The position numbers were made by a program, and so were the translations under genes. The notes under the pieces were generated by a model. It saw nothing but the letters and a program-made list of their open reading frames with translations, made no database searches and was not told the origin of the DNA. Positions 1 to 64,000 of a stretch of DNA of 64,000 nucleotides are shown here, one piece after another. The stretch is taken from NCBI RefSeq assembly GCF_039555755.1, contig NZ_CP154631.1, positions 3,224,001-3,288,000 of the forward strand, given 5' to 3'. Position 1 is the stretch's first letter, and the number at the start of each line of letters is the position of its first letter. This DNA comes from Pseudomonas sediminis (GTDB lineage: Bacteria; Pseudomonadota; Gammaproteobacteria; Pseudomonadales; Pseudomonadaceae).

Positions 1-1127
1 AACAGCAGTCCCTCGCGAATCTTGCCTTCCTCACCACTGCGAAACAGCACACCGTGCGGCAAGATAATGCCCATACGACCATCAGCCTTGAGGCTGGCCA
101 ACATATGCTGAGCAAAGGCGAGATCGGCATAGCTCCGTGGCGGGACACCATAGACCAAGCGACCATAAGGATCACTGACCTGCTTGTAGTTGGGTGCCTT
201 GGGCTTCTTGCCACTGTCTTGCTCGTTCTCGTTACTCAGCTCCAACGGTGCCCACCAGGATTTTGCCGAGAACGGCGGATTGGCAATCACCCGGTCGAAG
301 GTCTTCAGGTAATCTCCGTCAAGGTGCTTTGGCTCGACCAAGGTGTCGCCGCGCTCAATGGCTGCATGCATGTTGTGCAGGTAAAGATTGAGCTTGGCTA
401 TGGCCCAGGTGCCCAGGTTCTTCTCCTGCCCGTACAGCAGCACATTGGGTTTACCCATCAGGGTGCCATTGGGCAAACCGGATACATGGTGGGCGCTTTC
501 CACCAGCATGCCACCACTGCCGCAGGTAGGGTCATACACGCTGTGACCGGGTTGCGGGTCGATCAGCTCAACCACCAACTGCACCACGGCCTTGGGCGTA
601 TAGAACTCACCGCCTTTCTTACCGGCATCATCGGCAAACTGCTTGATCAGATACTCATAGGCATCGCCCAGCATGTCGGCCTTGTACAGATCGTCATTGC
701 CCAGCTTGTACTGGTTAAAGTGGCGCAGCAGACGCTGCAAGGTGGCATCCGCCAGCACCCGCTTATCGCCGTACTGCGTAGCGGTCAGTACATGTTGCAG
801 TTCAGGGTTGTTGGCCTCGATGGTCGCGAAAGCCTTATCAAGGGCCTCGCCGATATTCTCGGTGCGCGAGATCAGATCGAACCAACGGGCGCTGATGGGG
901 AACTTACCCCATTTGTCCTCGATCTCTTCCTGAGCATCGCTGTAGCTCAGGCTTTCGTCCTTCATCAGCTTGGTGACACGTTCGTCGAACACATCGTTGT
1001 AACGCTTGAGGAAGAGCAGGCCGAAGATGTAGTTCTTGAAGTCGGAGGAGTCGATGGAACCGCGCAGAATGTTGGCGGACTCCCAGAGCCAGGACTCCAA
1101 CGTTTCGAGTGACAGCTTGTCAGCCAT
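1..1127 (-). CDS. hsdM: Type I restriction-modification system, DNA methylase subunit HsdM (partial, 5' part)
   Basis: M subunit of a type I restriction-modification enzyme, which transfers a methyl group from AdoMet to adenine in a target chosen by HsdS. The open frame reads from an ATG at 1127 to the window edge, so only about 375 N-terminal codons are visible. It begins MADKLSLETLESWLWESANI, matching the helical HsdM_N domain. Further on are the AdoMet motif DPTCGSGGML (about codons 195-205) and the N6-adenine catalytic motif NPPF (about codon 280). hsdS and hsdR would lie beyond position 1 and are not visible. A weak GGGA ribosome site precedes the start. Confidence 0.93.
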   Translation of the reverse strand, partial: MADKLSLETLESWLWESANILRGSIDSSDFKNYIFGLLFLKRYNDVFDERVTKLMKDESLSYSDAQEEIEDKWGKFPISARWFDLISRTENIGEALDKAFATIEANNPELQHVLTATQYGDKRVLADATLQRLLRHFNQYKLGNDDLYKADMLGDAYEYLIKQFADDAGKKGGEFYTPKAVVQLVVELIDPQPGHSVYDPTCGSGGMLVESAHHVSGLPNGTLMGKPNVLLYGQEKNLGTWAIAKLNLYLHNMHAAIERGDTLVEPKHLDGDYLKTFDRVIANPPFSAKSWWAPLELSNENEQDSGKKPKAPNYKQVSDPYGRLVYGVPPRSYADLAFAQHMLASLKADGRMGIILPHGVLFRSGEEGKIREGLL

Positions 1128-1300
1128 GGGTAAATCAATCCCTATACAAAGCACGAGGCCCAGCACCTGGCGATTGCTGCCATGACGCCTGGGCACATCA
1201 GAAAAAGTGGGCTCGATTGTACAAGTCGACGCCATTTGGAGTCCGAAAAATCATCTCGCTCCACTGCTCCTGTCAAATGAGCATTGCCGTTTAGAGAATA

Positions 1301-1331
1301 AAAAAAGGCTGCCCAGTGGCAGCCCTTTTTT
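1301..1331 (-). terminator. Rho-independent terminator after nrdB
   Basis: An inverted repeat (GGCTGCC, loop CAGT, GGCAGCC) is flanked by A6 on one side and T6 on the other, so it can work on both strands. It lies about 70 bases downstream of the nrdB stop and upstream of hsdM, both on the minus strand, so it most likely separates those two transcripts. Confidence 0.85.
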
Positions 1332-1397
1332 GGTGCGTCCGTTTCACGTTTAGCGAGAAACTTTCGCGGTCTAGCGATTTTGAGCGTCAGCGAGCCA

Positions 1398-2648
1398 TCA
1401 ATCCCAGCTCAACGCCCCACCAGTCTGATACTCAATCACTCGGGTCTCGAAGAAGTTCTTCTCCTTCTTCAGGTCCATGATCTCGCTCATCCATGGGAAG
1501 GGGTTGGTAGTACCTGGGTACTCTTCCTTCAGGCCGATCTGGGTCAGACGGCGGTTGGCGATGAATTTGAGGTAGTCCTCCATCATCGCGGCGTTCATGC
1601 CCAGTACGCCGCGCGGCATGGTGTCACGCGCGTATTCGATCTCCAGCTGGGTGCCCTGCAGGATCATCTGGGTCGCTTCGTCCTTCATCTGGGCGTCCCA
1701 CAGGTGCGGGTTTTCGATCTTGATCTGGTTGATCACGTCGATGCCGAAGTTCAGGTGCATGGACTCGTCACGCAGGATGTACTGGAACTGCTCGGCGGTG
1801 CCGGTCATCTTGTTGCGGCGGCCCATGGAGAGGATTTGGGTGAAGCCGCAGTAGAAGAAGATGCCTTCCAGTACGCAGTAGTAGGCGATCAGGTTACGCA
1901 GGAACTGGCGGTCGGTTTCCGGGGTGCCGGTTTCGAACTTGGGATCGGAGATCGAGCGGGTGTACTTGAGGCCCCAGGAGGCCTTCTTCGCGACGCTCGG
2001 GATCTCGTGGTACATGTTGAAGATCTCGCCTTCATCCATGCCCAGCGATTCGATGCAGTACTGGTAGGCGTGGGTGTGGATTGCTTCCTCGAAGGCCTGG
2101 CGCAGGATGTACTGGCGGCACTCGGGGTTGGTGATCAGGCGGTACACGGCCAGGACCAGGTTGTTGGCAACCAGGCTGTCGGCGGTGGAGAAGAAGCCGA
2201 GGTTGCGCATGACGATGCGGCGCTCGTCTTCGCTGAGACCGTCTGTGGATTTCCACAGCGCGATGTCGGCGTTCATGTTCACTTCCTGCGGCATCCAGTG
2301 GTTGGCGCAACCATCCAGATACTTCTGCCAGGCCCAGTCGTACTTGAAGGGTACGAGCTGGTTGAGGTCGGCGCGGGCGTTGATCATCTGCTTGTCGCCG
2401 ACCTGTACGCGCGCGGAGGCGCCTTCGAGGTCGTCCAGGCCTTCCTGGATGTCGAGGTCGTTCAGGGCTTTCTTGGCGCGGGCGACGGCGTCGGAGTCGT
2501 TGGCGTCAACGGCGCGGGCCTGCTCGACCGAGCCGGCAGCTTCGCTGTCGAGCTTGTCGAAATTGGTGCCGGCGCTCTGTGCGTTGGCGTTGCTTGCGGC
2601 GGCTGCTTCTGCGCCGTCTTCCTTGTCGAATTCATCCCAGCTCAGCAT
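1398..2648 (-). CDS. nrdB: Class Ia ribonucleotide reductase, beta (radical) subunit NrdB
   Basis: Small subunit of aerobic ribonucleotide reductase; it houses the di-iron centre and tyrosyl radical used by NrdA to make deoxyribonucleotides. The frame could extend upstream to 2756, but the start at 2648 ([12 protein letters not shown]) is preceded by AGGAG at good spacing and gives 416 residues, the usual length for Pseudomonas NrdB. Visible motifs include the iron-ligand stretches EEAIHTHAY and [11 protein letters not shown]. The C-terminus (GGALSWD) is the tail that docks on NrdA. It follows nrdA in the same direction after a 458-base gap that contains repeats, so it may have its own promoter. 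Confidence 0.97.
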
Positions 2649-3106
2649 GGCTTGGCTCCTGCGTGAGGGCCGGCGAATAAACCGGCCTGTATGGATATAC
2701 AGATAATTTGAATTATGTTCCGTTGCGTGATGCGCGCAAGGGTAAACGGGTACCACTGGTCAGCAGGCGGTGGATTGCTGGCTGACCGTTGCCCCTCGAC
2801 CCGGGGGAGGAGGGGCGGGAATTTGTGGGGAGGAGTGACGGTTTTGCCTGGGCTTTGGGTCGCGGCTAAAGCCCCTCCCACAAGTACAAGCCGAACCGTT
2901 TTGCCCTCTCCCTAACCCTCTCCCGCAAGCGGGAGAGGGGATTTACCGCTGATTTGCTTTAGAGCTTCACAGACCTTCGAGCGTGTAGCTGAGCGAGTGA
3001 GCGCTAGGCGCCTGGTAGGTCGGAGCCCCTGAGCGTACGCATGTACGTGATGGGGGCCGGCCTAACGGGCAACGACGCGGGCGCCGCTCAGATCCACGCG
3101 CCAGCC
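2649..3106. other. nrdA-nrdB intergenic region with repeats
   Basis: No credible coding frame was seen in these 458 bases. Next to nrdB is an AT-rich leader and a small hairpin (CCGG...CCGG around 2670-2690). The middle carries half of a REP-like element (GGCTAAAGCCCCTCCCAC near 2864-2881) and the CCCTCTCCC repeat listed separately. No terminator with a T-run was found directly after nrdA. Confidence 0.6.
2904..2940. repeat. CCCTCTCCC-type dispersed palindromic repeat
   Basis: The unit CCCTCTCCC(TAA)CCCTCTCCC-GCAAGC-GGGAGAGGGG folds into a strong hairpin. A closely related unit occurs at 60039-60142 in this window, so it is a dispersed intergenic repeat and not an nrd-specific signal. Confidence 0.8.
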
Positions 3107-6016
<2,910 letters not shown>

Positions 6017-6215
6017 GGAGATCTCCGTGTTCTGTAATTTTAGGTGGGACGACACGCGTGCTTGTCGTGCTCTGTCCGCCATTCATTCCATCAACAACTC
6101 AGGCCGTGCGCGGCAGCGACGCCGGGTACGGGGTGTTGCAAGAGCGGGCAGGGTGGGCACGACTTCAAGTGCCGTCCTGGCGCATCAGTCACAGCGGGGC
6201 ATTACCACACCCCGC

Positions 6216-6231
6216 CTACTACATATAGTGG
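6216..6231. promoter_or_regulatory. NrdR-type box 1
   Basis: The core CTACATATAG fits the NrdR consensus core CwAtATaTwG with one deviation. It lies 200 bases upstream of the nrdA start. NrdR is the zinc-ribbon/ATP-cone repressor that senses nucleotide levels and represses nrd genes in bacteria. Confidence 0.7.
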
Positions 6232-6493
6232 TCGACTGGCGGATAAGACCGCTGTCTGACCGGCTCACGCGCAACGTCGGGCGTTGCCGCGTGGCTGTAA
6301 CCCAGGCCAGGCCTGGGTTAGGGCGAAACGGTTAGCCGGGACACCTGGAAAACCCTGCGAAAAGGGCTTGCGCGATTCGTTCTTTTTGTGTCCGGTTTTC
6401 TGCAGTAACCCAACATCTGGTGGGTACTGCGCGATGGGGATACAAGATAGTGCGCTGTTGGAGGCATTGCAAGGCGCTAAAAAAAGAACTGCC

Positions 6494-6502
6494 TGTGGAT
6501 AA
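6494..6502 (+). promoter_or_regulatory. DnaA box
   Basis: TGTGGATAA is the exact complement of the consensus DnaA box TTATCCACA. It sits about 480 bases upstream of nrdA. DnaA control of nrdAB is established in E. coli; a role here is inferred from position. A single nine-base match carries a modest chance risk. Confidence 0.55.
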
Positions 6503-6633
6503 GCTGTGAGTGCCTTGTGGGTGTTAACAGCGTAGCCCGCGTGTTCTCTGGCTCTGGTTGCTAATGACCGTTCGTCGCTCCTGGCGGAAGGTTTTCAGCG
6601 ACGTGGCGAAGCTGTTCGGCGGCGCACAGACTA

Positions 6634-6649
6634 CCACTATATATAGTGC
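6634..6649. promoter_or_regulatory. NrdR-type box 2
   Basis: The core CTATATATAG is a perfect match to CwAtATaTwG, with flanks CCA and TGC. It is 131 bases upstream of the response-regulator start and about 618 bases upstream of nrdA, so it could act on either gene. NrdR boxes usually come in close pairs; here the two are 418 bases apart. Confidence 0.65.
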
Positions 6650-6779
6650 TTTTGGCATGTGCTGTGCTTAACCAGGTGCCAGGTCTGGGCGCTGGTTTGT
6701 CGCTCGCACCGAGACGCGCTCAGCCCCTAGAATGGCGGCGGTATTTGCGGCACTTGCCGCTATGCGAAGGGGAAAGGGT

Positions 6780-7535
6780 GTGGAACAAGAAGCGTGGCAG
6801 ATTCTCATCGTCGAGGATGACCAGCGCCTGGCGCAGTTGACCCGCGAGTATCTGGAGGGCAATGGTCTGCGTGTGGCCATCGAAGCCGACGGCGCGCGTG
6901 CGGCGGCGCGGATTCTCGCCGAGCAGCCGCACCTGGTGATCCTCGACCTGATGCTGCCGGGTGAAGATGGCTTGAGCATCTGCCGCAAGGTGCGCAGCGG
7001 TTACAAGGGGCCGATCCTCATGCTCACTGCGCGCACCGACGACATGGATCAGGTGCTGGGCCTGGAGATGGGCGCCGATGACTACGTGTGCAAGCCGGTG
7101 CGCCCGCGTGTGCTGCTGGCGCGCATTCGTGCGCTGCTGCGCCGCCGTGAGGGCAGCGAAAGCGAGCGTGATGAAGGTCAGCCGCGGCGTCTGCAGTTTG
7201 GTGCGCTGGCCATCGACAGCGCCATGCGCGAAGCCTGGCTGGGCGAGCAGGGCATCGAGCTGACCAGCGCCGAGTTCGATCTGCTCTGGCTGCTGGCGGC
7301 CAATGCCGGGCGCATCCTGTCGCGCGAGGAAATCTTCAATTCCCTGCGCGGTATCGAATACGACGGCCAGGACCGTTCCATCGACGTGCGTATTTCGCGC
7401 ATCCGCCCGAAGATCGGCGATGACCCGATGCACCCGCGGATGATCAAGACGGTGCGCAGCAAGGGTTATCTGTTTGTCGCCGAGGCCGCCGAAGCGCTGC
7501 CGTTCGGTGATGCGCCGCCGATCCTGCGCGATTGA
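6780..7535 (+). CDS. OmpR/PhoB-family response regulator
   Basis: DNA-binding response regulator of a two-component system. The receiver domain (about 5-120) has the acidic pair in ILIVEDD, the phospho-acceptor Asp in LVILDLMLPGEDG and the switch Lys in VCKPVRPR. A winged-helix effector domain follows (about 140-245; ILSREEIFNSLRG, DVRISRIRPKIGDD, RSKGYLF). I prefer the GTG start at 6780 (VEQEAWQILIVEDD) because AGGGG lies 7 bases upstream; ATGs at 6732 and 6762 add residues unlike the family. It is followed after 10 bases by its kinase. The pair lies beside nrdA in the same arrangement as P. aeruginosa PA1157-PA1158. The stimulus is unknown. Confidence 0.93.
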   Translation: MEQEAWQILIVEDDQRLAQLTREYLEGNGLRVAIEADGARAAARILAEQPHLVILDLMLPGEDGLSICRKVRSGYKGPILMLTARTDDMDQVLGLEMGADDYVCKPVRPRVLLARIRALLRRREGSESERDEGQPRRLQFGALAIDSAMREAWLGEQGIELTSAEFDLLWLLAANAGRILSREEIFNSLRGIEYDGQDRSIDVRISRIRPKIGDDPMHPRMIKTVRSKGYLFVAEAAEALPFGDAPPILRD

Positions 7536-7545
7536 TCGGGCGCCC

Positions 7546-9153
7546 ATGAACTCGATCTTCCTGCGCATCTATGGCGGCATGCTCGCCGCGCTGGTGCTGG
7601 TGGCGCTGCTGGGCGTCGGCACCTTGCACCTGGTCAACGAGGTGCGCGGTGATCAGTACCGCGAAGGGCTGGCGCGCGGCACCTTTCGCCTGATGGCGGA
7701 CAACCTGCTGCCGATGAACGAGGTGGAACGCCGGCGCGCCCTGGTGGTGTGGTCACGTCTGCTCGGCATCCCGCTGGAGCTGCAGGCCCTGAGCGAGGTG
7801 CCGCTGGAAAGCAGCGAGCGCAACCGGCTGCAGCGCGGCCACGTGCTGGTGCAGCAGACCGGCCCGCACTCGGCCAAGGTCTATGGCCTGCTCGATGGCA
7901 AGCAGCCGCTGCTGTTGACTGGCGAGATCCAGCAGATCAGCGAGCAGTTGGCGCGGGCCACCAACTACCTGCTGATCGATGAACTGGTGCGCTACCCGGT
8001 GCATGAGCAGCCGCAGCGCTTGGCTGAACTGAAGGCGGCCAAGCAGTTCGGCTTCAACCTGCAGCTGGTGCGGCTTGAAGACGCCACCCTCGACCTCGAC
8101 CAGCGCAGGCGTATCGACGAGGGCGATACGGTGATGGCGCTGGGCAAGGGTGGCGACTCCATCTATGTGTTCTCCGGCATCGTCGATACGCCTTGGGTGC
8201 TGGAGATCGGCCCGCTGTACCAGATGAACCCTTATCCGCCGCAACTGCTGGTGCTGATCGGCGCGCTGGGACTGAGCCTGATCGGCCTGATCGTCTATCT
8301 GTTGGTGCGCTCGCTAGAGCAGCGCCTGCGTGCGCTGGAAAGTGCGGCCACGCATATCGCCAGCGGCCGCCTGGATGCCCGCGTGCCGACGCGCGGCGCG
8401 GATTCGGTGGGGCGCCTGGCCAGCAGCTTCAACGCCATGGCCGAGCACCTGCAGACCTCCCTGAGCACCCAGCGCGAGCTGGTGCGTGCGGTGTCCCATG
8501 AACTGCGCACGCCGGTGGCGCGCCTGCGTTTCGGCCTGGAGATGATTGCCGATGCGCCCAACGAAAGTGCCCGGCGCAAATACATGGACGGCATGGACAG
8601 CGATATTCAGGACCTCGACAAGTTGGTCGACGAGATGCTGACCTACGCGCGCCTGGAGCAGGGTTCACCGGCGCTGAATTTCCAGCAGGTGGAGCTCAAG
8701 GCGCTGATCGATCAGGTGATCGACGAGCTGGCGCCGCTGAGCAACAAGGTGCGTGTGGAGTGTGGTGCGGTGCTCAGCGTGCAGGCCGAGGGCGCCTCCT
8801 GGGTTGAGGCCGAGCCGCGCTATTTGCACCGCGCGCTGCAGAATCTGGTCAGCAATGCCATGCGCTACGCCGAAGGCAAGGTGCTGATCAGCTGTCAGGT
8901 CGGCTACAAGCGTTGCCGCATCGATGTCGAGGACGACGGGCCGGGTGTGCCGGAAGAGGCCTGGGAGCGCCTGTTCAGTCCCTTCCTGCGTCTCGATGAC
9001 AGCCGCACGCGGGCCTCCGGCGGGCATGGCCTGGGGCTGTCGATCGTGCGCCGAATCATCTACTGGCACGGCGGCCGCGCGCAGATCGGCCGCAGCGACA
9101 GCCTAGGCGGTGCGCGTTTCAGCCTGGTGTGGCCGCGGCGTCAGGGGGAGTAG
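7546..9153 (+). CDS. Membrane sensor histidine kinase
   Basis: Partner kinase of the preceding regulator, 535 residues. It starts MNSIFLRIYGGML with a first membrane segment at about 7-27, a periplasmic sensor region of roughly 200 residues, a second membrane segment at about 235-258 (LLVLIGALGLSLIGLIVYLL), then HAMP. The phospho-acceptor His is in SHELRTPVARLRFG, the ATP-binding N-box in NLVSNAMRYAEG, G1 in DVEDDGPGVP and G2 in GGHGLGLSIV. The layout resembles RstB-like or EnvZ-like kinases. The sensor domain shows no motif I can assign to a ligand. Confidence 0.94.
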   Translation: MNSIFLRIYGGMLAALVLVALLGVGTLHLVNEVRGDQYREGLARGTFRLMADNLLPMNEVERRRALVVWSRLLGIPLELQALSEVPLESSERNRLQRGHVLVQQTGPHSAKVYGLLDGKQPLLLTGEIQQISEQLARATNYLLIDELVRYPVHEQPQRLAELKAAKQFGFNLQLVRLEDATLDLDQRRRIDEGDTVMALGKGGDSIYVFSGIVDTPWVLEIGPLYQMNPYPPQLLVLIGALGLSLIGLIVYLLVRSLEQRLRALESAATHIASGRLDARVPTRGADSVGRLASSFNAMAEHLQTSLSTQRELVRAVSHELRTPVARLRFGLEMIADAPNESARRKYMDGMDSDIQDLDKLVDEMLTYARLEQGSPALNFQQVELKALIDQVIDELAPLSNKVRVECGAVLSVQAEGASWVEAEPRYLHRALQNLVSNAMRYAEGKVLISCQVGYKRCRIDVEDDGPGVPEEAWERLFSPFLRLDDSRTRASGGHGLGLSIVRRIIYWHGGRAQIGRSDSLGGARFSLVWPRRQGE

Positions 9154-9250
9154 GGCGCGATTGTGTGGTGGGCCCGGTGCGCTGTGCGCACCGATTTTTT
9201 GCCTGCGCTGTAGCTCGGATGCAATCCGGGGCGATTGAGCGCGGCCAAAA

Positions 9251-9316
9251 GCATCGCGGCTGAAGCCGCTCCTACAGAGGTTCACCGGTCCCGTGGGAGC
9301 GGCTTCAGCCGCGATA
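9251..9316. repeat. REP-type inverted repeat pair
   Basis: Two copies of a GCGGCTGAAGCCGCTCC-type unit in opposite orientation (ATCGCGGCTGAAGCCGCTCC and GGAGCGGCTTCAGCCGCGAT) flank a short linker. This is a typical Pseudomonas REP doublet between convergent genes. Confidence 0.85.
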
Positions 9317-9344
9317 GCTCTATCCAGCCCGCATGAAATCCGGG

Positions 9345-10049
9345 CTACGCCGCCACGGCCACCAGGCTCAGCACCTTGTTATCGAACAGCGCGAACTGGC
9401 CATCCAGCTCGGCGCCCGTGCGCCATTCTGGGTGCAGGTCGATCAGCAGGCGCAGGCGTGCGCTGTCGTGGTCCATCTCCAGCAGCTCGGCATCATGGAA
9501 ATAGAAACGCGTCAGGGTCAGCGGGTAGAGCGCCTTGAACAGGCTTTCCTTGAGCGAGAAGGTCAGGCTGATGCGCGTGGCGCGGGCCTCGTCGTCCAGG
9601 CCCGACAGGCGCTGCAACTCGGCCTGAGTGAGGATTTCGCCCTGCAGGCGCTGGGCGCGCTCTACGGGCAGCAGGCGCTCGACGTCCAGGCCTAGCGCGC
9701 GCCATTGCTCACGCTGGGCGACCAGTGCAGCAGCCCAGTTGTCGCCATGGGTGATGGAGCCCACCACGCCACGTGGCCACTGCGGCGCGCGGTCTTCGCC
9801 GACGGCCGGCACGCTGGGCTGGCCGGTTACGCGGCGCAGCGCCTCGCGGGCACACAGGCGTCCGGCCAGGTACTCGGCCTGGCGCTTGGCGACGCCGCGC
9901 ACCGGGGCGATATCGCAGCGAGCGAAGTCATCTTCTGCGAGCAGTGCAGGGTCGAAACGGGTGCTGACCAGCTGCGCGCCGTCCACTGCGCGGGGTAGCG
10001 GGTTGTGCGTGTCGAGTGGGCTGCAGCAGGCGGGGTGGTGAGCGTTCAT
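9345..10049 (-). CDS. pcpS: 4'-phosphopantetheinyl transferase (Sfp/EntD superfamily)
   Basis: Transfers 4'-phosphopantetheine from CoA to acyl or peptidyl carrier proteins. The 234-residue protein has the family signatures: GSITHGDNWAAALV, the metal-binding LGLDVERL, and FSLKESLFKALYP (the WxxKEA-type motif). Pseudomonas usually lacks AcpS and uses a single broad-range enzyme, PcpS, for primary and secondary metabolism; its gene lies a few genes from nrdA and the PA1157/PA1158 pair in P. aeruginosa, which supports the same assignment here. No carrier-protein or synthase genes are adjacent. Confidence 0.88.
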   Translation of the reverse strand: MNAHHPACCSPLDTHNPLPRAVDGAQLVSTRFDPALLAEDDFARCDIAPVRGVAKRQAEYLAGRLCAREALRRVTGQPSVPAVGEDRAPQWPRGVVGSITHGDNWAAALVAQREQWRALGLDVERLLPVERAQRLQGEILTQAELQRLSGLDDEARATRISLTFSLKESLFKALYPLTLTRFYFHDAELLEMDHDSARLRLLIDLHPEWRTGAELDGQFALFDNKVLSLVAVAA

Positions 10050-10129
10050 GGGCGCGATTGTGCCGCGCGGCGGACCGTGCAGTCATCTGCCGTTTACATT
10101 TCTTTGCAGGCAGGTAACAAAGCTAAACG

Positions 10130-10263
10130 GACGCTGAGGCTGGCTTTTGTCAGACTGCGCTGGCATTCCCCAGGGAGTGCAGGTGAGGTTGTAGTCAGTG
10201 CGAGGGCACTGACGTTTTCTCCGAGTTCGAGAACGGTAGCCCGATTGGGCTGCCGTTTTTTTT
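10130..10263 (+). ncRNA. Candidate small RNA with three hairpins and a terminal U-run
   Basis: Three strong hairpins follow each other: 10163-10180 (GCATTCCC/GGGAGTGC), 10194-10213 (GTCAGTGC, loop GAGG, GCACTGAC) and the terminator at 10234-10255 followed by eight T. The only upstream gene, pcpS, is on the opposite strand, so the terminator needs another plus-strand transcript. CTAAAC near 10123 could be a RpoS-like -10 box, placing the 5' end near 10130-10136. The layout recalls conserved Pseudomonas sRNAs, but I cannot assign it to a named family with confidence. The 5' end is an estimate. Confidence 0.6.
10232..10263 (+). terminator. Rho-independent terminator of the candidate small RNA
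   Basis: CGGTAGCCC, loop GATT, GGGCTGCCG, then eight T. This is a strong plus-strand terminator with no plus-strand protein gene before it. Confidence 0.85.
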
Positions 10264-10320
10264 GCGCTGCGTTTGGCGGCGCCCCCTGCTGGGCCGGGGC
10301 CGTGAAGGCGCACTCGGGTG

Positions 10321-10380
10321 TGGGAGGCGCTTCAGCGGCGAGCTTTTTGCGGTTGCTGTCGCGGCTGAAGCCCCTCCCAC
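10321..10380. repeat. REP-type inverted repeat pair
   Basis: TGGGAGGCGCTTCAGCGGCG and CGCGGCTGAAGCCCCTCCCA face each other around a short spacer. It is the same family as the units at 9251-9316 and 12476-12520. Confidence 0.8.
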
Positions 10381-10589
10381 AAAGGTAGTGCTGTTCACAC
10401 AAGAAATGGTGGAACGCGATTAGCCCCCTCGTCCCTCTGGGGAGAGGAGAGCTAAGCGCGCATCTTTAAATGAACAGTCTTACCTCCTCGTTAGCCAAGG
10501 CATTCGCATTTGCCCTGTGGCTTTCATGGGGGGATTTGCAGTCAAATGCCTGTGCGGGCAAAAACCGACTCCCGCGAGGACCATGGACG

Positions 10590-12464
10590 ATGACCCAACA
10601 ATCGCAGTTCGCCCTGCTCGGCAAGAAGCGCTTTCTGCCGTTTTTCGTGACGCAATTGCTAGGCGCCTTCAACGACAACATCTTCAAGCAGTCGCTGATT
10701 CTCGCCATCCTCTTCAAGCTCAACACGGGCGTCGACCGCGATCTGCTGGTCAATCTCTGCGCCTTGCTGTTCATCCTGCCGTTCTTTCTGTTCTCTGCCC
10801 TCGGCGGCCAGTTTGGCGAGAAGTTCGCCAAGGACGCGCTGATTCGCAAGATCAAGTTCGCCGAGATCGGCATCATGCTCGCCGGCGCCGCCGGGGTGCT
10901 GCTGGATAACCTGCCGCTGATGCTCGCCGTGCTGTTCGCCATGGGCACGCAGTCGGCGCTGTTCGGCCCGGTGAAGTATTCGATCCTGCCGCAGCACCTC
11001 AAGGAGCAGGAGCTGGTGGGCGGCAACGCCCTGGTGGAAATGGGCACCTTCCTGGCGATTCTGGCCGGCACCATCGGCGCCGGCATCATGATGGCCAGCA
11101 GCAGCTATGCGCCCATCGTCGCCGGCTCTGTGGTCGGTGTGGCGCTGCTCGGCTACCTGGCCAGCCATGGCATTCCCAAGGCTTCGGCTGCCATGCCTGA
11201 ACTGCCGCTGGACTGGAATATCTTTCGTCAGTCCTGGGTGATCATGAAGCTTGGCCTGGGTCAGCGTCCGGCGGTGTCGCGCTCGCTGGTGGGCAACTCC
11301 TGGTTCTGGTTTCTCGGCGCGATCTACCTGACGCAGATTCCGGCCTACGCCAAGGAGTGGCTGTACGGCGACGAGAGCGTGGTGACGCTGATTCTCACTG
11401 TGTTCTCGTTGGGCATCGGCCTGGGCTCGATGCTCTGCGAGCGCATGAGTGGGCACAAGGTGGAGATCGGCCTGGTGCCGTTCGGTTCCATCGGCCTGAC
11501 CCTGTTCGGCATCCTGCTCTGGTGGTTCTCCGGTGGCTTCCCCGAGGGCGCCGCGCCGCATGATTGGCTGGCGCTGCTGGGTTACGGCCAGGCCTGGTGG
11601 ATTCTCGGTTGCATCCTCGGCATCGGTCTGTTCGGCGGCTTCTACATCGTGCCGCTGTATGCGCTGATCCAGTCGCGCACCGCCGAGCACGAGCGGGCGC
11701 GGGTGATCGCCGCCAACAACATCCTCAATGCGCTGTTCATGGTGGCGTCGGCCATCGTCGCGATCCTCTTTCTCAGTGTCGCCGGGCTGTCGATTCCGCA
11801 GCTGTTCCTGGTGGTGTCGCTGATGAACATCGCGGTCAACAGCTACATCTTCAAGATCGTCCCCGAGTTCAGCATGCGCTTTCTCATCTGGCTTCTGGGG
11901 CACTCGATGTACCGGGTCGAGCACAAGGGGCTCGATGCCATTCCCGACGAGGGTGCGGCGGTGCTGGTGTGCAACCACGTGTCGTTCGTGGATGCGTTGT
12001 TGATTGGCGGCGCTATTCGCCGGCCGGTGCGCTTCGTCATGTACTACAAGATCTACGACCTGCCGGTGCTCAATTTCGTCTTCCGCACAGCCGGCACCGT
12101 GCCGATTGCCGGGCGCAACGAGGACCTGCTGATCTACGACGCCGCCTTCAAGAAGATCGCCGAGTACCTGCGCAACGGTGAGCTGGTGTGCATCTTCCCC
12201 GAGGGCAAGCTGAGCGCCGATGGTGAGATCGACGAGTTCAAGGCGGGTGTCGAGCGCATTCTCGAAGAGAACCCGGTGCCGGTGATTCCCATGGCACTGC
12301 AAGGCTTGTGGGGCAGCTTCTTCAGTCGCGACCCGCACAAAGGGCTGTTCAAGCGCCTGTGGTCACGGGTGTGCCTGGTGGCTGGAGCGCCGATTGCGCC
12401 GGAGCAGGCCAAGCGCGAGGCGTTGCAGGCGCAGGTGGCGGCCTTGCGTGGGGATTGGCGATAG
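10590..12464 (+). CDS. MFS transporter fused to 1-acyl-glycerol-phosphate acyltransferase domain (LplT-PlsC type)
   Basis: A 624-residue two-part protein. Residues 1 to about 410 form a 12-helix MFS permease like the lysophospholipid flippase LplT. Residues about 430-624 form a PlsC-type acyltransferase with the catalytic NHVSFVD (HX4D) and the FPEGKLS motif. It probably imports lysophospholipids across the inner membrane and re-acylates them. In E. coli the two functions are separate (LplT and Aas), and the acyl-ACP synthetase half of Aas is absent here. The ATG at 10590 has GAGGA upstream; the longer frame from 10470 is unsupported. Substrate is inferred from family. Confidence 0.85.
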   Translation: MTQQSQFALLGKKRFLPFFVTQLLGAFNDNIFKQSLILAILFKLNTGVDRDLLVNLCALLFILPFFLFSALGGQFGEKFAKDALIRKIKFAEIGIMLAGAAGVLLDNLPLMLAVLFAMGTQSALFGPVKYSILPQHLKEQELVGGNALVEMGTFLAILAGTIGAGIMMASSSYAPIVAGSVVGVALLGYLASHGIPKASAAMPELPLDWNIFRQSWVIMKLGLGQRPAVSRSLVGNSWFWFLGAIYLTQIPAYAKEWLYGDESVVTLILTVFSLGIGLGSMLCERMSGHKVEIGLVPFGSIGLTLFGILLWWFSGGFPEGAAPHDWLALLGYGQAWWILGCILGIGLFGGFYIVPLYALIQSRTAEHERARVIAANNILNALFMVASAIVAILFLSVAGLSIPQLFLVVSLMNIAVNSYIFKIVPEFSMRFLIWLLGHSMYRVEHKGLDAIPDEGAAVLVCNHVSFVDALLIGGAIRRPVRFVMYYKIYDLPVLNFVFRTAGTVPIAGRNEDLLIYDAAFKKIAEYLRNGELVCIFPEGKLSADGEIDEFKAGVERILEENPVPVIPMALQGLWGSFFSRDPHKGLFKRLWSRVCLVAGAPIAPEQAKREALQAQVAALRGDWR

Positions 12465-12475
12465 CGAGGGGGCGT

Positions 12476-12520
12476 GTGGGAGGGGCTTTAGCCGCGATTC
12501 GCCGCTAAAGCGCCTCCCAC
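12476..12520. repeat. REP-type palindrome
   Basis: GTGGGAGGGGCTTTAGCCGC and GCTAAAGCGCCTCCCAC form a hairpin between convergent genes. It could also slow or end transcription from both sides. Confidence 0.8.
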
Positions 12521-12540
12521 GAAGTTGAGCTCTGGCTTTC

Positions 12541-12855
12541 TCAATGGCTCAACTTGAGCCCGATCAACCCGCAGACGATCAACGCCACGCTGGCCAGGCG
12601 TAGCAGCGCCATCGACTCGCCGAACAGGATGATGCCGGCGATTACCGTGCCCACGGCGCCGACGCCGGTCCAGATGGCGTAGGCGGTGCCCAGCGGCAAT
12701 TCCTTCATGGCCAGGCCGAGCAGGCCGAGGCTGATGACGATGGCGGAGACGGTGAGCAGGGTGGGCAGCGGGCGGGTGAAGCCGTCGGTGTATTTCAGGC
12801 CGACGGCCCAGCCGACCTCGAACAGGCCGGCGAGAAACAGAATGATCCAGGACAT
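12541..12855 (-). CDS. sugE: Guanidinium exporter, small multidrug resistance family (Gdx/SugE)
   Basis: A 104-residue four-helix SMR protein. It begins [20 protein letters not shown], with the membrane-embedded Glu13 that binds protons and guanidinium in Gdx proteins, and carries [15 protein letters not shown] in helix 3. It exports guanidinium in exchange for protons. The ATG at 12855 has GGAGG five bases upstream; a GTG two codons earlier overlaps that site and is less likely. A guanidine-II riboswitch in its leader makes the substrate assignment strong. Confidence 0.93.
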
Positions 12856-12874
12856 GGTCACCTCCAGTGGCTGA

Positions 12875-12931
12875 AGGGGCCGTCCCCCGGATGAGCCACC
12901 CTGGATTCAGGGTGCGGAGGTCGTCCTCGCG
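12875..12931 (-). promoter_or_regulatory. Guanidine-II riboswitch (mini-ykkC)
   Basis: On the minus strand the sugE leader has two hairpins with the diagnostic ACGR loops: GCGAGG-ACGA-CCTCCGC (12914-12930) and GGGG-ACGG-CCCC (12876-12887), separated by about 27 bases. The second lies just ahead of the GGAGG ribosome site. Guanidine binding to the paired ACGR loops is known to free translation. The architecture and the downstream exporter both fit the class. Confidence 0.9.
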
Positions 12932-12975
12932 TGCGCCAATATTGTGCATATTGGCGCGTCCGGGGCAAGGTGCAC
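12932..12975 (-). promoter_or_regulatory. Probable sugE promoter with overlapping palindrome
   Basis: Minus strand: TTGCCC, 17-base spacer, ACAATA, which would start the transcript just before the riboswitch. A perfect inverted repeat with ten-base arms (GCGCCAATAT and ATATTGGCGC, 12933-12957) covers the spacer and -10 region and could be a repressor site. Confidence 0.5.
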
Positions 12976-12997
12976 CCGATTGGTGCGAGATGCTGAA

Positions 12998-13945
12998 TCA
13001 GTCTTCGCTGTGCTTGGCGTTCTGGCCCATGCGGCGGTACAGGGTCGCCAGCAGCGGGCCGGACAGGTTGTGCCAAACGCTGAACAGGGCGCTGGGCACG
13101 GCGGCCAGTGGGCTGAAGTGCGCGCTGGCCAGGGCGGCGCCGAGGCCGGAGTTCTGCATACCGACTTCGATCGACAATGTCTTGCGCTGCGCCAGCGACA
13201 TGCCGAACAGGCGTCCGGCCAGGTAACCCAGGCCCAGGCCGATGCCGTTGTGCAGGATCACCACGGCCATGATCAGCAGGCCCGATTCGGCAATCTTGCC
13301 CTGGCTGGCTGCGACTACCGCGGCGACGATGGCGACGATGCTCACCACGGAAATCAGCGGCAGCACCTCGACGGCGGTCTTCACTCGCTCGCCGAGCAGG
13401 CGCTGGGCGATCAGGCCCAGGGCGATGGGCAGCAGCACCATCTTGAGGATGGAGATGAACATGGCGCTGAACGACACCGGCAGCCATTCCGACGCCAGCA
13501 TCCAGATCAGTGTCGGGGTGACGAGCGGGGCGAGCAGGGTAGTGACGGCGGTGATCGAGACCGACAGCGCCAGGTCGCCACGGGCGAACCAGGTGATCAC
13601 GTTGGAGGCGGTGCCGCCTGGGCAGCAGCCCACCAGGATCACGCCCACGGCGATTTCCGGCGGCAGGGCGAACGCCTGGCACAGCAGCCAGGCGGTGCAG
13701 GGCATGATGATGAACTGAGCCAGTACGCCAAGCAGCACGGCCAGCGGGCGGCGGGCGACTTCCTGGAAGTCCGCGCCCTTGAGCGTCAGGCCCATGCCGA
13801 ACATGATCAGGCCGAGCAGCGGCACGATCCAGGCGGTCAGCGGCAGGAACCAGCTGGGCTGGAAGAAGGCCATGACGGCGAACAGCAACACCCAGATGGC
13901 GAAGGTGTTGCCGATGAAACGGCTGAGGGCAATCAGAGCTTGCAT
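12998..13945 (-). CDS. Bile acid:sodium symporter (BASS) family transporter
   Basis: A 315-residue membrane protein with about ten hydrophobic segments and the SBF-family signatures GCCPGGTASNVITW (sodium-site region) and GMQNSGLGAAL. BASS proteins take up organic anions with sodium; bacterial members carry keto acids such as pantoate or pyruvate, as well as bile acids. Nothing in the sequence fixes the substrate. It lies upstream of sugE on the same strand, but sugE has its own promoter and riboswitch, so a functional link is not implied. Confidence 0.88.
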   Translation of the reverse strand: MQALIALSRFIGNTFAIWVLLFAVMAFFQPSWFLPLTAWIVPLLGLIMFGMGLTLKGADFQEVARRPLAVLLGVLAQFIIMPCTAWLLCQAFALPPEIAVGVILVGCCPGGTASNVITWFARGDLALSVSITAVTTLLAPLVTPTLIWMLASEWLPVSFSAMFISILKMVLLPIALGLIAQRLLGERVKTAVEVLPLISVVSIVAIVAAVVAASQGKIAESGLLIMAVVILHNGIGLGLGYLAGRLFGMSLAQRKTLSIEVGMQNSGLGAALASAHFSPLAAVPSALFSVWHNLSGPLLATLYRRMGQNAKHSED

Positions 13946-14054
13946 GACGGATTTCCTGGCAGGTTCGGAAAGGCCGGCAAGCCTACCAGAAGCGTCGCTA
14001 TTTGCCTGGTCGAGCCACGACAGTATTTAGCCTGCAGTGCAGCGGAACGTTAGG

Positions 14055-14122
14055 CGCCGGCTTGCCGGCGATGCTTTTTCGGAGCGTGCCAATGCGACGG
14101 ATCGCCAGCAGGCTGGCTCCTG
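14055..14122. repeat. REP-type inverted repeat pair
   Basis: GCCGGCTTGCCGGCGAT and ATCGCCAGCAGGCTGGCTCC face each other between the hexR stop and the BASS gene. It belongs to the same broad class as the units at 31454-31518 and 37084-37141. Confidence 0.75.
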
Positions 14123-14130
14123 CAGATGCC

Positions 14131-15000
14131 TTAGAGCGGCTCTTCATCCGCCGGGTAACGGCTGGCGCTGAGGCTTTCCTTGATCTTGCGCAGGTGTGGC
14201 TGGAAGTCGACGCCGCGGCGCAGGGTGACGCCGGTGGCGAGTACGTCGAGTACGGTGAGCTGGATGATGCGCGAGGTCATCGGCATGTAGATATCGGTGT
14301 CTTCCGGCAGCGGAATGTCCAGGCTCAGGGTGCTGGCCTTGGCCAGCGGCGAGCCGGCGGCGGTGAGGCCGAGCACCGAAGCGCCGTTCTCGCGCGCCAG
14401 GCGCGCCACTTCCACCAACTCGCGGGTGCGCCCGGTGTAGGAAATGATCACGAACAGATCGCCGGTGTGCGCCACCGAAGCGATCATGCGCTGCATCAGC
14501 ACGTCGGAGTGTGCAGAGACCGCGAGGTTGAAGCGAAAGAACTTGTGCTGTGCGTCCAGCGCTACCGAGGCCGAGGCGCCGAGGCCGAAGAAGTGGATCT
14601 GCCGCGCCTGGATCAGCAGGTCGACGGCGCGGCTGACGTGCTGCGGGTCGAGGCTCTGGCAGGCGCTGTCCAGCGAGGCGATGGTGCTGCCGAAAATCTT
14701 GCGCGTGTAAGCCTCGGGGCCGTCGTCGGCCGATACCGCGCGGCTGACGTAGGCGGCGCCGCTGGCCAGGCTCTGCGCCAGCTGCATCTTCAGTTCCGGA
14801 TAGCCGTTGGCGCCGAACGAGCGGCAGAAACGGTTGACCGTCGGCTCACTGACGGCGGCGGCCTGTGCCAGCGCAGCGATACTGAAGCGTGTGGCTTGCT
14901 GCGGGTCGTGCAGGATCACTTCGGCGACCTTGCGTTCGGCCTTGTTCAGGTCGTCCAGGCGGCTCTGGATCTGTTCCAGCAGGTTGCGCACGCGGTCCAT
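14131..15000 (-). CDS. hexR: HexR, RpiR-family repressor of central glucose metabolism
   Basis: A 289-residue regulator with an N-terminal helix-turn-helix of the RpiR type (about 1-80; [15 protein letters not shown] is the recognition region) and a C-terminal SIS sugar-phosphate domain (about 120-260; [18 protein letters not shown] and [17 protein letters not shown]). HexR binds 2-keto-3-deoxy-6-phosphogluconate and releases its operators. It is divergent from zwf-pgl-eda, the classical Pseudomonas arrangement, with a perfect operator between them. Confidence 0.96.
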
Positions 15001-15117
15001 AAGGGCTCCTAACAGGCGGTTGAACGGGCTTGGCGACAGGCGATGGGCGGTAAAACAACCGGCCTATCCTACTGATGCCGCCCCGTGGCCACCACTGACT
15101 TATCGGATGTAGTGAAT

Positions 15118-15140
15118 AATGTTGTTGCTATCACAACATT
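15118..15140. promoter_or_regulatory. HexR operator between hexR and zwf
   Basis: AATGTTGT and ACAACATT form a perfect palindrome with a seven-base centre; the inner part matches the known HexR motif TTGT-N7-ACAA. It lies 63 bases ahead of zwf and about 118 ahead of hexR, so it can control both. The same core appears at 57536-57550. Confidence 0.88.
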
Positions 15141-15190
15141 TTTCCTTGATAAAAGCAGTATCACCCGGTATTTCTAGTGCATCTTGATAA

Positions 15191-15199
15191 AAGAACAAA
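15191..15199 (+). promoter_or_regulatory. Crc/Hfq-type A-rich motif ahead of zwf
   Basis: AAGAACAAA fits the AAnAAnAA pattern that Hfq-Crc binds to block translation in Pseudomonas. It covers the place where a ribosome site would be. A match this short is suggestive only. Confidence 0.5.
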
Positions 15200-15202
15200 C
15201 TC

Positions 15203-16672
15203 ATGCCTGCGATGAAGCTTGAATCCTGCACCTTTGCCTTGTTCGGCGCGCTGGGCGATCTGGCCTTGCGCAAGTTGTTTCCCGCGCTTTACCAGCTCGA
15301 TCGCGCCGGTTTGCTGCACGATGGCACGCGCATCCTCGCCCTGGCCCGTGAAACGGGCGAGCCGAGTGGTCACCTGCGCGCCATCGAACAGGCGTTGCGC
15401 CTGCACGTACCAGCCAAGGAGCTGACGGAAACCGACATGGCGCGGTTTCTGGCGCGCCTGAGCTACCTGAGCATGGACTTCCTCAAGGCCGACGATTATG
15501 CGGCGTTGCTCGAGCATGTGAGCCCGCAGGATCAGTTGATCGCCTACTTCGCCACGCCGGCCTCGGTATACGGTGGCATCTGCGCCAACCTGGCTGCCGT
15601 GGGGTTGGAAGAGGGCACGCGGGTGGTGCTGGAGAAACCGATCGGCCACGACCTCTCGTCCTCGCGTGCGGTCAACGATGCCGTGGCTCAGGTGTTCCCG
15701 GAAAACCGCGTCTATCGCATCGACCATTACCTAGGCAAGGAGACGGTGCAGAACCTGATTGCCCTGCGTTTTGCCAACAGCCTGTTCGAAACCCAGTGGA
15801 ACCAGAACCACATCTCCCACGTGGAAATCACCGTGGCCGAGAAGGTCGGTATCGAAGGGCGCTGGGGTTACTTCGATCAGGCCGGGCAACTGCGCGACAT
15901 GATCCAGAACCACTTGCTGCAACTGCTCTGCCTGATCGCCATGGACCCGCCCAGCGACCTGTCGGCCGACAGCATCCGTGATGAGAAGGTCAAGGTGCTC
16001 AAGGCGCTGGAGCCGATCAACGTCGAGCAGCTCGGCCAGCGCGTGGTGCGCGGCCAGTACGTGGCCGGCAGCAGCGATGGGCGCGCGGTGCCCGGCTATC
16101 TGGAAGAAGAAAACTCCAACACCCAGAGCGATACCGAAACCTTCGTCGCCCTGCGTGCCGACATCCGCAACTGGCGCTGGGCCGGCGTGCCGTTCTACCT
16201 GCGTACCGGCAAGCGTATGCCGCAGAAGCTGTCGCAGATCGTCATCCACTTCAAGGCGCCGCCGCACTACATCTTCGCTCCGGAGCAACGCCAGTTGATC
16301 GGTAACAAGCTGATCATCCGTCTGCAGCCGGACGAGGGCATCGCCCTGCAGGTGCTGACCAAGGATCAGGGCCTGGACAAGGGCATGCAGCTACGCAGTG
16401 GTCCGCTGCAGCTGAGTTTCTCCGACACCTACCGCAGTGCGCGCATCCCCGATGCCTACGAGCGCCTGTTGCTGGAAGTGATGCGCGGCAACCAGAACCT
16501 GTTCGTGCGCAAGGACGAAATCGAATACGCCTGGCAGTGGTGCGATCAGTTGATCGACGGCTGGCAGCGCCTCGGCGAAGCGCCGAAACCCTACACCGCC
16601 GGCAGCTGGGGCCCCATGGCCTCGGTTGCGTTGATCACCCGGGATGGCAGGAGCTGGTATGGCGATCTCTGA
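15203..16672 (+). CDS. zwf: Glucose-6-phosphate 1-dehydrogenase
   Basis: Oxidises glucose 6-phosphate to 6-phosphogluconolactone with reduction of NAD(P)+, feeding the Entner-Doudoroff route. The 489 residues include the nucleotide-binding [14 protein letters not shown] at about 10-24 and the substrate-binding and catalytic RIDHYLGKE at about 172-180. The start at 15203 (MPAMKLESC) has no clear Shine-Dalgarno; instead AAGAACAAA lies directly upstream, a match to the Crc/Hfq A-rich target motif. ATG 15212 is an alternative. It overlaps pgl by 14 bases. Confidence 0.97.
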
Positions 16673-17372
16673 ACTGAAACTGCCGCAGGGCGTACAGGCC
16701 TGCCCCTACGACAGTGCCGAACAACAGGCCCAGGCGATGGCGGTGCTCGTGGCCGATGCGCTTCGTGAAGCCATTGCCAGTCGCGCTCAAGCCACGCTGG
16801 TCGTTTCCGGCGGGCGCAGCCCGGTGCTGTTCTTCGAGGCGCTGGCGCAGCAGGACGTGCCCTGGGCGCAGGTGCTGGTGAGCCTGGCTGACGAGCGCTG
16901 GGTGCCGATCAATCACGCGGGCAGCAACGAGGCGCTGGTGCGTCGTCACCTGCTGCGTGGGCCGGCGGCCGAAGCGCGTTTCCTCAGTCTGTACCAGGTT
17001 GCCGGCAACCTCGACCAAGCGGCCGAGCTGGCTGATGCGGCGGTCGCCGAACTGGCACCGATAGACGTGCTGGTGTTGGGCATGGGCGATGACGGTCACA
17101 CCGCCTCGCTTTTCCCGCACAGCCCCAATCTGCACCAGGCGCTTCAGCCAGCTTGCGCGCGCCGTGTGCTGCCGATGCTGGCACCGAGCGAGCCGGCGCA
17201 GCGCCTGACCCTGACTATGCCGGTATTGGCCAGCGCACGCCTGCCGCTGCTGGCGATCCAGGGTCAGGCGAAACTGAACATCCTCGGCGCGGCGCTGCGG
17301 CCTGGTGAAACCTCCGAGCTGCCCATTCGCGCGTTCCTGCATTCCCCCCTCGAAATCCATTGGTGCCCCTGA
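16659..17372 (+). CDS. pgl: 6-phosphogluconolactonase
   Basis: Hydrolyses 6-phosphogluconolactone to 6-phosphogluconate, the second step of the zwf-pgl-eda operon. The start ATG at 16659 ([11 protein letters not shown]) lies inside the end of zwf and gives 237 residues, the usual DevB/Pgl length. Motifs are [10 protein letters not shown] near the N-terminus, the substrate-binding DERWVP, and [15 protein letters not shown] at about 145-160. Translational coupling to zwf is likely. It is followed by eda after one base. Confidence 0.96.
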
Positions 17373-17373
17373 C

Positions 17374-18045
17374 ATGACCAGCCTCGACCAAGGCCAGCGC
17401 GCGCGCATGGCCGACAAAATCGCCGAGATCGACCGCATCTGCGCGCAGGCGCGGATCATGCCGGTGATCACCATCGCCCGCGAGGCGGACATCCTGCCGC
17501 TGGCCGACGCCCTGGCCGCTGGTGGCCTGCGCGTACTGGAAGTGACCCTGCGCTCTGAGCACGGTCTGGAAGCGATTCGCCGCCTGCGTGCCGAGCGCCC
17601 CGAACTCTGCGTTGGCGCTGGCACCGTGCTGGATGAAGACATGCTCGCCGCGGCGACCTCCGCCGGTGCGCAGTTCATCGTCACGCCGGGCAGCACGCGT
17701 GAGCTGTTGCTGGCCGCGCTGGATAACCCGCTGCCGCTGCTGCCGGGTGTGAGCAGTGCATCGGAACTGATGGTTGGCTACGCCCTGGGTTATCGCCGCT
17801 TCAAGCTGTTCCCAGCGGAGATCTGCGGTGGCGTCGCGGCGCTCAAGGCGTTGGCTGGGCCTTTCGGCGGGGTGCGTTTCTGCCCCACCGGCGGCATCAC
17901 CCCGGACAACCTGCAGCGCTACATGGCGCAGCCCAACGTCATGTGCGTAGGCGGCACTTGGATGTTCCAGCGCGAGTGGGTGGAAAGCAGCGACTGGGCA
18001 CGTATCCAGCAATGCAGTACCGAGGCCTTGCAGCTGTTGAGCTGA
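17374..18045 (+). CDS. eda: 2-keto-3-deoxy-6-phosphogluconate aldolase
   Basis: Cleaves KDPG to pyruvate and glyceraldehyde 3-phosphate, the last Entner-Doudoroff step. With the start at 17374 (MTSLDQGQRARM) it has 223 residues. The catalytic Glu is in VTLRSEHG, the Schiff-base Lys in RFKLFPAE, and phosphate binding in CPTGGI. Genes for KDPG formation (edd) are not in this operon, and the usual edd-glk-gltR locus appears to be ruined at 57536-58394, so how KDPG is produced in this strain is an open point. Confidence 0.97.
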   Translation: MTSLDQGQRARMADKIAEIDRICAQARIMPVITIAREADILPLADALAAGGLRVLEVTLRSEHGLEAIRRLRAERPELCVGAGTVLDEDMLAAATSAGAQFIVTPGSTRELLLAALDNPLPLLPGVSSASELMVGYALGYRRFKLFPAEICGGVAALKALAGPFGGVRFCPTGGITPDNLQRYMAQPNVMCVGGTWMFQREWVESSDWARIQQCSTEALQLLS

Positions 18046-18148
18046 GGCGTGCCAGTGGCGGCGCTGCTACCGCATATCGGATTGCTCTAAAATCTGTGTC
18101 GCATTGGCCGCTACATACGTCAGCTAATGTCATTGTGCTGGCGTCAAT

Positions 18149-18157
18149 AAAAACAAC
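18149..18157 (+). promoter_or_regulatory. A-rich Crc/Hfq-like motif in the chemoreceptor leader
   Basis: AAAAACAAC matches AAnAAnAA. It is 42 bases from the start codon, farther than in clear Crc targets, so the assignment is weak. Confidence 0.3.
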
Positions 18158-18198
18158 TCTCCAGCGAAACCCAGAAACACCCGCAGTTGGAGAATTTC

Positions 18199-20121
18199 AT
18201 GAATACCTGGTTCGCTAATCTTAGTGTGACCCGCAAACTGGCGCTCGGCTTCGGCCTGGTGCTGGCACTTACCCTGGCGCTGGCCTGGACTGCCTGGACT
18301 GGTCTGGGCAGCGTGATCCAGCGCAGTGGTTGGATGAGCGAGATCACCCAGCTCAATAACACGCTGACCAACCTGCGCATCGCTCGCCTGCAGTTCATGC
18401 TGGCCAAGGGCGATGCAGTCAGTACCGAGCGCCTGCTGAACAATCTGAACATTTACCTCGAGCAGCAGAAGAAGCTGCTGGGAACCTTCAAGAACCCGGC
18501 CAACGTCAAGTTGCTGCAGGAGCAGGACCGCTATAACCAGGACTATCAGCGCTCCCTGGCGGGGATGCGCGCAGCCTACGCGGCAGCGGCTGAGGTGCGC
18601 GACCAGGCGAACGTCGAAGACCAGCAACTGAGCGAGCTGCTGGCCAACATGCGGCGCAGTGTTGAGCTTCTGCCGGAAGACGATGCCGATCGCTTCACGC
18701 AACTGCAGGCTCTGATGATCACCCATGGTCAGTTGTTGCGCCTGCGTTATCTGCTCGAGCGTTATGACAGCGCACCTGATGCACAAACCGAACAGGCGCT
18801 GTCCGAGCGTATCGCCATGGCCCGAGCCAGCCTCGGTGCGCTGCAGCAGGCTTTCGGTAGCGCCCAGCAAGATGCCGTGCGCCGTATCGAGGCGGCCCTG
18901 GGGCAGTTCGAACTGACCGTGCAGGCCTTCAAGAATGCCACTGCTGATATTGCCCGGACCCGTCAGGAAATGACCGATCAGCAGACCGAGATCGTCCGCA
19001 TCAGTGACACCCTGTACAAGTTCCAGATCGAGCGTCTGGCCATCGAGAGCGCCGAGGCGCGCACCTGGCAGATCATCGCCGTGCTGCTGGCGCTGCTGTT
19101 CGGCGTGCTGGCTGCCTGGATCATCACCCGGCAGATCACCCGTCCACTGCAAGACACCCTGGGCGCGGTACAGCGCATTGCCGAGGGCGACCTGACGGCC
19201 AGCGTGCGGGTCGATCGCCGCGACGAGATGGGCCAACTGCAGCAGGGCATCCAGCACATGGCCACGACCCTGCGCGAGCTGATCGGTGGCATCCGCGACA
19301 GCGTCACCCAGATCGCCAGCGCCGCCGAAGAGTTGTCGGCGGTCACCGAGCAGACCAGCGCCGGTGCCAACAGCCAGAAGAGTGAGACCGATCAGGTGGC
19401 CACCGCCATGCATGAAATGTCCGCCACCGTACAGGAAGTGGCGCGTAACGCCGAGCAGGCCTCGCAAGCGGCCAACGACGCGGACGGCCAGGCGCGCCTG
19501 GGCGACCAGGTAGTGGCCGAGGTGATTTCGCAGATCGAGCGTCTGGCTGCCGAAGTAGGGCGTTCTTCCGAGGCGATGACCGGCCTGCAGCAGGAAAGCG
19601 ACAAGATCGGCAGCGTGATGGACGTGATCAAGTCGGTGGCCGAGCAGACCAACCTGCTGGCACTCAACGCCGCCATCGAGGCAGCACGTGCCGGCGAAGC
19701 AGGTCGCGGTTTTGCCGTGGTCGCCGACGAAGTACGCGGCCTGGCGCAGCGTACGCAGAAATCCACCGAAGAGATCGAGGCGTTGATCGCCGGGCTGCAG
19801 AGCGGTACCCAGCAGGTGGCGGCGGTGATGCGCAACAGCCGTAACCTCACCGACAGCAGTGTCGAGCTGACGCGCAAGGCCGGCGACTCGCTGGGCAGCA
19901 TCACCCTCGCGGTGTCCAGCATCCAGTCGATGAACCAGCAGATCGCCGCGGCTGCGGAGGAACAGAGCGCCGTGGCCGAGGAAATCAGCCGCAGCATCCT
20001 CAGCGTACGCGACGTATCCGAGCAGACCGCCACCGCCAGCGAAGAAACCGCTGCCTCCAGCGCCGAACTGGCCCGTCTGGGCGGTCAGTTGCAATCCATG
20101 GTCAGCCGCTTCCGCGTCTGA
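18199..20121 (+). CDS. Methyl-accepting chemotaxis protein with long helical ligand domain
   Basis: A 640-residue inner-membrane chemoreceptor. It has a first membrane segment at about 12-32, an all-helical periplasmic domain of about 255 residues, a second membrane segment at about 288-308 ([18 protein letters not shown]), HAMP, and a cytoplasmic domain with the conserved tip [19 protein letters not shown]. The size of the periplasmic part fits the helical bimodular (HBM) type, whose known members sense organic acids or amines, but the ligand cannot be read from sequence. GGAG at 18188 supports the ATG at 18199. It is followed by a small hairpin (20131-20161). Confidence 0.93.
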
Positions 20122-20130
20122 CCCAGACCC

Positions 20131-20161
20131 GCGCACCCTACATCAGTCACGTAGGGTGCGC
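20131..20161. repeat. GTAGGGTGCGC-type palindrome
   Basis: GCGCACCCTAC and GTAGGGTGCGC form a hairpin between convergent genes. The same unit recurs at 29674-29753, 39408-39528 and 58429-58490. Confidence 0.8.
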
Positions 20162-20183
20162 GGCGCGCATCGCCTGTCCGAAC

Positions 20184-22442
20184 TCAACTGGCCAAGGTCA
20201 GCGGTTCTGGCTCTTGCTGCACTTGCACGCCCGCCAGGAACTCCTCGCCCCAGCGGCGAATGTCGTTGTAGCAGACGATATCGAACAGCTCGCGCAGTCG
20301 CGCCTGGGCCTCGCTTTTCGGCAGGTTCAGCGCCAGGTAGCAGGTCTGCGCCAGGTCGGCCGGATCATGCGGGTTAGTCAGTAGCGCGCCCTTGAGCTCG
20401 GCGGCGGCACCGGCGAACTCCGACAGCACCAGCACGCCACGTCCGCCGAGCAGGCCTTGCGCTGCGACGAACTCCTTGGCTACCAGGTTGAGGCCGTCAC
20501 GTAGCGGGGTGATCCACATGACATCAGCCATGGCGTACCAGGCGCTGATTTCCTCGAAGGGCAGGCTGCGGAAGAAGAACTGCAGCGGTGTCCAGCCAAT
20601 GCGTGCGAAGCGGCCGTTGATGCGGCCGACCGCCTGCTCGATCTGACTTTGCAGCTCGTTGTAGACGGTCATCTCCTTGGCTGCGGGTACGCACACGGTG
20701 ACCAGGGTGACTTTGCCGATCAGCTCGGGGTTATCGGCCAGCAGGCGCTCGTAGGCGTTGAGCTTTTCCAGAATGCCTTTGGTGTAGTCGAGGCGCTCTA
20801 CCGAGAGGATCAGCTTCACGCCTTTCATTTCCTCACGCAGTTGACCCATCAGTTCCTTGATCTTCGGCGCCTCCAGGGCGCCTCGCACACGGTCTATGTC
20901 CAGCCCGACCGGGTGTGCGCCGAGCTTGACCTGACGGGTGCCGGTGTCCAGTTCGGTAGTCATGCGCTCCAGGCCCACGGCGCAGCCGTAAGTGATGAAG
21001 CGCGGCGCGCAGTTCTGCCGCTCCAGGGTTTTCAGTGGGAACACGCCACGAGCGACGTCGACGAAGTTCTCCACCTGGCGTGGAATGTGGAAGCCGATGT
21101 AGTCGCACTGCAACAGGCTGCCGACGATCTGCCGGCGCCACGGCAACACGTTGAACACGTCGGCTGAGGGGAAGTAGGTGTGGTGGAAGAAGGCGATGCG
21201 CAGGTCCGGGCGCAGCTCGCGCAGGTAGGCCGGCACCATCCACAGGTTGTAGTCGTGCAGCCAGACGATGGCGCCTTCGGCTGCCTCCAGCGCGGTACGT
21301 TCGGCGAAGGCGCGGTTGACCTTGAGGAATACCTGCCAGTCGTCCTCGTTGAAGGTGGCGCGTTCCCAGAAGGTGTGCAGAGTTGGCCAGAAGGCTTCCT
21401 TGGAGAAGCGCTTGTAGAAGATATCGACTTCTTCCTTGCTCAGCTTGACCCGCGCGGCGGTGAGCTTGGGATAGCGCTCGGCGTCCACGGTGGTGTGGCT
21501 GTCGAACGGTTCGTCGCCATCCTCGTGCACAGCCCAGGCGACCCAGGAACCGGGGCGGCCGTCGCCGAAGAAGCTGAGTAGGGTGGGGATGATGCCGTTG
21601 GGCGAGGTCGGCCGGCGACGCTGCAGCTTGCCGGCGGCGTTGCGGTATTCCTCATAGGGCAAGCGGTGATAGACCATCACCAGCTCGGCCTTGCCGGGTT
21701 GCGCGGCCTGGCGGCGTTCGGCAGCGATGCCATGCTCGCCGAGGAATCCGAAATGGGCGAAGGCTTCGAGGATGCCGCCGCAGCCCGGACGCTCGGCGTG
21801 CAGGGTGCGTGAATGGTGGTTGGTGGCTTCCAGCAATGCGGTTTCCGACTGACCAACGCACACGCCATGGAAGCTGGAGCTGAGCATGGACAGGTCATTG
21901 AGCGTGTCGCCAGCGGCCAGCACCTGATCGTGGCTCAGCTCCAGCCAGTCGGCCAGGGCCTGCAGGCTGCTGCCCTTGTTCACACCCTTGGGCAGGAAAT
22001 CCAGGTACAGCTCGGCGGAGTACAGCAGGTCGCAACCGAGCTCATCGGCGATCTCGCGTAGTGCCGGGTTGGCCGCCTGTTCGGGCGTGCAGAAATAGGA
22101 GCAGCGGCGCGCCTGTGGCACGTCCTGGCGTTCCAGGCCGGACGGCTCGATGGCGCTGGCTACCTGGGTTTCGCCGGGCCAGCGGGCATCGACCACGCTC
22201 TGCAACTGCTGGATCGGTTGCAGGCTGTCGCCATGCACCAGGGTCGCGCCGACGTCGGCGATGATGTAGTCCGGCTGCGGCAACGTTGGGTCGGCCAGCA
22301 GCGGCAGTACGGCTTCCAGGCTGCGCCCGGTGACGTAGGCGAGCTTGATTTCGGGGTGGGCGGCGATGGTCTGATAGAGGCTCAGGCGATCTTCGGGGTC
22401 GCCAGCGAGAAAGGTTCCATCCAGGTCGGTAGCTAATAGCAT
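20184..22442 (-). CDS. ggpPS: Bifunctional glucosylglycerol-phosphate phosphatase/synthase (HAD-GT20 fusion)
   Basis: Makes the osmoprotectant glucosylglycerol from ADP-glucose and glycerol 3-phosphate and then dephosphorylates it. The 752 residues combine an N-terminal HAD phosphatase (about 1-250; LLATDLDGTFLAGDPED, and AAGDTLNDLSML as the late Asp motif) and a C-terminal GT20 glycosyltransferase (about 270-740; WLHDYNLWMVP, YFPSADVFNVLPWR, VERLDYTKGILEKL). This order, phosphatase first, matches the fused GgpPS known from some Pseudomonas and Stenotrophomonas; trehalose OtsA/OtsB fusions are the alternative. Salt induction is expected for the family but no promoter signal was recognised. 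Confidence 0.85.
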   Translation of the reverse strand: MLLATDLDGTFLAGDPEDRLSLYQTIAAHPEIKLAYVTGRSLEAVLPLLADPTLPQPDYIIADVGATLVHGDSLQPIQQLQSVVDARWPGETQVASAIEPSGLERQDVPQARRCSYFCTPEQAANPALREIADELGCDLLYSAELYLDFLPKGVNKGSSLQALADWLELSHDQVLAAGDTLNDLSMLSSSFHGVCVGQSETALLEATNHHSRTLHAERPGCGGILEAFAHFGFLGEHGIAAERRQAAQPGKAELVMVYHRLPYEEYRNAAGKLQRRRPTSPNGIIPTLLSFFGDGRPGSWVAWAVHEDGDEPFDSHTTVDAERYPKLTAARVKLSKEEVDIFYKRFSKEAFWPTLHTFWERATFNEDDWQVFLKVNRAFAERTALEAAEGAIVWLHDYNLWMVPAYLRELRPDLRIAFFHHTYFPSADVFNVLPWRRQIVGSLLQCDYIGFHIPRQVENFVDVARGVFPLKTLERQNCAPRFITYGCAVGLERMTTELDTGTRQVKLGAHPVGLDIDRVRGALEAPKIKELMGQLREEMKGVKLILSVERLDYTKGILEKLNAYERLLADNPELIGKVTLVTVCVPAAKEMTVYNELQSQIEQAVGRINGRFARIGWTPLQFFFRSLPFEEISAWYAMADVMWITPLRDGLNLVAKEFVAAQGLLGGRGVLVLSEFAGAAAELKGALLTNPHDPADLAQTCYLALNLPKSEAQARLRELFDIVCYNDIRRWGEEFLAGVQVQQEPEPLTLAS

Positions 22443-22550
22443 CGTTGTTTCTCCAGAAGTGGCCGCTGCGGCTCGGCGCGAATGCGCGCGGCCGAGGGGC
22501 CGGGTTTCTGGCTGCTTGGGGTAGGCTCAAGGCCTTGCCGAAACAGCCTT

Positions 22551-22598
22551 TAAGAACCTGTCCCAAGACTGCTTCGCGAGCCTTTGAACAGGTTCTAT
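22551..22598. repeat. AGAACCTGT/ACAGGTTCT inverted repeat
   Basis: Two nine-base arms (AGAACCTGT and ACAGGTTCT) lie around a 30-base linker just after the MFS gene stop. It may be a dispersed repeat or an RNA 3'-end structure; it lacks a T-run. Confidence 0.5.
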
Positions 22599-22602
22599 GA
22601 CT

Positions 22603-23856
22603 TCAGGACTGAGTTGTCGTCTCCTCCGTCGAATCATGGGGCGGTGCATCGGGCATCAGCTCCAGCACCGTAGGGCTGGTACGCAGCATGGGCGTGAAGT
22701 GCGCGGCGTCGCCGCTGACCAGATCGCTGACATGGCGCAGCCGGTAAAAGGTGTAGGCGGCCAGCAGGCCGAGGGTGCAGGCGAAGTACAGTGGCAGTGC
22801 GCTGGCGCCCAGTTGCTCCATCAGCACGCCAGCCAGCAGCGGGCCGCACACCGAGCCGATGCCATTGACCATCAGCAAGCTGGCGGAGCCTGAAAGAATC
22901 TCGTCGCTGTGCAACTGGTCGATCAGTTGCGCCACAGCGATGGGGTAGATGGCGAAGGCCAGCCCGCCCCAGATGAAGATGGCGCCGAGCAGCAGCGGAC
23001 CGGCCGGCAGCAGGCTCATGATCAGCGCCAGGGCGACTGCCAGTATCACCACCCAGAGCAGCACCTGACGCCGGTCGTGACGATCCGAGTAGATGCCGAT
23101 GGGCCATTGCAGCAGGGCGCCACCGAGAATGGTGGCGGTCATCAGCAGGCCGACGCCGGAGGTATCGAAGCCGGCCAGGCTGGCGTAGACCGGCGCCATG
23201 CCCCAGAAACCGCCCATGGCCAGGCCGGAAAGCCCGGCGGCGACTATCGCCAGTGGCGCGATATTCCACAGTTGGCGCAGGTTGGTCGGCGGCGTTTCCG
23301 GCAGGCTTGGCTGTGCCTGACGGGTCAGGGTAATGGGCATCAGCGCAGCGCTGATGAGGATGGCAGCTATGGCGAACAGGGTGAACTGCACCGGGTCGGC
23401 CAGGTGCAGCAATTGCTGGGCCAGCGCCAGGGCGCCAAGGTTGACCGCCATGTACACGGCGAACACCTGGCCGCGCTTCTCGTTGGGCGCCTGGGCGTTG
23501 AGCCAGCTCTCGATGACCATGTACAGCGTCACCAGCCCCAGGCCGTAGAGCACCCGTAGGCCCAGCCAGACCCAGGGATTTATCAGCAGCAGATGGAGCA
23601 GGGCGGCGATGGCGGCCAGGGCGGCACAACAGGCGAACGCGCGAATGTGCCCGATACGTTTGACCAGCGGAGTCGCCAGCCAGGTACCGAGGAGGAACCC
23701 GACGAAGTACCCGGACATGATCAGTCCGAGCATCGTGGTGGAGTAGCCTTCGGCGACGCCACGCAGGGTCAGGAGGGTGTTGAGCAAACCATTGCCAAGC
23801 AGGAGTAACGCGACCCCGCTCAGCAATGAACTGATGGGGGCAATCAGGGACCACAT
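22603..23856 (-). CDS. MFS transporter (YcaD-like)
   Basis: A 417-residue major-facilitator permease with about twelve hydrophobic segments. It begins MWSLIAPISSLLSGVALLLL, and the MFS loop 2-3 region reads GYFVGFLLGTWLATPLVKRIGH. It resembles the YcaD-type proteins of unknown substrate. A longer open frame runs upstream to 24255, but that stretch is AT-rich, unlike a coding sequence, and overlaps the end of the DUF2254 gene. The loop and topology support transport, not a specific substrate. Confidence 0.85.
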   Translation of the reverse strand: MWSLIAPISSLLSGVALLLLGNGLLNTLLTLRGVAEGYSTTMLGLIMSGYFVGFLLGTWLATPLVKRIGHIRAFACCAALAAIAALLHLLLINPWVWLGLRVLYGLGLVTLYMVIESWLNAQAPNEKRGQVFAVYMAVNLGALALAQQLLHLADPVQFTLFAIAAILISAALMPITLTRQAQPSLPETPPTNLRQLWNIAPLAIVAAGLSGLAMGGFWGMAPVYASLAGFDTSGVGLLMTATILGGALLQWPIGIYSDRHDRRQVLLWVVILAVALALIMSLLPAGPLLLGAIFIWGGLAFAIYPIAVAQLIDQLHSDEILSGSASLLMVNGIGSVCGPLLAGVLMEQLGASALPLYFACTLGLLAAYTFYRLRHVSDLVSGDAAHFTPMLRTSPTVLELMPDAPPHDSTEETTTQS

Positions 23857-24001
23857 GCAAACTACCCTAGGGAACTGTGCCCCTGATAGCAAGCATGAAG
23901 TACGCCATGTTTTTTGCGTTTCGTTTTTATCTGTTTGATTTTTAACGATTATTTTTACTGATGAACGGTCATGCAATTTTTTGGCGGCAAACTTGGCACC
24001 A

Positions 24002-25345
24002 TCATGGTGCCTCGTTCGCGATTTGCAGGTGCGCCAGCGGCTGATCCGAGCCCTGCAATGCGCGATTGATGCGAGTGATGAAATCGTTGATTTCCTCGCG
24101 ATCACGCCGCTCGCGCAAATGGCGCTCGGCAGTGTCGCGTACGCTGCGTGCGTGACGCAGAAGGTCGGCGCGTTGCTGGCTGCTGGCGGGGCGATGCAGC
24201 AGGTTCTTGAAGGCCTGCAGCAGGCTGACCAGTACACAGACATCGGCGGCACCATAGGTGCGTATCGGACCCAAAAGCTGCAGCAGCAGCTGGTCCAGCG
24301 AAAGCTCCTGGTAGCACAGCCGCGGTGGCTCGTCGGGCAGGCTGGCGAAATCTCGTTCGGACAGCGCCAGGCGTCTGCTCAACAGTACGCTGAGCAGGTC
24401 CACGGTCTTGATTGCCGTGCCTGGATCGTTGATGCCGGGGCTCAGCGCCTTCACGGCGATCTCCGACATCTGCCGGCAACCGAAGAAGTAATGGCTGCTG
24501 GCGTACTCCTCGATGAAGAAGTCGAAGCAATCGAGCAGTTGCTGGCAGGCTCCCTCGTCCAGCGGACGCTCCAGGCGAAACAGCGGATGCCCCTCGCTGA
24601 CGAAGAAACCGCGGTGGGCAAGGACTGTCATCCGCACCTGATGGCGCTGCAGCAGCGTGTTGACCTCCTTGACGTTGAGCTCCTTGAAGTAGCCGTTGCG
24701 CTGCGCGTGCACAGTGATCCACTCACTGTCATCTGGCCACTGGGGCGCGGCGTCGCGCGAAGCTGGGCTGCCGCCACAGGCATCGAGCTTTTCCAGGCTG
24801 GTGCTGTAGAGGTTACCGAGGATGTGCTCGACCTGAATCGACTGCGATATCGAGCGGATGAAGTGTACGAACAGGCCCAGGCAGACGATGCCCAGGGCCA
24901 GGGTTATGAGCACGCCGAGACTGGGTATCCGCTCATTGTTGCCCTGCTCGATTGTGGTGATCAGCAGCAGCGCGTAGAGGATGGTACCGAGGTAGAAACC
25001 CAGGGTTTTCTGGTGCCCCTTATTGCTGACCAGACCGGGGATCACCCGTGGTGACAGCGATGCGGCTGCGTTGTTGAGCACCACCATGACCATCGAGAAA
25101 CTGAACACCATCAATGACAGAATGCCCGTGACCAGCGTGCCGAGGATCAGCCTGGCATTGTCTGCATTGCTTACCAGGCCGAGATCGACGTGATCCTTGA
25201 ACGCCATCATCCATGGTTGGTACTCGGCAGCCATGGTCAGCAGGCACAGCAGGAAAAAGCCGATGGCGATCAGCGTCGGGTAGAACGCCAGGCTGTGGAT
25301 GATGCGCTGGTAGGCGCGAAAAAGGATGTTGCTGGGTACGGCCAT
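24002..25345 (-). CDS. DUF2254 family inner-membrane protein
   Basis: A 447-residue protein of the DUF2254 family. Membrane segments are at about 20-40, 60-80, 105-130 and 140-160 from the start MAVPSNILFRAYQ, followed by a long cytoplasmic part with SPGINDPGTAIKTVDLLS, the most conserved block of the family. Its function is not known. A GTG at 25378 is an alternative start. The stop codon sits in a short perfect palindrome (GGCACCA-TCA-TGGTGCC, 23995-24011). Confidence 0.85.
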   Translation of the reverse strand: MAVPSNILFRAYQRIIHSLAFYPTLIAIGFFLLCLLTMAAEYQPWMMAFKDHVDLGLVSNADNARLILGTLVTGILSLMVFSFSMVMVVLNNAAASLSPRVIPGLVSNKGHQKTLGFYLGTILYALLLITTIEQGNNERIPSLGVLITLALGIVCLGLFVHFIRSISQSIQVEHILGNLYSTSLEKLDACGGSPASRDAAPQWPDDSEWITVHAQRNGYFKELNVKEVNTLLQRHQVRMTVLAHRGFFVSEGHPLFRLERPLDEGACQQLLDCFDFFIEEYASSHYFFGCRQMSEIAVKALSPGINDPGTAIKTVDLLSVLLSRRLALSERDFASLPDEPPRLCYQELSLDQLLLQLLGPIRTYGAADVCVLVSLLQAFKNLLHRPASSQQRADLLRHARSVRDTAERHLRERRDREEINDFITRINRALQGSDQPLAHLQIANEAP

Positions 25346-25430
25346 TGGCGAATCCGTCGTGAATGGCGATGACCGCACTATAGCTGTGAAGCTGGCAGGC
25401 GGCGGTCTCTAAGACCAGCCGCCTGCTGAC

Positions 25431-26630
25431 TCAGTTCACGCAGACCCGAGCGATGGCGTCGGCTAGCTGATCCAGTCGGCTGGCATCCAGCCCCGCGACG
25501 TTGGCGCGGCCGCTGCCGACCATGTACACGCTGAACTCTTCGCGCAGACGTTGCACCTGCAGCGGCGACAGGCCGGTGTAGGAGAACATGCCGCGCTGTT
25601 CGGCGATATGCGCGAAACGCTCGTTCAAACCGTGCGGCGCAAGTGCTTCGACCAGGCCGCGGCGCAGGCTGGCCACGCGTAGGCGCATACCTTCCAGCTC
25701 GTCCAGCCAGAGGCCTTTCAGCTCGTCGTCGCCGAGTATCTGCGCCACCACCGCAGCGCTATGGGCGGGCGGCGTCGACCACAGGTTGCGGGCGATGGAG
25801 GCCAGCTGACTGCGAATGTCGACGAGCTTCTCTGCGTTGTCGGCGCAGACGATCAGGGCACCGGTGCGTTCGCGATAGAGGCCGAAGTTCTTCGAGCAGG
25901 AGCTGGTGATCAGCAGCTCCGGCAGCTCGGCGGCGAACAGGCGCACGGCCCAGGCGTCTTCTTCCAGGCCATCACCGAAGCCCTGGTAGGCGAGGTCGAT
26001 CAGCGGCAGTAGCTCACGTGCCTTGACCACCTCCAGCACGCGTTTCCAGTCGCGCGGAGTGAGGTCGAAACCGGTGGGGTTGTGGCAGCAGGCATGCAGC
26101 AGCACCACATCGCCCTTGGGCAGGTGAGCGAGGGCGGCGATCATGGCTTCCACGTCGAGGCGGTTGTCAGCGCCGACGTAGGGGTAGTGGCCGACCTTGA
26201 GCCCGGCTTCGGCAAACAGGGTTTCATGAATCGGCCAGGTTGGATCGCTCAGCCAGATACCGCGCCCCGGCAGGCAGTGACGAATGAAATCACCCGCCAG
26301 CCGCAGGGCGCCGGTGCCACCTGGTGTTTGCGTTGCGCCGGCGCGCTGCTCGGCGAGCAGTGCCGAGTCCGCACCCAGCACCAGTTGGCTGAGTAGCGTG
26401 CCGAACGCCGCGTCGCCATGGCCGCCGATGTAGGTCTTGGTCTGTTCAAGGTCGATCAGGCGTTGCTCGGCCAGTTTCACTGCGCGCGGGATCGGCGTCA
26501 GGCCTTGGGCGTCCTTGTAGACGCCGACGCCCAGGTCCAGGCGCGCCGGGTTGCTGTCAAGGCGATAGGCTTCCATCAGGCTGAGAATAGGGTCGCCCGG
26601 CACGCGGGCGACCTGGGAGAAATGGCTCAC
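25431..26630 (-). CDS. phhC: Aromatic amino acid aminotransferase PhhC
   Basis: Transaminates tyrosine and phenylalanine with 2-oxoglutarate, the third step of phenylalanine breakdown. It is a class I PLP aminotransferase of 399 residues when begun at the GTG at 26630 ([16 protein letters not shown]). That GTG overlaps the phhB stop by four bases (GTGA), the mark of a coupled operon. The PLP Lys is in [15 protein letters not shown], and [11 protein letters not shown] is the cofactor and substrate loop. The longer frame to 26744 runs through phhB and is rejected. Confidence 0.95.
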
Positions 26631-26983
26631 TTGCGGCCCTCGGCGCTGGCGGCTAACACGTCGGTGCGTGCGGCCATGATGAAGTCGTTGCGGTGCAGGC
26701 CGCGCATTTCGTGGCTCCACCAGGTGACGGTGACCTTGCCCCATTCGGTGAGCAGCGCCGGATGGTGCCCCACTTCCTCGGCGATGGCGCCGACGGCATT
26801 GGTGAAGGCCAGGGCATGGCGGAAGTTCTTGAACAGGTACGCGCGCTCCAGCTCCATATGATCGCCACGCACCTCGATGTTCCAGTCGGGGATCTCGCGG
26901 ATCAGCTCGGCCAGTTCTTCATCGGTCACTTTCGGCGCATCGGCGCGGCAGGCTTCGCATTGGGCTTGGGCAAGGCTGGTCAT
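26627..26983 (-). CDS. phhB: Pterin-4a-carbinolamine dehydratase
   Basis: Recycles the pterin cofactor after each phenylalanine hydroxylase turnover. The 118-residue protein has the family motif [15 protein letters not shown] and the active-site [18 protein letters not shown] with the conserved histidines. It lies between phhA and phhC on the same strand, 93 bases after phhA; that gap holds a 12-bp hairpin that could set the phhA to phhBC transcript ratio. Confidence 0.96.
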
Positions 26984-27037
26984 TTCAGGCTCCTTGAGGA
27001 TTAGAGGTCAGAGCATAGAAGGTAAGAGGTATCGAAC

Positions 27038-27069
27038 AGCTCCCTCGCCAATGAATGGGCGAGGGAGCT
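27038..27069 (-). other. 12-bp hairpin between phhA and phhB
   Basis: AGCTCCCTCGCC and GGCGAGGGAGCT pair perfectly around an eight-base loop, starting just after the phhA stop. No T-run follows on the minus strand, so it looks like an mRNA 3'-stabilising or processing structure and not a full terminator. Confidence 0.65.
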
Positions 27070-27076
27070 AAAAAGG

Positions 27077-27862
27077 CTACGCGGCTTTCGGTGGAAATTT
27101 CGGCGCGTGCAGGCCGAGCGCCATGGCCTGATGCACCAGCGCCATGATGTCTTCCTGAGCCAACTCGAACAGGCGCTTGAGCTCAGGCAGGACGAAGTAC
27201 ACCGGCTGCAGGATATCGATGCGATACGGCGTGCGCATCGCTTCCAGCGCATCGAACGCCTGGTGCTCGGGAGCGTCGGACAGGGCGTAGAGGGTTTCCT
27301 TCGGCGAGGAGAGGATGCCGCCACCGTAGATGCGCCGGCCCTGTGGGGTGTCGAGCAGGCCGAATTCGATGGTCAGCCAGTACAGCCGCGCCAGATAGAC
27401 GCGCTGCTCTTTCGTGGCCTGAAGGCCGAGCTTGCCGTAGGTGTGGGTGAATTCGGCGAACCAGGGGTTGGTGAGCATTGGGCAGTGGCCGAATATCTCA
27501 TGGAAGATGTCCGGTTCCTTAAGGTAGTCCAGCTCTTCGGGCGTGCGGATAAAGGTGGCGACGGGAAACTGCTTGCTGGCCAGCAGCTCGAAGAAGGTCT
27601 GGAACGGGATCAGCGCCGGTACCCGCGCCACTCGCCAGCCGGTGCTGGCTTCGAGCACACGGTTGATCTCGCCGAGCTGCGGAATGCGCTCCATGGGCAG
27701 GCCGAGTTGCTCGATACCGTCCAGGTATTCCTGGCAGGCGCGATTCTCGATCACCTCCAGCTGGCGGGTGATCAGGGTATTCCACACCTGATGCTCGCTT
27801 TCCGGGTAATGGATAAAGCCACTCCCGTCCGGTTCCCGGGCCAGGTACTGCGTACTCTTCAT
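27077..27862 (-). CDS. phhA: Phenylalanine 4-monooxygenase
   Basis: Hydroxylates phenylalanine to tyrosine with O2 and tetrahydropterin on a non-heme iron. The 261 residues carry the iron ligands in EPDIFHEIFGHCPML (two His) and the Glu in YWLTIEFGLL. Length is that of the bacterial monomeric enzyme, without the regulatory domain of animal homologues. A GAAGGAGG site precedes the ATG, and AAGAACAAC lies just before it. It is divergent from its activator gene phhR. Confidence 0.97.
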   Translation of the reverse strand: MKSTQYLAREPDGSGFIHYPESEHQVWNTLITRQLEVIENRACQEYLDGIEQLGLPMERIPQLGEINRVLEASTGWRVARVPALIPFQTFFELLASKQFPVATFIRTPEELDYLKEPDIFHEIFGHCPMLTNPWFAEFTHTYGKLGLQATKEQRVYLARLYWLTIEFGLLDTPQGRRIYGGGILSSPKETLYALSDAPEHQAFDALEAMRTPYRIDILQPVYFVLPELKRLFELAQEDIMALVHQAMALGLHAPKFPPKAA

Positions 27863-27883
27863 CGCTGCCTCCTTCTGGGGGCT

Positions 27884-27892
27884 GTTGTTCTT
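27884..27892 (-). promoter_or_regulatory. Crc/Hfq-type A-rich motif ahead of phhA
   Basis: On the minus strand AAGAACAAC matches AAnAAnAA and lies 22 bases upstream of the phhA start, next to its ribosome site. Catabolite repression of phenylalanine degradation by Crc is known in Pseudomonas. Confidence 0.6.
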
Positions 27893-27898
27893 GTCTTG

Positions 27899-27926
27899 AC
27901 CCGAGCATGCCGCTGATTGCTCGGGT
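27899..27926. promoter_or_regulatory. Inverted repeat in the phhA leader
   Basis: ACCCGAGCA and TGCTCGGGT pair perfectly around a ten-base centre, about 40 bases before the phhA start. It could be an RNA stem in the leader or a protein site. Confidence 0.4.
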
Positions 27927-27973
27927 TGAAAGCAGGCGAGTGAGAGGCGGTGCCTTACGCAGGGTCCAGAAAC

Positions 27974-27991
27974 TGTAAAATTTTGATTACG
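27974..27991. promoter_or_regulatory. Candidate PhhR/TyrR box
   Basis: TGTAAA-N6-ATTACG has one perfect half and a second half matching four of six bases of the TyrR-family motif TGTAAA-N6-TTTACA. It lies between phhA and phhR, where PhhR would act on phhA and on itself. Confidence 0.5.
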
Positions 27992-28099
27992 ATTTTGCCG
28001 GAATGGCGAATATCCAGCTTGCTGGTTGGTTTTGGTGTCACATATTCTTGACGGAAATTATGCTGCCATCGTCGATCTCTGCGACCCGGCGGCGGCCAT

Positions 28100-28108
28100 A
28101 ACAACAAG
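28100..28108 (+). promoter_or_regulatory. Crc/Hfq-type A-rich motif ahead of phhR
   Basis: AACAACAAG is a full AAnAAnAA match, ten bases ahead of the phhR start and overlapping the presumed ribosome site. Confidence 0.45.
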
Positions 28109-28118
28109 AGCCTGAGCC

Positions 28119-29672
28119 ATGCGTATCAAAGTCCACTGCCAGAACCGAGTCGGCATCCTGCGTGACATCCTCAACCTGCTGGTCGACTACGGCATCAACG
28201 TCGCCCGTGGTGAAGTCGGGGGCGAGCAGGGCAACGCCATCTACCTGCACTGTCCGAATCTGATCAATCTGCAGTTCCAGTCGTTGAGGCCGAAGTTCGA
28301 GGCCATTGCCGGCGTATTCGGCGTCAAACGCGTGGGGCTGATGCCCAGCGAACGGCGTCACCTGGAGCTCAATGCGCTGCTTGGTGCACTGGATTTCCCC
28401 GTGCTGTCCATCGACATGGGTGGCAGTATCGTCGCCGCCAACCGCAGCGCCGCACAGCTGCTTGGCGTGCGCGTGGACGAGGTACCGGGTATGGCGCTGT
28501 CACGCTATGCCGAGGATTTCGACTTGCCCGAACTGGTGCGCGCCAACAAGACGCGGATCAACGGCCTGCGGGTGAAGATCAAGGGCGATGTGTTTCTCGC
28601 CGATATCGCCCCGCTGCAGAACGAACACGACGACAGCGAGGCGCTGGCCGGTGCGGTGCTGACCCTGCACCGCGCCGACCGCGTCGGTGAGCGTATCTAC
28701 CACGTGCGCAAACAGGAGCTGCGCGGCTTCGACTCGATCTTCCAGAGCTCCAAAGTGATGGCGGCGGTGGTCAAGGAAGCGCGGCGCATGGCGCCATTGG
28801 ATGCACCGCTGCTGATCGAGGGCGAAACCGGTACCGGCAAGGAATTGCTGGCGCGCGCTTGTCACCTGGCCAGCCCGCGTGGGCAGTCGCCGTTCATGGC
28901 GCTCAACTGCGCCGGCCTGCCCGAATCCATGGCCGAGACCGAGCTGTTCGGCTACGGCCCCGGCGCCTTCGAGGGCGCGCGCCCGGAAGGCAAACTCGGT
29001 CTGCTAGAGCTGACTGCTGGCGGCACGCTGTTTCTCGACGGCGTCGGCGAGATGAGCCCGCGTCTGCAGGCCAAGTTGCTGCGCTTTTTGCAGGATGGTT
29101 GCTTCCGCCGTGTGGGCAGCGACGAGGAGGTGTACCTGGACGTGCGGGTGATCTGCGCCACGCAGGTCGATCTCTCTGAACTCTGCGCCCATGGCGAGTT
29201 TCGTCAGGATCTGTATCACCGCCTCAATGTGCTCAGCCTGCACATCCCACCGCTGCGTGAATGCCTCGACGGTCTGGCGCCGCTGGTCGAGCACTTTCTC
29301 GATTCCGCCAGCCGGCAGATCGGTTGTGCGTTGCCGAAGCTGGCGCCGCAGGCCTTCGAGCGCATGGCCCATTACCACTGGCCGGGCAACGTGCGGCAGT
29401 TGGAGAACGTGCTGTTCCAGGCGGTTTCGTTGTGCGATGGCGGCACGGTGAAGGCCGAGCATATCCGCCTGCCGGACTACGGTGCGCCGCAGCCGTTGGG
29501 CGAGTTTTCGGTGGAAGGCAGCCTCGACGATATTCTTGGTCGCTTCGAGAAGGCGGTGCTGGAGCGGCTGTTCCGTGACCACCCGAGCAGCCGTCAGTTG
29601 GGCAAGCGCCTCGGTGTTTCCCATACCACCATCGCCAACAAGCTACGGCAGCACGGGTTGGGCAAGGAGTAG
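28119..29672 (+). CDS. phhR: PhhR, TyrR-like activator of aromatic amino acid catabolism
   Basis: A 517-residue enhancer-binding-type regulator: ACT domain at about 1-70 (RIKVHCQNRVGILRDIL), PAS at about 80-190, AAA+ at about 205-440 with Walker A GETGTGKE and Walker B GTLFLDGVGEM, and a C-terminal helix-turn-helix (LGKRLGVSHTTIANKLRQ). The sigma54-contact loop reads GAFEGA in place of GAFTGA, consistent with TyrR/PhhR proteins that act with sigma70 promoters. It responds to phenylalanine or tyrosine and activates the divergent phhABC operon. Confidence 0.95.
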   Translation: MRIKVHCQNRVGILRDILNLLVDYGINVARGEVGGEQGNAIYLHCPNLINLQFQSLRPKFEAIAGVFGVKRVGLMPSERRHLELNALLGALDFPVLSIDMGGSIVAANRSAAQLLGVRVDEVPGMALSRYAEDFDLPELVRANKTRINGLRVKIKGDVFLADIAPLQNEHDDSEALAGAVLTLHRADRVGERIYHVRKQELRGFDSIFQSSKVMAAVVKEARRMAPLDAPLLIEGETGTGKELLARACHLASPRGQSPFMALNCAGLPESMAETELFGYGPGAFEGARPEGKLGLLELTAGGTLFLDGVGEMSPRLQAKLLRFLQDGCFRRVGSDEEVYLDVRVICATQVDLSELCAHGEFRQDLYHRLNVLSLHIPPLRECLDGLAPLVEHFLDSASRQIGCALPKLAPQAFERMAHYHWPGNVRQLENVLFQAVSLCDGGTVKAEHIRLPDYGAPQPLGEFSVEGSLDDILGRFEKAVLERLFRDHPSSRQLGKRLGVSHTTIANKLRQHGLGKE

Positions 29673-29673
29673 A

Positions 29674-29753
29674 CGCAGGGTGCGCCGCGCGCACCAACGC
29701 TCCGCTAGCCCTGGCTGATGTCTGCGGTTTTTGGTGCGCACGGCGCACCCTAC
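29674..29753. repeat. GTAGGGTGCGC-type repeat pair
   Basis: GCAGGGTGCGCCGCGCGCACC and its inverse GGTGCGCACGGCGCACCCTAC flank a 37-base linker between convergent genes. Confidence 0.8.
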
Positions 29754-29758
29754 GGTTT

Positions 29759-30313
29759 TCAATGACCGCCGCGCCAGGCCGCGAGCACGCGCTCGCGCAT
29801 AGCTCGTCGGTCTTGCAGGCGCTCGATCAGTTGCTCGGCCAGGTCGAGCCAGTAGGGATCGACCTTGGCCTGCACCACGCACAAACCGGAAGCGAGATTG
29901 GCCCATGCCGGAGGCAGGCGGCCGTGATGCAGGGCGAAGCCGCCGTCGCGGTCGCGTGCCAGATAGCGCATGCGGGTGATGCCAGCTAGCAGGATACGGC
30001 CGTAGCACATCAGGCAGGGTTCGAGGCTGACGTAGAGGGTCAGGCCTCGGCGGTCGACTTGCGCATGCTCGCTTTCGAGCTGGTCGAGCACCTGCATCTC
30101 GGCGTGGGCGGCGCTGCTGTAAGTCGAGGTGAACACCTGGTTGCGAGCGCTGCACAGCAATTCACCTGCGCCATCCACCAGCAGTGCGCCGACCCCATAG
30201 CAGCCTTCTTCTACTGCCAGCAGGGCTTGTTCGCAGCACAGCCTGGCCCAGGTGTCATCGTCGTGGGTGCTGGCTGGTGCCTGCTGCAACAGGGCGAGGT
30301 GCTCGGTGTTCAT
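29759..30313 (-). CDS. Cytidine/deoxycytidylate deaminase-family nucleoside deaminase
   Basis: A 184-residue zinc deaminase: AHAEMQVLDQL provides the His ligand and catalytic Glu, and EPCLMCYGRIL the two Cys ligands. It is longer than TadA, guanine deaminases and ribD deaminase domains usually are, and the substrate (nucleobase, nucleoside or tRNA adenosine) cannot be told from sequence. The start at 30313 (MNTEHLALLQQAP) is chosen over a 25-residue longer frame that lacks a ribosome site. Confidence 0.82.
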   Translation of the reverse strand: MNTEHLALLQQAPASTHDDDTWARLCCEQALLAVEEGCYGVGALLVDGAGELLCSARNQVFTSTYSSAAHAEMQVLDQLESEHAQVDRRGLTLYVSLEPCLMCYGRILLAGITRMRYLARDRDGGFALHHGRLPPAWANLASGLCVVQAKVDPYWLDLAEQLIERLQDRRAMRERVLAAWRGGH

Positions 30314-30493
30314 GGCGTCTCCATGGCCGGCGAAATGTTGCCGGAGTATGGCCCGCCATTGGTCACGTGCCCTACGACCTTGGTGCAATAGGCAGGGCAG
30401 GCACCGGCGGCGACACTGAGTCCGTCCCGATCATCCTGCGTGATTTGGGTGCAAGCGTTTCCGCATTCCTTTCGAGGAGTGCCTTGAATGGGC

Positions 30494-30521
30494 GGGCGAC
30501 CAATTTGGTCGCCCTTTTTTT
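30494..30521 (+). terminator. Plus-strand terminator with no matching gene
   Basis: GGGCGACC, loop AATTT, GGTCGCCC, then seven T. It ends transcription on the plus strand, but both neighbouring genes are on the minus strand. It may belong to an unannotated RNA beginning somewhere after 30314. Confidence 0.75.
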
Positions 30522-30541
30522 GCCCGGAATTTCGCCCGGCG

Positions 30542-31438
30542 CTAGACGCCCTGGTTCAGCCGGTCGATCAGCGCGCGTACGCTGCCCGGCAGCGCATCCA
30601 GCTCACGTACCAGCATGCTGCGCTCGCGCACCGCCCAGGCTTCGTCCAGCTGCAGGATGGCCAGCTGCATGGTGCGGCTGTGCCGGCGTGCGGCCGACTC
30701 GGGGATGATGCCGATGCCGACGCCACCTTCGATCATCCGGCAGATCGCCTCGAAGCTCGATACCTGGATACGCAGGGCCAGGTTGCCGACGAGTTTCTCC
30801 ACCTGTTCACGCAAGAAACTCAGCAGGGTGCTGCCTTCGTGCAGGCCGATGTGCTGGTAGGCGAGGGTGTCGGCGAAACTCACCGACTGCCGCTGTGCCA
30901 GGGCATGGCCCAGCGGTACGGCCAGCACCAGGCGGTCGGTGCTGAAGTGCAGCACCTGCAAACCTGGCGCCTGCACCGGGCCGGCGATGATGCCGAGATC
31001 CGCCGCGCCATCGAGTACGCCACGGACGATATCGCGGCTCAGACGCTCTTGCAGGTCGACGGTAACGCCGGGACGTTCGGCGAGAAAACCGGCCAGCACC
31101 TCGGGGAGAAATTCGGTCACTGCCGTGGCGTTGGCGAAGATGCGGATGTGCCCGGCGGCGTCGGTGCCGTATTCGGTGAATTCGCTTTTCAGGTAGTCCA
31201 CCTGACGCATGATCAGCCGTGCGTGCTGCAACAAGCGCTGGCCGGCCGGGGTCAGCTCGACGCCACGGCTGTCGCGATACAGCAGGCGGCTGCCGAGCTG
31301 GCTTTCCAGTGACTTGATCCGCGCGCTGGCGGCGGCCGGCGAGAGAAACGCCTTGCGCGCGCCCTGGGTCAGGCTTGGCGACTCGGCGATGTGGATGAAC
31401 AGGCGCAGGTCGGGCAGATCGAAATGCATGGTGGCCAT
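30542..31438 (-). CDS. LysR-family regulator of the itaconate cluster
   Basis: A 298-residue LysR protein with the N-terminal winged helix (about 4-62; FLSPAAASARIKSLESQLG) and a two-lobed effector domain (about 90-290). It is divergent from ich, the place of the P. aeruginosa PA0877 regulator (ItcR/RipR type), and so probably senses itaconate or a CoA-pathway intermediate. It is clearly related to the second LysR at 40919 (both contain RIQV-SFEAICRMI). ATG 31429 is an alternative start. Confidence 0.9.
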   Translation of the reverse strand: MATMHFDLPDLRLFIHIAESPSLTQGARKAFLSPAAASARIKSLESQLGSRLLYRDSRGVELTPAGQRLLQHARLIMRQVDYLKSEFTEYGTDAAGHIRIFANATAVTEFLPEVLAGFLAERPGVTVDLQERLSRDIVRGVLDGAADLGIIAGPVQAPGLQVLHFSTDRLVLAVPLGHALAQRQSVSFADTLAYQHIGLHEGSTLLSFLREQVEKLVGNLALRIQVSSFEAICRMIEGGVGIGIIPESAARRHSRTMQLAILQLDEAWAVRERSMLVRELDALPGSVRALIDRLNQGV

Positions 31439-31453
31439 TTCCTGAGGTCATTC

Positions 31454-31518
31454 GTAGGAGCCCGCTTGCGGGCGATCACTGGCGATCTGTAAAGCATCGC
31501 CCGCAAGCGGGCTCCTAC
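31454..31518. repeat. REP-type inverted repeat pair
   Basis: GTAGGAGCCCGCTTGCGGGC and its inverse GCCCGCAAGCGGGCTCCTAC lie in the promoter region between the LysR gene and ich, an unusual place for a REP doublet. Confidence 0.85.
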
Positions 31519-31629
31519 AGGATTGGCGTTAAGCATATCCGAACGCCGGTTTAAATAAATGCGGATTCTCTGAACGCATGCGGCGTCGCATGCTCCAGCT
31601 CACACAAGAACCGAGCTGGAACCTGCCTC

Positions 31630-32457
31630 ATGAGTGATTCTGCTTTTTCCGCCTGGATCGGTCGTAGCGAAGAAGTCCACGACCAACTCAGCCGCAATCT
31701 GGTCAAGCGCATAGCCGCCACCTTCGGTGAAGCCACGCCGGCCCATGGCGAGGCGCTGCCGCTACTGTGGCACTGGGCATTCTTCCAGGAGCCGGTCGCC
31801 GAGAACGGTCTGGGCGAGGACGGTCATCCGGCGCGCGGAGGTTTTCTGCCGCCGGCTGACAACCGCAACCGCATGTGGGCCGGCGGTCGTGTCGAGTTCA
31901 TCCAGCCACTGCGCGTGGGCGGCGAAGCCAGTCGGGTCTCGACCATCAAACACATCGAGGAAAAGCACGGCCGCACCGGCGCGCTGCTGTTCGTCACGGT
32001 GCAGCACGATTACCTGCAAGACGGCCAGCTGGCCATCCGCGAAGAGCAGGACATCGTCTACCGCGAGCCCAGCCCGCCCAAGGCCAGCAGTGGCGAACCG
32101 CTGGTTGCCGGCGACTGGCGCGAGGCGGTCACGCCGTCCAGCACCCTGCTGTTTCGCTACAGCGCCGTGACCTTCAACGGCCACCGCATCCATTACGACT
32201 GGCCCTACGTCACTGAAACCGAAGGCTATAGCGGCCTGGTGGTGCACGGCCCGCTGACCGCCACCCTGAACCTGCGCGCCTTCTGCCGCGCCAATCCGCA
32301 GGCGCGTCTGCGCCGCTTCGCCTACCGCGGCCTGCGCCCGCTGATCGCGCCGCAGCCGTTCGAGGTGGGCGGGCGCATCAGTGGCGAGGGCCAGGCCGAG
32401 CTGTGGGCGGGCAACGAGGCCGGCCTGGCGCAGCGCGCCGACGTGCAGTTCGACTGA
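31630..32457 (+). CDS. ich: Itaconyl-CoA hydratase (FAS1-like/MaoC dehydratase family)
   Basis: Predicted to hydrate itaconyl-CoA to (S)-citramalyl-CoA. The 275-residue protein belongs to the hot-dog FAS1-like dehydratase family also called mesaconyl-C4-CoA hydratase. The C-terminal half carries the catalytic region RYSAVTFNGHRIHYDWPYV, with the Asn-Gly-His and the HYD residues, and LVVHGPLTATL. It is the first gene of the forward operon, the position of ich (PA0878) in the established P. aeruginosa itaconate cluster. Confidence 0.88.
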   Translation: MSDSAFSAWIGRSEEVHDQLSRNLVKRIAATFGEATPAHGEALPLLWHWAFFQEPVAENGLGEDGHPARGGFLPPADNRNRMWAGGRVEFIQPLRVGGEASRVSTIKHIEEKHGRTGALLFVTVQHDYLQDGQLAIREEQDIVYREPSPPKASSGEPLVAGDWREAVTPSSTLLFRYSAVTFNGHRIHYDWPYVTETEGYSGLVVHGPLTATLNLRAFCRANPQARLRRFAYRGLRPLIAPQPFEVGGRISGEGQAELWAGNEAGLAQRADVQFD

Positions 32458-32525
32458 TTTCTGATTGCAAACACTGACTCGTGGGAGCCCGGCGGGTGCC
32501 ACGACGCGATTTCCGAGGAACACCG

Positions 32526-33689
32526 ATGAACGCTTACAACAACGAAGAACTCAACGCCATCCGTGAAGGCGTGCGCGCGCTCTGTGCGGAATTCCCGGCC
32601 GAATACTGGCGCAAGATCGATGAAGAGAAGGGCTTTCCTGAGGCCTTCGTCACGGCCATGACCGAAGCCGGCTGGCTGTCGGCGATGATCCCGGAAGAAT
32701 ACGGCGGCTCGGGTCTGGGGCTGGCCGAGGCCTCGGTGATCCTCGAGGAGGTCAACCACTGCGGTGGTAACTCCGGCACCATCCACGGGCAGATGTACAA
32801 CATGTTCACCCTGCTGCGTAACGGCAGCGAGGAACAGAAGCGCTATTACCTGCCCAAGCTGGCCAGCGGCGAGCTGCGCCTGCAGTCCATGGGCGTCACC
32901 GAGCCCACCACCGGCACCGACACCACCAAGATCAAGACCACTGCGGTCAAGAAGGGCGACAAGTACGTCATCAACGGACAGAAGGTGTGGATCTCCCGCG
33001 TGCAGCATTCCGACCTGATGATCCTGCTGGCGCGTACCACGCCGCTGGCCGAGGTGCAGCGCAAGTCCGAGGGCATGTCGATCTTTCTGGTCGATCTGCG
33101 CGAGGCCATCGGCAACGGCCTGACCGTGCAGCCGATCGCCAACATGGTCAACCACGAGACCAACGAGCTGTTCTTCGACAACCTGGAAATCCCCGCCAGC
33201 AGCCTGATCGGTGAAGAGGGCAAGGGCTTCCGCTACATCCTCGACGGCCTCAATGCCGAGCGCACGCTGATCGCTGCCGAGTGCATCGGTGACGGTCGCT
33301 GGTTTATCGAGAAGTCCGCGCAATACGCCCGTGATCGCGTGGTGTTCGGCCGGCCCATCGGCCAGAACCAGGGCGTTCAGTTCCCTATCGCCGAGGCGCA
33401 TATCGAGATCGAGGCCGCCGACCTGATGCGCTGGCGCGCCTGCGAAGAATACGACGCCGGGCGCAACGCTGGTGCGGCGGCGAACATGGCCAAATACCTG
33501 GCGGCCAAGGCCAGCTGGGAGGCCGCCAACGCCTGCCTGCAGACCCATGGCGGCTTCGGCTTCGCCAACGAATACGACGTCGAGCGCAAGTTCCGCGAAA
33601 CCCGCCTGTACCAGGTGGCGCCGATCTCCACCAACCTGATCCTGAGCTACGTGGCCGAGCACTTGCTCGAACTGCCCCGTTCCTTCTGA
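32526..33689 (+). CDS. Acyl-CoA dehydrogenase of the itaconate cluster
   Basis: A 387-residue FAD acyl-CoA dehydrogenase: SMGVTEPTTGTDTTKIKT and VWISRVQHSDL are FAD and substrate loops, and QTHGGFGFANEYDVERKFRE is the C-terminal signature. The start at 32526 follows CCGAGGAA. It occupies the place of P. aeruginosa PA0879. Its role in the pathway is not established; it is not needed for the minimal Ict-Ich-Ccl route and may serve a related branched dicarboxylate. It is followed by the MmgE/PrpD gene after ten bases. Confidence 0.88.
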   Translation: MNAYNNEELNAIREGVRALCAEFPAEYWRKIDEEKGFPEAFVTAMTEAGWLSAMIPEEYGGSGLGLAEASVILEEVNHCGGNSGTIHGQMYNMFTLLRNGSEEQKRYYLPKLASGELRLQSMGVTEPTTGTDTTKIKTTAVKKGDKYVINGQKVWISRVQHSDLMILLARTTPLAEVQRKSEGMSIFLVDLREAIGNGLTVQPIANMVNHETNELFFDNLEIPASSLIGEEGKGFRYILDGLNAERTLIAAECIGDGRWFIEKSAQYARDRVVFGRPIGQNQGVQFPIAEAHIEIEAADLMRWRACEEYDAGRNAGAAANMAKYLAAKASWEAANACLQTHGGFGFANEYDVERKFRETRLYQVAPISTNLILSYVAEHLLELPRSF

Positions 33690-33699
33690 GGCCGTGACC

Positions 33700-35052
33700 A
33701 TGAGCAAACATACTCAACAGCTGGCTGCGTTCCTCGCCGAACTTTCCTACGAGCAGATTCCCGAGCACGTACTAGACCGCAGCGAAGACCTGTTCCTCGA
33801 CTGGCTCGGCTCGGCCCTGGCCAGCGAAGGCGCACGACCGATCCCGCTGTTCGAGGCCTATGCGCAGAAGATGGGGCCGGCCGATGGCCCGGCGCGCATC
33901 CTGGTCAATGGTCGTGGCACCTCGGCGTACTTCGCCGCACTGGTCAACGGCGCATCGTCGCACCTGGTAGAGCAGGACGACCTGCACAACAGCTCGGTGC
34001 TGCACCCGGCCACCGTGGTGTTTCCGGCGGCCCTGGCAGCGGCGCAGGATCTCGGAAAATCGGGCCGCGAGTTGCTGCTGGCTTCGGTCGCCGGCTACGA
34101 GGCGGGCATTCGCATCGGCGAGTTCCTCGGTCGCTCGCACTACCGCATCTTCCACACCACGGCGACGGTCGGCACCCTGGCCGCTGCGGTGGCGGTGGGC
34201 AAGCTGCTGGACTTCGATCAGCAGCAGTTCGTCCATTTGCTCGGCAATGCCGGCACCCAGGCCGCTGGCTTGTGGGAATTCCTGCGCGACGCCGCCGACT
34301 CCAAACAACTGCATACCGCCAAGGCCGCGGCTGATGGCCTGCTGGCCGCCTACTTTACCGAGCAGGGCCTGACCGGTGCGCAGAACATTCTCGAAGGCGA
34401 GCAGGGCATCGCTGCGGGCATGTCCAGTGACGCCAATCCAAGCAAGCTCTCGGACCGTCTCGGTCGGCGCTGGGCGCTGGTGGAAACCTCGTTCAAGTTT
34501 CACGCCTCCTGCCGGCACACCCATCCGGCGGCGGATGCACTGCTCGGTCTGATGCAGCGCGAAGGCCTGCGCCACGAGCAGATTGAGCGCGTCATCGCCC
34601 GTGTGCATCAAGGCGCCATCGATGTGCTCGGCCGGGTGAAGGTGCCGCAGACCGTGCACCAGGCCAAGTTTTCCATGGGCACCGTGCTTGGCCTGATCGC
34701 CGTGCATGGCAGTGCGCAGCTGACCGAGTTCGCCAACCTGGCCCTGCAAGACCCGGCCGTGGCCGCCTTCCGCGACAAGGTGCAGATGCGCCTGGACCCT
34801 GAAGTCGATGTGGCCTATCCGCAGCGCTGGCTGGGCCGCGTCGAGGTGATCACCACCGATGGCCGCACCCTGCGTGGTGCCATCGACGAGCCCAAGGGCG
34901 ACCCCGGTAACACCCTCAGCCGCGTCGAGCTGGAAGACAAGTTCCGCCGCCTGCTGGCCTTTGCCGGCAAGCGCAGCAGCGATGAGGCGGGCGTGCTGAT
35001 CGAGCGGGTCTGGCGCCTGCGCGAGACCGACGACCTGAGCCAGCTGGCCTGA
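33700..35052 (+). CDS. MmgE/PrpD family protein
   Basis: A 450-residue member of the MmgE/PrpD fold, which includes 2-methylcitrate dehydratase and cis-aconitate decarboxylase (the enzyme that makes itaconate). Family blocks are SEDLFLDWLGSAL at the N-terminus, VNGASSHLVEQDDLHNSSVLHPA, and KFHASCRHTHPAADAL. It corresponds to P. aeruginosa PA0881. The reaction is not known; decarboxylation, hydration or isomerisation of a C5-C6 polycarboxylate would all fit the family. The usual neighbour PA0880 (glyoxalase-type dioxygenase) is absent here. Confidence 0.88.
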   Translation: MSKHTQQLAAFLAELSYEQIPEHVLDRSEDLFLDWLGSALASEGARPIPLFEAYAQKMGPADGPARILVNGRGTSAYFAALVNGASSHLVEQDDLHNSSVLHPATVVFPAALAAAQDLGKSGRELLLASVAGYEAGIRIGEFLGRSHYRIFHTTATVGTLAAAVAVGKLLDFDQQQFVHLLGNAGTQAAGLWEFLRDAADSKQLHTAKAAADGLLAAYFTEQGLTGAQNILEGEQGIAAGMSSDANPSKLSDRLGRRWALVETSFKFHASCRHTHPAADALLGLMQREGLRHEQIERVIARVHQGAIDVLGRVKVPQTVHQAKFSMGTVLGLIAVHGSAQLTEFANLALQDPAVAAFRDKVQMRLDPEVDVAYPQRWLGRVEVITTDGRTLRGAIDEPKGDPGNTLSRVELEDKFRRLLAFAGKRSSDEAGVLIERVWRLRETDDLSQLA

Positions 35053-35066
35053 CCGAGGACATGGAC

Positions 35067-36269
35067 ATGAACAACGCACAACAACCCCGGCCACTGGATG
35101 GCATCACCGTGGTCAGCCTGGAGCACGCTATTGCTGCGCCGTTCTGTACCCGTCAGCTCGCCGACCTCGGCGCGCGGGTGATCAAGGTCGAACGTCCCGG
35201 CAGTGGTGATTTCGCCCGTGGCTATGACGAGCGCGTCGACGGCCTGGCCTCGCATTTCGTCTGGACCAACCGCTCCAAGGAAAGCCTCACCCTCGACCTC
35301 AAGCAGGACGATGCGATGCAGGTGCTCGGCAGCTTGCTGGCCAAGGCCGACGTGCTGGTGCAGAACCTGGCACCGGGTGCCGCCGCGCGCATGGGCTTGT
35401 CGTTCGAAGCGCTGCACGAACGCTTCCCGCAACTGATCGTCTGCGACATCTCCGGCTATGGCGAGGGCGGCCCGTACGAGCAGAAGAAGGCCTACGACCT
35501 GCTGATCCAGAGCGAGGGCGGCTTTCTCTCCGTCACCGGCGGCGCGGGCGAGGAGGAGATGGCCAAGGCCGGCTGCTCCATCGCCGATATCGCCGCCGGC
35601 ATGTACGCCTACACCGGCGTGCTGTCGGCACTGATGCTGCGTGGCAAGACCGGTGTCGGCAGCCGCGTTGATGTGTCGATGCTGGAAAGCCTGGTGGAGT
35701 GGATGGGCTACCCGCTGTACTACGCCTACGGCGGCGCTACGCCACCGCCGCGTGCCGGGGCCGCGCACTCGACCATCTATCCCTATGGCCCATTCCCGGC
35801 CGGCGATGGCGGCACGGTGATGCTCGGTCTGCAGAACGAGCGTGAATGGCAGGCGTTTTGCGAGAAGGTGCTGGAGCAGCCGGAGCTGGCTGGCGACGAG
35901 CGCTTCTCGGCCAACTTCAAGCGCTCGGCCAACCGCAGTGAGCTGCGCGCGCTGATCGTCGAGGCCTTCTCGCACATGAGCACCGCGCAAGTGATCGAGC
36001 GCCTGGAGCTGGCGCAGATCGCCAATGCCCAGGTCAACGACATGGCCGGCGTCTGGGCTCACCCGCAACTCGAAGCGCGCCAGCGTTGGCGCCAGGTCGA
36101 CAGCCCCAGCGGCAGCCTGCCGGCACTGCTACCGCCAGGGCGCAACAACGCCTTCGAACCGCGCATGGACGCCATTCCAGCGTTGGGCCAGCACACCGAT
36201 ACGCTGCTCGCCGAGCTGGGTTATGCCGCTGGCGATATCCAGCGCCTGCATCAGCAGGGGGCCGTATGA
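35067..36269 (+). CDS. ict: Itaconate CoA transferase (class III, CaiB/BaiF)
   Basis: Transfers CoA from succinyl-CoA to itaconate to start its breakdown. The 400-residue class III transferase has LADLGARVIKVERPGSGD at the N-terminus, the catalytic Asp144 in AYDLLIQSEGG, and the glycine loop DISGYGEGGPY. GAGGA seven bases upstream supports the ATG at 35067. It overlaps ccl by four bases (ATGA). It corresponds to Ict (PA0882) of P. aeruginosa. Confidence 0.9.
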   Translation: MNNAQQPRPLDGITVVSLEHAIAAPFCTRQLADLGARVIKVERPGSGDFARGYDERVDGLASHFVWTNRSKESLTLDLKQDDAMQVLGSLLAKADVLVQNLAPGAAARMGLSFEALHERFPQLIVCDISGYGEGGPYEQKKAYDLLIQSEGGFLSVTGGAGEEEMAKAGCSIADIAAGMYAYTGVLSALMLRGKTGVGSRVDVSMLESLVEWMGYPLYYAYGGATPPPRAGAAHSTIYPYGPFPAGDGGTVMLGLQNEREWQAFCEKVLEQPELAGDERFSANFKRSANRSELRALIVEAFSHMSTAQVIERLELAQIANAQVNDMAGVWAHPQLEARQRWRQVDSPSGSLPALLPPGRNNAFEPRMDAIPALGQHTDTLLAELGYAAGDIQRLHQQGAV

Positions 36270-37087
36270 GCGATTCCGTGATCCGCAGCGCCCTGTTCGT
36301 GCCGGCGAGCCGCCCGGAGCGCATCCCCAAGGCGCTCGCCGTCGGTGCCGACGCGGTCATCGTCGACCTGGAAGACGCCGTGCAGGAGAGCCTCAAGGTC
36401 GAGGCGCGGGCTCATCTCGATGCCTTTCTCACGGCCAATCCAGACGCCCGCCTGCTGGTGCGCATCAACGCCCCGGAACATGCCGGGCACGGCGCCGATA
36501 TCGAACTCTGTGGCCGTCATGCCGGTGTCATCGGCGTGCTGCTGCCCAAGGTGGAAAGTGCTGCGCAGGTGGCGCGTGTGGCGGCCTGCGGCAAGCCGGT
36601 GTGGCCGATCATCGAGAGTGCAGCGGGGCTGCTGGCGCTGGCGGAGATCGCCCGCAGCGAAGGCGTCGAGCGCCTGTCCTTCGGCGCCCTCGACCTGGGG
36701 CTGGACCTGGGCCTGAGCAGCGGCAGCGCCGCGGCCGAACGCATCCTCGACCAGGCCCGTTATGCCTTGCTGCTGCATTCGCGCACGGCAGGCCTGGCGG
36801 CGCCACTGGACAGTGTGTTCCCCGCCATTGAAGACCGCGACGGCCTGGCCCGCACGACGCGCGATGCCCGCGACATGGGCTTCGACGGTTTGCTCTGCAT
36901 CCACCCGACTCAGGTGGCGATCGTCCACGACGCCTTGCGCCCGACCGACCAGGAATTGGCCTGGGCGCGCCGGGTGATGGCCGCGGCCAGCAGCGGCGAA
37001 GGGGTCTTCGTGGTCGACGGCCAGATGGTCGACGCCCCCGTACTCGGTCGCGCTCGTCGTTTGCTGCAACGCGCAGGAGAACCGTAG
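36266..37087 (+). CDS. ccl: (S)-citramalyl-CoA lyase (HpcH/HpaI, CitE-like)
   Basis: Cleaves (S)-citramalyl-CoA to acetyl-CoA and pyruvate, the last step of itaconate use. The 273 residues show the CitE-like motifs: RSALFVPASRPERIPKA, the Mg-binding VDLEDAV, PIIESAAGLL, and FGALDLGLDLG. Its start overlaps the ict stop. The TAG stop codon is provided by the first bases of the REP unit at 37084, so the gene end has probably been reshaped by the repeat. Confidence 0.9.
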   Translation: MSDSVIRSALFVPASRPERIPKALAVGADAVIVDLEDAVQESLKVEARAHLDAFLTANPDARLLVRINAPEHAGHGADIELCGRHAGVIGVLLPKVESAAQVARVAACGKPVWPIIESAAGLLALAEIARSEGVERLSFGALDLGLDLGLSSGSAAAERILDQARYALLLHSRTAGLAAPLDSVFPAIEDRDGLARTTRDARDMGFDGLLCIHPTQVAIVHDALRPTDQELAWARRVMAAASSGEGVFVVDGQMVDAPVLGRARRLLQRAGEP

Positions 37088-37141
37088 GAGCCCGCTTGCG
37101 GGCGATGCTTCTCAGCAGATCGCCGGCAAGCCGGCTCCTAC
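37084..37141. repeat. REP-type inverted repeat pair
   Basis: GTAGGAGCCCGCTTGCGGGC and GCCGGCAAGCCGGCTCCTAC face each other between ccl and the first dctP. The first unit supplies the ccl stop codon. Confidence 0.85.
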
Positions 37142-37197
37142 AAAAAACGGCTGGCTGCCGAGGCAGTCAGCCACCTTGTAACCACGTACCAACCTAC

Positions 37198-37206
37198 AAA
37201 AACAAT
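37198..37206 (+). promoter_or_regulatory. Crc/Hfq-type A-rich motif ahead of the first dctP
   Basis: AAAAACAAT lies just ahead of GAGG and the ATG at 37218. The longer string ACAAAAACAA is shared with dctP2 and acsA. Confidence 0.6.
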
Positions 37207-37208
37207 GA

Positions 37209-38213
<1,005 letters not shown>

Positions 38214-38230
38214 GTGTTCACCTTGAAATG

Positions 38231-38267
38231 AAAACGCCGCGATTCCCTTGCCGGATCGCGGCGTTTT
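38231..38267 (+). terminator. Rho-independent terminator after the first dctP
   Basis: AAAACGCCGCGAT and ATCGCGGCGTTTT pair around a short loop. The A/T ends allow action on both strands, separating the itaconate operon from the convergent lyase operon. Confidence 0.85.
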
Positions 38268-38314
38268 CCTTGGCCATGCCTGAGTCGGCTGCGGCGGGCG
38301 GACTCGGCCTTTTT

Positions 38315-38378
38315 GTGGGAGCGGCCTTGGCCGCGATATTTTGCTGTCAACGCTGTTCGCGGACAAGTCCGCTCCCAC
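38315..38378. repeat. REP-type inverted repeat pair
   Basis: GTGGGAGCGGCCTTGGCCGCG and CGCGGACAAGTCCGCTCCCAC face each other in the convergent gap. Confidence 0.8.
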
Positions 38379-38447
38379 AATTACAAGCGGAATACCGCCC
38401 AGTCGCTCCCACAAGGGCTAACTGACTGGCATTTTCGCCGCCAGGCC

Positions 38448-39383
38448 TCAGAGCCCGGCTTCCTGCATCCACTTCGGCTTGGGATAGCGGCGGTCCGACT
38501 TGCCGGCCTTGAGGATGGCGCCCGGCACCTCGTGGCCGATCAGGCCGGGCAGGCTGGCGGCGGCTGCGAGCAGGGCATCGAGGTCGACGCCGGTGTCCAG
38601 GCCCATGCGCTGGAACATGTGCACCAGGTCCTCGCTGCAGATGTTGCCGCTGGCGCCCGGTGCATAAGGGCAGCCGCCAAGACCGCCAAGTGAGGCGTCG
38701 AAACGGTCGATGCCCGCGTTCAATGCCGCCAGGGCATTGGCCAGGCCCATGCCACGGGTGTTGTGGAAGTGTGCGGTGAACACCGCCTCGGGCCAGCGCT
38801 GCAGCGATTCACGACAGATGCGCTCGACCTGGGCCGGGTCGGCCATACCGGTGGTGTCGCAGAGGGTCACGCCCTGCACGCCGATCTCCAGCAGGCGCTC
38901 GATCAGCTCATAGACGCGGGCCTCGGGCACTTCGCCCTCGAACGGGCAACCGAAGGTGGTCGACAGCGACGCGTTGATGAATACGCCGCTGCCACGGCTG
39001 ACCTCGATGATCTCGGCGAACTGCGCCAGCGACTGCTCCGGCGTCATGCGCAGGTTGGCCAGACCGTGGGTATCGCTGGCCGACATCACCAGATTGATCT
39101 CGTCCACTTCGCAGGACAGCGCGCGCTCGCAACCCTTCACGTTGGGCACCAGCACGGTGTACTCCACGCCAGCCACGCGCCGGATGCCGCGCATCACTTC
39201 TTCGGCATCGCGCAGGTTGGGGATGGCCTTGGGGGAGGTGAAAGAGGTGACCTCGATCTTCGCCAGGCCGGTATGGGACAGGCGGTCGATCAGGGCGATC
39301 TTGTCTTCGGTGGGGATGAAGGAAGCTTCGATCTGGAAGCCGTCACGGGTGGCGACGTCCTGGATGTATAGGCGTTTGCTCAT
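38448..39383 (-). CDS. HMG-CoA lyase-like enzyme, possible (R)-citramalyl-CoA lyase
   Basis: A 311-residue TIM-barrel lyase of the HMGL family: the catalytic RDG (13-15) in QDVATRDGFQIE, metal-binding HFHNTRGMG, and the G-loop GLGGCPYAPGASGN with the active Cys. HMG-CoA lyase cleaves HMG-CoA to acetoacetate and acetyl-CoA; a sister group cleaves (R)-citramalyl-CoA to pyruvate and acetyl-CoA. It lies next to a class III CoA transferase, the pairing known from the Chloroflexus 3-hydroxypropionate cycle, and inside an itaconate island, so a citramalate role is plausible. Leucine catabolism genes, usual partners of HMG-CoA lyase, are absent. Confidence 0.8.
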   Translation of the reverse strand: MSKRLYIQDVATRDGFQIEASFIPTEDKIALIDRLSHTGLAKIEVTSFTSPKAIPNLRDAEEVMRGIRRVAGVEYTVLVPNVKGCERALSCEVDEINLVMSASDTHGLANLRMTPEQSLAQFAEIIEVSRGSGVFINASLSTTFGCPFEGEVPEARVYELIERLLEIGVQGVTLCDTTGMADPAQVERICRESLQRWPEAVFTAHFHNTRGMGLANALAALNAGIDRFDASLGGLGGCPYAPGASGNICSEDLVHMFQRMGLDTGVDLDALLAAAASLPGLIGHEVPGAILKAGKSDRRYPKPKWMQEAGL

Positions 39384-39407
39384 GGCATGATCCTGGTTGT
39401 TCGCGGC

Positions 39408-39528
39408 GTAGGGTGCGCTGTGCGCACCGGCTTGAGCTGCGTTGCTGTCTTGGTGGACAAGCTTCGCGTTGTCCACCCTACGAACTGTTGTAGTGCGCAC
39501 GGCCTAGGCGGCCCCGCGACACCCTACG
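39408..39528. repeat. Cluster of GTAGGGTGCGC-type and related palindromes
   Basis: GTAGGGTGCGCTGTGCGCACC, a GGTGGACAAGC/GTTGTCCACC hairpin and a diverged inverse copy fill the gap between the two minus-strand genes, which may separate their expression. Confidence 0.75.
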
Positions 39529-39547
39529 GGCTAAGCGGTAGCTGCTG

Positions 39548-40750
39548 TTAGATGATCCCGCGCTCGCGCAGCCCTGCGACCTGTTCCGCGCTCAGGCCAA
39601 GCCCGGCGAGGATGTCGTCATTGTGCTCACCGAGCTGCGGGCCGCCGGTGCCGATACGCCCCGGTGTGCGGCTGAGCTTGGGCAGCACGCCCGGCACCTT
39701 GAGCGGGCCGACGCTGGTCTGCACCTGCTCGATCATCTGCCGCGCCAGGTAGTGTGGGTCCTGCACGATGTCGGCGGCGGTGTAGGGGTAGCCGGCCGGC
39801 ACCCGCGCGCCCTTGAGCGCTTCGATCACCTCGTCGCGGCCACGCTGGGCGGTCCATTCGGCGATGGCGCCGTCGATCAGTTCGGCGTGCTGGCTGCGTC
39901 CGTCGTTCTGCGCCAGGCGCGGGTCGTTGCCCAGGTCGTCGCGGCCGATCAGGCTCATCAGGCGCTTGTAGATGCTGTCGCCATTGCCGGCGATCAGCAC
40001 GTAGCTGCCGTCGTTGCACGGGTAGGAGTTGGACGGCGTGATGCCGGGCAGGGCGCTGCCGGCCGGCTCGCGGACGTAGCCGAAGGCGTCGTATTCGGGG
40101 ATCAGGCTTTCCATCATGGCGAATACCGACTCGTACAGTGCCACGTCGATTTCCTGGCCTTCGCCGCTGCGCGCCCGTTCCTGCAGGGCCAGCAGCACGC
40201 CGATCACGCCGTACAGCGAGGACAGCGAGTCGCCGATGCTGATGCCCACGCGCACCGGCGCCTGGCCGGGGTAGCCGGAGAGGTGGCGCAGGCCGCCCAT
40301 GGCTTCGCCGATCACGCCGAAACCGGGCAGGTCGCGGTAGGGGCCGGTCTGCCCATAGCCGGAGATGCGCAGCATGATCAGGCGCGGGTTGATCGCCTTC
40401 AGTGCCTCATAACCCAGGCCCCAGCCTTCCAGCGTGCCGGGGCGGAAGTTCTCCACCAGCACGTCGGCCTCGGCCACCAGCTTACGCACGATGTCCTGGG
40501 CTTCGGCCTGTTTCAGGTCGAGGGTCAGCGAGCGCTTGTTGCGTGACTGCACGTGCCACCAGAGCGAGGTGCCGTCCTTGATCTTGCGCCATTTGCGCAG
40601 CGGGTCGCCGACGCCCGGCGGCTCGATCTTGATCACGTCGGCGCCGAATTCGCCGAGCAGCTTGCTGGCGAAGGGACCGGCGATGAGCTGGCCCATCTCG
40701 ATCACCTTGAGCCCCTGCAGGGCCATGTTGCTGGTGTTGTGTTGAGTCAT
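39548..40750 (-). CDS. Class III CoA transferase (CaiB/BaiF), second copy
   Basis: A 400-residue class III transferase with KLLGEFGADVIKIEPPGVGD at the N-terminus, the loop ISGYGQTGPYRDLPGF containing the catalytic Asp, and GEAMGGLRHLSG. It is a different subgroup from ict, with limited similarity. With the HMGL-like lyase downstream it could activate (R)-citramalate or 3-hydroxy-3-methylglutarate with succinyl-CoA. It is divergent from the second LysR gene. The ATG at 40750 has AGGTG upstream. Confidence 0.85.
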   Translation of the reverse strand: MTQHNTSNMALQGLKVIEMGQLIAGPFASKLLGEFGADVIKIEPPGVGDPLRKWRKIKDGTSLWWHVQSRNKRSLTLDLKQAEAQDIVRKLVAEADVLVENFRPGTLEGWGLGYEALKAINPRLIMLRISGYGQTGPYRDLPGFGVIGEAMGGLRHLSGYPGQAPVRVGISIGDSLSSLYGVIGVLLALQERARSGEGQEIDVALYESVFAMMESLIPEYDAFGYVREPAGSALPGITPSNSYPCNDGSYVLIAGNGDSIYKRLMSLIGRDDLGNDPRLAQNDGRSQHAELIDGAIAEWTAQRGRDEVIEALKGARVPAGYPYTAADIVQDPHYLARQMIEQVQTSVGPLKVPGVLPKLSRTPGRIGTGGPQLGEHNDDILAGLGLSAEQVAGLRERGII

Positions 40751-40839
40751 GGCTGCACCTGATTTGCCTGTGCGTTTCTCGTGGTGCGCAGAATGGCGCA
40801 GCGGCGCGGTGCCGACAATTGCTCAATGGCCAAGCTAGG

Positions 40840-40856
40840 CTTCGCGTATTGCGAAG
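40840..40856. promoter_or_regulatory. LysR-type dyad between the second CoA transferase and LysR
   Basis: CTTCGC-GTATT-GCGAAG is a perfect six-base dyad containing the T-N11-A pattern favoured by LysR proteins. It lies 90 bases from the CoA transferase start and 63 from the LysR start. Confidence 0.6.
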
Positions 40857-40918
40857 TGGCATGCTGTAAATCAGCTTTCTGGCGGCTTCGCTTCGCCAGG
40901 CACGAAATGGAGACCTTT

Positions 40919-42977
<2,059 letters not shown>

Positions 42978-42986
42978 GCACCACGA

Positions 42987-43019
42987 CCGTCCCGGGCCCA
43001 CGCACCCGGGGCGGTTTTT
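42987..43019 (+). terminator. Terminator/attenuator between the second dctP and dctQ
   Basis: CCGTCCCGGG and CCCGGGGCGG pair around a short loop, followed by five T. It probably lets most transcripts stop after dctP while some read on into dctQM. Confidence 0.8.
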
Positions 43020-43128
43020 CATTCGCCGTCGCCTAAGACGGCGTTTGCCAATGACGAATATCGCGCTGGTCCTGGCTCGGTTAGATTCGTCCGACCCCTG
43101 ACAATCACAAGAACCTCGCGGAGATGCC

Positions 43129-43758
43129 ATGAACGCCTTGCGGTGCGTCTGGGAGCACTTCGAGGAAGGCTTCATCGCTTTCCTCCTGGCGGCCATGACG
43201 CTGATCACTTTCGTCTACGTGATCCTCAACAACTTCTACACCCTGTTCTATTGGCTGGGTGACACCTTCGGCGGTAACGAGACCCTGCTCGCTATCGGCG
43301 ACTCCATTCTCGACATGGCCCAGGCGATGACCTGGAGCAATGCCCTGACCAAAGCGCTGTTCGGCTGGCTGATCTTCTTCGGCCTGGCCTACGGCGTGCG
43401 CACCGCCGGCCACATCGGCGTCGACGCACTGGTCAAACTCGCCCCGCGCGGCGTGCAACGCGTGATCGGTGTGATCGCCTGCTCGGCCTGCCTGGGCTAC
43501 GCCGGCCTGATCGCAGTCGGCAGCTTCGACTGGGTCAGCACCCTGTTCAGGGCTGGCATCGGCGCCGAAGACCTCGGCCACTACGGCATCCAGCAATGGC
43601 ACATCGGCCTGATCGTGCCGTTCGGCTACGCCATGGTGTTCATCCGCTTCCTGGAAATCCTCGTCCGTATCCTGCGCAACGAGCAGACCGGCCTCGGCCT
43701 GGCTGACGAAGCCGCCGATGCGTTGAAAATCAATGAGCACGAGGAGCCCAAGCAATGA
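43129..43758 (+). CDS. TRAP transporter small permease, DctQ family
   Basis: A 209-residue inner-membrane subunit with four hydrophobic segments (first at about 15-35, FLLAAMTLITFVYVILNNF). DctQ joins the large permease DctM to form the membrane part of the TRAP transporter. It contains the pattern FGLAYGVRTAGHIGVDALV, the family's conserved block. The stop overlaps the dctM start by four bases (ATGA). Confidence 0.93.
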   Translation: MNALRCVWEHFEEGFIAFLLAAMTLITFVYVILNNFYTLFYWLGDTFGGNETLLAIGDSILDMAQAMTWSNALTKALFGWLIFFGLAYGVRTAGHIGVDALVKLAPRGVQRVIGVIACSACLGYAGLIAVGSFDWVSTLFRAGIGAEDLGHYGIQQWHIGLIVPFGYAMVFIRFLEILVRILRNEQTGLGLADEAADALKINEHEEPKQ

Positions 43759-45038
43759 CCGTTCTGTTCCTCTTCCTGCTGCTGTTCCTGCTGATGTTCA
43801 TCGGCGTGCCGATCGCTGCGTCGCTCGGCCTGGCCGGTTCGATCACCATCATGCTGTTCAGCCCGGACTCGGTGCGCTCGCTGGCGATCAAGCTGTTCGA
43901 GACCTCCGAGCACTACACCCTGCTGGCGATCCCGTTCTTCCTGCTCTCCGGTGCGTTCATGACCACCGGTGGTGTGGCGCGTCGCCTGATCGACTTCGCC
44001 AACGCCTGCGTCGGCCACATCCGTGGCGGCCTGGCCATCGGTGCGGTACTGGCGTGCATGCTGTTCGCCGCGCTGTCCGGCTCCTCGCCGGCCACCGTCG
44101 CTGCGGTCGGCTCCATCGCCATCGCCGGTATGGTGCGTTCCGGTTACCCGCAGGCCTTCGGCGCCGGCATCGTGTGCAACGCCGGTACCCTGGGCATCCT
44201 GATTCCGCCGTCGATCGTGATGGTGGTGTACGCCGCCGCCACCGAGCAGTCGGTGGGCAAGCTGTTCATGGCCGGGGTGATCCCCGGCATCATGCTCGGC
44301 CTGGTGCTGATGATTGCGATCTACATCGTCGCGCGCATCAAGAAGCTACCGGCCCTGCCGCGCGCCAGCTTCCGCGAGTGGCTGCGTTCCGCCCGTGAGG
44401 CGTTCTGGGGCCTGCTGCTGATGGTGATCATCCTCGGCGGCATCTACACCGGCATGTTCACTCCGACCGAGGCTGCGGCCGTGGCGGCGGTATACGCCGG
44501 CTTCGTCGCCCTGTTCGTGTACAAGGACCTGACCATCCGCGAGTGCCCGAAGGTGCTGCTGGAGTCCGGCAAGCTGACCATCATGCTGATGTTCATCATT
44601 GCCAACGCCATGCTCTTCGCCCACGTGCTGACCACCGAGCAGATTCCGCAGCAGATCACCGCTTGGGTGGTGGAGCTGGGCCTGCAGCCGTGGCAGTTCC
44701 TGCTGGTGGTGAACATCGTGCTGCTGGTGGCCGGTGCCTTCATGGAGCCGTCGGCAATCATCCTGATTCTCGCGCCTATCCTGTTCCCGATCGCCATGCA
44801 GCTGGGCATCGACCCGATTCACCTGGGCATCATCATGGTGGTGAACATGGAGATCGGTTTGATCACACCACCGGTGGGGCTGAACCTGTTCGTCACCTCG
44901 GCGGTAACGGGGATGCCGCTGACGGCAGTGATCCGCGCGGCGATGCCGTGGCTGATGCTGCTGCTCAGCTTCCTGATGATCATCACCTACATCCCGGCCG
45001 TGTCCATGGCCCTGCCGAACTGGCTGGGGATGAGCTGA
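43755..45038 (+). CDS. TRAP transporter large permease, DctM family
   Basis: A 427-residue sodium-driven permease with about twelve hydrophobic segments (starts TVLFLFLLLFLLMFIGVPIA). Conserved elements are GSSPATVAAVGSIA and the GLITPPVGLNLF helix-loop, both part of the transport path. Together with DctQ and one or both DctP proteins it would import itaconate, citramalate or similar dicarboxylates with sodium. Confidence 0.95.
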   Translation: MTVLFLFLLLFLLMFIGVPIAASLGLAGSITIMLFSPDSVRSLAIKLFETSEHYTLLAIPFFLLSGAFMTTGGVARRLIDFANACVGHIRGGLAIGAVLACMLFAALSGSSPATVAAVGSIAIAGMVRSGYPQAFGAGIVCNAGTLGILIPPSIVMVVYAAATEQSVGKLFMAGVIPGIMLGLVLMIAIYIVARIKKLPALPRASFREWLRSAREAFWGLLLMVIILGGIYTGMFTPTEAAAVAAVYAGFVALFVYKDLTIRECPKVLLESGKLTIMLMFIIANAMLFAHVLTTEQIPQQITAWVVELGLQPWQFLLVVNIVLLVAGAFMEPSAIILILAPILFPIAMQLGIDPIHLGIIMVVNMEIGLITPPVGLNLFVTSAVTGMPLTAVIRAAMPWLMLLLSFLMIITYIPAVSMALPNWLGMS

Positions 45039-45057
45039 GCAATTGTGTCTACCTCTG

Positions 45058-45083
45058 TGCCCGGCCCTGTGCCGGGTTTTTTT
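45058..45083 (+). terminator. Rho-independent terminator after dctM
   Basis: CCCGGC, loop CCTGT, GCCGGG, then seven T. It separates the transport operon from acsA. Confidence 0.85.
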
Positions 45084-45151
45084 GCTTCGTCGCGACATAT
45101 CCATGACGCTGTCGAATTGGCTCGCCATATGCCAGGCAGGGCTTCAAGACG

Positions 45152-45175
45152 ATGGTCTTAGAGCGGTAAGACCAT
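45152..45175. promoter_or_regulatory. Inverted repeat upstream of acsA
   Basis: ATGGTCTTA and TAAGACCAT form a perfect dyad with a six-base centre, 76 bases ahead of the acsA start. In Pseudomonas, acsA is known to be activated by LuxR-type response regulators of the ErdR/ErbR group; this dyad is a candidate site. Confidence 0.5.
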
Positions 45176-45222
45176 GGTCGAATGGCCTCACGAAGGGTCG
45201 GGAGATACAAAAGGCACCATAC

Positions 45223-45231
45223 AAAAACAAC
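45223..45231 (+). promoter_or_regulatory. Crc/Hfq-type A-rich motif ahead of acsA
   Basis: AAAAACAAC within ACAAAAACAAC, about 20 bases ahead of the ATG. The ten-base string ACAAAAACAA is the same as ahead of both dctP genes. Confidence 0.6.
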
Positions 45232-45250
45232 TCCCCGTCGAGGTGATTCC

Positions 45251-47212
<1,962 letters not shown>

Positions 47213-47226
47213 TCGGTAACGGCAAC

Positions 47227-47270
47227 CGAAAGCCCCGCCCGGCCACAAGCCCGGCGGGGCTTTCGTTTTG
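47227..47270 (+). terminator. Rho-independent terminator after acsA
   Basis: GAAAGCCCCGCC and GGCGGGGCTTTC pair, followed by GTTTTG. It lies 15 bases after the acsA stop. Confidence 0.85.
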
Positions 47271-47329
47271 GGTTATGCCCTCCTTCGCCGTCGGCTTCTG
47301 CCGGAGCCGGCGGCGCCTCGCAAGGGCGC

Positions 47330-47625
47330 AGCGGCGCCGAACAACTGGTCGGCGCCGCGCAGAACATCTCCAGCGCCGCCAGCTGTCGGTGTCCACTCAG
47401 GAGCAGTCCCACGCAGCCGCCAGCGTGGTCGGTGTGCTGGATCAGATCTCCCTGGCGCTGCGTGAGCAGACGGTCGCCAATCAGGACGTGGCGCGCAATG
47501 TCGAGCGCATCGCACAGATGTCGATGGAGAACAGTGAGGCGGTGGCCGATACATCGCGTACCGCACAAGGCTTGCAGCAACTGGCGTTGTCGCTGGAAAA
47601 ACAGGTGGCTTCCTTTCGTTTTTGA
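47330..47625 (+). pseudogene. Remnant of a methyl-accepting chemotaxis protein (3' end)
   Basis: Only the last 75 or so codons of a chemoreceptor are readable: QEQSHAAASVVGVLDQIS to the end AQGLQQLALSLEKQVASFRF (47395-47625). Upstream, GAEQLVGAAQNISSAAS continues the same kind of sequence in another frame, joined by a frameshift near 47380-47390. The rest of the gene, including HAMP and the ligand domain, is missing, the acsA terminator being immediately upstream. No start codon or ribosome site is visible. Confidence 0.8.
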
Positions 47626-47676
47626 CTAGGATGACAATGACGGAGTCTCCACGTCTTGTTCTATAAGGAAGCGCCT

Positions 47677-48456
47677 ATGGGTATTGTCAGCCAGAGCATC
47701 TTTCCTCAGCCATTTCGGGCTGTGGGCTGCGCCGAGTGTCGCAACCCCGAGGCACTGGGGTTCGACTTCACCATGGCCTTTCAGCTGATTCTGGATGTCG
47801 AGGAGCAGCGACCCTTCGCCTACGAGGCGCTGGTGCGTGGTGTCAACGGCGAGTCGGCGGGGGAGATTCTCGGAAGGGTCAACGATGGCAACCGCTACCG
47901 TTTCGATCAGGCCTGCCGGGTCAAGGCCATTGAGCAGGCTGCGAAGCTCGGGCTGCTCGACATTCCGGATTGTCTGCTCAGCATCAACTTCCTGCCCAAT
48001 GCGGTGTATCGCGCCGAGACCTGCATTCGCGCCACGCTGGAGGCGGCGCAGCGCTTTGACTTCCCGCGCGAGCGGCTGATGTTCGAGGTGACCGAAGGCG
48101 AGCAGATCCATGATGCGGAGCACCTCAAGCGGATCTTCGCCGAGTACGGCAAGCAGGGCTTCACCACCGCCATCGACGATTTTGGCGCGGGCTACTCCGG
48201 GCTCAATCTGCTGGCCGAATTCCAACCGCACCTGCTCAAGCTGGACATGGCCCTGACCCGCGGCATCGATCAGGACCCGGTGCGCCAGGCCATCGTCGCC
48301 GGTATCGTGCTGGCCGCGCAGCGCCTGGGCATTCGCATCATCGCCGAGGGCATCGAAAGTGTTGGTGAGCGTGATGCGCTGATCGAGCTTGGTATCCGCT
48401 ACATGCAGGGCTTTTTCTTCGCCAGGCCCGCGTTGGACAAGCTTTGTCTGCCCTAA
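47677..48456 (+). CDS. EAL-domain cyclic-di-GMP phosphodiesterase
   Basis: A 259-residue protein that is almost all EAL domain. Catalytic residues are kept: YEALVRG (EAL), SINFLPN, FEVTEGE, DDFGAGYSG, the Lys in LLKLDMAL, and IAEGIES, so it is likely an active enzyme that hydrolyses c-di-GMP to pGpG. A short N-terminal stretch has CAECRNPEALG, two Cys of unknown use. There is no membrane or sensor domain. AAGGAAG precedes the ATG at 47677. Confidence 0.9.
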   Translation: MGIVSQSIFPQPFRAVGCAECRNPEALGFDFTMAFQLILDVEEQRPFAYEALVRGVNGESAGEILGRVNDGNRYRFDQACRVKAIEQAAKLGLLDIPDCLLSINFLPNAVYRAETCIRATLEAAQRFDFPRERLMFEVTEGEQIHDAEHLKRIFAEYGKQGFTTAIDDFGAGYSGLNLLAEFQPHLLKLDMALTRGIDQDPVRQAIVAGIVLAAQRLGIRIIAEGIESVGERDALIELGIRYMQGFFFARPALDKLCLP

Positions 48457-48579
48457 CCGCAAACGCACCGCTGGTGGGGACAGTTAAGCGCTGACGTAGC
48501 GAACGTGAGCGGCACCCTGCCGCGAATCAGGGCGGCGTGCTATGGCCAAAAACGGATAACCCGCAGGTCAAATCACCCC

Positions 48580-48655
48580 GTAGGAGCCGCGCCTCGCGGC
48601 GAATCGAAAGATCACCGCAAAGCCAAAGGCTTCGCCCCGGGGCGGGACTCCTACT
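48580..48655. repeat. REP-like inverted repeat
   Basis: GTAGGAGCCGCGCCTCGCGGC and a diverged inverse ending GGGACTCCTAC lie between convergent genes. Confidence 0.65.
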
Positions 48656-48677
48656 CAGGCTGCGTCAAGGGCTCTTC

Positions 48678-49355
48678 TCAGAGCGCGCCGAACACCTTCT
48701 TCGCCAGGCTGGTAGCGGCACCGGCCGGGTTCTTGCGGATGCTGGCTTCCTGCTTGGCAATCATCTCGAACAGGCCATCGAGCGCCTGTTCGGTCACGTA
48801 GCTTTCTACCGTGCTGTTCTTGGCATCGCCCACGCCGAAGCTGGCGGCTTGGCCGGCGAAGGCGTTGTATTGCTGGGCCAGGCCGACCTGGTCGGTGGCC
48901 TGCTTGACGATGGGCAGGAACTTGGTGCGGATCTGCTCGCGGCTGCTCTTGTTCAGGTACTGGGTGGCCGAGTCCTGCGGGCCGCTGAGAATCGACTTGG
49001 CGTCGGCTACGGTCATCTTCTTCACCGCGTCGACCAACAGAGCCTGAGCCTGCGGCACGGCGGCTTCGGCAGCCTTGTTCATGCTCGCTTCGAGCTGATC
49101 GACCTGGGCACCCATGCCCATCATCTTCATGGTCTTGGCGGCTTTGCCGAGTTTGCCGGGCAGTTCGATGCGCACGTCCGGGTTGTTGCTGAAGCCGCCG
49201 GGCGTGCCCAACTGCTTGACGGCCACCTGAGCGCCCTGGATCAGCGCGTCTTTCAGGCCGCCGCTGGCGTCCTGCTGGCTCAGATCGGAGAGGGACAGCG
49301 CGAAGACGTTGGCCGAGAGCAGCAGGCCAGCGGCAAGAGTAGTGAGGCGCAGCAT
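48678..49355 (-). CDS. DUF4197 family secreted protein
   Basis: A 225-residue protein with a signal peptide (about 1-19, LTTLAAGLLLSANVFA) and a mainly helical body of the DUF4197 family, found in the periplasm of many gammaproteobacteria. Conserved blocks are SSREQIRTKFLPIVKQAT and VTEQALDGLFEMIAKQE. The function is unknown. No operon partners: neighbours on both sides are on the other strand. Confidence 0.88.
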   Translation of the reverse strand: MLRLTTLAAGLLLSANVFALSLSDLSQQDASGGLKDALIQGAQVAVKQLGTPGGFSNNPDVRIELPGKLGKAAKTMKMMGMGAQVDQLEASMNKAAEAAVPQAQALLVDAVKKMTVADAKSILSGPQDSATQYLNKSSREQIRTKFLPIVKQATDQVGLAQQYNAFAGQAASFGVGDAKNSTVESYVTEQALDGLFEMIAKQEASIRKNPAGAATSLAKKVFGAL

Positions 49356-49471
49356 GATGGTGATCCTTGCATCGGGGGAAATGCTGTGAGCTTAACGGAG
49401 TCTGCGTTACTGGCAAGTCGGCCGATAGCTGTGGATGGGCAGCGCGTTTCGCTATGGCTATGATCAGGGCC

Positions 49472-49873
49472 ATGAATTCGCCGCTGCTGCTCCGAAATCC
49501 TTGCCCGCCAGGCGCTTGCGACTGCCAGCGTGATGAGCTGCTGGACAGGCCGGGTGCCGATACCCGCGTGCTGCTGTTGACCCGGCAGGAGGAGCAGCGC
49601 CTGCTCGAACGCCTGGAAAACCTGCAGAGCTTGGAAGACCTTGAGCGCATGCAACAGCGCATGTTCGACAACCTGGGTATTCGCCTGCACATCGAGCCGG
49701 CCCATGGCGAGGTGCGCAGCATGCGCGGTATTCACATGCGTTTCGAGGCGCACCCGGGGTTGTGCCGCAAGACCCGGCAGAACATTCCGGCGGCAATTCG
49801 ACGAGCCATGGAGAAAAAGCCGGAAATCGCCTGGCGGCTGCTGGATTCTTTCGACCTGTTCGGTGGCTTGTAG
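49472..49873 (+). CDS. Conserved hypothetical protein with CxC motif
   Basis: A 133-residue protein beginning MNSPLLLRNPCPPGACDCQR, with a C-X4-C-X-C cluster (11-18) near the N-terminus followed by a long helical segment rich in Glu, Leu and Arg (LTRQEEQRLLERLENLQ), then a basic C-terminal part. No domain was recognised. The Cys cluster could bind a metal. Third-position GC is high, in line with real coding. ATG 49460 is an alternative start. Confidence 0.7.
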   Translation: MNSPLLLRNPCPPGACDCQRDELLDRPGADTRVLLLTRQEEQRLLERLENLQSLEDLERMQQRMFDNLGIRLHIEPAHGEVRSMRGIHMRFEAHPGLCRKTRQNIPAAIRRAMEKKPEIAWRLLDSFDLFGGL

Positions 49874-49881
49874 GGGGGGGG

Positions 49882-50580
49882 CTACCAGGGCAGTGGTTGG
49901 CCGTCGTAGGCGTGGAAGCTGCCACTGTGTTCCGGCCCCAGGCTATCGATCACCCGCAGCATTTCCGCTGCTGCCTGTTCGGCCGGTCGTGCCGCTGTGG
50001 CGCCGCGAAAGGGCTGTGACAGCGGCGAAATCACTGTGCCGGGATGCAGGCTGAGCAGCCGTGCCTTCGGCTTGCTGCGTGCCAATTCGATGGCGGCGGT
50101 CTTGATCAGCATGTTCAGCGCCGCCTTGGATGCACGGTAGGCGTACCAACCACCGAGGCGGTTGTCGCCGATGCTGCCGACCTTGGCCGAGAGCATGGCC
50201 ATGGCACCCTGATTGTCCAGCAGAGGCAGAAAGTGGCGCAGCACCAGCGCCGGTCCCAGTGCGTTGACCTGAAATACCGCCTGCAGCGCATCGGCCTCGA
50301 TGGCAGCCAGGCTTTTCTCTGGTGCGATACCGTCGCGGTGCAGCAGACCGGCCGTGTGCAGGATCAACTGATACGGTGCTTCGCCGGCCAGTGCGGCTGC
50401 AGCTTCGGCGATGCTGGTGGGAGTTTCGAGATCGAGCGCAGGTGAGCTGCTGCGGCTCAGCTCACGCACGCTGGCGCAGTTTGGGTCGGCGCGCAGTAAC
50501 CGGCAGAAGGCCTGGCCAATGCTGCCGCTGGCGCCAATCACCAGCGCCTTGTAGCCGTTGCCCAGGCTGTGCAGGGTCAT
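49882..50580 (-). CDS. Short-chain dehydrogenase/reductase (C-factor-like)
   Basis: A 232-residue SDR: nucleotide-binding VIGASGSIG at about 14-22, NALGPALV, and the catalytic Tyr and Lys in YAYRASKAALN. It is closest in form to the CsgA/C-factor group of small SDRs. Substrate unknown. Its start overlaps the DUF3833 stop by four bases (ATGA), and the chalcone-isomerase-like gene lies before that, so the three form one operon. Confidence 0.9.
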   Translation of the reverse strand: MTLHSLGNGYKALVIGASGSIGQAFCRLLRADPNCASVRELSRSSSPALDLETPTSIAEAAAALAGEAPYQLILHTAGLLHRDGIAPEKSLAAIEADALQAVFQVNALGPALVLRHFLPLLDNQGAMAMLSAKVGSIGDNRLGGWYAYRASKAALNMLIKTAAIELARSKPKARLLSLHPGTVISPLSQPFRGATAARPAEQAAAEMLRVIDSLGPEHSGSFHAYDGQPLPW

Positions 50581-51110
50581 GGTGTGGCAGCGCCCCGGCG
50601 GAAGAACAGCGTGACCTGGCCCAGCTCGATGCCGAACTTGCTCATGGCTGAGCGGTTGATCAGGGTGTCGTCATCCATCAGGTACATCCAGTCGTCGAAG
50701 TAAACGACATAGGTTGTATCGTCCACCGGCAGGTTGAGGTGATAACGCCAGCGCAGGGCGTTGCCGGCCACTTCACCGATGGCTTCGCCGATCACATCGT
50801 CAGCGGTGCCGATCCAGCGTCCTTCGCCGTCCGGGGTCAGGGTCCAGACCCGGCGCTGACGGGTGCCGTCGCTGTACAGAAAGCGCTCGTCGAGGATCAG
50901 CTTGTCGCCCTCGCGGCGGCTCTGGATATCGACGTGGAAGCGCTTGATCACCTCACCGGAGCGATCCTGGAACATGCCCCAGGCCTGCACCGGCCCGGAG
51001 AAGTAGGTGGGCAGATCCAGCACGGGTTTCTCGTTGGCGTAACGCTCGACCGGGACCTGGCCGCAGCTGATCAGCAGCAGGCTGCTCAGCACGATCAATA
51101 GGGCTTTCAT
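50577..51110 (-). CDS. DUF3833 family lipoprotein
   Basis: A 177-residue protein with a lipoprotein signal (MKALLIVLSSLLLISCGQ, lipobox LISC, Cys16) and a beta-rich body. Blocks such as YFSGPVQAWGMFQDRSG and YLMDDDTLINRSAMSKFG mark the DUF3833 family. The function is unknown. It overlaps the SDR gene and follows the chalcone-isomerase-like gene by eight bases, a grouping seen near lipid-modifying gene sets of marine gammaproteobacteria. Confidence 0.88.
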   Translation of the reverse strand: MKALLIVLSSLLLISCGQVPVERYANEKPVLDLPTYFSGPVQAWGMFQDRSGEVIKRFHVDIQSRREGDKLILDERFLYSDGTRQRRVWTLTPDGEGRWIGTADDVIGEAIGEVAGNALRWRYHLNLPVDDTTYVVYFDDWMYLMDDDTLINRSAMSKFGIELGQVTLFFRRGAATP

Positions 51111-51118
51111 GCGATACC

Positions 51119-51664
51119 TCACGGATTAAGGCCGAGCAACGCCGCACGCAGCTTCGGGCTGCGAGTCTGCGGATCGAGCCAGATGGAGAAGAAGGCACGG
51201 GCGAACTCTTGATCATCGATGACGTGCTGCAGCTTGCCATCGACATAGAAACGGCAGCCCTCGCCGGGCAGGAATACGCCGGTGATGCGCCTACCATCCT
51301 TCACGTCGACGAACGCCTGGCTCATCTGCTGCGTCCACTCGGCCTGCTGTTCGCGGTCGAGTGGCTCGCCGTTGATCCGGCGAATTTCGTCGAGGCTGGT
51401 ATCGACCAGGGTTTCCCGGCTGATGCTGCGCCGGTAGGTTAGCTCCAGAGCGAAGGGCTGGGAGAAATCCACGCGCTGCACTGGGCTCCACAGCTTGGCG
51501 TTGTAGACCGAGAAGCCGAACCAGCTGAAGTCGCCGCTACCCACCAGACTGGCCTGCGGTAGTTGTTCACGCCAGCCGCTCTGGTTGTTGGCCTGCACCG
51601 AGGCACTGGCAAGTGCCAGCGTCAACAGCAGGGTCGAACAGAGGCGTGATGTCAGGGCTGCCAT
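51119..51664 (-). CDS. Chalcone isomerase-like periplasmic protein
   Basis: A 181-residue protein with a signal peptide (about 1-25, ending SVQA) and a chalcone-isomerase-like fold: GSGDFSWFGFSVYNAKLW, LTYRRSISRETLVDTS, and FLPGEGCRFYVDG. Bacterial members are not plant-type isomerases; fatty-acid binding has been shown for related proteins. It is first gene of the three-gene operon with DUF3833 and the SDR. Confidence 0.85.
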   Translation of the reverse strand: MAALTSRLCSTLLLTLALASASVQANNQSGWREQLPQASLVGSGDFSWFGFSVYNAKLWSPVQRVDFSQPFALELTYRRSISRETLVDTSLDEIRRINGEPLDREQQAEWTQQMSQAFVDVKDGRRITGVFLPGEGCRFYVDGKLQHVIDDQEFARAFFSIWLDPQTRSPKLRAALLGLNP

Positions 51665-51723
51665 GAGTCATCCCTCAGCAGTTGAAGTTGACCGCGGCCA
51701 TCGAGTGGCCGCGGGTAGCCAAT

Positions 51724-51768
51724 AAAAAAATCCGACAACCAAAAAGGGGAGAGGTGGGTTGTCGGATT
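51724..51768 (-). terminator. Rho-independent terminator after the acyl-CoA dehydrogenase
   Basis: On the minus strand AATCCGACAACC and GGTTGTCGGATT pair, then seven T follow. It lies 27 bases beyond the stop. Confidence 0.9.
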
Positions 51769-51794
51769 GCGCAGCTTGTCAGCGCCGCCAGCGA

Positions 51795-53573
51795 TCAGGC
51801 AGCGAACTCCTCATCAGTGATGGCCATCAGTGTCGCCTTGCCTGCCTTGATCTCGCTGAGCAGGGCGTCGGTTTCTGGCAGGATGCGGGCCATGAAGAAA
51901 TCGGCGGACTTGATCTTGGCCGCATAGAAATGAGTTTCCGAACTGCCGGCATCGAGTTGGCGCTGGGCCAGCTGGGATTGTTGCGACCACAACCAGGCTA
52001 GGCTGGTCAGACCGAACAGACGCAGATAGGGCGTTGCCGCTGCAGCCGCCTGCTCCGGGTCCTTGCTGCCCTCGCTGGCCAGCCAGAGGGTGGCTTGTTG
52101 CAGTTGCTTGAAAGCCCGGGTGACGGCCGCTGCATGCGGCGCCGCCGGGTTGTCCTTGAGCCAGTCTTCGACCAGGGCGAAATAGGCGCGCACGGCGCGA
52201 CCACCGCCCATCGCCAGCTTGCGCCCCACCAGGTCCAGCGCCTGTATGCCATTGGTGCCTTCGTAGATGCGCGTGATGCGGCTGTCGCGTACCAGTTGCT
52301 CGATGCCCCAGTCCTCGGTGAAGCCCGAGCCGCCCAGTACCTGTAGACCTTCGTTGGCGCAGGTGAAGCCTTCATCGGTGAGGAAGGCCTTGACCACCGG
52401 TGTCAGCAGTTGCACCAGATCGTCGGCGCGGCTGCGGGTTTCAGCATCCTCGGCGCCGTGAGCGATGTCCTGTTGCAGGCCGGCGTAGTAGGCCAGGGCG
52501 CGGCAGCCTTCGATCATCACCTTCTGCCGCAGCAGCATGCGGCGTACGTCCGGGTGCACCATGATCGGATCAGCCGGCTTGTCGGCCGCCTTCGGGCCTG
52601 AGATGGAGCGACTCTGCAGGCGCTCGCGAGCGAAGCCCAGGGCGATCTGGTAGGCGCTTTCGGCCACACCCAGGCCTTGCATGCCGACCATCAGGCGTGC
52701 CGAGTTCATCATGGTGAACATGCAGCTCAACCCCTTGTTCGGTTCACCGATCAGCCAGCCCTTGGCGCCCTCGAAGTTCATCACGCAGGTGGCCGAACCC
52801 TTGATGCCCATCTTGTGCTCCAGGCCACCGCAGAAGGCCGGGTTACGGCTGCCATCTTCCAGCACCTTGGGTACCAGGAACAGGGAGATGCCTTTGACGC
52901 TATCCGGTGCGTCCGGCAGCTTGGCCAGCACCAGATGGACGATATTGTCGACCAGATCGTGCTCGCCACCGGTGATCCAGATCTTGGTGCCGGTGATGGC
53001 GTAACTGCCATCGGCCTGCGGCACGGCGCGGGTGCGGATCAGGCCGAGGTCGGTGCCGCACTGCGGTTCGGTCAGGCACATGGTCCCGGTCCACTCACCG
53101 CTGATCAGACGCGGCAAATATTGCGCCTGCTGCTCGGGGGTGCCATGGCTGGTCAGGGCGTTGATGGCGCCATGGGTCAGGCCGGGGTACATGCCCAGTG
53201 ACAGATTGGCCGAGCAGGTCATTTCCTCGACCAGCATGTTCAGTACGTGTGGCAGGCCTTGGCCGCCAAACTCGGGTGTGCATGCCAGGGCCGTCCAGCC
53301 CCCTTCGGCGAACTGCTGATACGCGGCCTTGAAGCCGTCCGGGGTACGCACGCTGCGGCTCTGTGGGTCGTACTGGCAGCCTTGCTTGTCGCCAGGGCCA
53401 TTGAGCGGGGCCAGTACGTTCTCGGCCAGCTTGGCGGCCTCTCCGAGGATCGCACCACTGAGGTCGGCACTAAACTCGCGGTGTTCGGGCAAATTTTGCA
53501 GCAGGGTGTAGGCGTCGAGCAGTTCTTCGAACACGAAGCGCATGTCACGCAGCGGAGCACGGTAGGACGGCAT
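51795..53573 (-). CDS. Acyl-CoA dehydrogenase with C-terminal extension
   Basis: A 592-residue FAD acyl-CoA dehydrogenase with the long form seen in Pseudomonas FadE-like proteins: N-terminal domain, MCLTEPQCGTDLG and IWITGGEHD (FAD and substrate loops), the helical C-terminal domain VLGGSGFTEDWGIEQLVRDSRITRIYEGTN-type region (about 435-465), and an extra C-terminal domain of about 120 residues. It begins beta-oxidation of some acyl-CoA. Likely catalytic Glu is in RIYEGTNG. The promoter region has an operator-like dyad. Confidence 0.92.
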   Translation of the reverse strand: MPSYRAPLRDMRFVFEELLDAYTLLQNLPEHREFSADLSGAILGEAAKLAENVLAPLNGPGDKQGCQYDPQSRSVRTPDGFKAAYQQFAEGGWTALACTPEFGGQGLPHVLNMLVEEMTCSANLSLGMYPGLTHGAINALTSHGTPEQQAQYLPRLISGEWTGTMCLTEPQCGTDLGLIRTRAVPQADGSYAITGTKIWITGGEHDLVDNIVHLVLAKLPDAPDSVKGISLFLVPKVLEDGSRNPAFCGGLEHKMGIKGSATCVMNFEGAKGWLIGEPNKGLSCMFTMMNSARLMVGMQGLGVAESAYQIALGFARERLQSRSISGPKAADKPADPIMVHPDVRRMLLRQKVMIEGCRALAYYAGLQQDIAHGAEDAETRSRADDLVQLLTPVVKAFLTDEGFTCANEGLQVLGGSGFTEDWGIEQLVRDSRITRIYEGTNGIQALDLVGRKLAMGGGRAVRAYFALVEDWLKDNPAAPHAAAVTRAFKQLQQATLWLASEGSKDPEQAAAAATPYLRLFGLTSLAWLWSQQSQLAQRQLDAGSSETHFYAAKIKSADFFMARILPETDALLSEIKAGKATLMAITDEEFAA

Positions 53574-53947
53574 AGTGATTTACCTAAAGCTGTACAAGGA
53601 TTTGTCGTGTACAGTTTTTGTATAGCTGTTTTGCCCGCTTTGCAAGCCCTTTCGAGCACGTTCGTGCAATGACTGCTGCGTCACGCCTGAGCTTGTGCAA
53701 GCTGTACAGGTTTTGCTGGTTCACAAGCAAAAGCGCCCGATTGCGCCCCTTGTGCTAGCAGTGGGTGTCGGTGTCATAGGCCAAGCCATGGTTCTGAAGG
53801 TTCAGGCGGCCAAGCCAGGGGGGCGGCGATTGATTTATTGTCGGGCTATTTGCAGGCACAGCGTGCAGGCAGCATTAAAAGCTGCGCCGGAAACTTGCAT
53901 TCGGCCAGGCAGCTTCAAGAATGAAGTGATCGGATCAGGACTTCATC
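53574..53947. other. Divergent region between the acyl-CoA dehydrogenase and EAL genes
   Basis: These 374 bases hold the dyad and promoter listed separately and no coding frame that resembles a protein family. A short inverted repeat (GCGCCC...) lies around 53736-53752. No terminator was found. Confidence 0.5.
53590..53640 (-). promoter_or_regulatory. Promoter and operator-like dyad of the acyl-CoA dehydrogenase gene
   Basis: Minus strand: TTGCAA, short spacer, TATACA at about 53622-53627. Directly downstream lie CTGTACA and TGTACAG (53590-53614), a dyad with an 11-base centre that would overlap the first bases of the transcript, as for a TetR- or GntR-type repressor site. A third TGTACA lies at 53703. 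Confidence 0.45.
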
Positions 53948-55309
53948 ATGCCATCACTCTCCAGCTTCGGCAGGCGCGTTCGCAAACTCTGGCATGGTGC
54001 AGACTTGGCTCTGGTCGGCCAGCGCCGTGAGCGTCGGATGCGCATGCTGTCGAGCGTGGTGATGATCGTGATGGGCCTGCTCTGGGGGCTGTTCTTTTCC
54101 TCTCGCGGCTACTGGGCCATCGTCATCATGGATGTGGCTATCGTCTGCAGTGGTGTGGCGGTTTTCGCGCTGACCCTGCGCGACAGGGCACGCAGTGCCA
54201 ACCTGATCCTGTTCAGCGCGCTGATTGTCGTTGTCGTCGCCTCGACCCTGCTGCTCGATCCGTCGACGCGCATGGCGCCGCGTGCCACGCATCTGTATCT
54301 GCTGCCGATGGCTGTCGGTGCCCTGATGGCCTTTCGTGACGATCCACTGTGGCTGCGTTATGGCGTCTCGCTGTTCTGTTTGCTGCTGTTCGTCGCCCTG
54401 GCGGCGTCGAACTGGCGACCCACCGATCTCTACGCACTGCCCGACGATGTGCGGCGTGTCGGCTCCTGGCTGCAGGCCGGCGTGGCCATGGTGCTGTTCT
54501 TCCTGCTCCTGCACATTCTGCAGACCGATACCGCCGAGCGCTCCGAACTGGATCGCGACCTGCGCGCGGCCATCCGCGAGGGGCAGTTCGTGCTGCACTA
54601 CCAGCCGCAACTCAACGATGCAGGGCGGGTGGCGGGAGCCGAGGTACTGATTCGCTGGCAGCACCCGCAGCGCGGGCTGCTGGCGCCAGGCGAGTTCATC
54701 GACCACGCCGAGAACACCGGGTTGATCATCCCCATTGGCCAGTGGGTGCTGGAGCAGACGGCCGCGCGCTTGCGGCAATGGAAGGGTGACCCGCTCTTTG
54801 GCGATGTCGGGCTGGCGGTGAACATCAGTCAGAAGCAATTCTCGCAGAGCAGTTTCGTCGCCGAAATCCTCGGCCTGATCGAGCGTCACGGTATCGATGC
54901 CCAGCGCCTGGAGCTGGAGCTGACCGAGACGCTGATCGTCCGCGACATGGAGGACCTGATGCGCAAGATGGTGGCGCTGGTCGAGCATGGCGTGCGCTTC
55001 TCGCTGGATGACTTTGGTACCGGTTTTTCTTCCCTCAGCCACCTCAAGCGTTTGCCGCTGAGCAAACTGAAAATAGACCGGTCGTTCATCTGCGACGTGC
55101 TCACCGATGCCAACAGCGAAACCATCGTGCGTACGGTGATTGCCCTGGGGCGGAGCATGGGCATGACGGTGATCGCCGAGGGCGTGGAAACCGAGGCGCA
55201 GCGGCGGTTTCTGGCTGATAACGGCTGCAGCCAGTTCCAGGGCTACCTGCTTAGCCGGCCGATGCCGTTGGCGGACTTCTGCTCCTTCGTACAGCGCCAC
55301 AACGGCTGA
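53948..55309 (+). CDS. Membrane-bound EAL-domain phosphodiesterase
   Basis: A 453-residue protein with an N-terminal membrane domain (about 30-190, five or six hydrophobic segments; [30 protein letters not shown]) and a C-terminal EAL domain (about 205-450). The signature is AEVLIRW (EVL for EAL), a variant found in active enzymes, and the other catalytic groups are present: [38 protein letters not shown]. It likely lowers c-di-GMP in response to a membrane signal. Confidence 0.92.
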
Positions 55310-55539
55310 ACCCACGCTCCGTCCATCTACCATCTCTGCTGCGAGTGAACTCTAAGCAAGTGGCCAATGTCTGTCTGCTGTCGGCCCGTACCGGCAGGAG
55401 TTGATGGCTATTGGCCGTTAGTGTGGCGTCTACGTCGCGGATTCTGCCTGGATCGTGCTTGAGCATGTGCTCGTGCGTGTGGCCGGCATCGTTCATCCCG
55501 TTCGCCGGGTTCGTCTGACTGCCATGTGAAGATCGCCCC

Positions 55540-56196
55540 ATGTTTTTATCTCGTCATGCTCCACTCCAACCCCGCATTCTCGGTGCCTGCCTGCTGCTCG
55601 GTGGCCTGCTTGGCGGCGTGCAGCCGTCACTGGCAGAAGAGGCCGCCAGTAACCAGCGCTGGGTCAGCGACAGCCTCAATACCTACGTGCGCAGCGGCCC
55701 TACCGATGGCTACCGGATTGTCGGCACTCTGGTGTCTGGGGAAAAAGTCGAGCTGTTGCGTACTCAGGGCGACTACAGCCAGGTACGCAGCGCCAGCGGC
55801 AGTACGGTATGGATTCCCAGTCGCGACCTGCAATCGGTACCCGGTCAGGCTGAGCGACTGCCGCAACTGGAGCAGAAAGTCGCCGACCTCACGGCTGAAC
55901 TCAAAGGCATCGACGATGCCTGGAAGGCGCGTGTGCAAGGCATGCAGGAAACCCTCGACACCCGCAAGAAGCTTATCGATGAACTGCAGGCCGCCCGCGG
56001 CGCGCTGGACGCCGAGCTGACCACCACCCGTTCGCAGCTGCGTGATGCTCAGGCGCAACTGGGTGAGGAGCAGCAGCAGGTACTGATGCGCTACATGGCC
56101 TATGGCGGCAGCATCGCTGGCGCCGGGCTGCTGCTCGGGCTGATTCTGCCGACCATGCTGCGGGTCAAGCGCAAGCGTAATGATCAGTGGGTGTGA
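55540..56196 (+). CDS. SH3-domain membrane protein (YgiM/TIGR04211 type)
   Basis: A 218-residue envelope protein: signal peptide (about 1-32, ending SLAEE), a bacterial SH3 domain (about 40-105; YVRSGPTDGYRIVGTLVSGE), a coiled coil (about 108-185) and a C-terminal membrane segment (about 188-208, IAGAGLLLGLILPTML) with a basic tail. This order is that of the TIGR04211/YgiM family, probably a cell-wall-associated function. It stands alone on its strand. Confidence 0.88.
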   Translation: MFLSRHAPLQPRILGACLLLGGLLGGVQPSLAEEAASNQRWVSDSLNTYVRSGPTDGYRIVGTLVSGEKVELLRTQGDYSQVRSASGSTVWIPSRDLQSVPGQAERLPQLEQKVADLTAELKGIDDAWKARVQGMQETLDTRKKLIDELQAARGALDAELTTTRSQLRDAQAQLGEEQQQVLMRYMAYGGSIAGAGLLLGLILPTMLRVKRKRNDQWV

Positions 56197-56200
56197 GTCA

Positions 56201-57373
56201 TCAGGCGCGAGCAGTCAAGTGCCGGGCGATGCCCTTCTTCAGCGGCAGCAGGCCCTGAGCCACGCGCAGACCTGCGCCGCGTAGCAGGCGCGCGGGCAGG
56301 CGATCGTTGGTGTACAGCTCCACCAGCAGGTTGGTGGCCTGGTACAACGGCCAGGTGGCCAGTCGCAGCTGGCGTTCGTAGCGGGCCAGCGCTGATGTTG
56401 AACCGATGTCCTGGTGTTTGCCATGGGCGGCCAGCAGGGCGTCGCTGAGCAGTTGCACGCCAATCAGGCCGAAGTTGAAGCCATGCGCGGTGACCGGGTG
56501 CATGCCCACGGCGGCATCGCCGAGCAGGGCGCAGCGGTTGCCGACCATGCGTCGTGCGTAGGCGCCCACCAACGGGTAGACGTGGCGGCTGCTGACCAGT
56601 TGCATGGCGCCCAGGCGGCGGTCGAAGCGCTTTTCCATCTCGCGGGTGAAGATCGCCTCGTCCAGTTTCTGCAGGCGTTCTATTTCGCGCGGTGGCAGGG
56701 TGAGGACCATCGACGACTGCCGGCCATTAAGCGGTAGCAGGGCCAGGGTCTGGCCATAGCCGAACCACTCCCAGGCGATTTGCTGGTGATCCTGCTCGTG
56801 CTGCATGCGGCATACCAGCATGCTCTTGCCGAAGTCCTTGAGTTGCGCGCCGATGCCGAGCTGGCGGCGCGTTTCCGAGAAGCGGCTGTCGGCGGCGACC
56901 AGCAGGCGTGGCTGCAGCACCTGACCATCCTGCAGCACCAGTTTCACCTCGTTCTGGCGTTGCTCTATGGCGCGCACGCTGGTTTCGCACAGCAATTGCA
57001 CATCGGCGCATTCGCTCACGGCCTGATAGGCGGCGCGGCGAATGGCCTGGTTGGCCACCAGATGGCCGAGTCGTTCGGCGCCGGCCTGTTCGGCGCGGAT
57101 CTTCAATGCGAACAGCGAGGGGCCGTTGAACACCTGAGCGTCGCGTAGTACGGCAATGTCTTCGCTGGGCAGGCGCGCCCATAGGCCCAGGCGCTCGAGC
57201 AGTGCCTGCGAACCATGGGTAAGGGCGATCTCGCGGCCATCGAAGGCCGGTTCAGCCAGTGCCTGCTCGGTCTGGCGCTCCAGCAGGACGATGGACAGAC
57301 CCTGTCCGGACAGGGCACGGGCCAGGCAAAGGCCGGCCGGGCCGGCGCCGACGATGACGATATCGGGTGACAT
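56201..57373 (-). CDS. ubiM: UbiH/UbiF/UbiM-family FAD monooxygenase
   Basis: A 390-residue flavoprotein hydroxylase of ubiquinone synthesis: dinucleotide-binding VGAGPAGLCLARAL at about 7-20, the second FAD motif LLVAADSRFSETRR, and GDAAVGMHPVTAHGFNFG near the C-terminus. The DGREIALTHGSQ region and length fit UbiM (5-demethoxyubiquinol hydroxylase), though UbiH/UbiF relatives cannot be fully excluded. The ATG at 57373 has GGAGAG upstream; the longer frame to 57457 is rejected. Confidence 0.75.
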   Translation of the reverse strand: MSPDIVIVGAGPAGLCLARALSGQGLSIVLLERQTEQALAEPAFDGREIALTHGSQALLERLGLWARLPSEDIAVLRDAQVFNGPSLFALKIRAEQAGAERLGHLVANQAIRRAAYQAVSECADVQLLCETSVRAIEQRQNEVKLVLQDGQVLQPRLLVAADSRFSETRRQLGIGAQLKDFGKSMLVCRMQHEQDHQQIAWEWFGYGQTLALLPLNGRQSSMVLTLPPREIERLQKLDEAIFTREMEKRFDRRLGAMQLVSSRHVYPLVGAYARRMVGNRCALLGDAAVGMHPVTAHGFNFGLIGVQLLSDALLAAHGKHQDIGSTSALARYERQLRLATWPLYQATNLLVELYTNDRLPARLLRGAGLRVAQGLLPLKKGIARHLTARA

Positions 57374-57535
57374 GCTGCAGCTCTCCAAGCGGATGGCCAG
57401 TAGGGCGGGTGCAACCCGCCATGCGCCGATGCAAAATGCCAGTCTAGGTCGCAGCAAAGACGCAGATATTGTCCGGGGTCATGCTTGGAGCTGGATGCGA
57501 GGGGCTGGATGATGGCTGCAGTGGGGCACAAAATA

Positions 57536-57550
57536 TTGTTGTTATTACAA
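57536..57550. promoter_or_regulatory. HexR operator without its operon
   Basis: TTGT-TGTTATT-ACAA has the TTGT-N7-ACAA pattern and is nearly the same as the zwf operator. In Pseudomonas, edd and gap are HexR-controlled; here the site stands 91 bases before a decayed gene set. Confidence 0.75.
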
Positions 57551-57640
57551 GTTTATCCGGCTTGATAGGCGTAATTTTCGGGTTTACTGTGATGCGCGTT
57601 GTTTGAACTATAAAAATAATTCGGGTTTGGAGTCGATGCC

Positions 57641-57885
57641 ATGCATCCTCATCGTTCTGCAGTGGCCGCTCAGCAAGCGTCGGCGGCGTGGTGCCGCGTT
57701 TTGCCGAACGCTTTCTCGCCAGCGGTTTTGCCAAGAGCTTCAGCGACAAGGGCTGCATGAGCGATTATCTTCACGGCATTCCATTGTGGCTGGTGACGGC
57801 TGAGTATCCAGGCCTTACCGGCGCTGGCGTGGCCTTGCAACAGGCATCGGAGCGTAGCCTGGATGCAATCCGGGATAAGCATTGA
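57641..57885 (+). pseudogene. glk: Possible edd start joined to a glucokinase 3' fragment
   Basis: After the HexR site, a GGAG-ATG start (57641) reads MHPHRSAVAA, whose first residues match the usual Edd start MHP. The sequence then enters, in another frame, the C-terminus of glucokinase: VGGVVPRFAERFLASGFAKS, SDYLHGIPLWLV, and EYPGLTGAGVALQQA (57679-57860), matching the end of Glk in E. coli and Pseudomonas. All of edd beyond a few codons and about three quarters of glk are missing. The end of the frame runs into a dispersed GGATGCAATCCGGG repeat. It cannot make a kinase. Confidence 0.82.
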
Positions 57886-57915
57886 TAGCCCCCCGGATTT
57901 GATCCGGGCTACACA
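57857..57915. repeat. GGATGCAATCCGGG/CCGGATTTGATCCGGGCTAC palindromes
   Basis: Two short dispersed palindromes typical of Pseudomonas intergenic DNA lie at the end of the glk fragment and before the gltR fragment. Similar strings occur at 9220 and 60011. Confidence 0.6.
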
Positions 57916-57940
57916 GTCATAACAAGAAAGGTGGCGGGCC

Positions 57941-58060
57941 ATGAGCCAGCCCGGCAAATCGATTCTGCTGGTCGATGACGACCAGGAAATTCGCGAACTG
58001 CTCGATACCTACCTGAGCCGCGTCGGCTTTCAGGTGCGCGCCGTGGCCGATGGCGCCGCC
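57941..58060 (+). pseudogene. gltR: gltR-type response regulator, 5' fragment
   Basis: About 40 codons of a receiver domain: MSQPGKSILLVDDDQEIREL and LLDTYLSRVGFQVRAVADG, with its acidic pair, after an apparently intact ribosome site (AAAGGTGG). The sequence then changes abruptly, out of frame, to a porin. In Pseudomonas the gene after glk is gltR (regulator of glucose uptake), which fits the position. The phospho-acceptor Asp and the DNA-binding domain are missing. The exact join lies at about 58045-58062. Confidence 0.8.
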
Positions 58061-58394
58061 TCAGAACTGGCTGTCCATCGGTGGCCGCACCAGCTACGCC
58101 TTCACCGAGCAGTTCAAGCTGGTCGGCGAGATCGGTCGCGATCAGGTCGAGGCGCCCGGCGGTACGCGCAAGCTGACCAAGTTCACCATCGCGCCGACCT
58201 GGTCGCCATCCGGCCCCGGTTTCTGGGAACGTCCGGAAATCCGCCTGTACTACACCTACGCCAGCTGGAACCGCGCCGCGCAACAGGCTGCCAACCTGTT
58301 GGCCGACGGCTCGGCCTTATCCGAGAACGGCGCCTTCGGCAGCGCACGTAACGGCTCCAACTTCGGCGTGCAGGTGGAGTACTGGTGGAAGTAG
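58056..58394 (+). pseudogene. Maltoporin/LamB-type sugar porin, 3' fragment
   Basis: About 110 C-terminal codons of a maltoporin-family outer-membrane channel: SIGGRTSYAFTEQFKLVGE, KFTIAPTWSPSGPGFWERPE, IRLYYTYASWN, and the closing beta strand NFGVQVEYWWK, which ends in the aromatic residue needed for outer-membrane insertion. There is no N-terminus, signal peptide or start. It is joined directly to the gltR fragment. The sugar-uptake genes expected between gltR and the porin (gtrS, gltBFGK) are absent. Confidence 0.78.
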
Positions 58395-58428
58395 AGCGCT
58401 CCCAGGATGTGCGCGCTTTAAATCAGTC

Positions 58429-58490
58429 GGTGCGCATGGCGCACCCTACGTAGGTGGCGCAGGTCATCCGTAGGGTGCGCTGTGCGCACC
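58429..58490. repeat. GTAGGGTGCGC-type repeat pair
   Basis: GGTGCGCATGGCGCACCCTAC and GTAGGGTGCGCTGTGCGCACC face each other just after the porin fragment. Confidence 0.8.
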
Positions 58491-58495
58491 AGGAG

Positions 58496-59908
58496 TCAGA
58501 GCAACCCCGCCACCAGGCGCCCGAGTACTTCCATGGCCTGTTCGCTGCGTGGGCTCCATGGGTGGCCGTAGTTCAACCGCGCGCAGTGGCGAAAGCCCTG
58601 GCTGGCGGAGAAGATCGGCCCCGGCGCCAGGCTGATGCCCTGGGCGAGCGCCAGGCGCAGCAGTTGCAGCGAGTCCAGGCGCTCGGGGAATTCGAACCAG
58701 AGGAAGTAGCCACCCGAAGGCCTCGTCACCCGCGTGCTGGCGGGAAAGTGTCGGGCGGCGGAGGCGAGCATCGCGCTCTGTTGCATTTCCAGGGCGTGGC
58801 GCAGCTTGCGCAGGTGACGGTCGTAGCCGCCGTGCTGCAGGTAGTCGGCCAGCGCCGCCTGTGCCGGCACTGACGGCGAGATAGTGGTCATCAGCTTGAG
58901 CCGGGCGATCTGCTCGGCATAGCGCCCGCCGGCCACCCAGCCAATGCGATAACCCGGCGCCAGACTCTTGGAGAAGGAGCTGCAATGCATCACCAGCCCT
59001 TCGCGGTCAAAGCTCTTCACCGGTTTGGGCGGGTGACTGCCGAAGTACAGCTCGGCGTACACGTCGTCCTCGATCAGCGGTACCTGATGCTCGACCAGCA
59101 GCTCATACAGCGCCTGCTTCTTGGTCTCGCTCATGCTGGCGCCGAGCGGGTTCTGCAGGCTGCTCATGAACCAGCAGGCCTTGATCGGCAGGTGCTTGAG
59201 GCTATCGGACAGGGCACCCAGGTCGATGCCTTCGCGCGGGTGCACGGGGATTTCCACCGCCTTGAGCTGCAGCCGCTCCAGCACCTGCAGGCAGGCGTAG
59301 AAGGTGGGGGATTCGATAGCCACCAGGTCGCCGGGCTGGGTCACGCACTGCAGGCAGAGGTTGAGCGCCTCCATGGCGCCGTTGCTGATCACCAGCTCCT
59401 CCATCGGCAGCATCACGCCGCTGACCATGTAGCGCAGGGCGATCTGCCGGCGCAGGTCGGCGTTGCCGGCGGTCATGTCGGCGATGATCTCGTGCGGCGA
59501 GAGCATGCGCAGCGCGTGCGCCATGCTTTTGGCCAGACGCGGCAGCGGAAACAGGTCGGGGCTGGGGAAGGCCGAGCCGAAGGGTACGGTATGCGGGTCC
59601 TTCAGCGAGGCGAGCACGGAGAACACCAGTTCGCTGACATCGACTTCGGTGGTTTGCGCCGCGTGGGCGGTCAGTTCCGGTTCGTGCAGCGGGCGTTTGG
59701 CGTGTTCGCGGACGAAATAGCCGGAACGCGCGCGGGCCTGGATCAGGCCGCGATCCTCCAGCAGGTAGTAGGCCTGGAACACGGTGGACGGGCTGACGCC
59801 GTAGGTGCGGCTGGCATGGCGTACCGAGGGCACTTTCTCACCGGGACCGAGCACGCCGGTACGGATCAGCTCGGCGATCTCGTCGGCAAATTTTTCGTAG
59901 CGTTTCAT
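58496..59908 (-). CDS. MocR-type regulator (GntR helix-turn-helix with aminotransferase domain)
   Basis: A 470-residue protein combining a GntR winged helix (about 1-75; MKRYEKFADEIAELIRTG, YGVSPSTVFQAYYLLEDRGL) with a class I aminotransferase-like domain (about 100-465). The PLP Lys is in CSSFSKSLAPGYRIGW. MocR proteins sense PLP-bound amines or amino acids and rarely act as enzymes. The ATG at 59908 has AGGACAGG upstream; an ATG at 59971, with GAGG upstream, would add 21 residues. The target is unknown. Confidence 0.88.
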   Translation of the reverse strand: MKRYEKFADEIAELIRTGVLGPGEKVPSVRHASRTYGVSPSTVFQAYYLLEDRGLIQARARSGYFVREHAKRPLHEPELTAHAAQTTEVDVSELVFSVLASLKDPHTVPFGSAFPSPDLFPLPRLAKSMAHALRMLSPHEIIADMTAGNADLRRQIALRYMVSGVMLPMEELVISNGAMEALNLCLQCVTQPGDLVAIESPTFYACLQVLERLQLKAVEIPVHPREGIDLGALSDSLKHLPIKACWFMSSLQNPLGASMSETKKQALYELLVEHQVPLIEDDVYAELYFGSHPPKPVKSFDREGLVMHCSSFSKSLAPGYRIGWVAGGRYAEQIARLKLMTTISPSVPAQAALADYLQHGGYDRHLRKLRHALEMQQSAMLASAARHFPASTRVTRPSGGYFLWFEFPERLDSLQLLRLALAQGISLAPGPIFSASQGFRHCARLNYGHPWSPRSEQAMEVLGRLVAGLL

Positions 59909-60038
59909 CCTGTCCTGGTTCACCGCCGCAAAGGGTACGGGCGAATACTTTACGGGGTGAGCGGCAGACATGGCAGTGCCTCGTGAAGGGGGACGTATCT
60001 CGAATCGCCCAGGATTGCATCCGGGCTACAACGCTTGC

Positions 60039-60142
60039 TCCCCTCTCCCATTCATGGGAGAGGGGCCGGGGGAGAGGGTTAGATACACCTCCGTGTAACC
60101 GTTACCCCCTCTCCCTAGCCCTCTCCCCGTGGGGGAGAGGGG
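60039..60142. repeat. CCCTCTCCC-type repeat cluster
   Basis: Two hairpin units (CCCCTCTCCC-ATTCAT-GGGAGAGGGG and the one ending GTGGGGGAGAGGGG) lie in the gap between ccoG and the MocR gene. The family is the same as at 2904-2940. Confidence 0.8.
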
Positions 60143-60191
60143 ATTGATCGTGTCCACCTTTCGTTAGGTGAACAGCACGGTTTACTGCGAC

Positions 60192-61604
60192 TCAACGCAG
60201 CGGCGCCAGGAAGGTGCTCTTGGTGCTCACATGGCTCTGCGAATCGGCCTTGTCGCGCACTTCGAAACGCAGGGTCTGCGGCCCGGCAGCGTTGTGCGAG
60301 GCCGTCAGCGCGACGCTTACCGGCAGGTCGCGAATCTCCCCCGGCGCCAGGTTCAGTGTGCTCGGGCCATGCAGCTCGAAGTCGCCGGGCTCGACCAGGC
60401 TGATGGCATAGCTGCGCGGCTGCTGGGTCTTGTTGATGATCTTCAGGCTGTAGATGTTCTCGATCTGGCCCAGTGCGTTCTCGCGGAACAGGCCACGGTC
60501 GCGGGTCACGTCCAGCGAGATCAGCGGGCGTTCGGCCAGGGCCCAGACGAAGGCGCCGATCATCACCGCCAGCATCGCCGCGTAGCCGATCAGGCGAGGA
60601 CGCAACCAGTGGGTCTTGCCGCCGGCCAGCTCATTCTCCGAGCTGTAGCGCACCAGGCCTTGGGCATAGCCGAGCTTGTCCATGATGCTGTCACAGGCAT
60701 CGACGCAGGCGCCGCAGCCGATGCACTCCAGTTGCAGGCCGTCGCGGATGTCGATGCCGGTGGGGCAGACCTGCACGCACATCGTGCAGTCGATGCAATC
60801 GCCCAGGCCTTCGGCCTTGTAGTCGGCGTCCTTGCGGCGCGGGCCACGGTTTTCGCCACGGGCGGCGTCGTAGGAGATGACCAGCGTATCGCTGTCGAAC
60901 ATCACGCTCTGGAAGCGCGAGTAGGGGCACATGTCGCGGCACACCTTTTCGCGCAGCCAGCCGGCGTTGATGTAGGTGGCAGCGGTGAAGAACAGTACCC
61001 AGAACGCCGTGGTGGCACCGACTTCGAAGGTCGCCAGGTCCACTGTCAGTTGGCGCACCGGAGTGAAGTAGCCGACGAAGGCCAGGGCCGTGACCAGGCT
61101 GACCGCGAGCCACAGGCCGTGCTTGGCGCTGCGCCGGGCCAGTTTTTGCAGCGACCAGGGCGCGGCGTCGAGCTTGATGCGCTGGCCGCGGTCGCCCTCG
61201 GTGATCTGCTCCACGCGCATGAACACCCAGGTCCATACGCTCTGCGGGCAGGCGTAGCCACACCAGACGCGGCCAGCCAACACGGTGATGAAGAACAGGC
61301 CGAAGGCGGCGATGATCAGGATCGCCGAGAGCAGGATGAAATCCTGTGGCCAGAAGGTCGCGCCGAAGATATGGAACTGACGGTTATCCAGATCCCAGAG
61401 CACGGCCTGGCGGCCGTTCCAATCGATCCAGGCGGTGCCGAAGAACAGCAGGAACAGCAAGCCGGCGCCGAGCAGACGGAGGTTGCGAAAACGCCCGGTG
61501 AAGCTGCGCGTGTGGATCGGGCCGCCGGCCTGGGCCGGTGTCAGGCGGATGGGTTTGCTCGGGTCGATGGTCTCGACGCTGCGCACGGGGATCAGATCGG
61601 TCAT
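60192..61604 (-). CDS. ccoG: Cytochrome c oxidase accessory protein CcoG (FixG/RdxA)
   Basis: A 470-residue membrane iron-sulfur protein that supplies reduced copper for assembly of cbb3-type oxidase. It has membrane segments at about 40-60, 85-110, 160-180, 195-215 and 335-355, and two ferredoxin-type clusters: CIDCTMCVQVCPTGIDIR and CIGCGACVDACD, plus CGYACPQSVW. A C-terminal IG-like domain follows (about 370-470). The usual ccoNOPQ neighbours are not here; it is divergent from cysI and shares an upstream element with it. Confidence 0.94.
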   Translation of the reverse strand: MTDLIPVRSVETIDPSKPIRLTPAQAGGPIHTRSFTGRFRNLRLLGAGLLFLLFFGTAWIDWNGRQAVLWDLDNRQFHIFGATFWPQDFILLSAILIIAAFGLFFITVLAGRVWCGYACPQSVWTWVFMRVEQITEGDRGQRIKLDAAPWSLQKLARRSAKHGLWLAVSLVTALAFVGYFTPVRQLTVDLATFEVGATTAFWVLFFTAATYINAGWLREKVCRDMCPYSRFQSVMFDSDTLVISYDAARGENRGPRRKDADYKAEGLGDCIDCTMCVQVCPTGIDIRDGLQLECIGCGACVDACDSIMDKLGYAQGLVRYSSENELAGGKTHWLRPRLIGYAAMLAVMIGAFVWALAERPLISLDVTRDRGLFRENALGQIENIYSLKIINKTQQPRSYAISLVEPGDFELHGPSTLNLAPGEIRDLPVSVALTASHNAAGPQTLRFEVRDKADSQSHVSTKSTFLAPLR

Positions 61605-61687
61605 TTAGTTGCCCTCATCAGGCGTTTATTCAGGCTGGCGCCATGATCCGAGGGCAACTGATCGCAATACAGACTCAGGTTTTCGAT

Positions 61688-61705
61688 AAAAAAGCGGATC
61701 AGATG
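61688..61705 (-). promoter_or_regulatory. 18-base element, copy ahead of ccoG
   Basis: On the minus strand the element reads CATCTGATCCGCTTTTTT, 84 bases ahead of the ccoG start. An identical element stands in the same orientation relative to cysI (61853-61870). Confidence 0.55.
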
Positions 61706-61852
61706 ATCACGTTGGACGTAGGGGAAAATGCCAGAAAGCTCGCCAGGCCCTGCCATTTCTGGCGTCTGGAGCTTTGCTGTCTGGCTGTGTGACGGATGCC
61801 CTGCGACATCGCGCCACGCCAATCAGTGACCTGCGCCAGCCACTGTCATACC

Positions 61853-61870
61853 CATCTGATCCGCTTTTTT
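61853..61870 (+). promoter_or_regulatory. 18-base element, copy ahead of cysI
   Basis: CATCTGATCCGCTTTTTT is identical to the copy ahead of ccoG and lies 77 bases ahead of the cysI start. Equal placement before both genes suggests a shared binding site or a duplicated promoter. Confidence 0.55.
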
Positions 61871-61946
61871 AAGGCTTTTCTGGCGCTGTTTTCAGTGCAC
61901 GCCTGGCAGGCATAGTCGACGCCCCGTGATCAGGAGGCCTGCCTGC

Positions 61947-63614
61947 ATGTACCAATATGACGATTATGACCGCGCGCTGGTGCGCGAACGCGTCGCCCAG
62001 TTCCGCGACCAGGTACAGCGGCGCCTGGCCGATGAACTGAGCGAGGAGGAGTTTCTGCCGTTGCGCCTGCAGAACGGCCTGTACCTGCAAAAGCATGCCT
62101 ACATGCTGCGCGTAGCCATTCCCTACGGCACGCTGTCGGCCAAGCAGATGCGCGCATTGGCGCACATCGCCCGCGAGTACGACCGCGGCTACGGCCACTT
62201 CACCACTCGGCAGAACATCCAGTTCAACTGGATCGAGCTGGAACGTGTGCCGGACATCCTCGACTGGCTGGCCGATCACGACATGCATGCCATCCAGACT
62301 TCCGGCAACTGCGTGCGCAACGTCACTACCGAGGCTTTCGCCGGCGTCGCTGCCGACGAGTACCTCGACCCACGCCCACTGGCCGAGATCCTCCGTCAGT
62401 GGTCGACGGTCAATCCGGAATTCCTGTTCTTGCCGCGCAAGTTCAAGATCGCCCTGTGTGCAGCTGAGCAGGACCGCGCAGCCGTTCAGGTGCATGACAT
62501 CGGCCTGCAGCTGTATCGCGACCAGGCCAACGAGCTGCGTCTGCGTGTGCTGGTCGGCGGCGGCCTTGGGCGTACGCCGATCATCGCCCAGACCCTGCGC
62601 GAGGGTCTGCACTGGCAGGACTGTCTGTCCTACGTCGAGGCCATCCTGCGCGTGTACAACCGCCATGGCCGGCGCGACAACAAGTACAAGGCGCGGATCA
62701 AGATTCTGGTCAAGGCGCTGGGCATCGAGGCCTTCGCTAATGAGGTGGAGCGCGAGTGGCAGCCGATCAAGGACGGCCCGGCGCAACTGACCGAGGAAGA
62801 GTACCAGCGCGTCGCGGCCTCCTTCCACAAACCGGCCTACGTGCCGCAGGACACCCTCGACCTCGACTTCGGTACCCACCTGGCGCGCGACGAGGCCTTC
62901 GCCCGTTGGGTTTCGCGCAATGTCATGGCACACCAGGTGCCCGGTTACCTCAGCGTGGTGCTGTCGACCAAGCCCGGCATCAGCGCTCCGCCCGGCGACG
63001 TCACGGCCGAGCAGATGGAGGCCGTGGCCGACTGGAGCGAGCGCTACGGTTTCGGCGAGATTCGCGTCGCCCACGAACAGAATCTGGTGCTGCCCGATGT
63101 ACGCAAGGCCGACCTCTACGCGCTATGGCGGGAGGCCGAAGCGGCCGGGCTGGGCACGGCCAACGCCGGGTTGCTCACCGACATCATCGCCTGCCCCGGT
63201 GGTGATTTCTGCTCGCTGGCCAACGCCAAGTCGATCCCCATTGCCCAGGCCATCCAGCAGCGTTTCGACGATCTCGACTACCTGCATGATCTGGGCGAGC
63301 TGAGCCTGAACATCTCCGGCTGTATGAACGCCTGCGGCCATCACCATATCGGCAACATCGGCATCCTCGGCGTAGACAAGAACGGCAGCGAGTGGTACCA
63401 GCTCACCCTCGGTGGTAGCCAGGGCCAGCAGGCGGCGCTGGGCAAGGTGATAGGTCCGTCGTTCGCTGCCGAGCAGGTGCCCGAAGTGATCGAGCGCATC
63501 GTGCGCACCTACGTCGATCAGCGGCAGGTCAACGAAGGCTTTCTCGACACCTTCCAGCGCATCGGCCTGGAGCCATTCAAGGCGAACGTCTACAGCCGCG
63601 AGGAGGTGGCATGA
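61947..63614 (+). CDS. cysI: Sulfite reductase, siroheme/4Fe-4S hemoprotein
   Basis: Reduces sulfite to sulfide with six electrons for cysteine synthesis. The 555-residue protein has the duplicated nitrite/sulfite reductase fold. The siroheme and 4Fe-4S cysteines lie in CPGGDFC (C-X5-C) and SGCMNACGHH (C-X3-C), and the substrate-binding block SGNCVRNVTTEAFAG is near residue 118. The start is taken at 61947 (MYQYDDYDRALV), as in other Pseudomonas CysI. It overlaps the next gene by four bases. Confidence 0.95.
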   Translation: MYQYDDYDRALVRERVAQFRDQVQRRLADELSEEEFLPLRLQNGLYLQKHAYMLRVAIPYGTLSAKQMRALAHIAREYDRGYGHFTTRQNIQFNWIELERVPDILDWLADHDMHAIQTSGNCVRNVTTEAFAGVAADEYLDPRPLAEILRQWSTVNPEFLFLPRKFKIALCAAEQDRAAVQVHDIGLQLYRDQANELRLRVLVGGGLGRTPIIAQTLREGLHWQDCLSYVEAILRVYNRHGRRDNKYKARIKILVKALGIEAFANEVEREWQPIKDGPAQLTEEEYQRVAASFHKPAYVPQDTLDLDFGTHLARDEAFARWVSRNVMAHQVPGYLSVVLSTKPGISAPPGDVTAEQMEAVADWSERYGFGEIRVAHEQNLVLPDVRKADLYALWREAEAAGLGTANAGLLTDIIACPGGDFCSLANAKSIPIAQAIQQRFDDLDYLHDLGELSLNISGCMNACGHHHIGNIGILGVDKNGSEWYQLTLGGSQGQQAALGKVIGPSFAAEQVPEVIERIVRTYVDQRQVNEGFLDTFQRIGLEPFKANVYSREEVA

Positions 63615-64000
63615 ACAACCTGATTCGCCTGGTCGAGGGCCAGGCCTGCATCGTCGACGACGATCCCTGGCAGCTCGATGTGGAGGCTGACGCGCCGTTG
63701 ATCCTGCCGCTGGCGGCCTGGCGTGAGCGGCAGTCTGTGGAGGTGCTGGAGGGTAGGGCGATGAGCGCCGATGGCCTGCTGCTGCAGGTGGATGACGATC
63801 CAGAGGCGCTGCAGCCTTTTCTCACCAGTCTGCCGTTGATCGCCATCGACTTCCCCAGTTTTCGCGATGGCCGTGGCTACAGCCAGGCCTACCTGCTACG
63901 TACCCGACTGGGCTGGCGCGGCGAGTTGCGCGCGGTGGGCGATGTGCTGCGCGACCAACTGGCGCACATGCGCCAGTGCGGCTTCGATGCCTTCGCCGTG
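63611..64000 (+). CDS. DUF934 family protein (partial, 5' part)
   Basis: About 130 codons are visible before the window ends. It starts MNNLIRLVEGQACIVDDDPW, and the family block DFPSFRDGRGYSQAYLLRTR is at about 78-97. DUF934 proteins accompany cysI throughout Pseudomonas and other proteobacteria and have been proposed to act in sulfite reduction, perhaps as an accessory or electron-transfer partner. ATGA overlap with cysI suggests coupled translation. Confidence 0.9.
   Translation, partial: MNNLIRLVEGQACIVDDDPWQLDVEADAPLILPLAAWRERQSVEVLEGRAMSADGLLLQVDDDPEALQPFLTSLPLIAIDFPSFRDGRGYSQAYLLRTRLGWRGELRAVGDVLRDQLAHMRQCGFDAFAV

Follow-up and report, generated by a model that had tools for sequence, protein, structure and literature searches.

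Between two intact genes, one for a UbiH-like FAD monooxygenase and the other for a MocR/GntR-type regulator, lie the pieces of a glucose locus: behind a HexR-type operator and a start-like leader come the end of glk (glucokinase), the glk-gltR spacer, the beginning of gltR (an OmpR-type response regulator) and the end of a LamB/maltoporin-type sugar porin gene (Table 1). The window, the whole stretch of 64,000 nucleotides that we analysed (G000:C1:3224001-3288000), belongs to a genome (G000) assembled as a single contig of 4,615,908 bp with a completeness of 100. A functional cluster would comprise intact glk, gltR-gtrS and gltBFGK, and what we find is a 3' part of glk, a 5' part of gltR and a 3' part of the porin gene.

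Table 1. Coordinates of the remnant, of its neighbours and of the hexR region within the window
Feature	Position	Strand	Basis or remark
hexR, intact	14131..15000	-	NF008451, 483 bits vs cut-off 296
HexR-type operator between hexR and zwf	15122..15136	+	Exact motif match
zwf, pgl, eda, intact	15203..18045	+	TIGR00871, TIGR01198, NF004325, each over cut-off
UbiH-like FAD monooxygenase gene, intact	56201..57373	-	Left neighbour; ORF, name by resemblance
HexR-type operator TTGTTGTTATTACAA, left from the deleted operon	57536..57550	+	TTGT-N7-ACAA
Start-like leader GGAGTCGATGCCATGCATCCTC, RBS and ATG (57641) resembling an edd start	57629..57650	+	Pattern match
Join 1	57675..57679	.	807 bp lost vs G097 (L102 7898-8704); BLAST and alignment to L102 and L034
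3' remnant of glk (glucokinase)	57678..57885	+	Frame open up to the stop codon
glk-gltR spacer	57886..57940	+	Read from sequence
First 40 codons of gltR (OmpR-type response regulator)	57941..58061	+	PF00072 and DNA identity
Join 2	58061..58062	.	7,788 bp lost vs G097 (L102 9065-16852); overlap 0-1 bp
LamB/maltoporin-type sugar porin, last 110 codons and stop	58062..58394	+	PF02264
MocR/GntR-type regulator gene, intact	58496..59971	-	Right neighbour; ORF, name by resemblance

Each piece can be assigned by profile and by DNA identity. The glk C-terminus (57688-57882) covers positions 263-313 of the 314 in PF02685 (E 1.1e-12) and positions 293-345 of the 346 in NF001415, and at the DNA level the remnant is 87-95% identical to glk of 14 relatives. 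The gltR piece aligns to positions 1-33 of PF00072 (E 0.00035), and its 21.2 bits fall under the family cut-off of 30.2 because just one third of the domain remains; its DNA is 93-99% identical to gltR in 13 of the 14 relatives, namely those that have gltR at this site. The porin C-terminus spans positions 286-378 of 378 in PF02264 (E 6.8e-35) and is identical in DNA, over all 333 bp, to that of G097, a genome of the same species. The initial annotation had read these fragments as parts of one operon in the right order, which the profile matches and the collinearity with G097 and with a congener, G012, bear out, and had placed the last 110 porin codons in another frame than the first 40 gltR codons, as the open reading frames and the PF00072 and PF02264 alignments confirm. 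A dispersed REP-like repeat with many genome-wide matches covers the tail of glk and the spacer (about 57850-57913); more copies are found in G000, G012, G008, G014 and G028, and the spacer of G097 differs.

The operator matches the HexR consensus TTGT-N7/8-ACAA as tabulated in PMC5902321. The window has three exact copies of the motif, TTGTNNNNNNNACAA, where chance would give 0.26. One of the three lies between hexR and zwf and another (51978-51992) inside an acyl-CoA dehydrogenase-like ORF named by resemblance (51795-53573, minus strand), where it is probably a chance match. In relatives the motif stands ahead of the glucose operon: G012, G097 and 7 of 12 named relatives have it unchanged in their glk leaders, and the remaining 5 differ from it by a single base. 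The earlier assignment of a putative HexR-type operator at 57536 is therefore retained.

The intact locus and the two joins

Among the 199 genus genomes that we searched, G097 is the one classed as the same species, and its glucokinase match is full-length. Its locus (L102) is intact, with a HexR operator followed by glk, gltR, gtrS, gltB, gltF, gltG, gltK and a LamB-type porin gene between the same neighbours; all of the eight gene frames tested are open, and in the two flanks the window agrees with it at 97.6% and 98.9% identity. The congener G012, with about 90% DNA identity around the site, carries the same genes from glk to the porin in the same order and between the same neighbours, and the fragments of the window are collinear with both loci. 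The cluster is kept at this site by G012 and by 11 of 13 named relatives, in 3 of which the end of the locus cuts the porin gene (tblastn matches under 38% identity were left out of this comparison). The UbiH-like left neighbour is also present in G012, G097 and all 12 named loci with glk here, the gene itself having served as the query by which the named loci were found, and the MocR-like right neighbour in G012, G097 and 9 of the 13 named loci, the other 4 loci ending short of it.

Aligning the window with the intact same-species locus resolves both joins almost to the base and upholds the earlier proposal of two deletions. Missing at join 1, where the overlap is 2 bp (CG), are 28 bp of leader and, from glk, its first 779 bp, most of the gene as had been claimed. 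At join 2 the 7,788 bp that are absent comprise gltR from codon 41 onwards, gtrS, gltB, gltF, gltG, gltK and the 5' part of the porin gene to about codon 302, as the initial annotation had anticipated. Since the overlaps are 2 bp and 0-1 bp, both deletions look like non-homologous events. Among the 94 and 27 matches listed from a collection of 5.8 billion proteins, in a search weakened by length limits and clustering, no protein spans join 2, and the joined state is known from G000 alone.

The lost DNA does not appear to have moved. We sought the 8,955-bp G097 stretch in four genomes and, among the matches listed for G000 (the best 40 of 411 candidate stretches), found the remnant, paralogues and short or repeat matches and no second copy, so that translocation was rejected in favour of deletion. 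The paralogous matches are parts of ABC ATPases and response regulators, those of at least 200 bp being 66-73% identical, and gltB has no match anywhere in G000. A stretch at 6933-7145 of the window is 72.5% identical to gltR of G097, and a weak gtrS match lies about 1.3 kb beyond it (G000:C1:3232417-3232528); the two probably belong to a paralogous two-component system.

Glucose genes left in the genome

The initial annotation noted hexR-zwf-pgl-eda intact 40 kb away, and indeed each of the four genes (14131-18045) passes its NCBIfam cut-off. It also allowed that the strain might use copies of edd and glk elsewhere, and here the two genes part ways. A full-length edd is present at C1:318817-320613 (TIGR01196, 1038 bits against a cut-off of 708), divergent from gap and with a TTGT-N7-ACAA site of its own in between. 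A substitute for glk was not found: the PF02685 search of G000 returns the fragment only, and the ROK glucokinase family (PF00480) has no match in G000, G012 or 8Z, so a hidden glucokinase was rejected within the scope of these two families. Across the genus, 186 of the 199 genomes match PF02685 (the fragment in G000 counted) and 13 do not; to lack a PF02685 glucokinase is uncommon in Pseudomonas but not unique.

G000 encodes a membrane PQQ dehydrogenase (TIGR03074, 1083 bits against a cut-off of 833) that aligns to E. coli Gcd over 781 residues with 46.6% identity and retains the histidines at positions 262 and 775 of the E. coli protein. A paralogue in G003 (G003b, 40.4% identity), which we presume to be quinate-like, has neither histidine, and we take these two residues as markers of Gcd. 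On roughly 47% identity and the two histidines, we class the G000 enzyme as Gcd-type, with glucose oxidation as its predicted activity. A sequence search of the PDB with the dehydrogenase lists PQQ enzymes of other kinds together with 5xm3 (named a glucose dehydrogenase; 83 bits, partial match) among its matches, and these are no help in choosing the substrate. An intact gluconokinase gene stands with TRAP transporter genes and a GntR repressor gene (gntK-TRAP-gntR).

Set against the three-route scheme of glucose use in Pseudomonas, as reviewed in PMC5902321, this gene content suggests that the phosphorylative branch is gone and that the oxidative branch is the likely remaining route, so that glucose use in G000 has probably been rerouted and not abolished. 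The earlier suggestion that glucose may no longer be used by the strain goes too far, since the Gcd-type dehydrogenase and the gluconokinase cluster remain. Published phenotypes give the same caution. Mutants of P. plecoglossicida JUIM01 that include delta-glk do not differ significantly in the glucose they consume in production medium (PMC11544825), and a triple gltKGF gntP kguT mutant of P. aeruginosa, lacking all known inner-membrane importers, is reported not to grow on glucose (PMC6237876). Like these mutants, G000 has lost glucokinase or the ABC importer, but it has done so naturally and has lost both, plus the sensor; because of the phenotypes described in these sources we do not assume that glucose use is lost in G000. 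Nor do we assume that the group as a whole does not use glucose, because P. pseudoalcaligenes CECT 5344 grows on it and its edd mutant leaves glucose untouched, as described in PMC6678421; term searches of PMC13320085 and PMC10797017 turned up nothing relevant here.

We considered whether possession of Gcd lets the importer be lost and rejected the idea, as gltB is kept in 7 of 8 genomes with a Gcd-type gene against 5 of 7 without (n = 15). The eight include G059 (P. alcaliphila JCM 10630), whose Gcd-type match (C20:1285418-1287859) has one internal TGA, so that its gene is possibly broken.

Age and origin of the scar

To gauge how far the fragments have decayed, we counted codon changes against P. 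oleovorans DSM 1045; in these comparisons the gapped glk of L052 was left out, and L046, L050, L051 and L052 gave no porin match. The porin piece differs by 17 silent and no replacement changes in 109 codons and the gltR piece by 3 silent and 1 replacement in 40 codons, while the glk remnant, with 16 silent and 7 replacement changes in 66 codons, has more replacements than the other pieces. Because the surviving fragments have hardly decayed and an intact same-species genome exists, the loss is probably recent.

We consider it highly probable, from comparison of the sequences, that the remnant is a recent strain-level scar, produced by two non-homologous deletions of a glk-gltR-gtrS-gltBFGK-porin locus, and that with it the phosphorylative route was lost, glucose, if used, probably entering via oxidation. 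The ancestor carried glk-gltR-gtrS-gltB-gltF-gltG-gltK-porin behind a HexR-type operator, between the UbiH-like and MocR-like genes, as G097 does to this day. As the comparison shows, deletions of 807 bp and 7,788 bp then took most of glk, the GtrS-GltR sensor, the periplasmic glucose ABC importer and the 5' part of the porin gene, and the operator and leader now precede fragments only. Given the absence of these genes, the phosphorylative route would be lost, and glucose, if used, would be oxidised to gluconate by the Gcd-type PQQ dehydrogenase and pass through gluconokinase to Edd and Eda, whose genes are all present and whose functions here are predicted.

An alternative of low probability, though the strongest of those that we weighed, is that the scar was made with incoming DNA by homology-facilitated illegitimate recombination, with homologous recombination on the UbiH side and illegitimate joining at the porin. 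Compared with G097 in steps of 200 bp, the window is 95-100% identical from 53.78 to 55.98 kb, falls mostly to 89-93% between 55.98 and 58.06 kb and is fully identical over 58062-58461; the right end of the divergent tract thus coincides exactly with join 2, where full identity resumes at 58062. Of the glk sequences compared, the one nearest to the remnant is that of P. sediminis (95% of 207 bp), not that of the same-species G097 (93% of 166 bp). However, a boundary between alleles anywhere inside the 7.8 kb that were later deleted would also fall on the join, the divergent tract is patchy (100% at 56377-56576, 98% at 57377-57576 and 47-75% in the repeat-bearing spacer), join 1 has no such switch in identity, and the foreign allele could equally be that of G097. 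We give similarly little weight to a wider version, in which gtrS-gltBFGK would be a module that members of the P. oleovorans/mendocina group can dispense with, at least three losses having occurred with different breakpoints and the one here via an incoming tract that ends at the join. If it were true, gene loss at this site would be a by-product of gene transfer.

That the remnant is not dead, its operator and promoter driving a short chimeric product or titrating HexR to some regulatory effect, seems to us very unlikely. The operator is intact, and the RBS and the ATG at 57641, read from the sequence, open a short chimeric frame; yet the reading frame changes across join 2, none of the protein relatives listed spans that join, the next long gene rightward, the MocR-like one, is on the opposite strand, and at least two predicted HexR-type sites (zwf; gap-edd) exist besides the operator of the scar. 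We think it slightly less probable still that the cluster is present in the organism and was collapsed in assembly. The presence of the cluster in the same-species genome and in 11 of 13 named relatives, and a joined state seen in no other record searched, would fit such an artefact, but the genome is a single contig with a completeness of 100, and an artefact would require two separate errors of assembly. Both joins are in coding sequence or next to it, with overlaps of 0-2 bp, and the repeats within 57400-58600 amount to one 14-nt direct repeat in two copies. Moreover, the segment that separates the two joins is not the G097 allele, to which it is 81% identical in a 384-bp alignment, and the matches listed elsewhere in the contig include no second copy of the lost DNA.

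The least credible reading is that of the initial annotation, in which a standard edd-glk-gltR operon stood here and lost edd, as well as most of glk, in the first deletion: the leader does carry an edd-like RBS and start, and edd lies immediately 5' of glk in G001, G003 and Pseudomonas sp. 8Z, but no edd match is found at the site, between leader and glk, in G097, in G012 or in any of the 11 (of 13) named relatives with the cluster, and edd is intact beside gap in G000, as it is beside a gap-like gene (so named by resemblance) in G012.

The possible edd start seen in the initial annotation nevertheless has substance, since the leader resembles the edd starts of 8Z, G001 and G003, even though it is no part of the present deletions. 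A pattern drawn up post hoc, after the sequences were seen, is GGAGTCGANNCCATGCATCCYC, with one Y and the other 19 bases fixed. In the 102 loci it is confined to glk leaders of the clade and the edd starts of 8Z and G001; the glk leaders with it are those of 7 of the 12 named relatives, G012, G097 and the window, the other 5 of 12 having variants. Over 39 nt the G012 leader agrees with the edd starts of 8Z, G001 and G003 at 24, 23 and 23 positions. In a null set of 952 GGAG-ATG sites, from which sites containing CATGCATCC were skipped, unrelated sites reach at most 22, and higher values belong to variants of this leader or to the G003 edd start. The RBS and start at 57629-57650 are in this sense common to edd beyond chance. 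Agreement of the G012 leader with the native edd starts is poor, at 16 positions for that of G000 and 18 for that of G012. The "edd start" is likely a relic of an older loss of edd at this site, upstream of glk and common to the clade.

Importer loss among relatives

The scar can be set beside the Pseudomonas edd-glk-gltR-gtrS operon and its importer, as portrayed for P. putida, P. aeruginosa and P. plecoglossicida in PMC5902321 and PMC11544825. It is similar in the order glk-gltR behind a TTGT-N7-ACAA site, followed by a sugar porin. It differs in lying between UbiH-like and MocR-like genes, in having no edd, in standing apart from hexR-zwf and gap-edd, in being reduced to fragments and in a porin that matches LamB (PF02264). 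Among the titles and abstracts listed in searches of the open-licence literature, none describes this collapse of the glk-gltR-gtrS-gltBFGK-porin locus.

The importer gene gltB is present in 12 of 15 genomes and absent from G000, 8Z (G008) and P. indoloxydans JCM 14246 (G067), and the breakpoints of the three importer losses differ. In P. indoloxydans (L052, 345-2837) a full glk ends about 30 bp from the MocR gene and everything from gltR to the porin is gone; of the G097 stretch this genome matches the first 973 bp, the other matches being paralogous or short. In 8Z (L035 9131-10624; L094 7704-11515; also L048) edd-glk is kept and two gltR pieces lie beside the last 39 porin codons. The edd-glk site of 8Z also has gap-, hexR- and zwf-like genes (by resemblance), and its UbiH-MocR site is without the cluster. 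Neither L052 nor the 8Z loci have gtrS or the remaining importer genes, and of the two edd genes in the 8Z genome the second lies close to a gene for gluconokinase. Like G000, these two genomes lack gltB genome-wide; unlike G000, they have other breakpoints and no match to the Gcd-type dehydrogenase, and for that last reason they are better candidates for a real loss of glucose use.

A different kind of variation is seen in L046, L050 and L051 (P. sediminis, P. composti LY1 and CCUG 59231), where gltB is divergent, with 65-66% identity to the G012 protein against 96-99% in 8 other named relatives, and where about 1.3 kb of extra sequence lies between gtrS and gltB, as in G001. In these three loci the importer cassette may have been exchanged for another, with gltR-gtrS left in place.

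The scar in G000 is ordinary gene loss, of a familiar kind and well resolved. Its value lies in the within-species pair of an intact and a collapsed locus, by which the contribution of Glk/GltBFGK/GtrS could be compared with that of the Gcd route in a natural background. Because the importer is missing in 3 of 15 genomes with different breakpoints, selection on it is suggested to be weak in this group, and the sugar route used by a member of the group would seem to be strain-level information.
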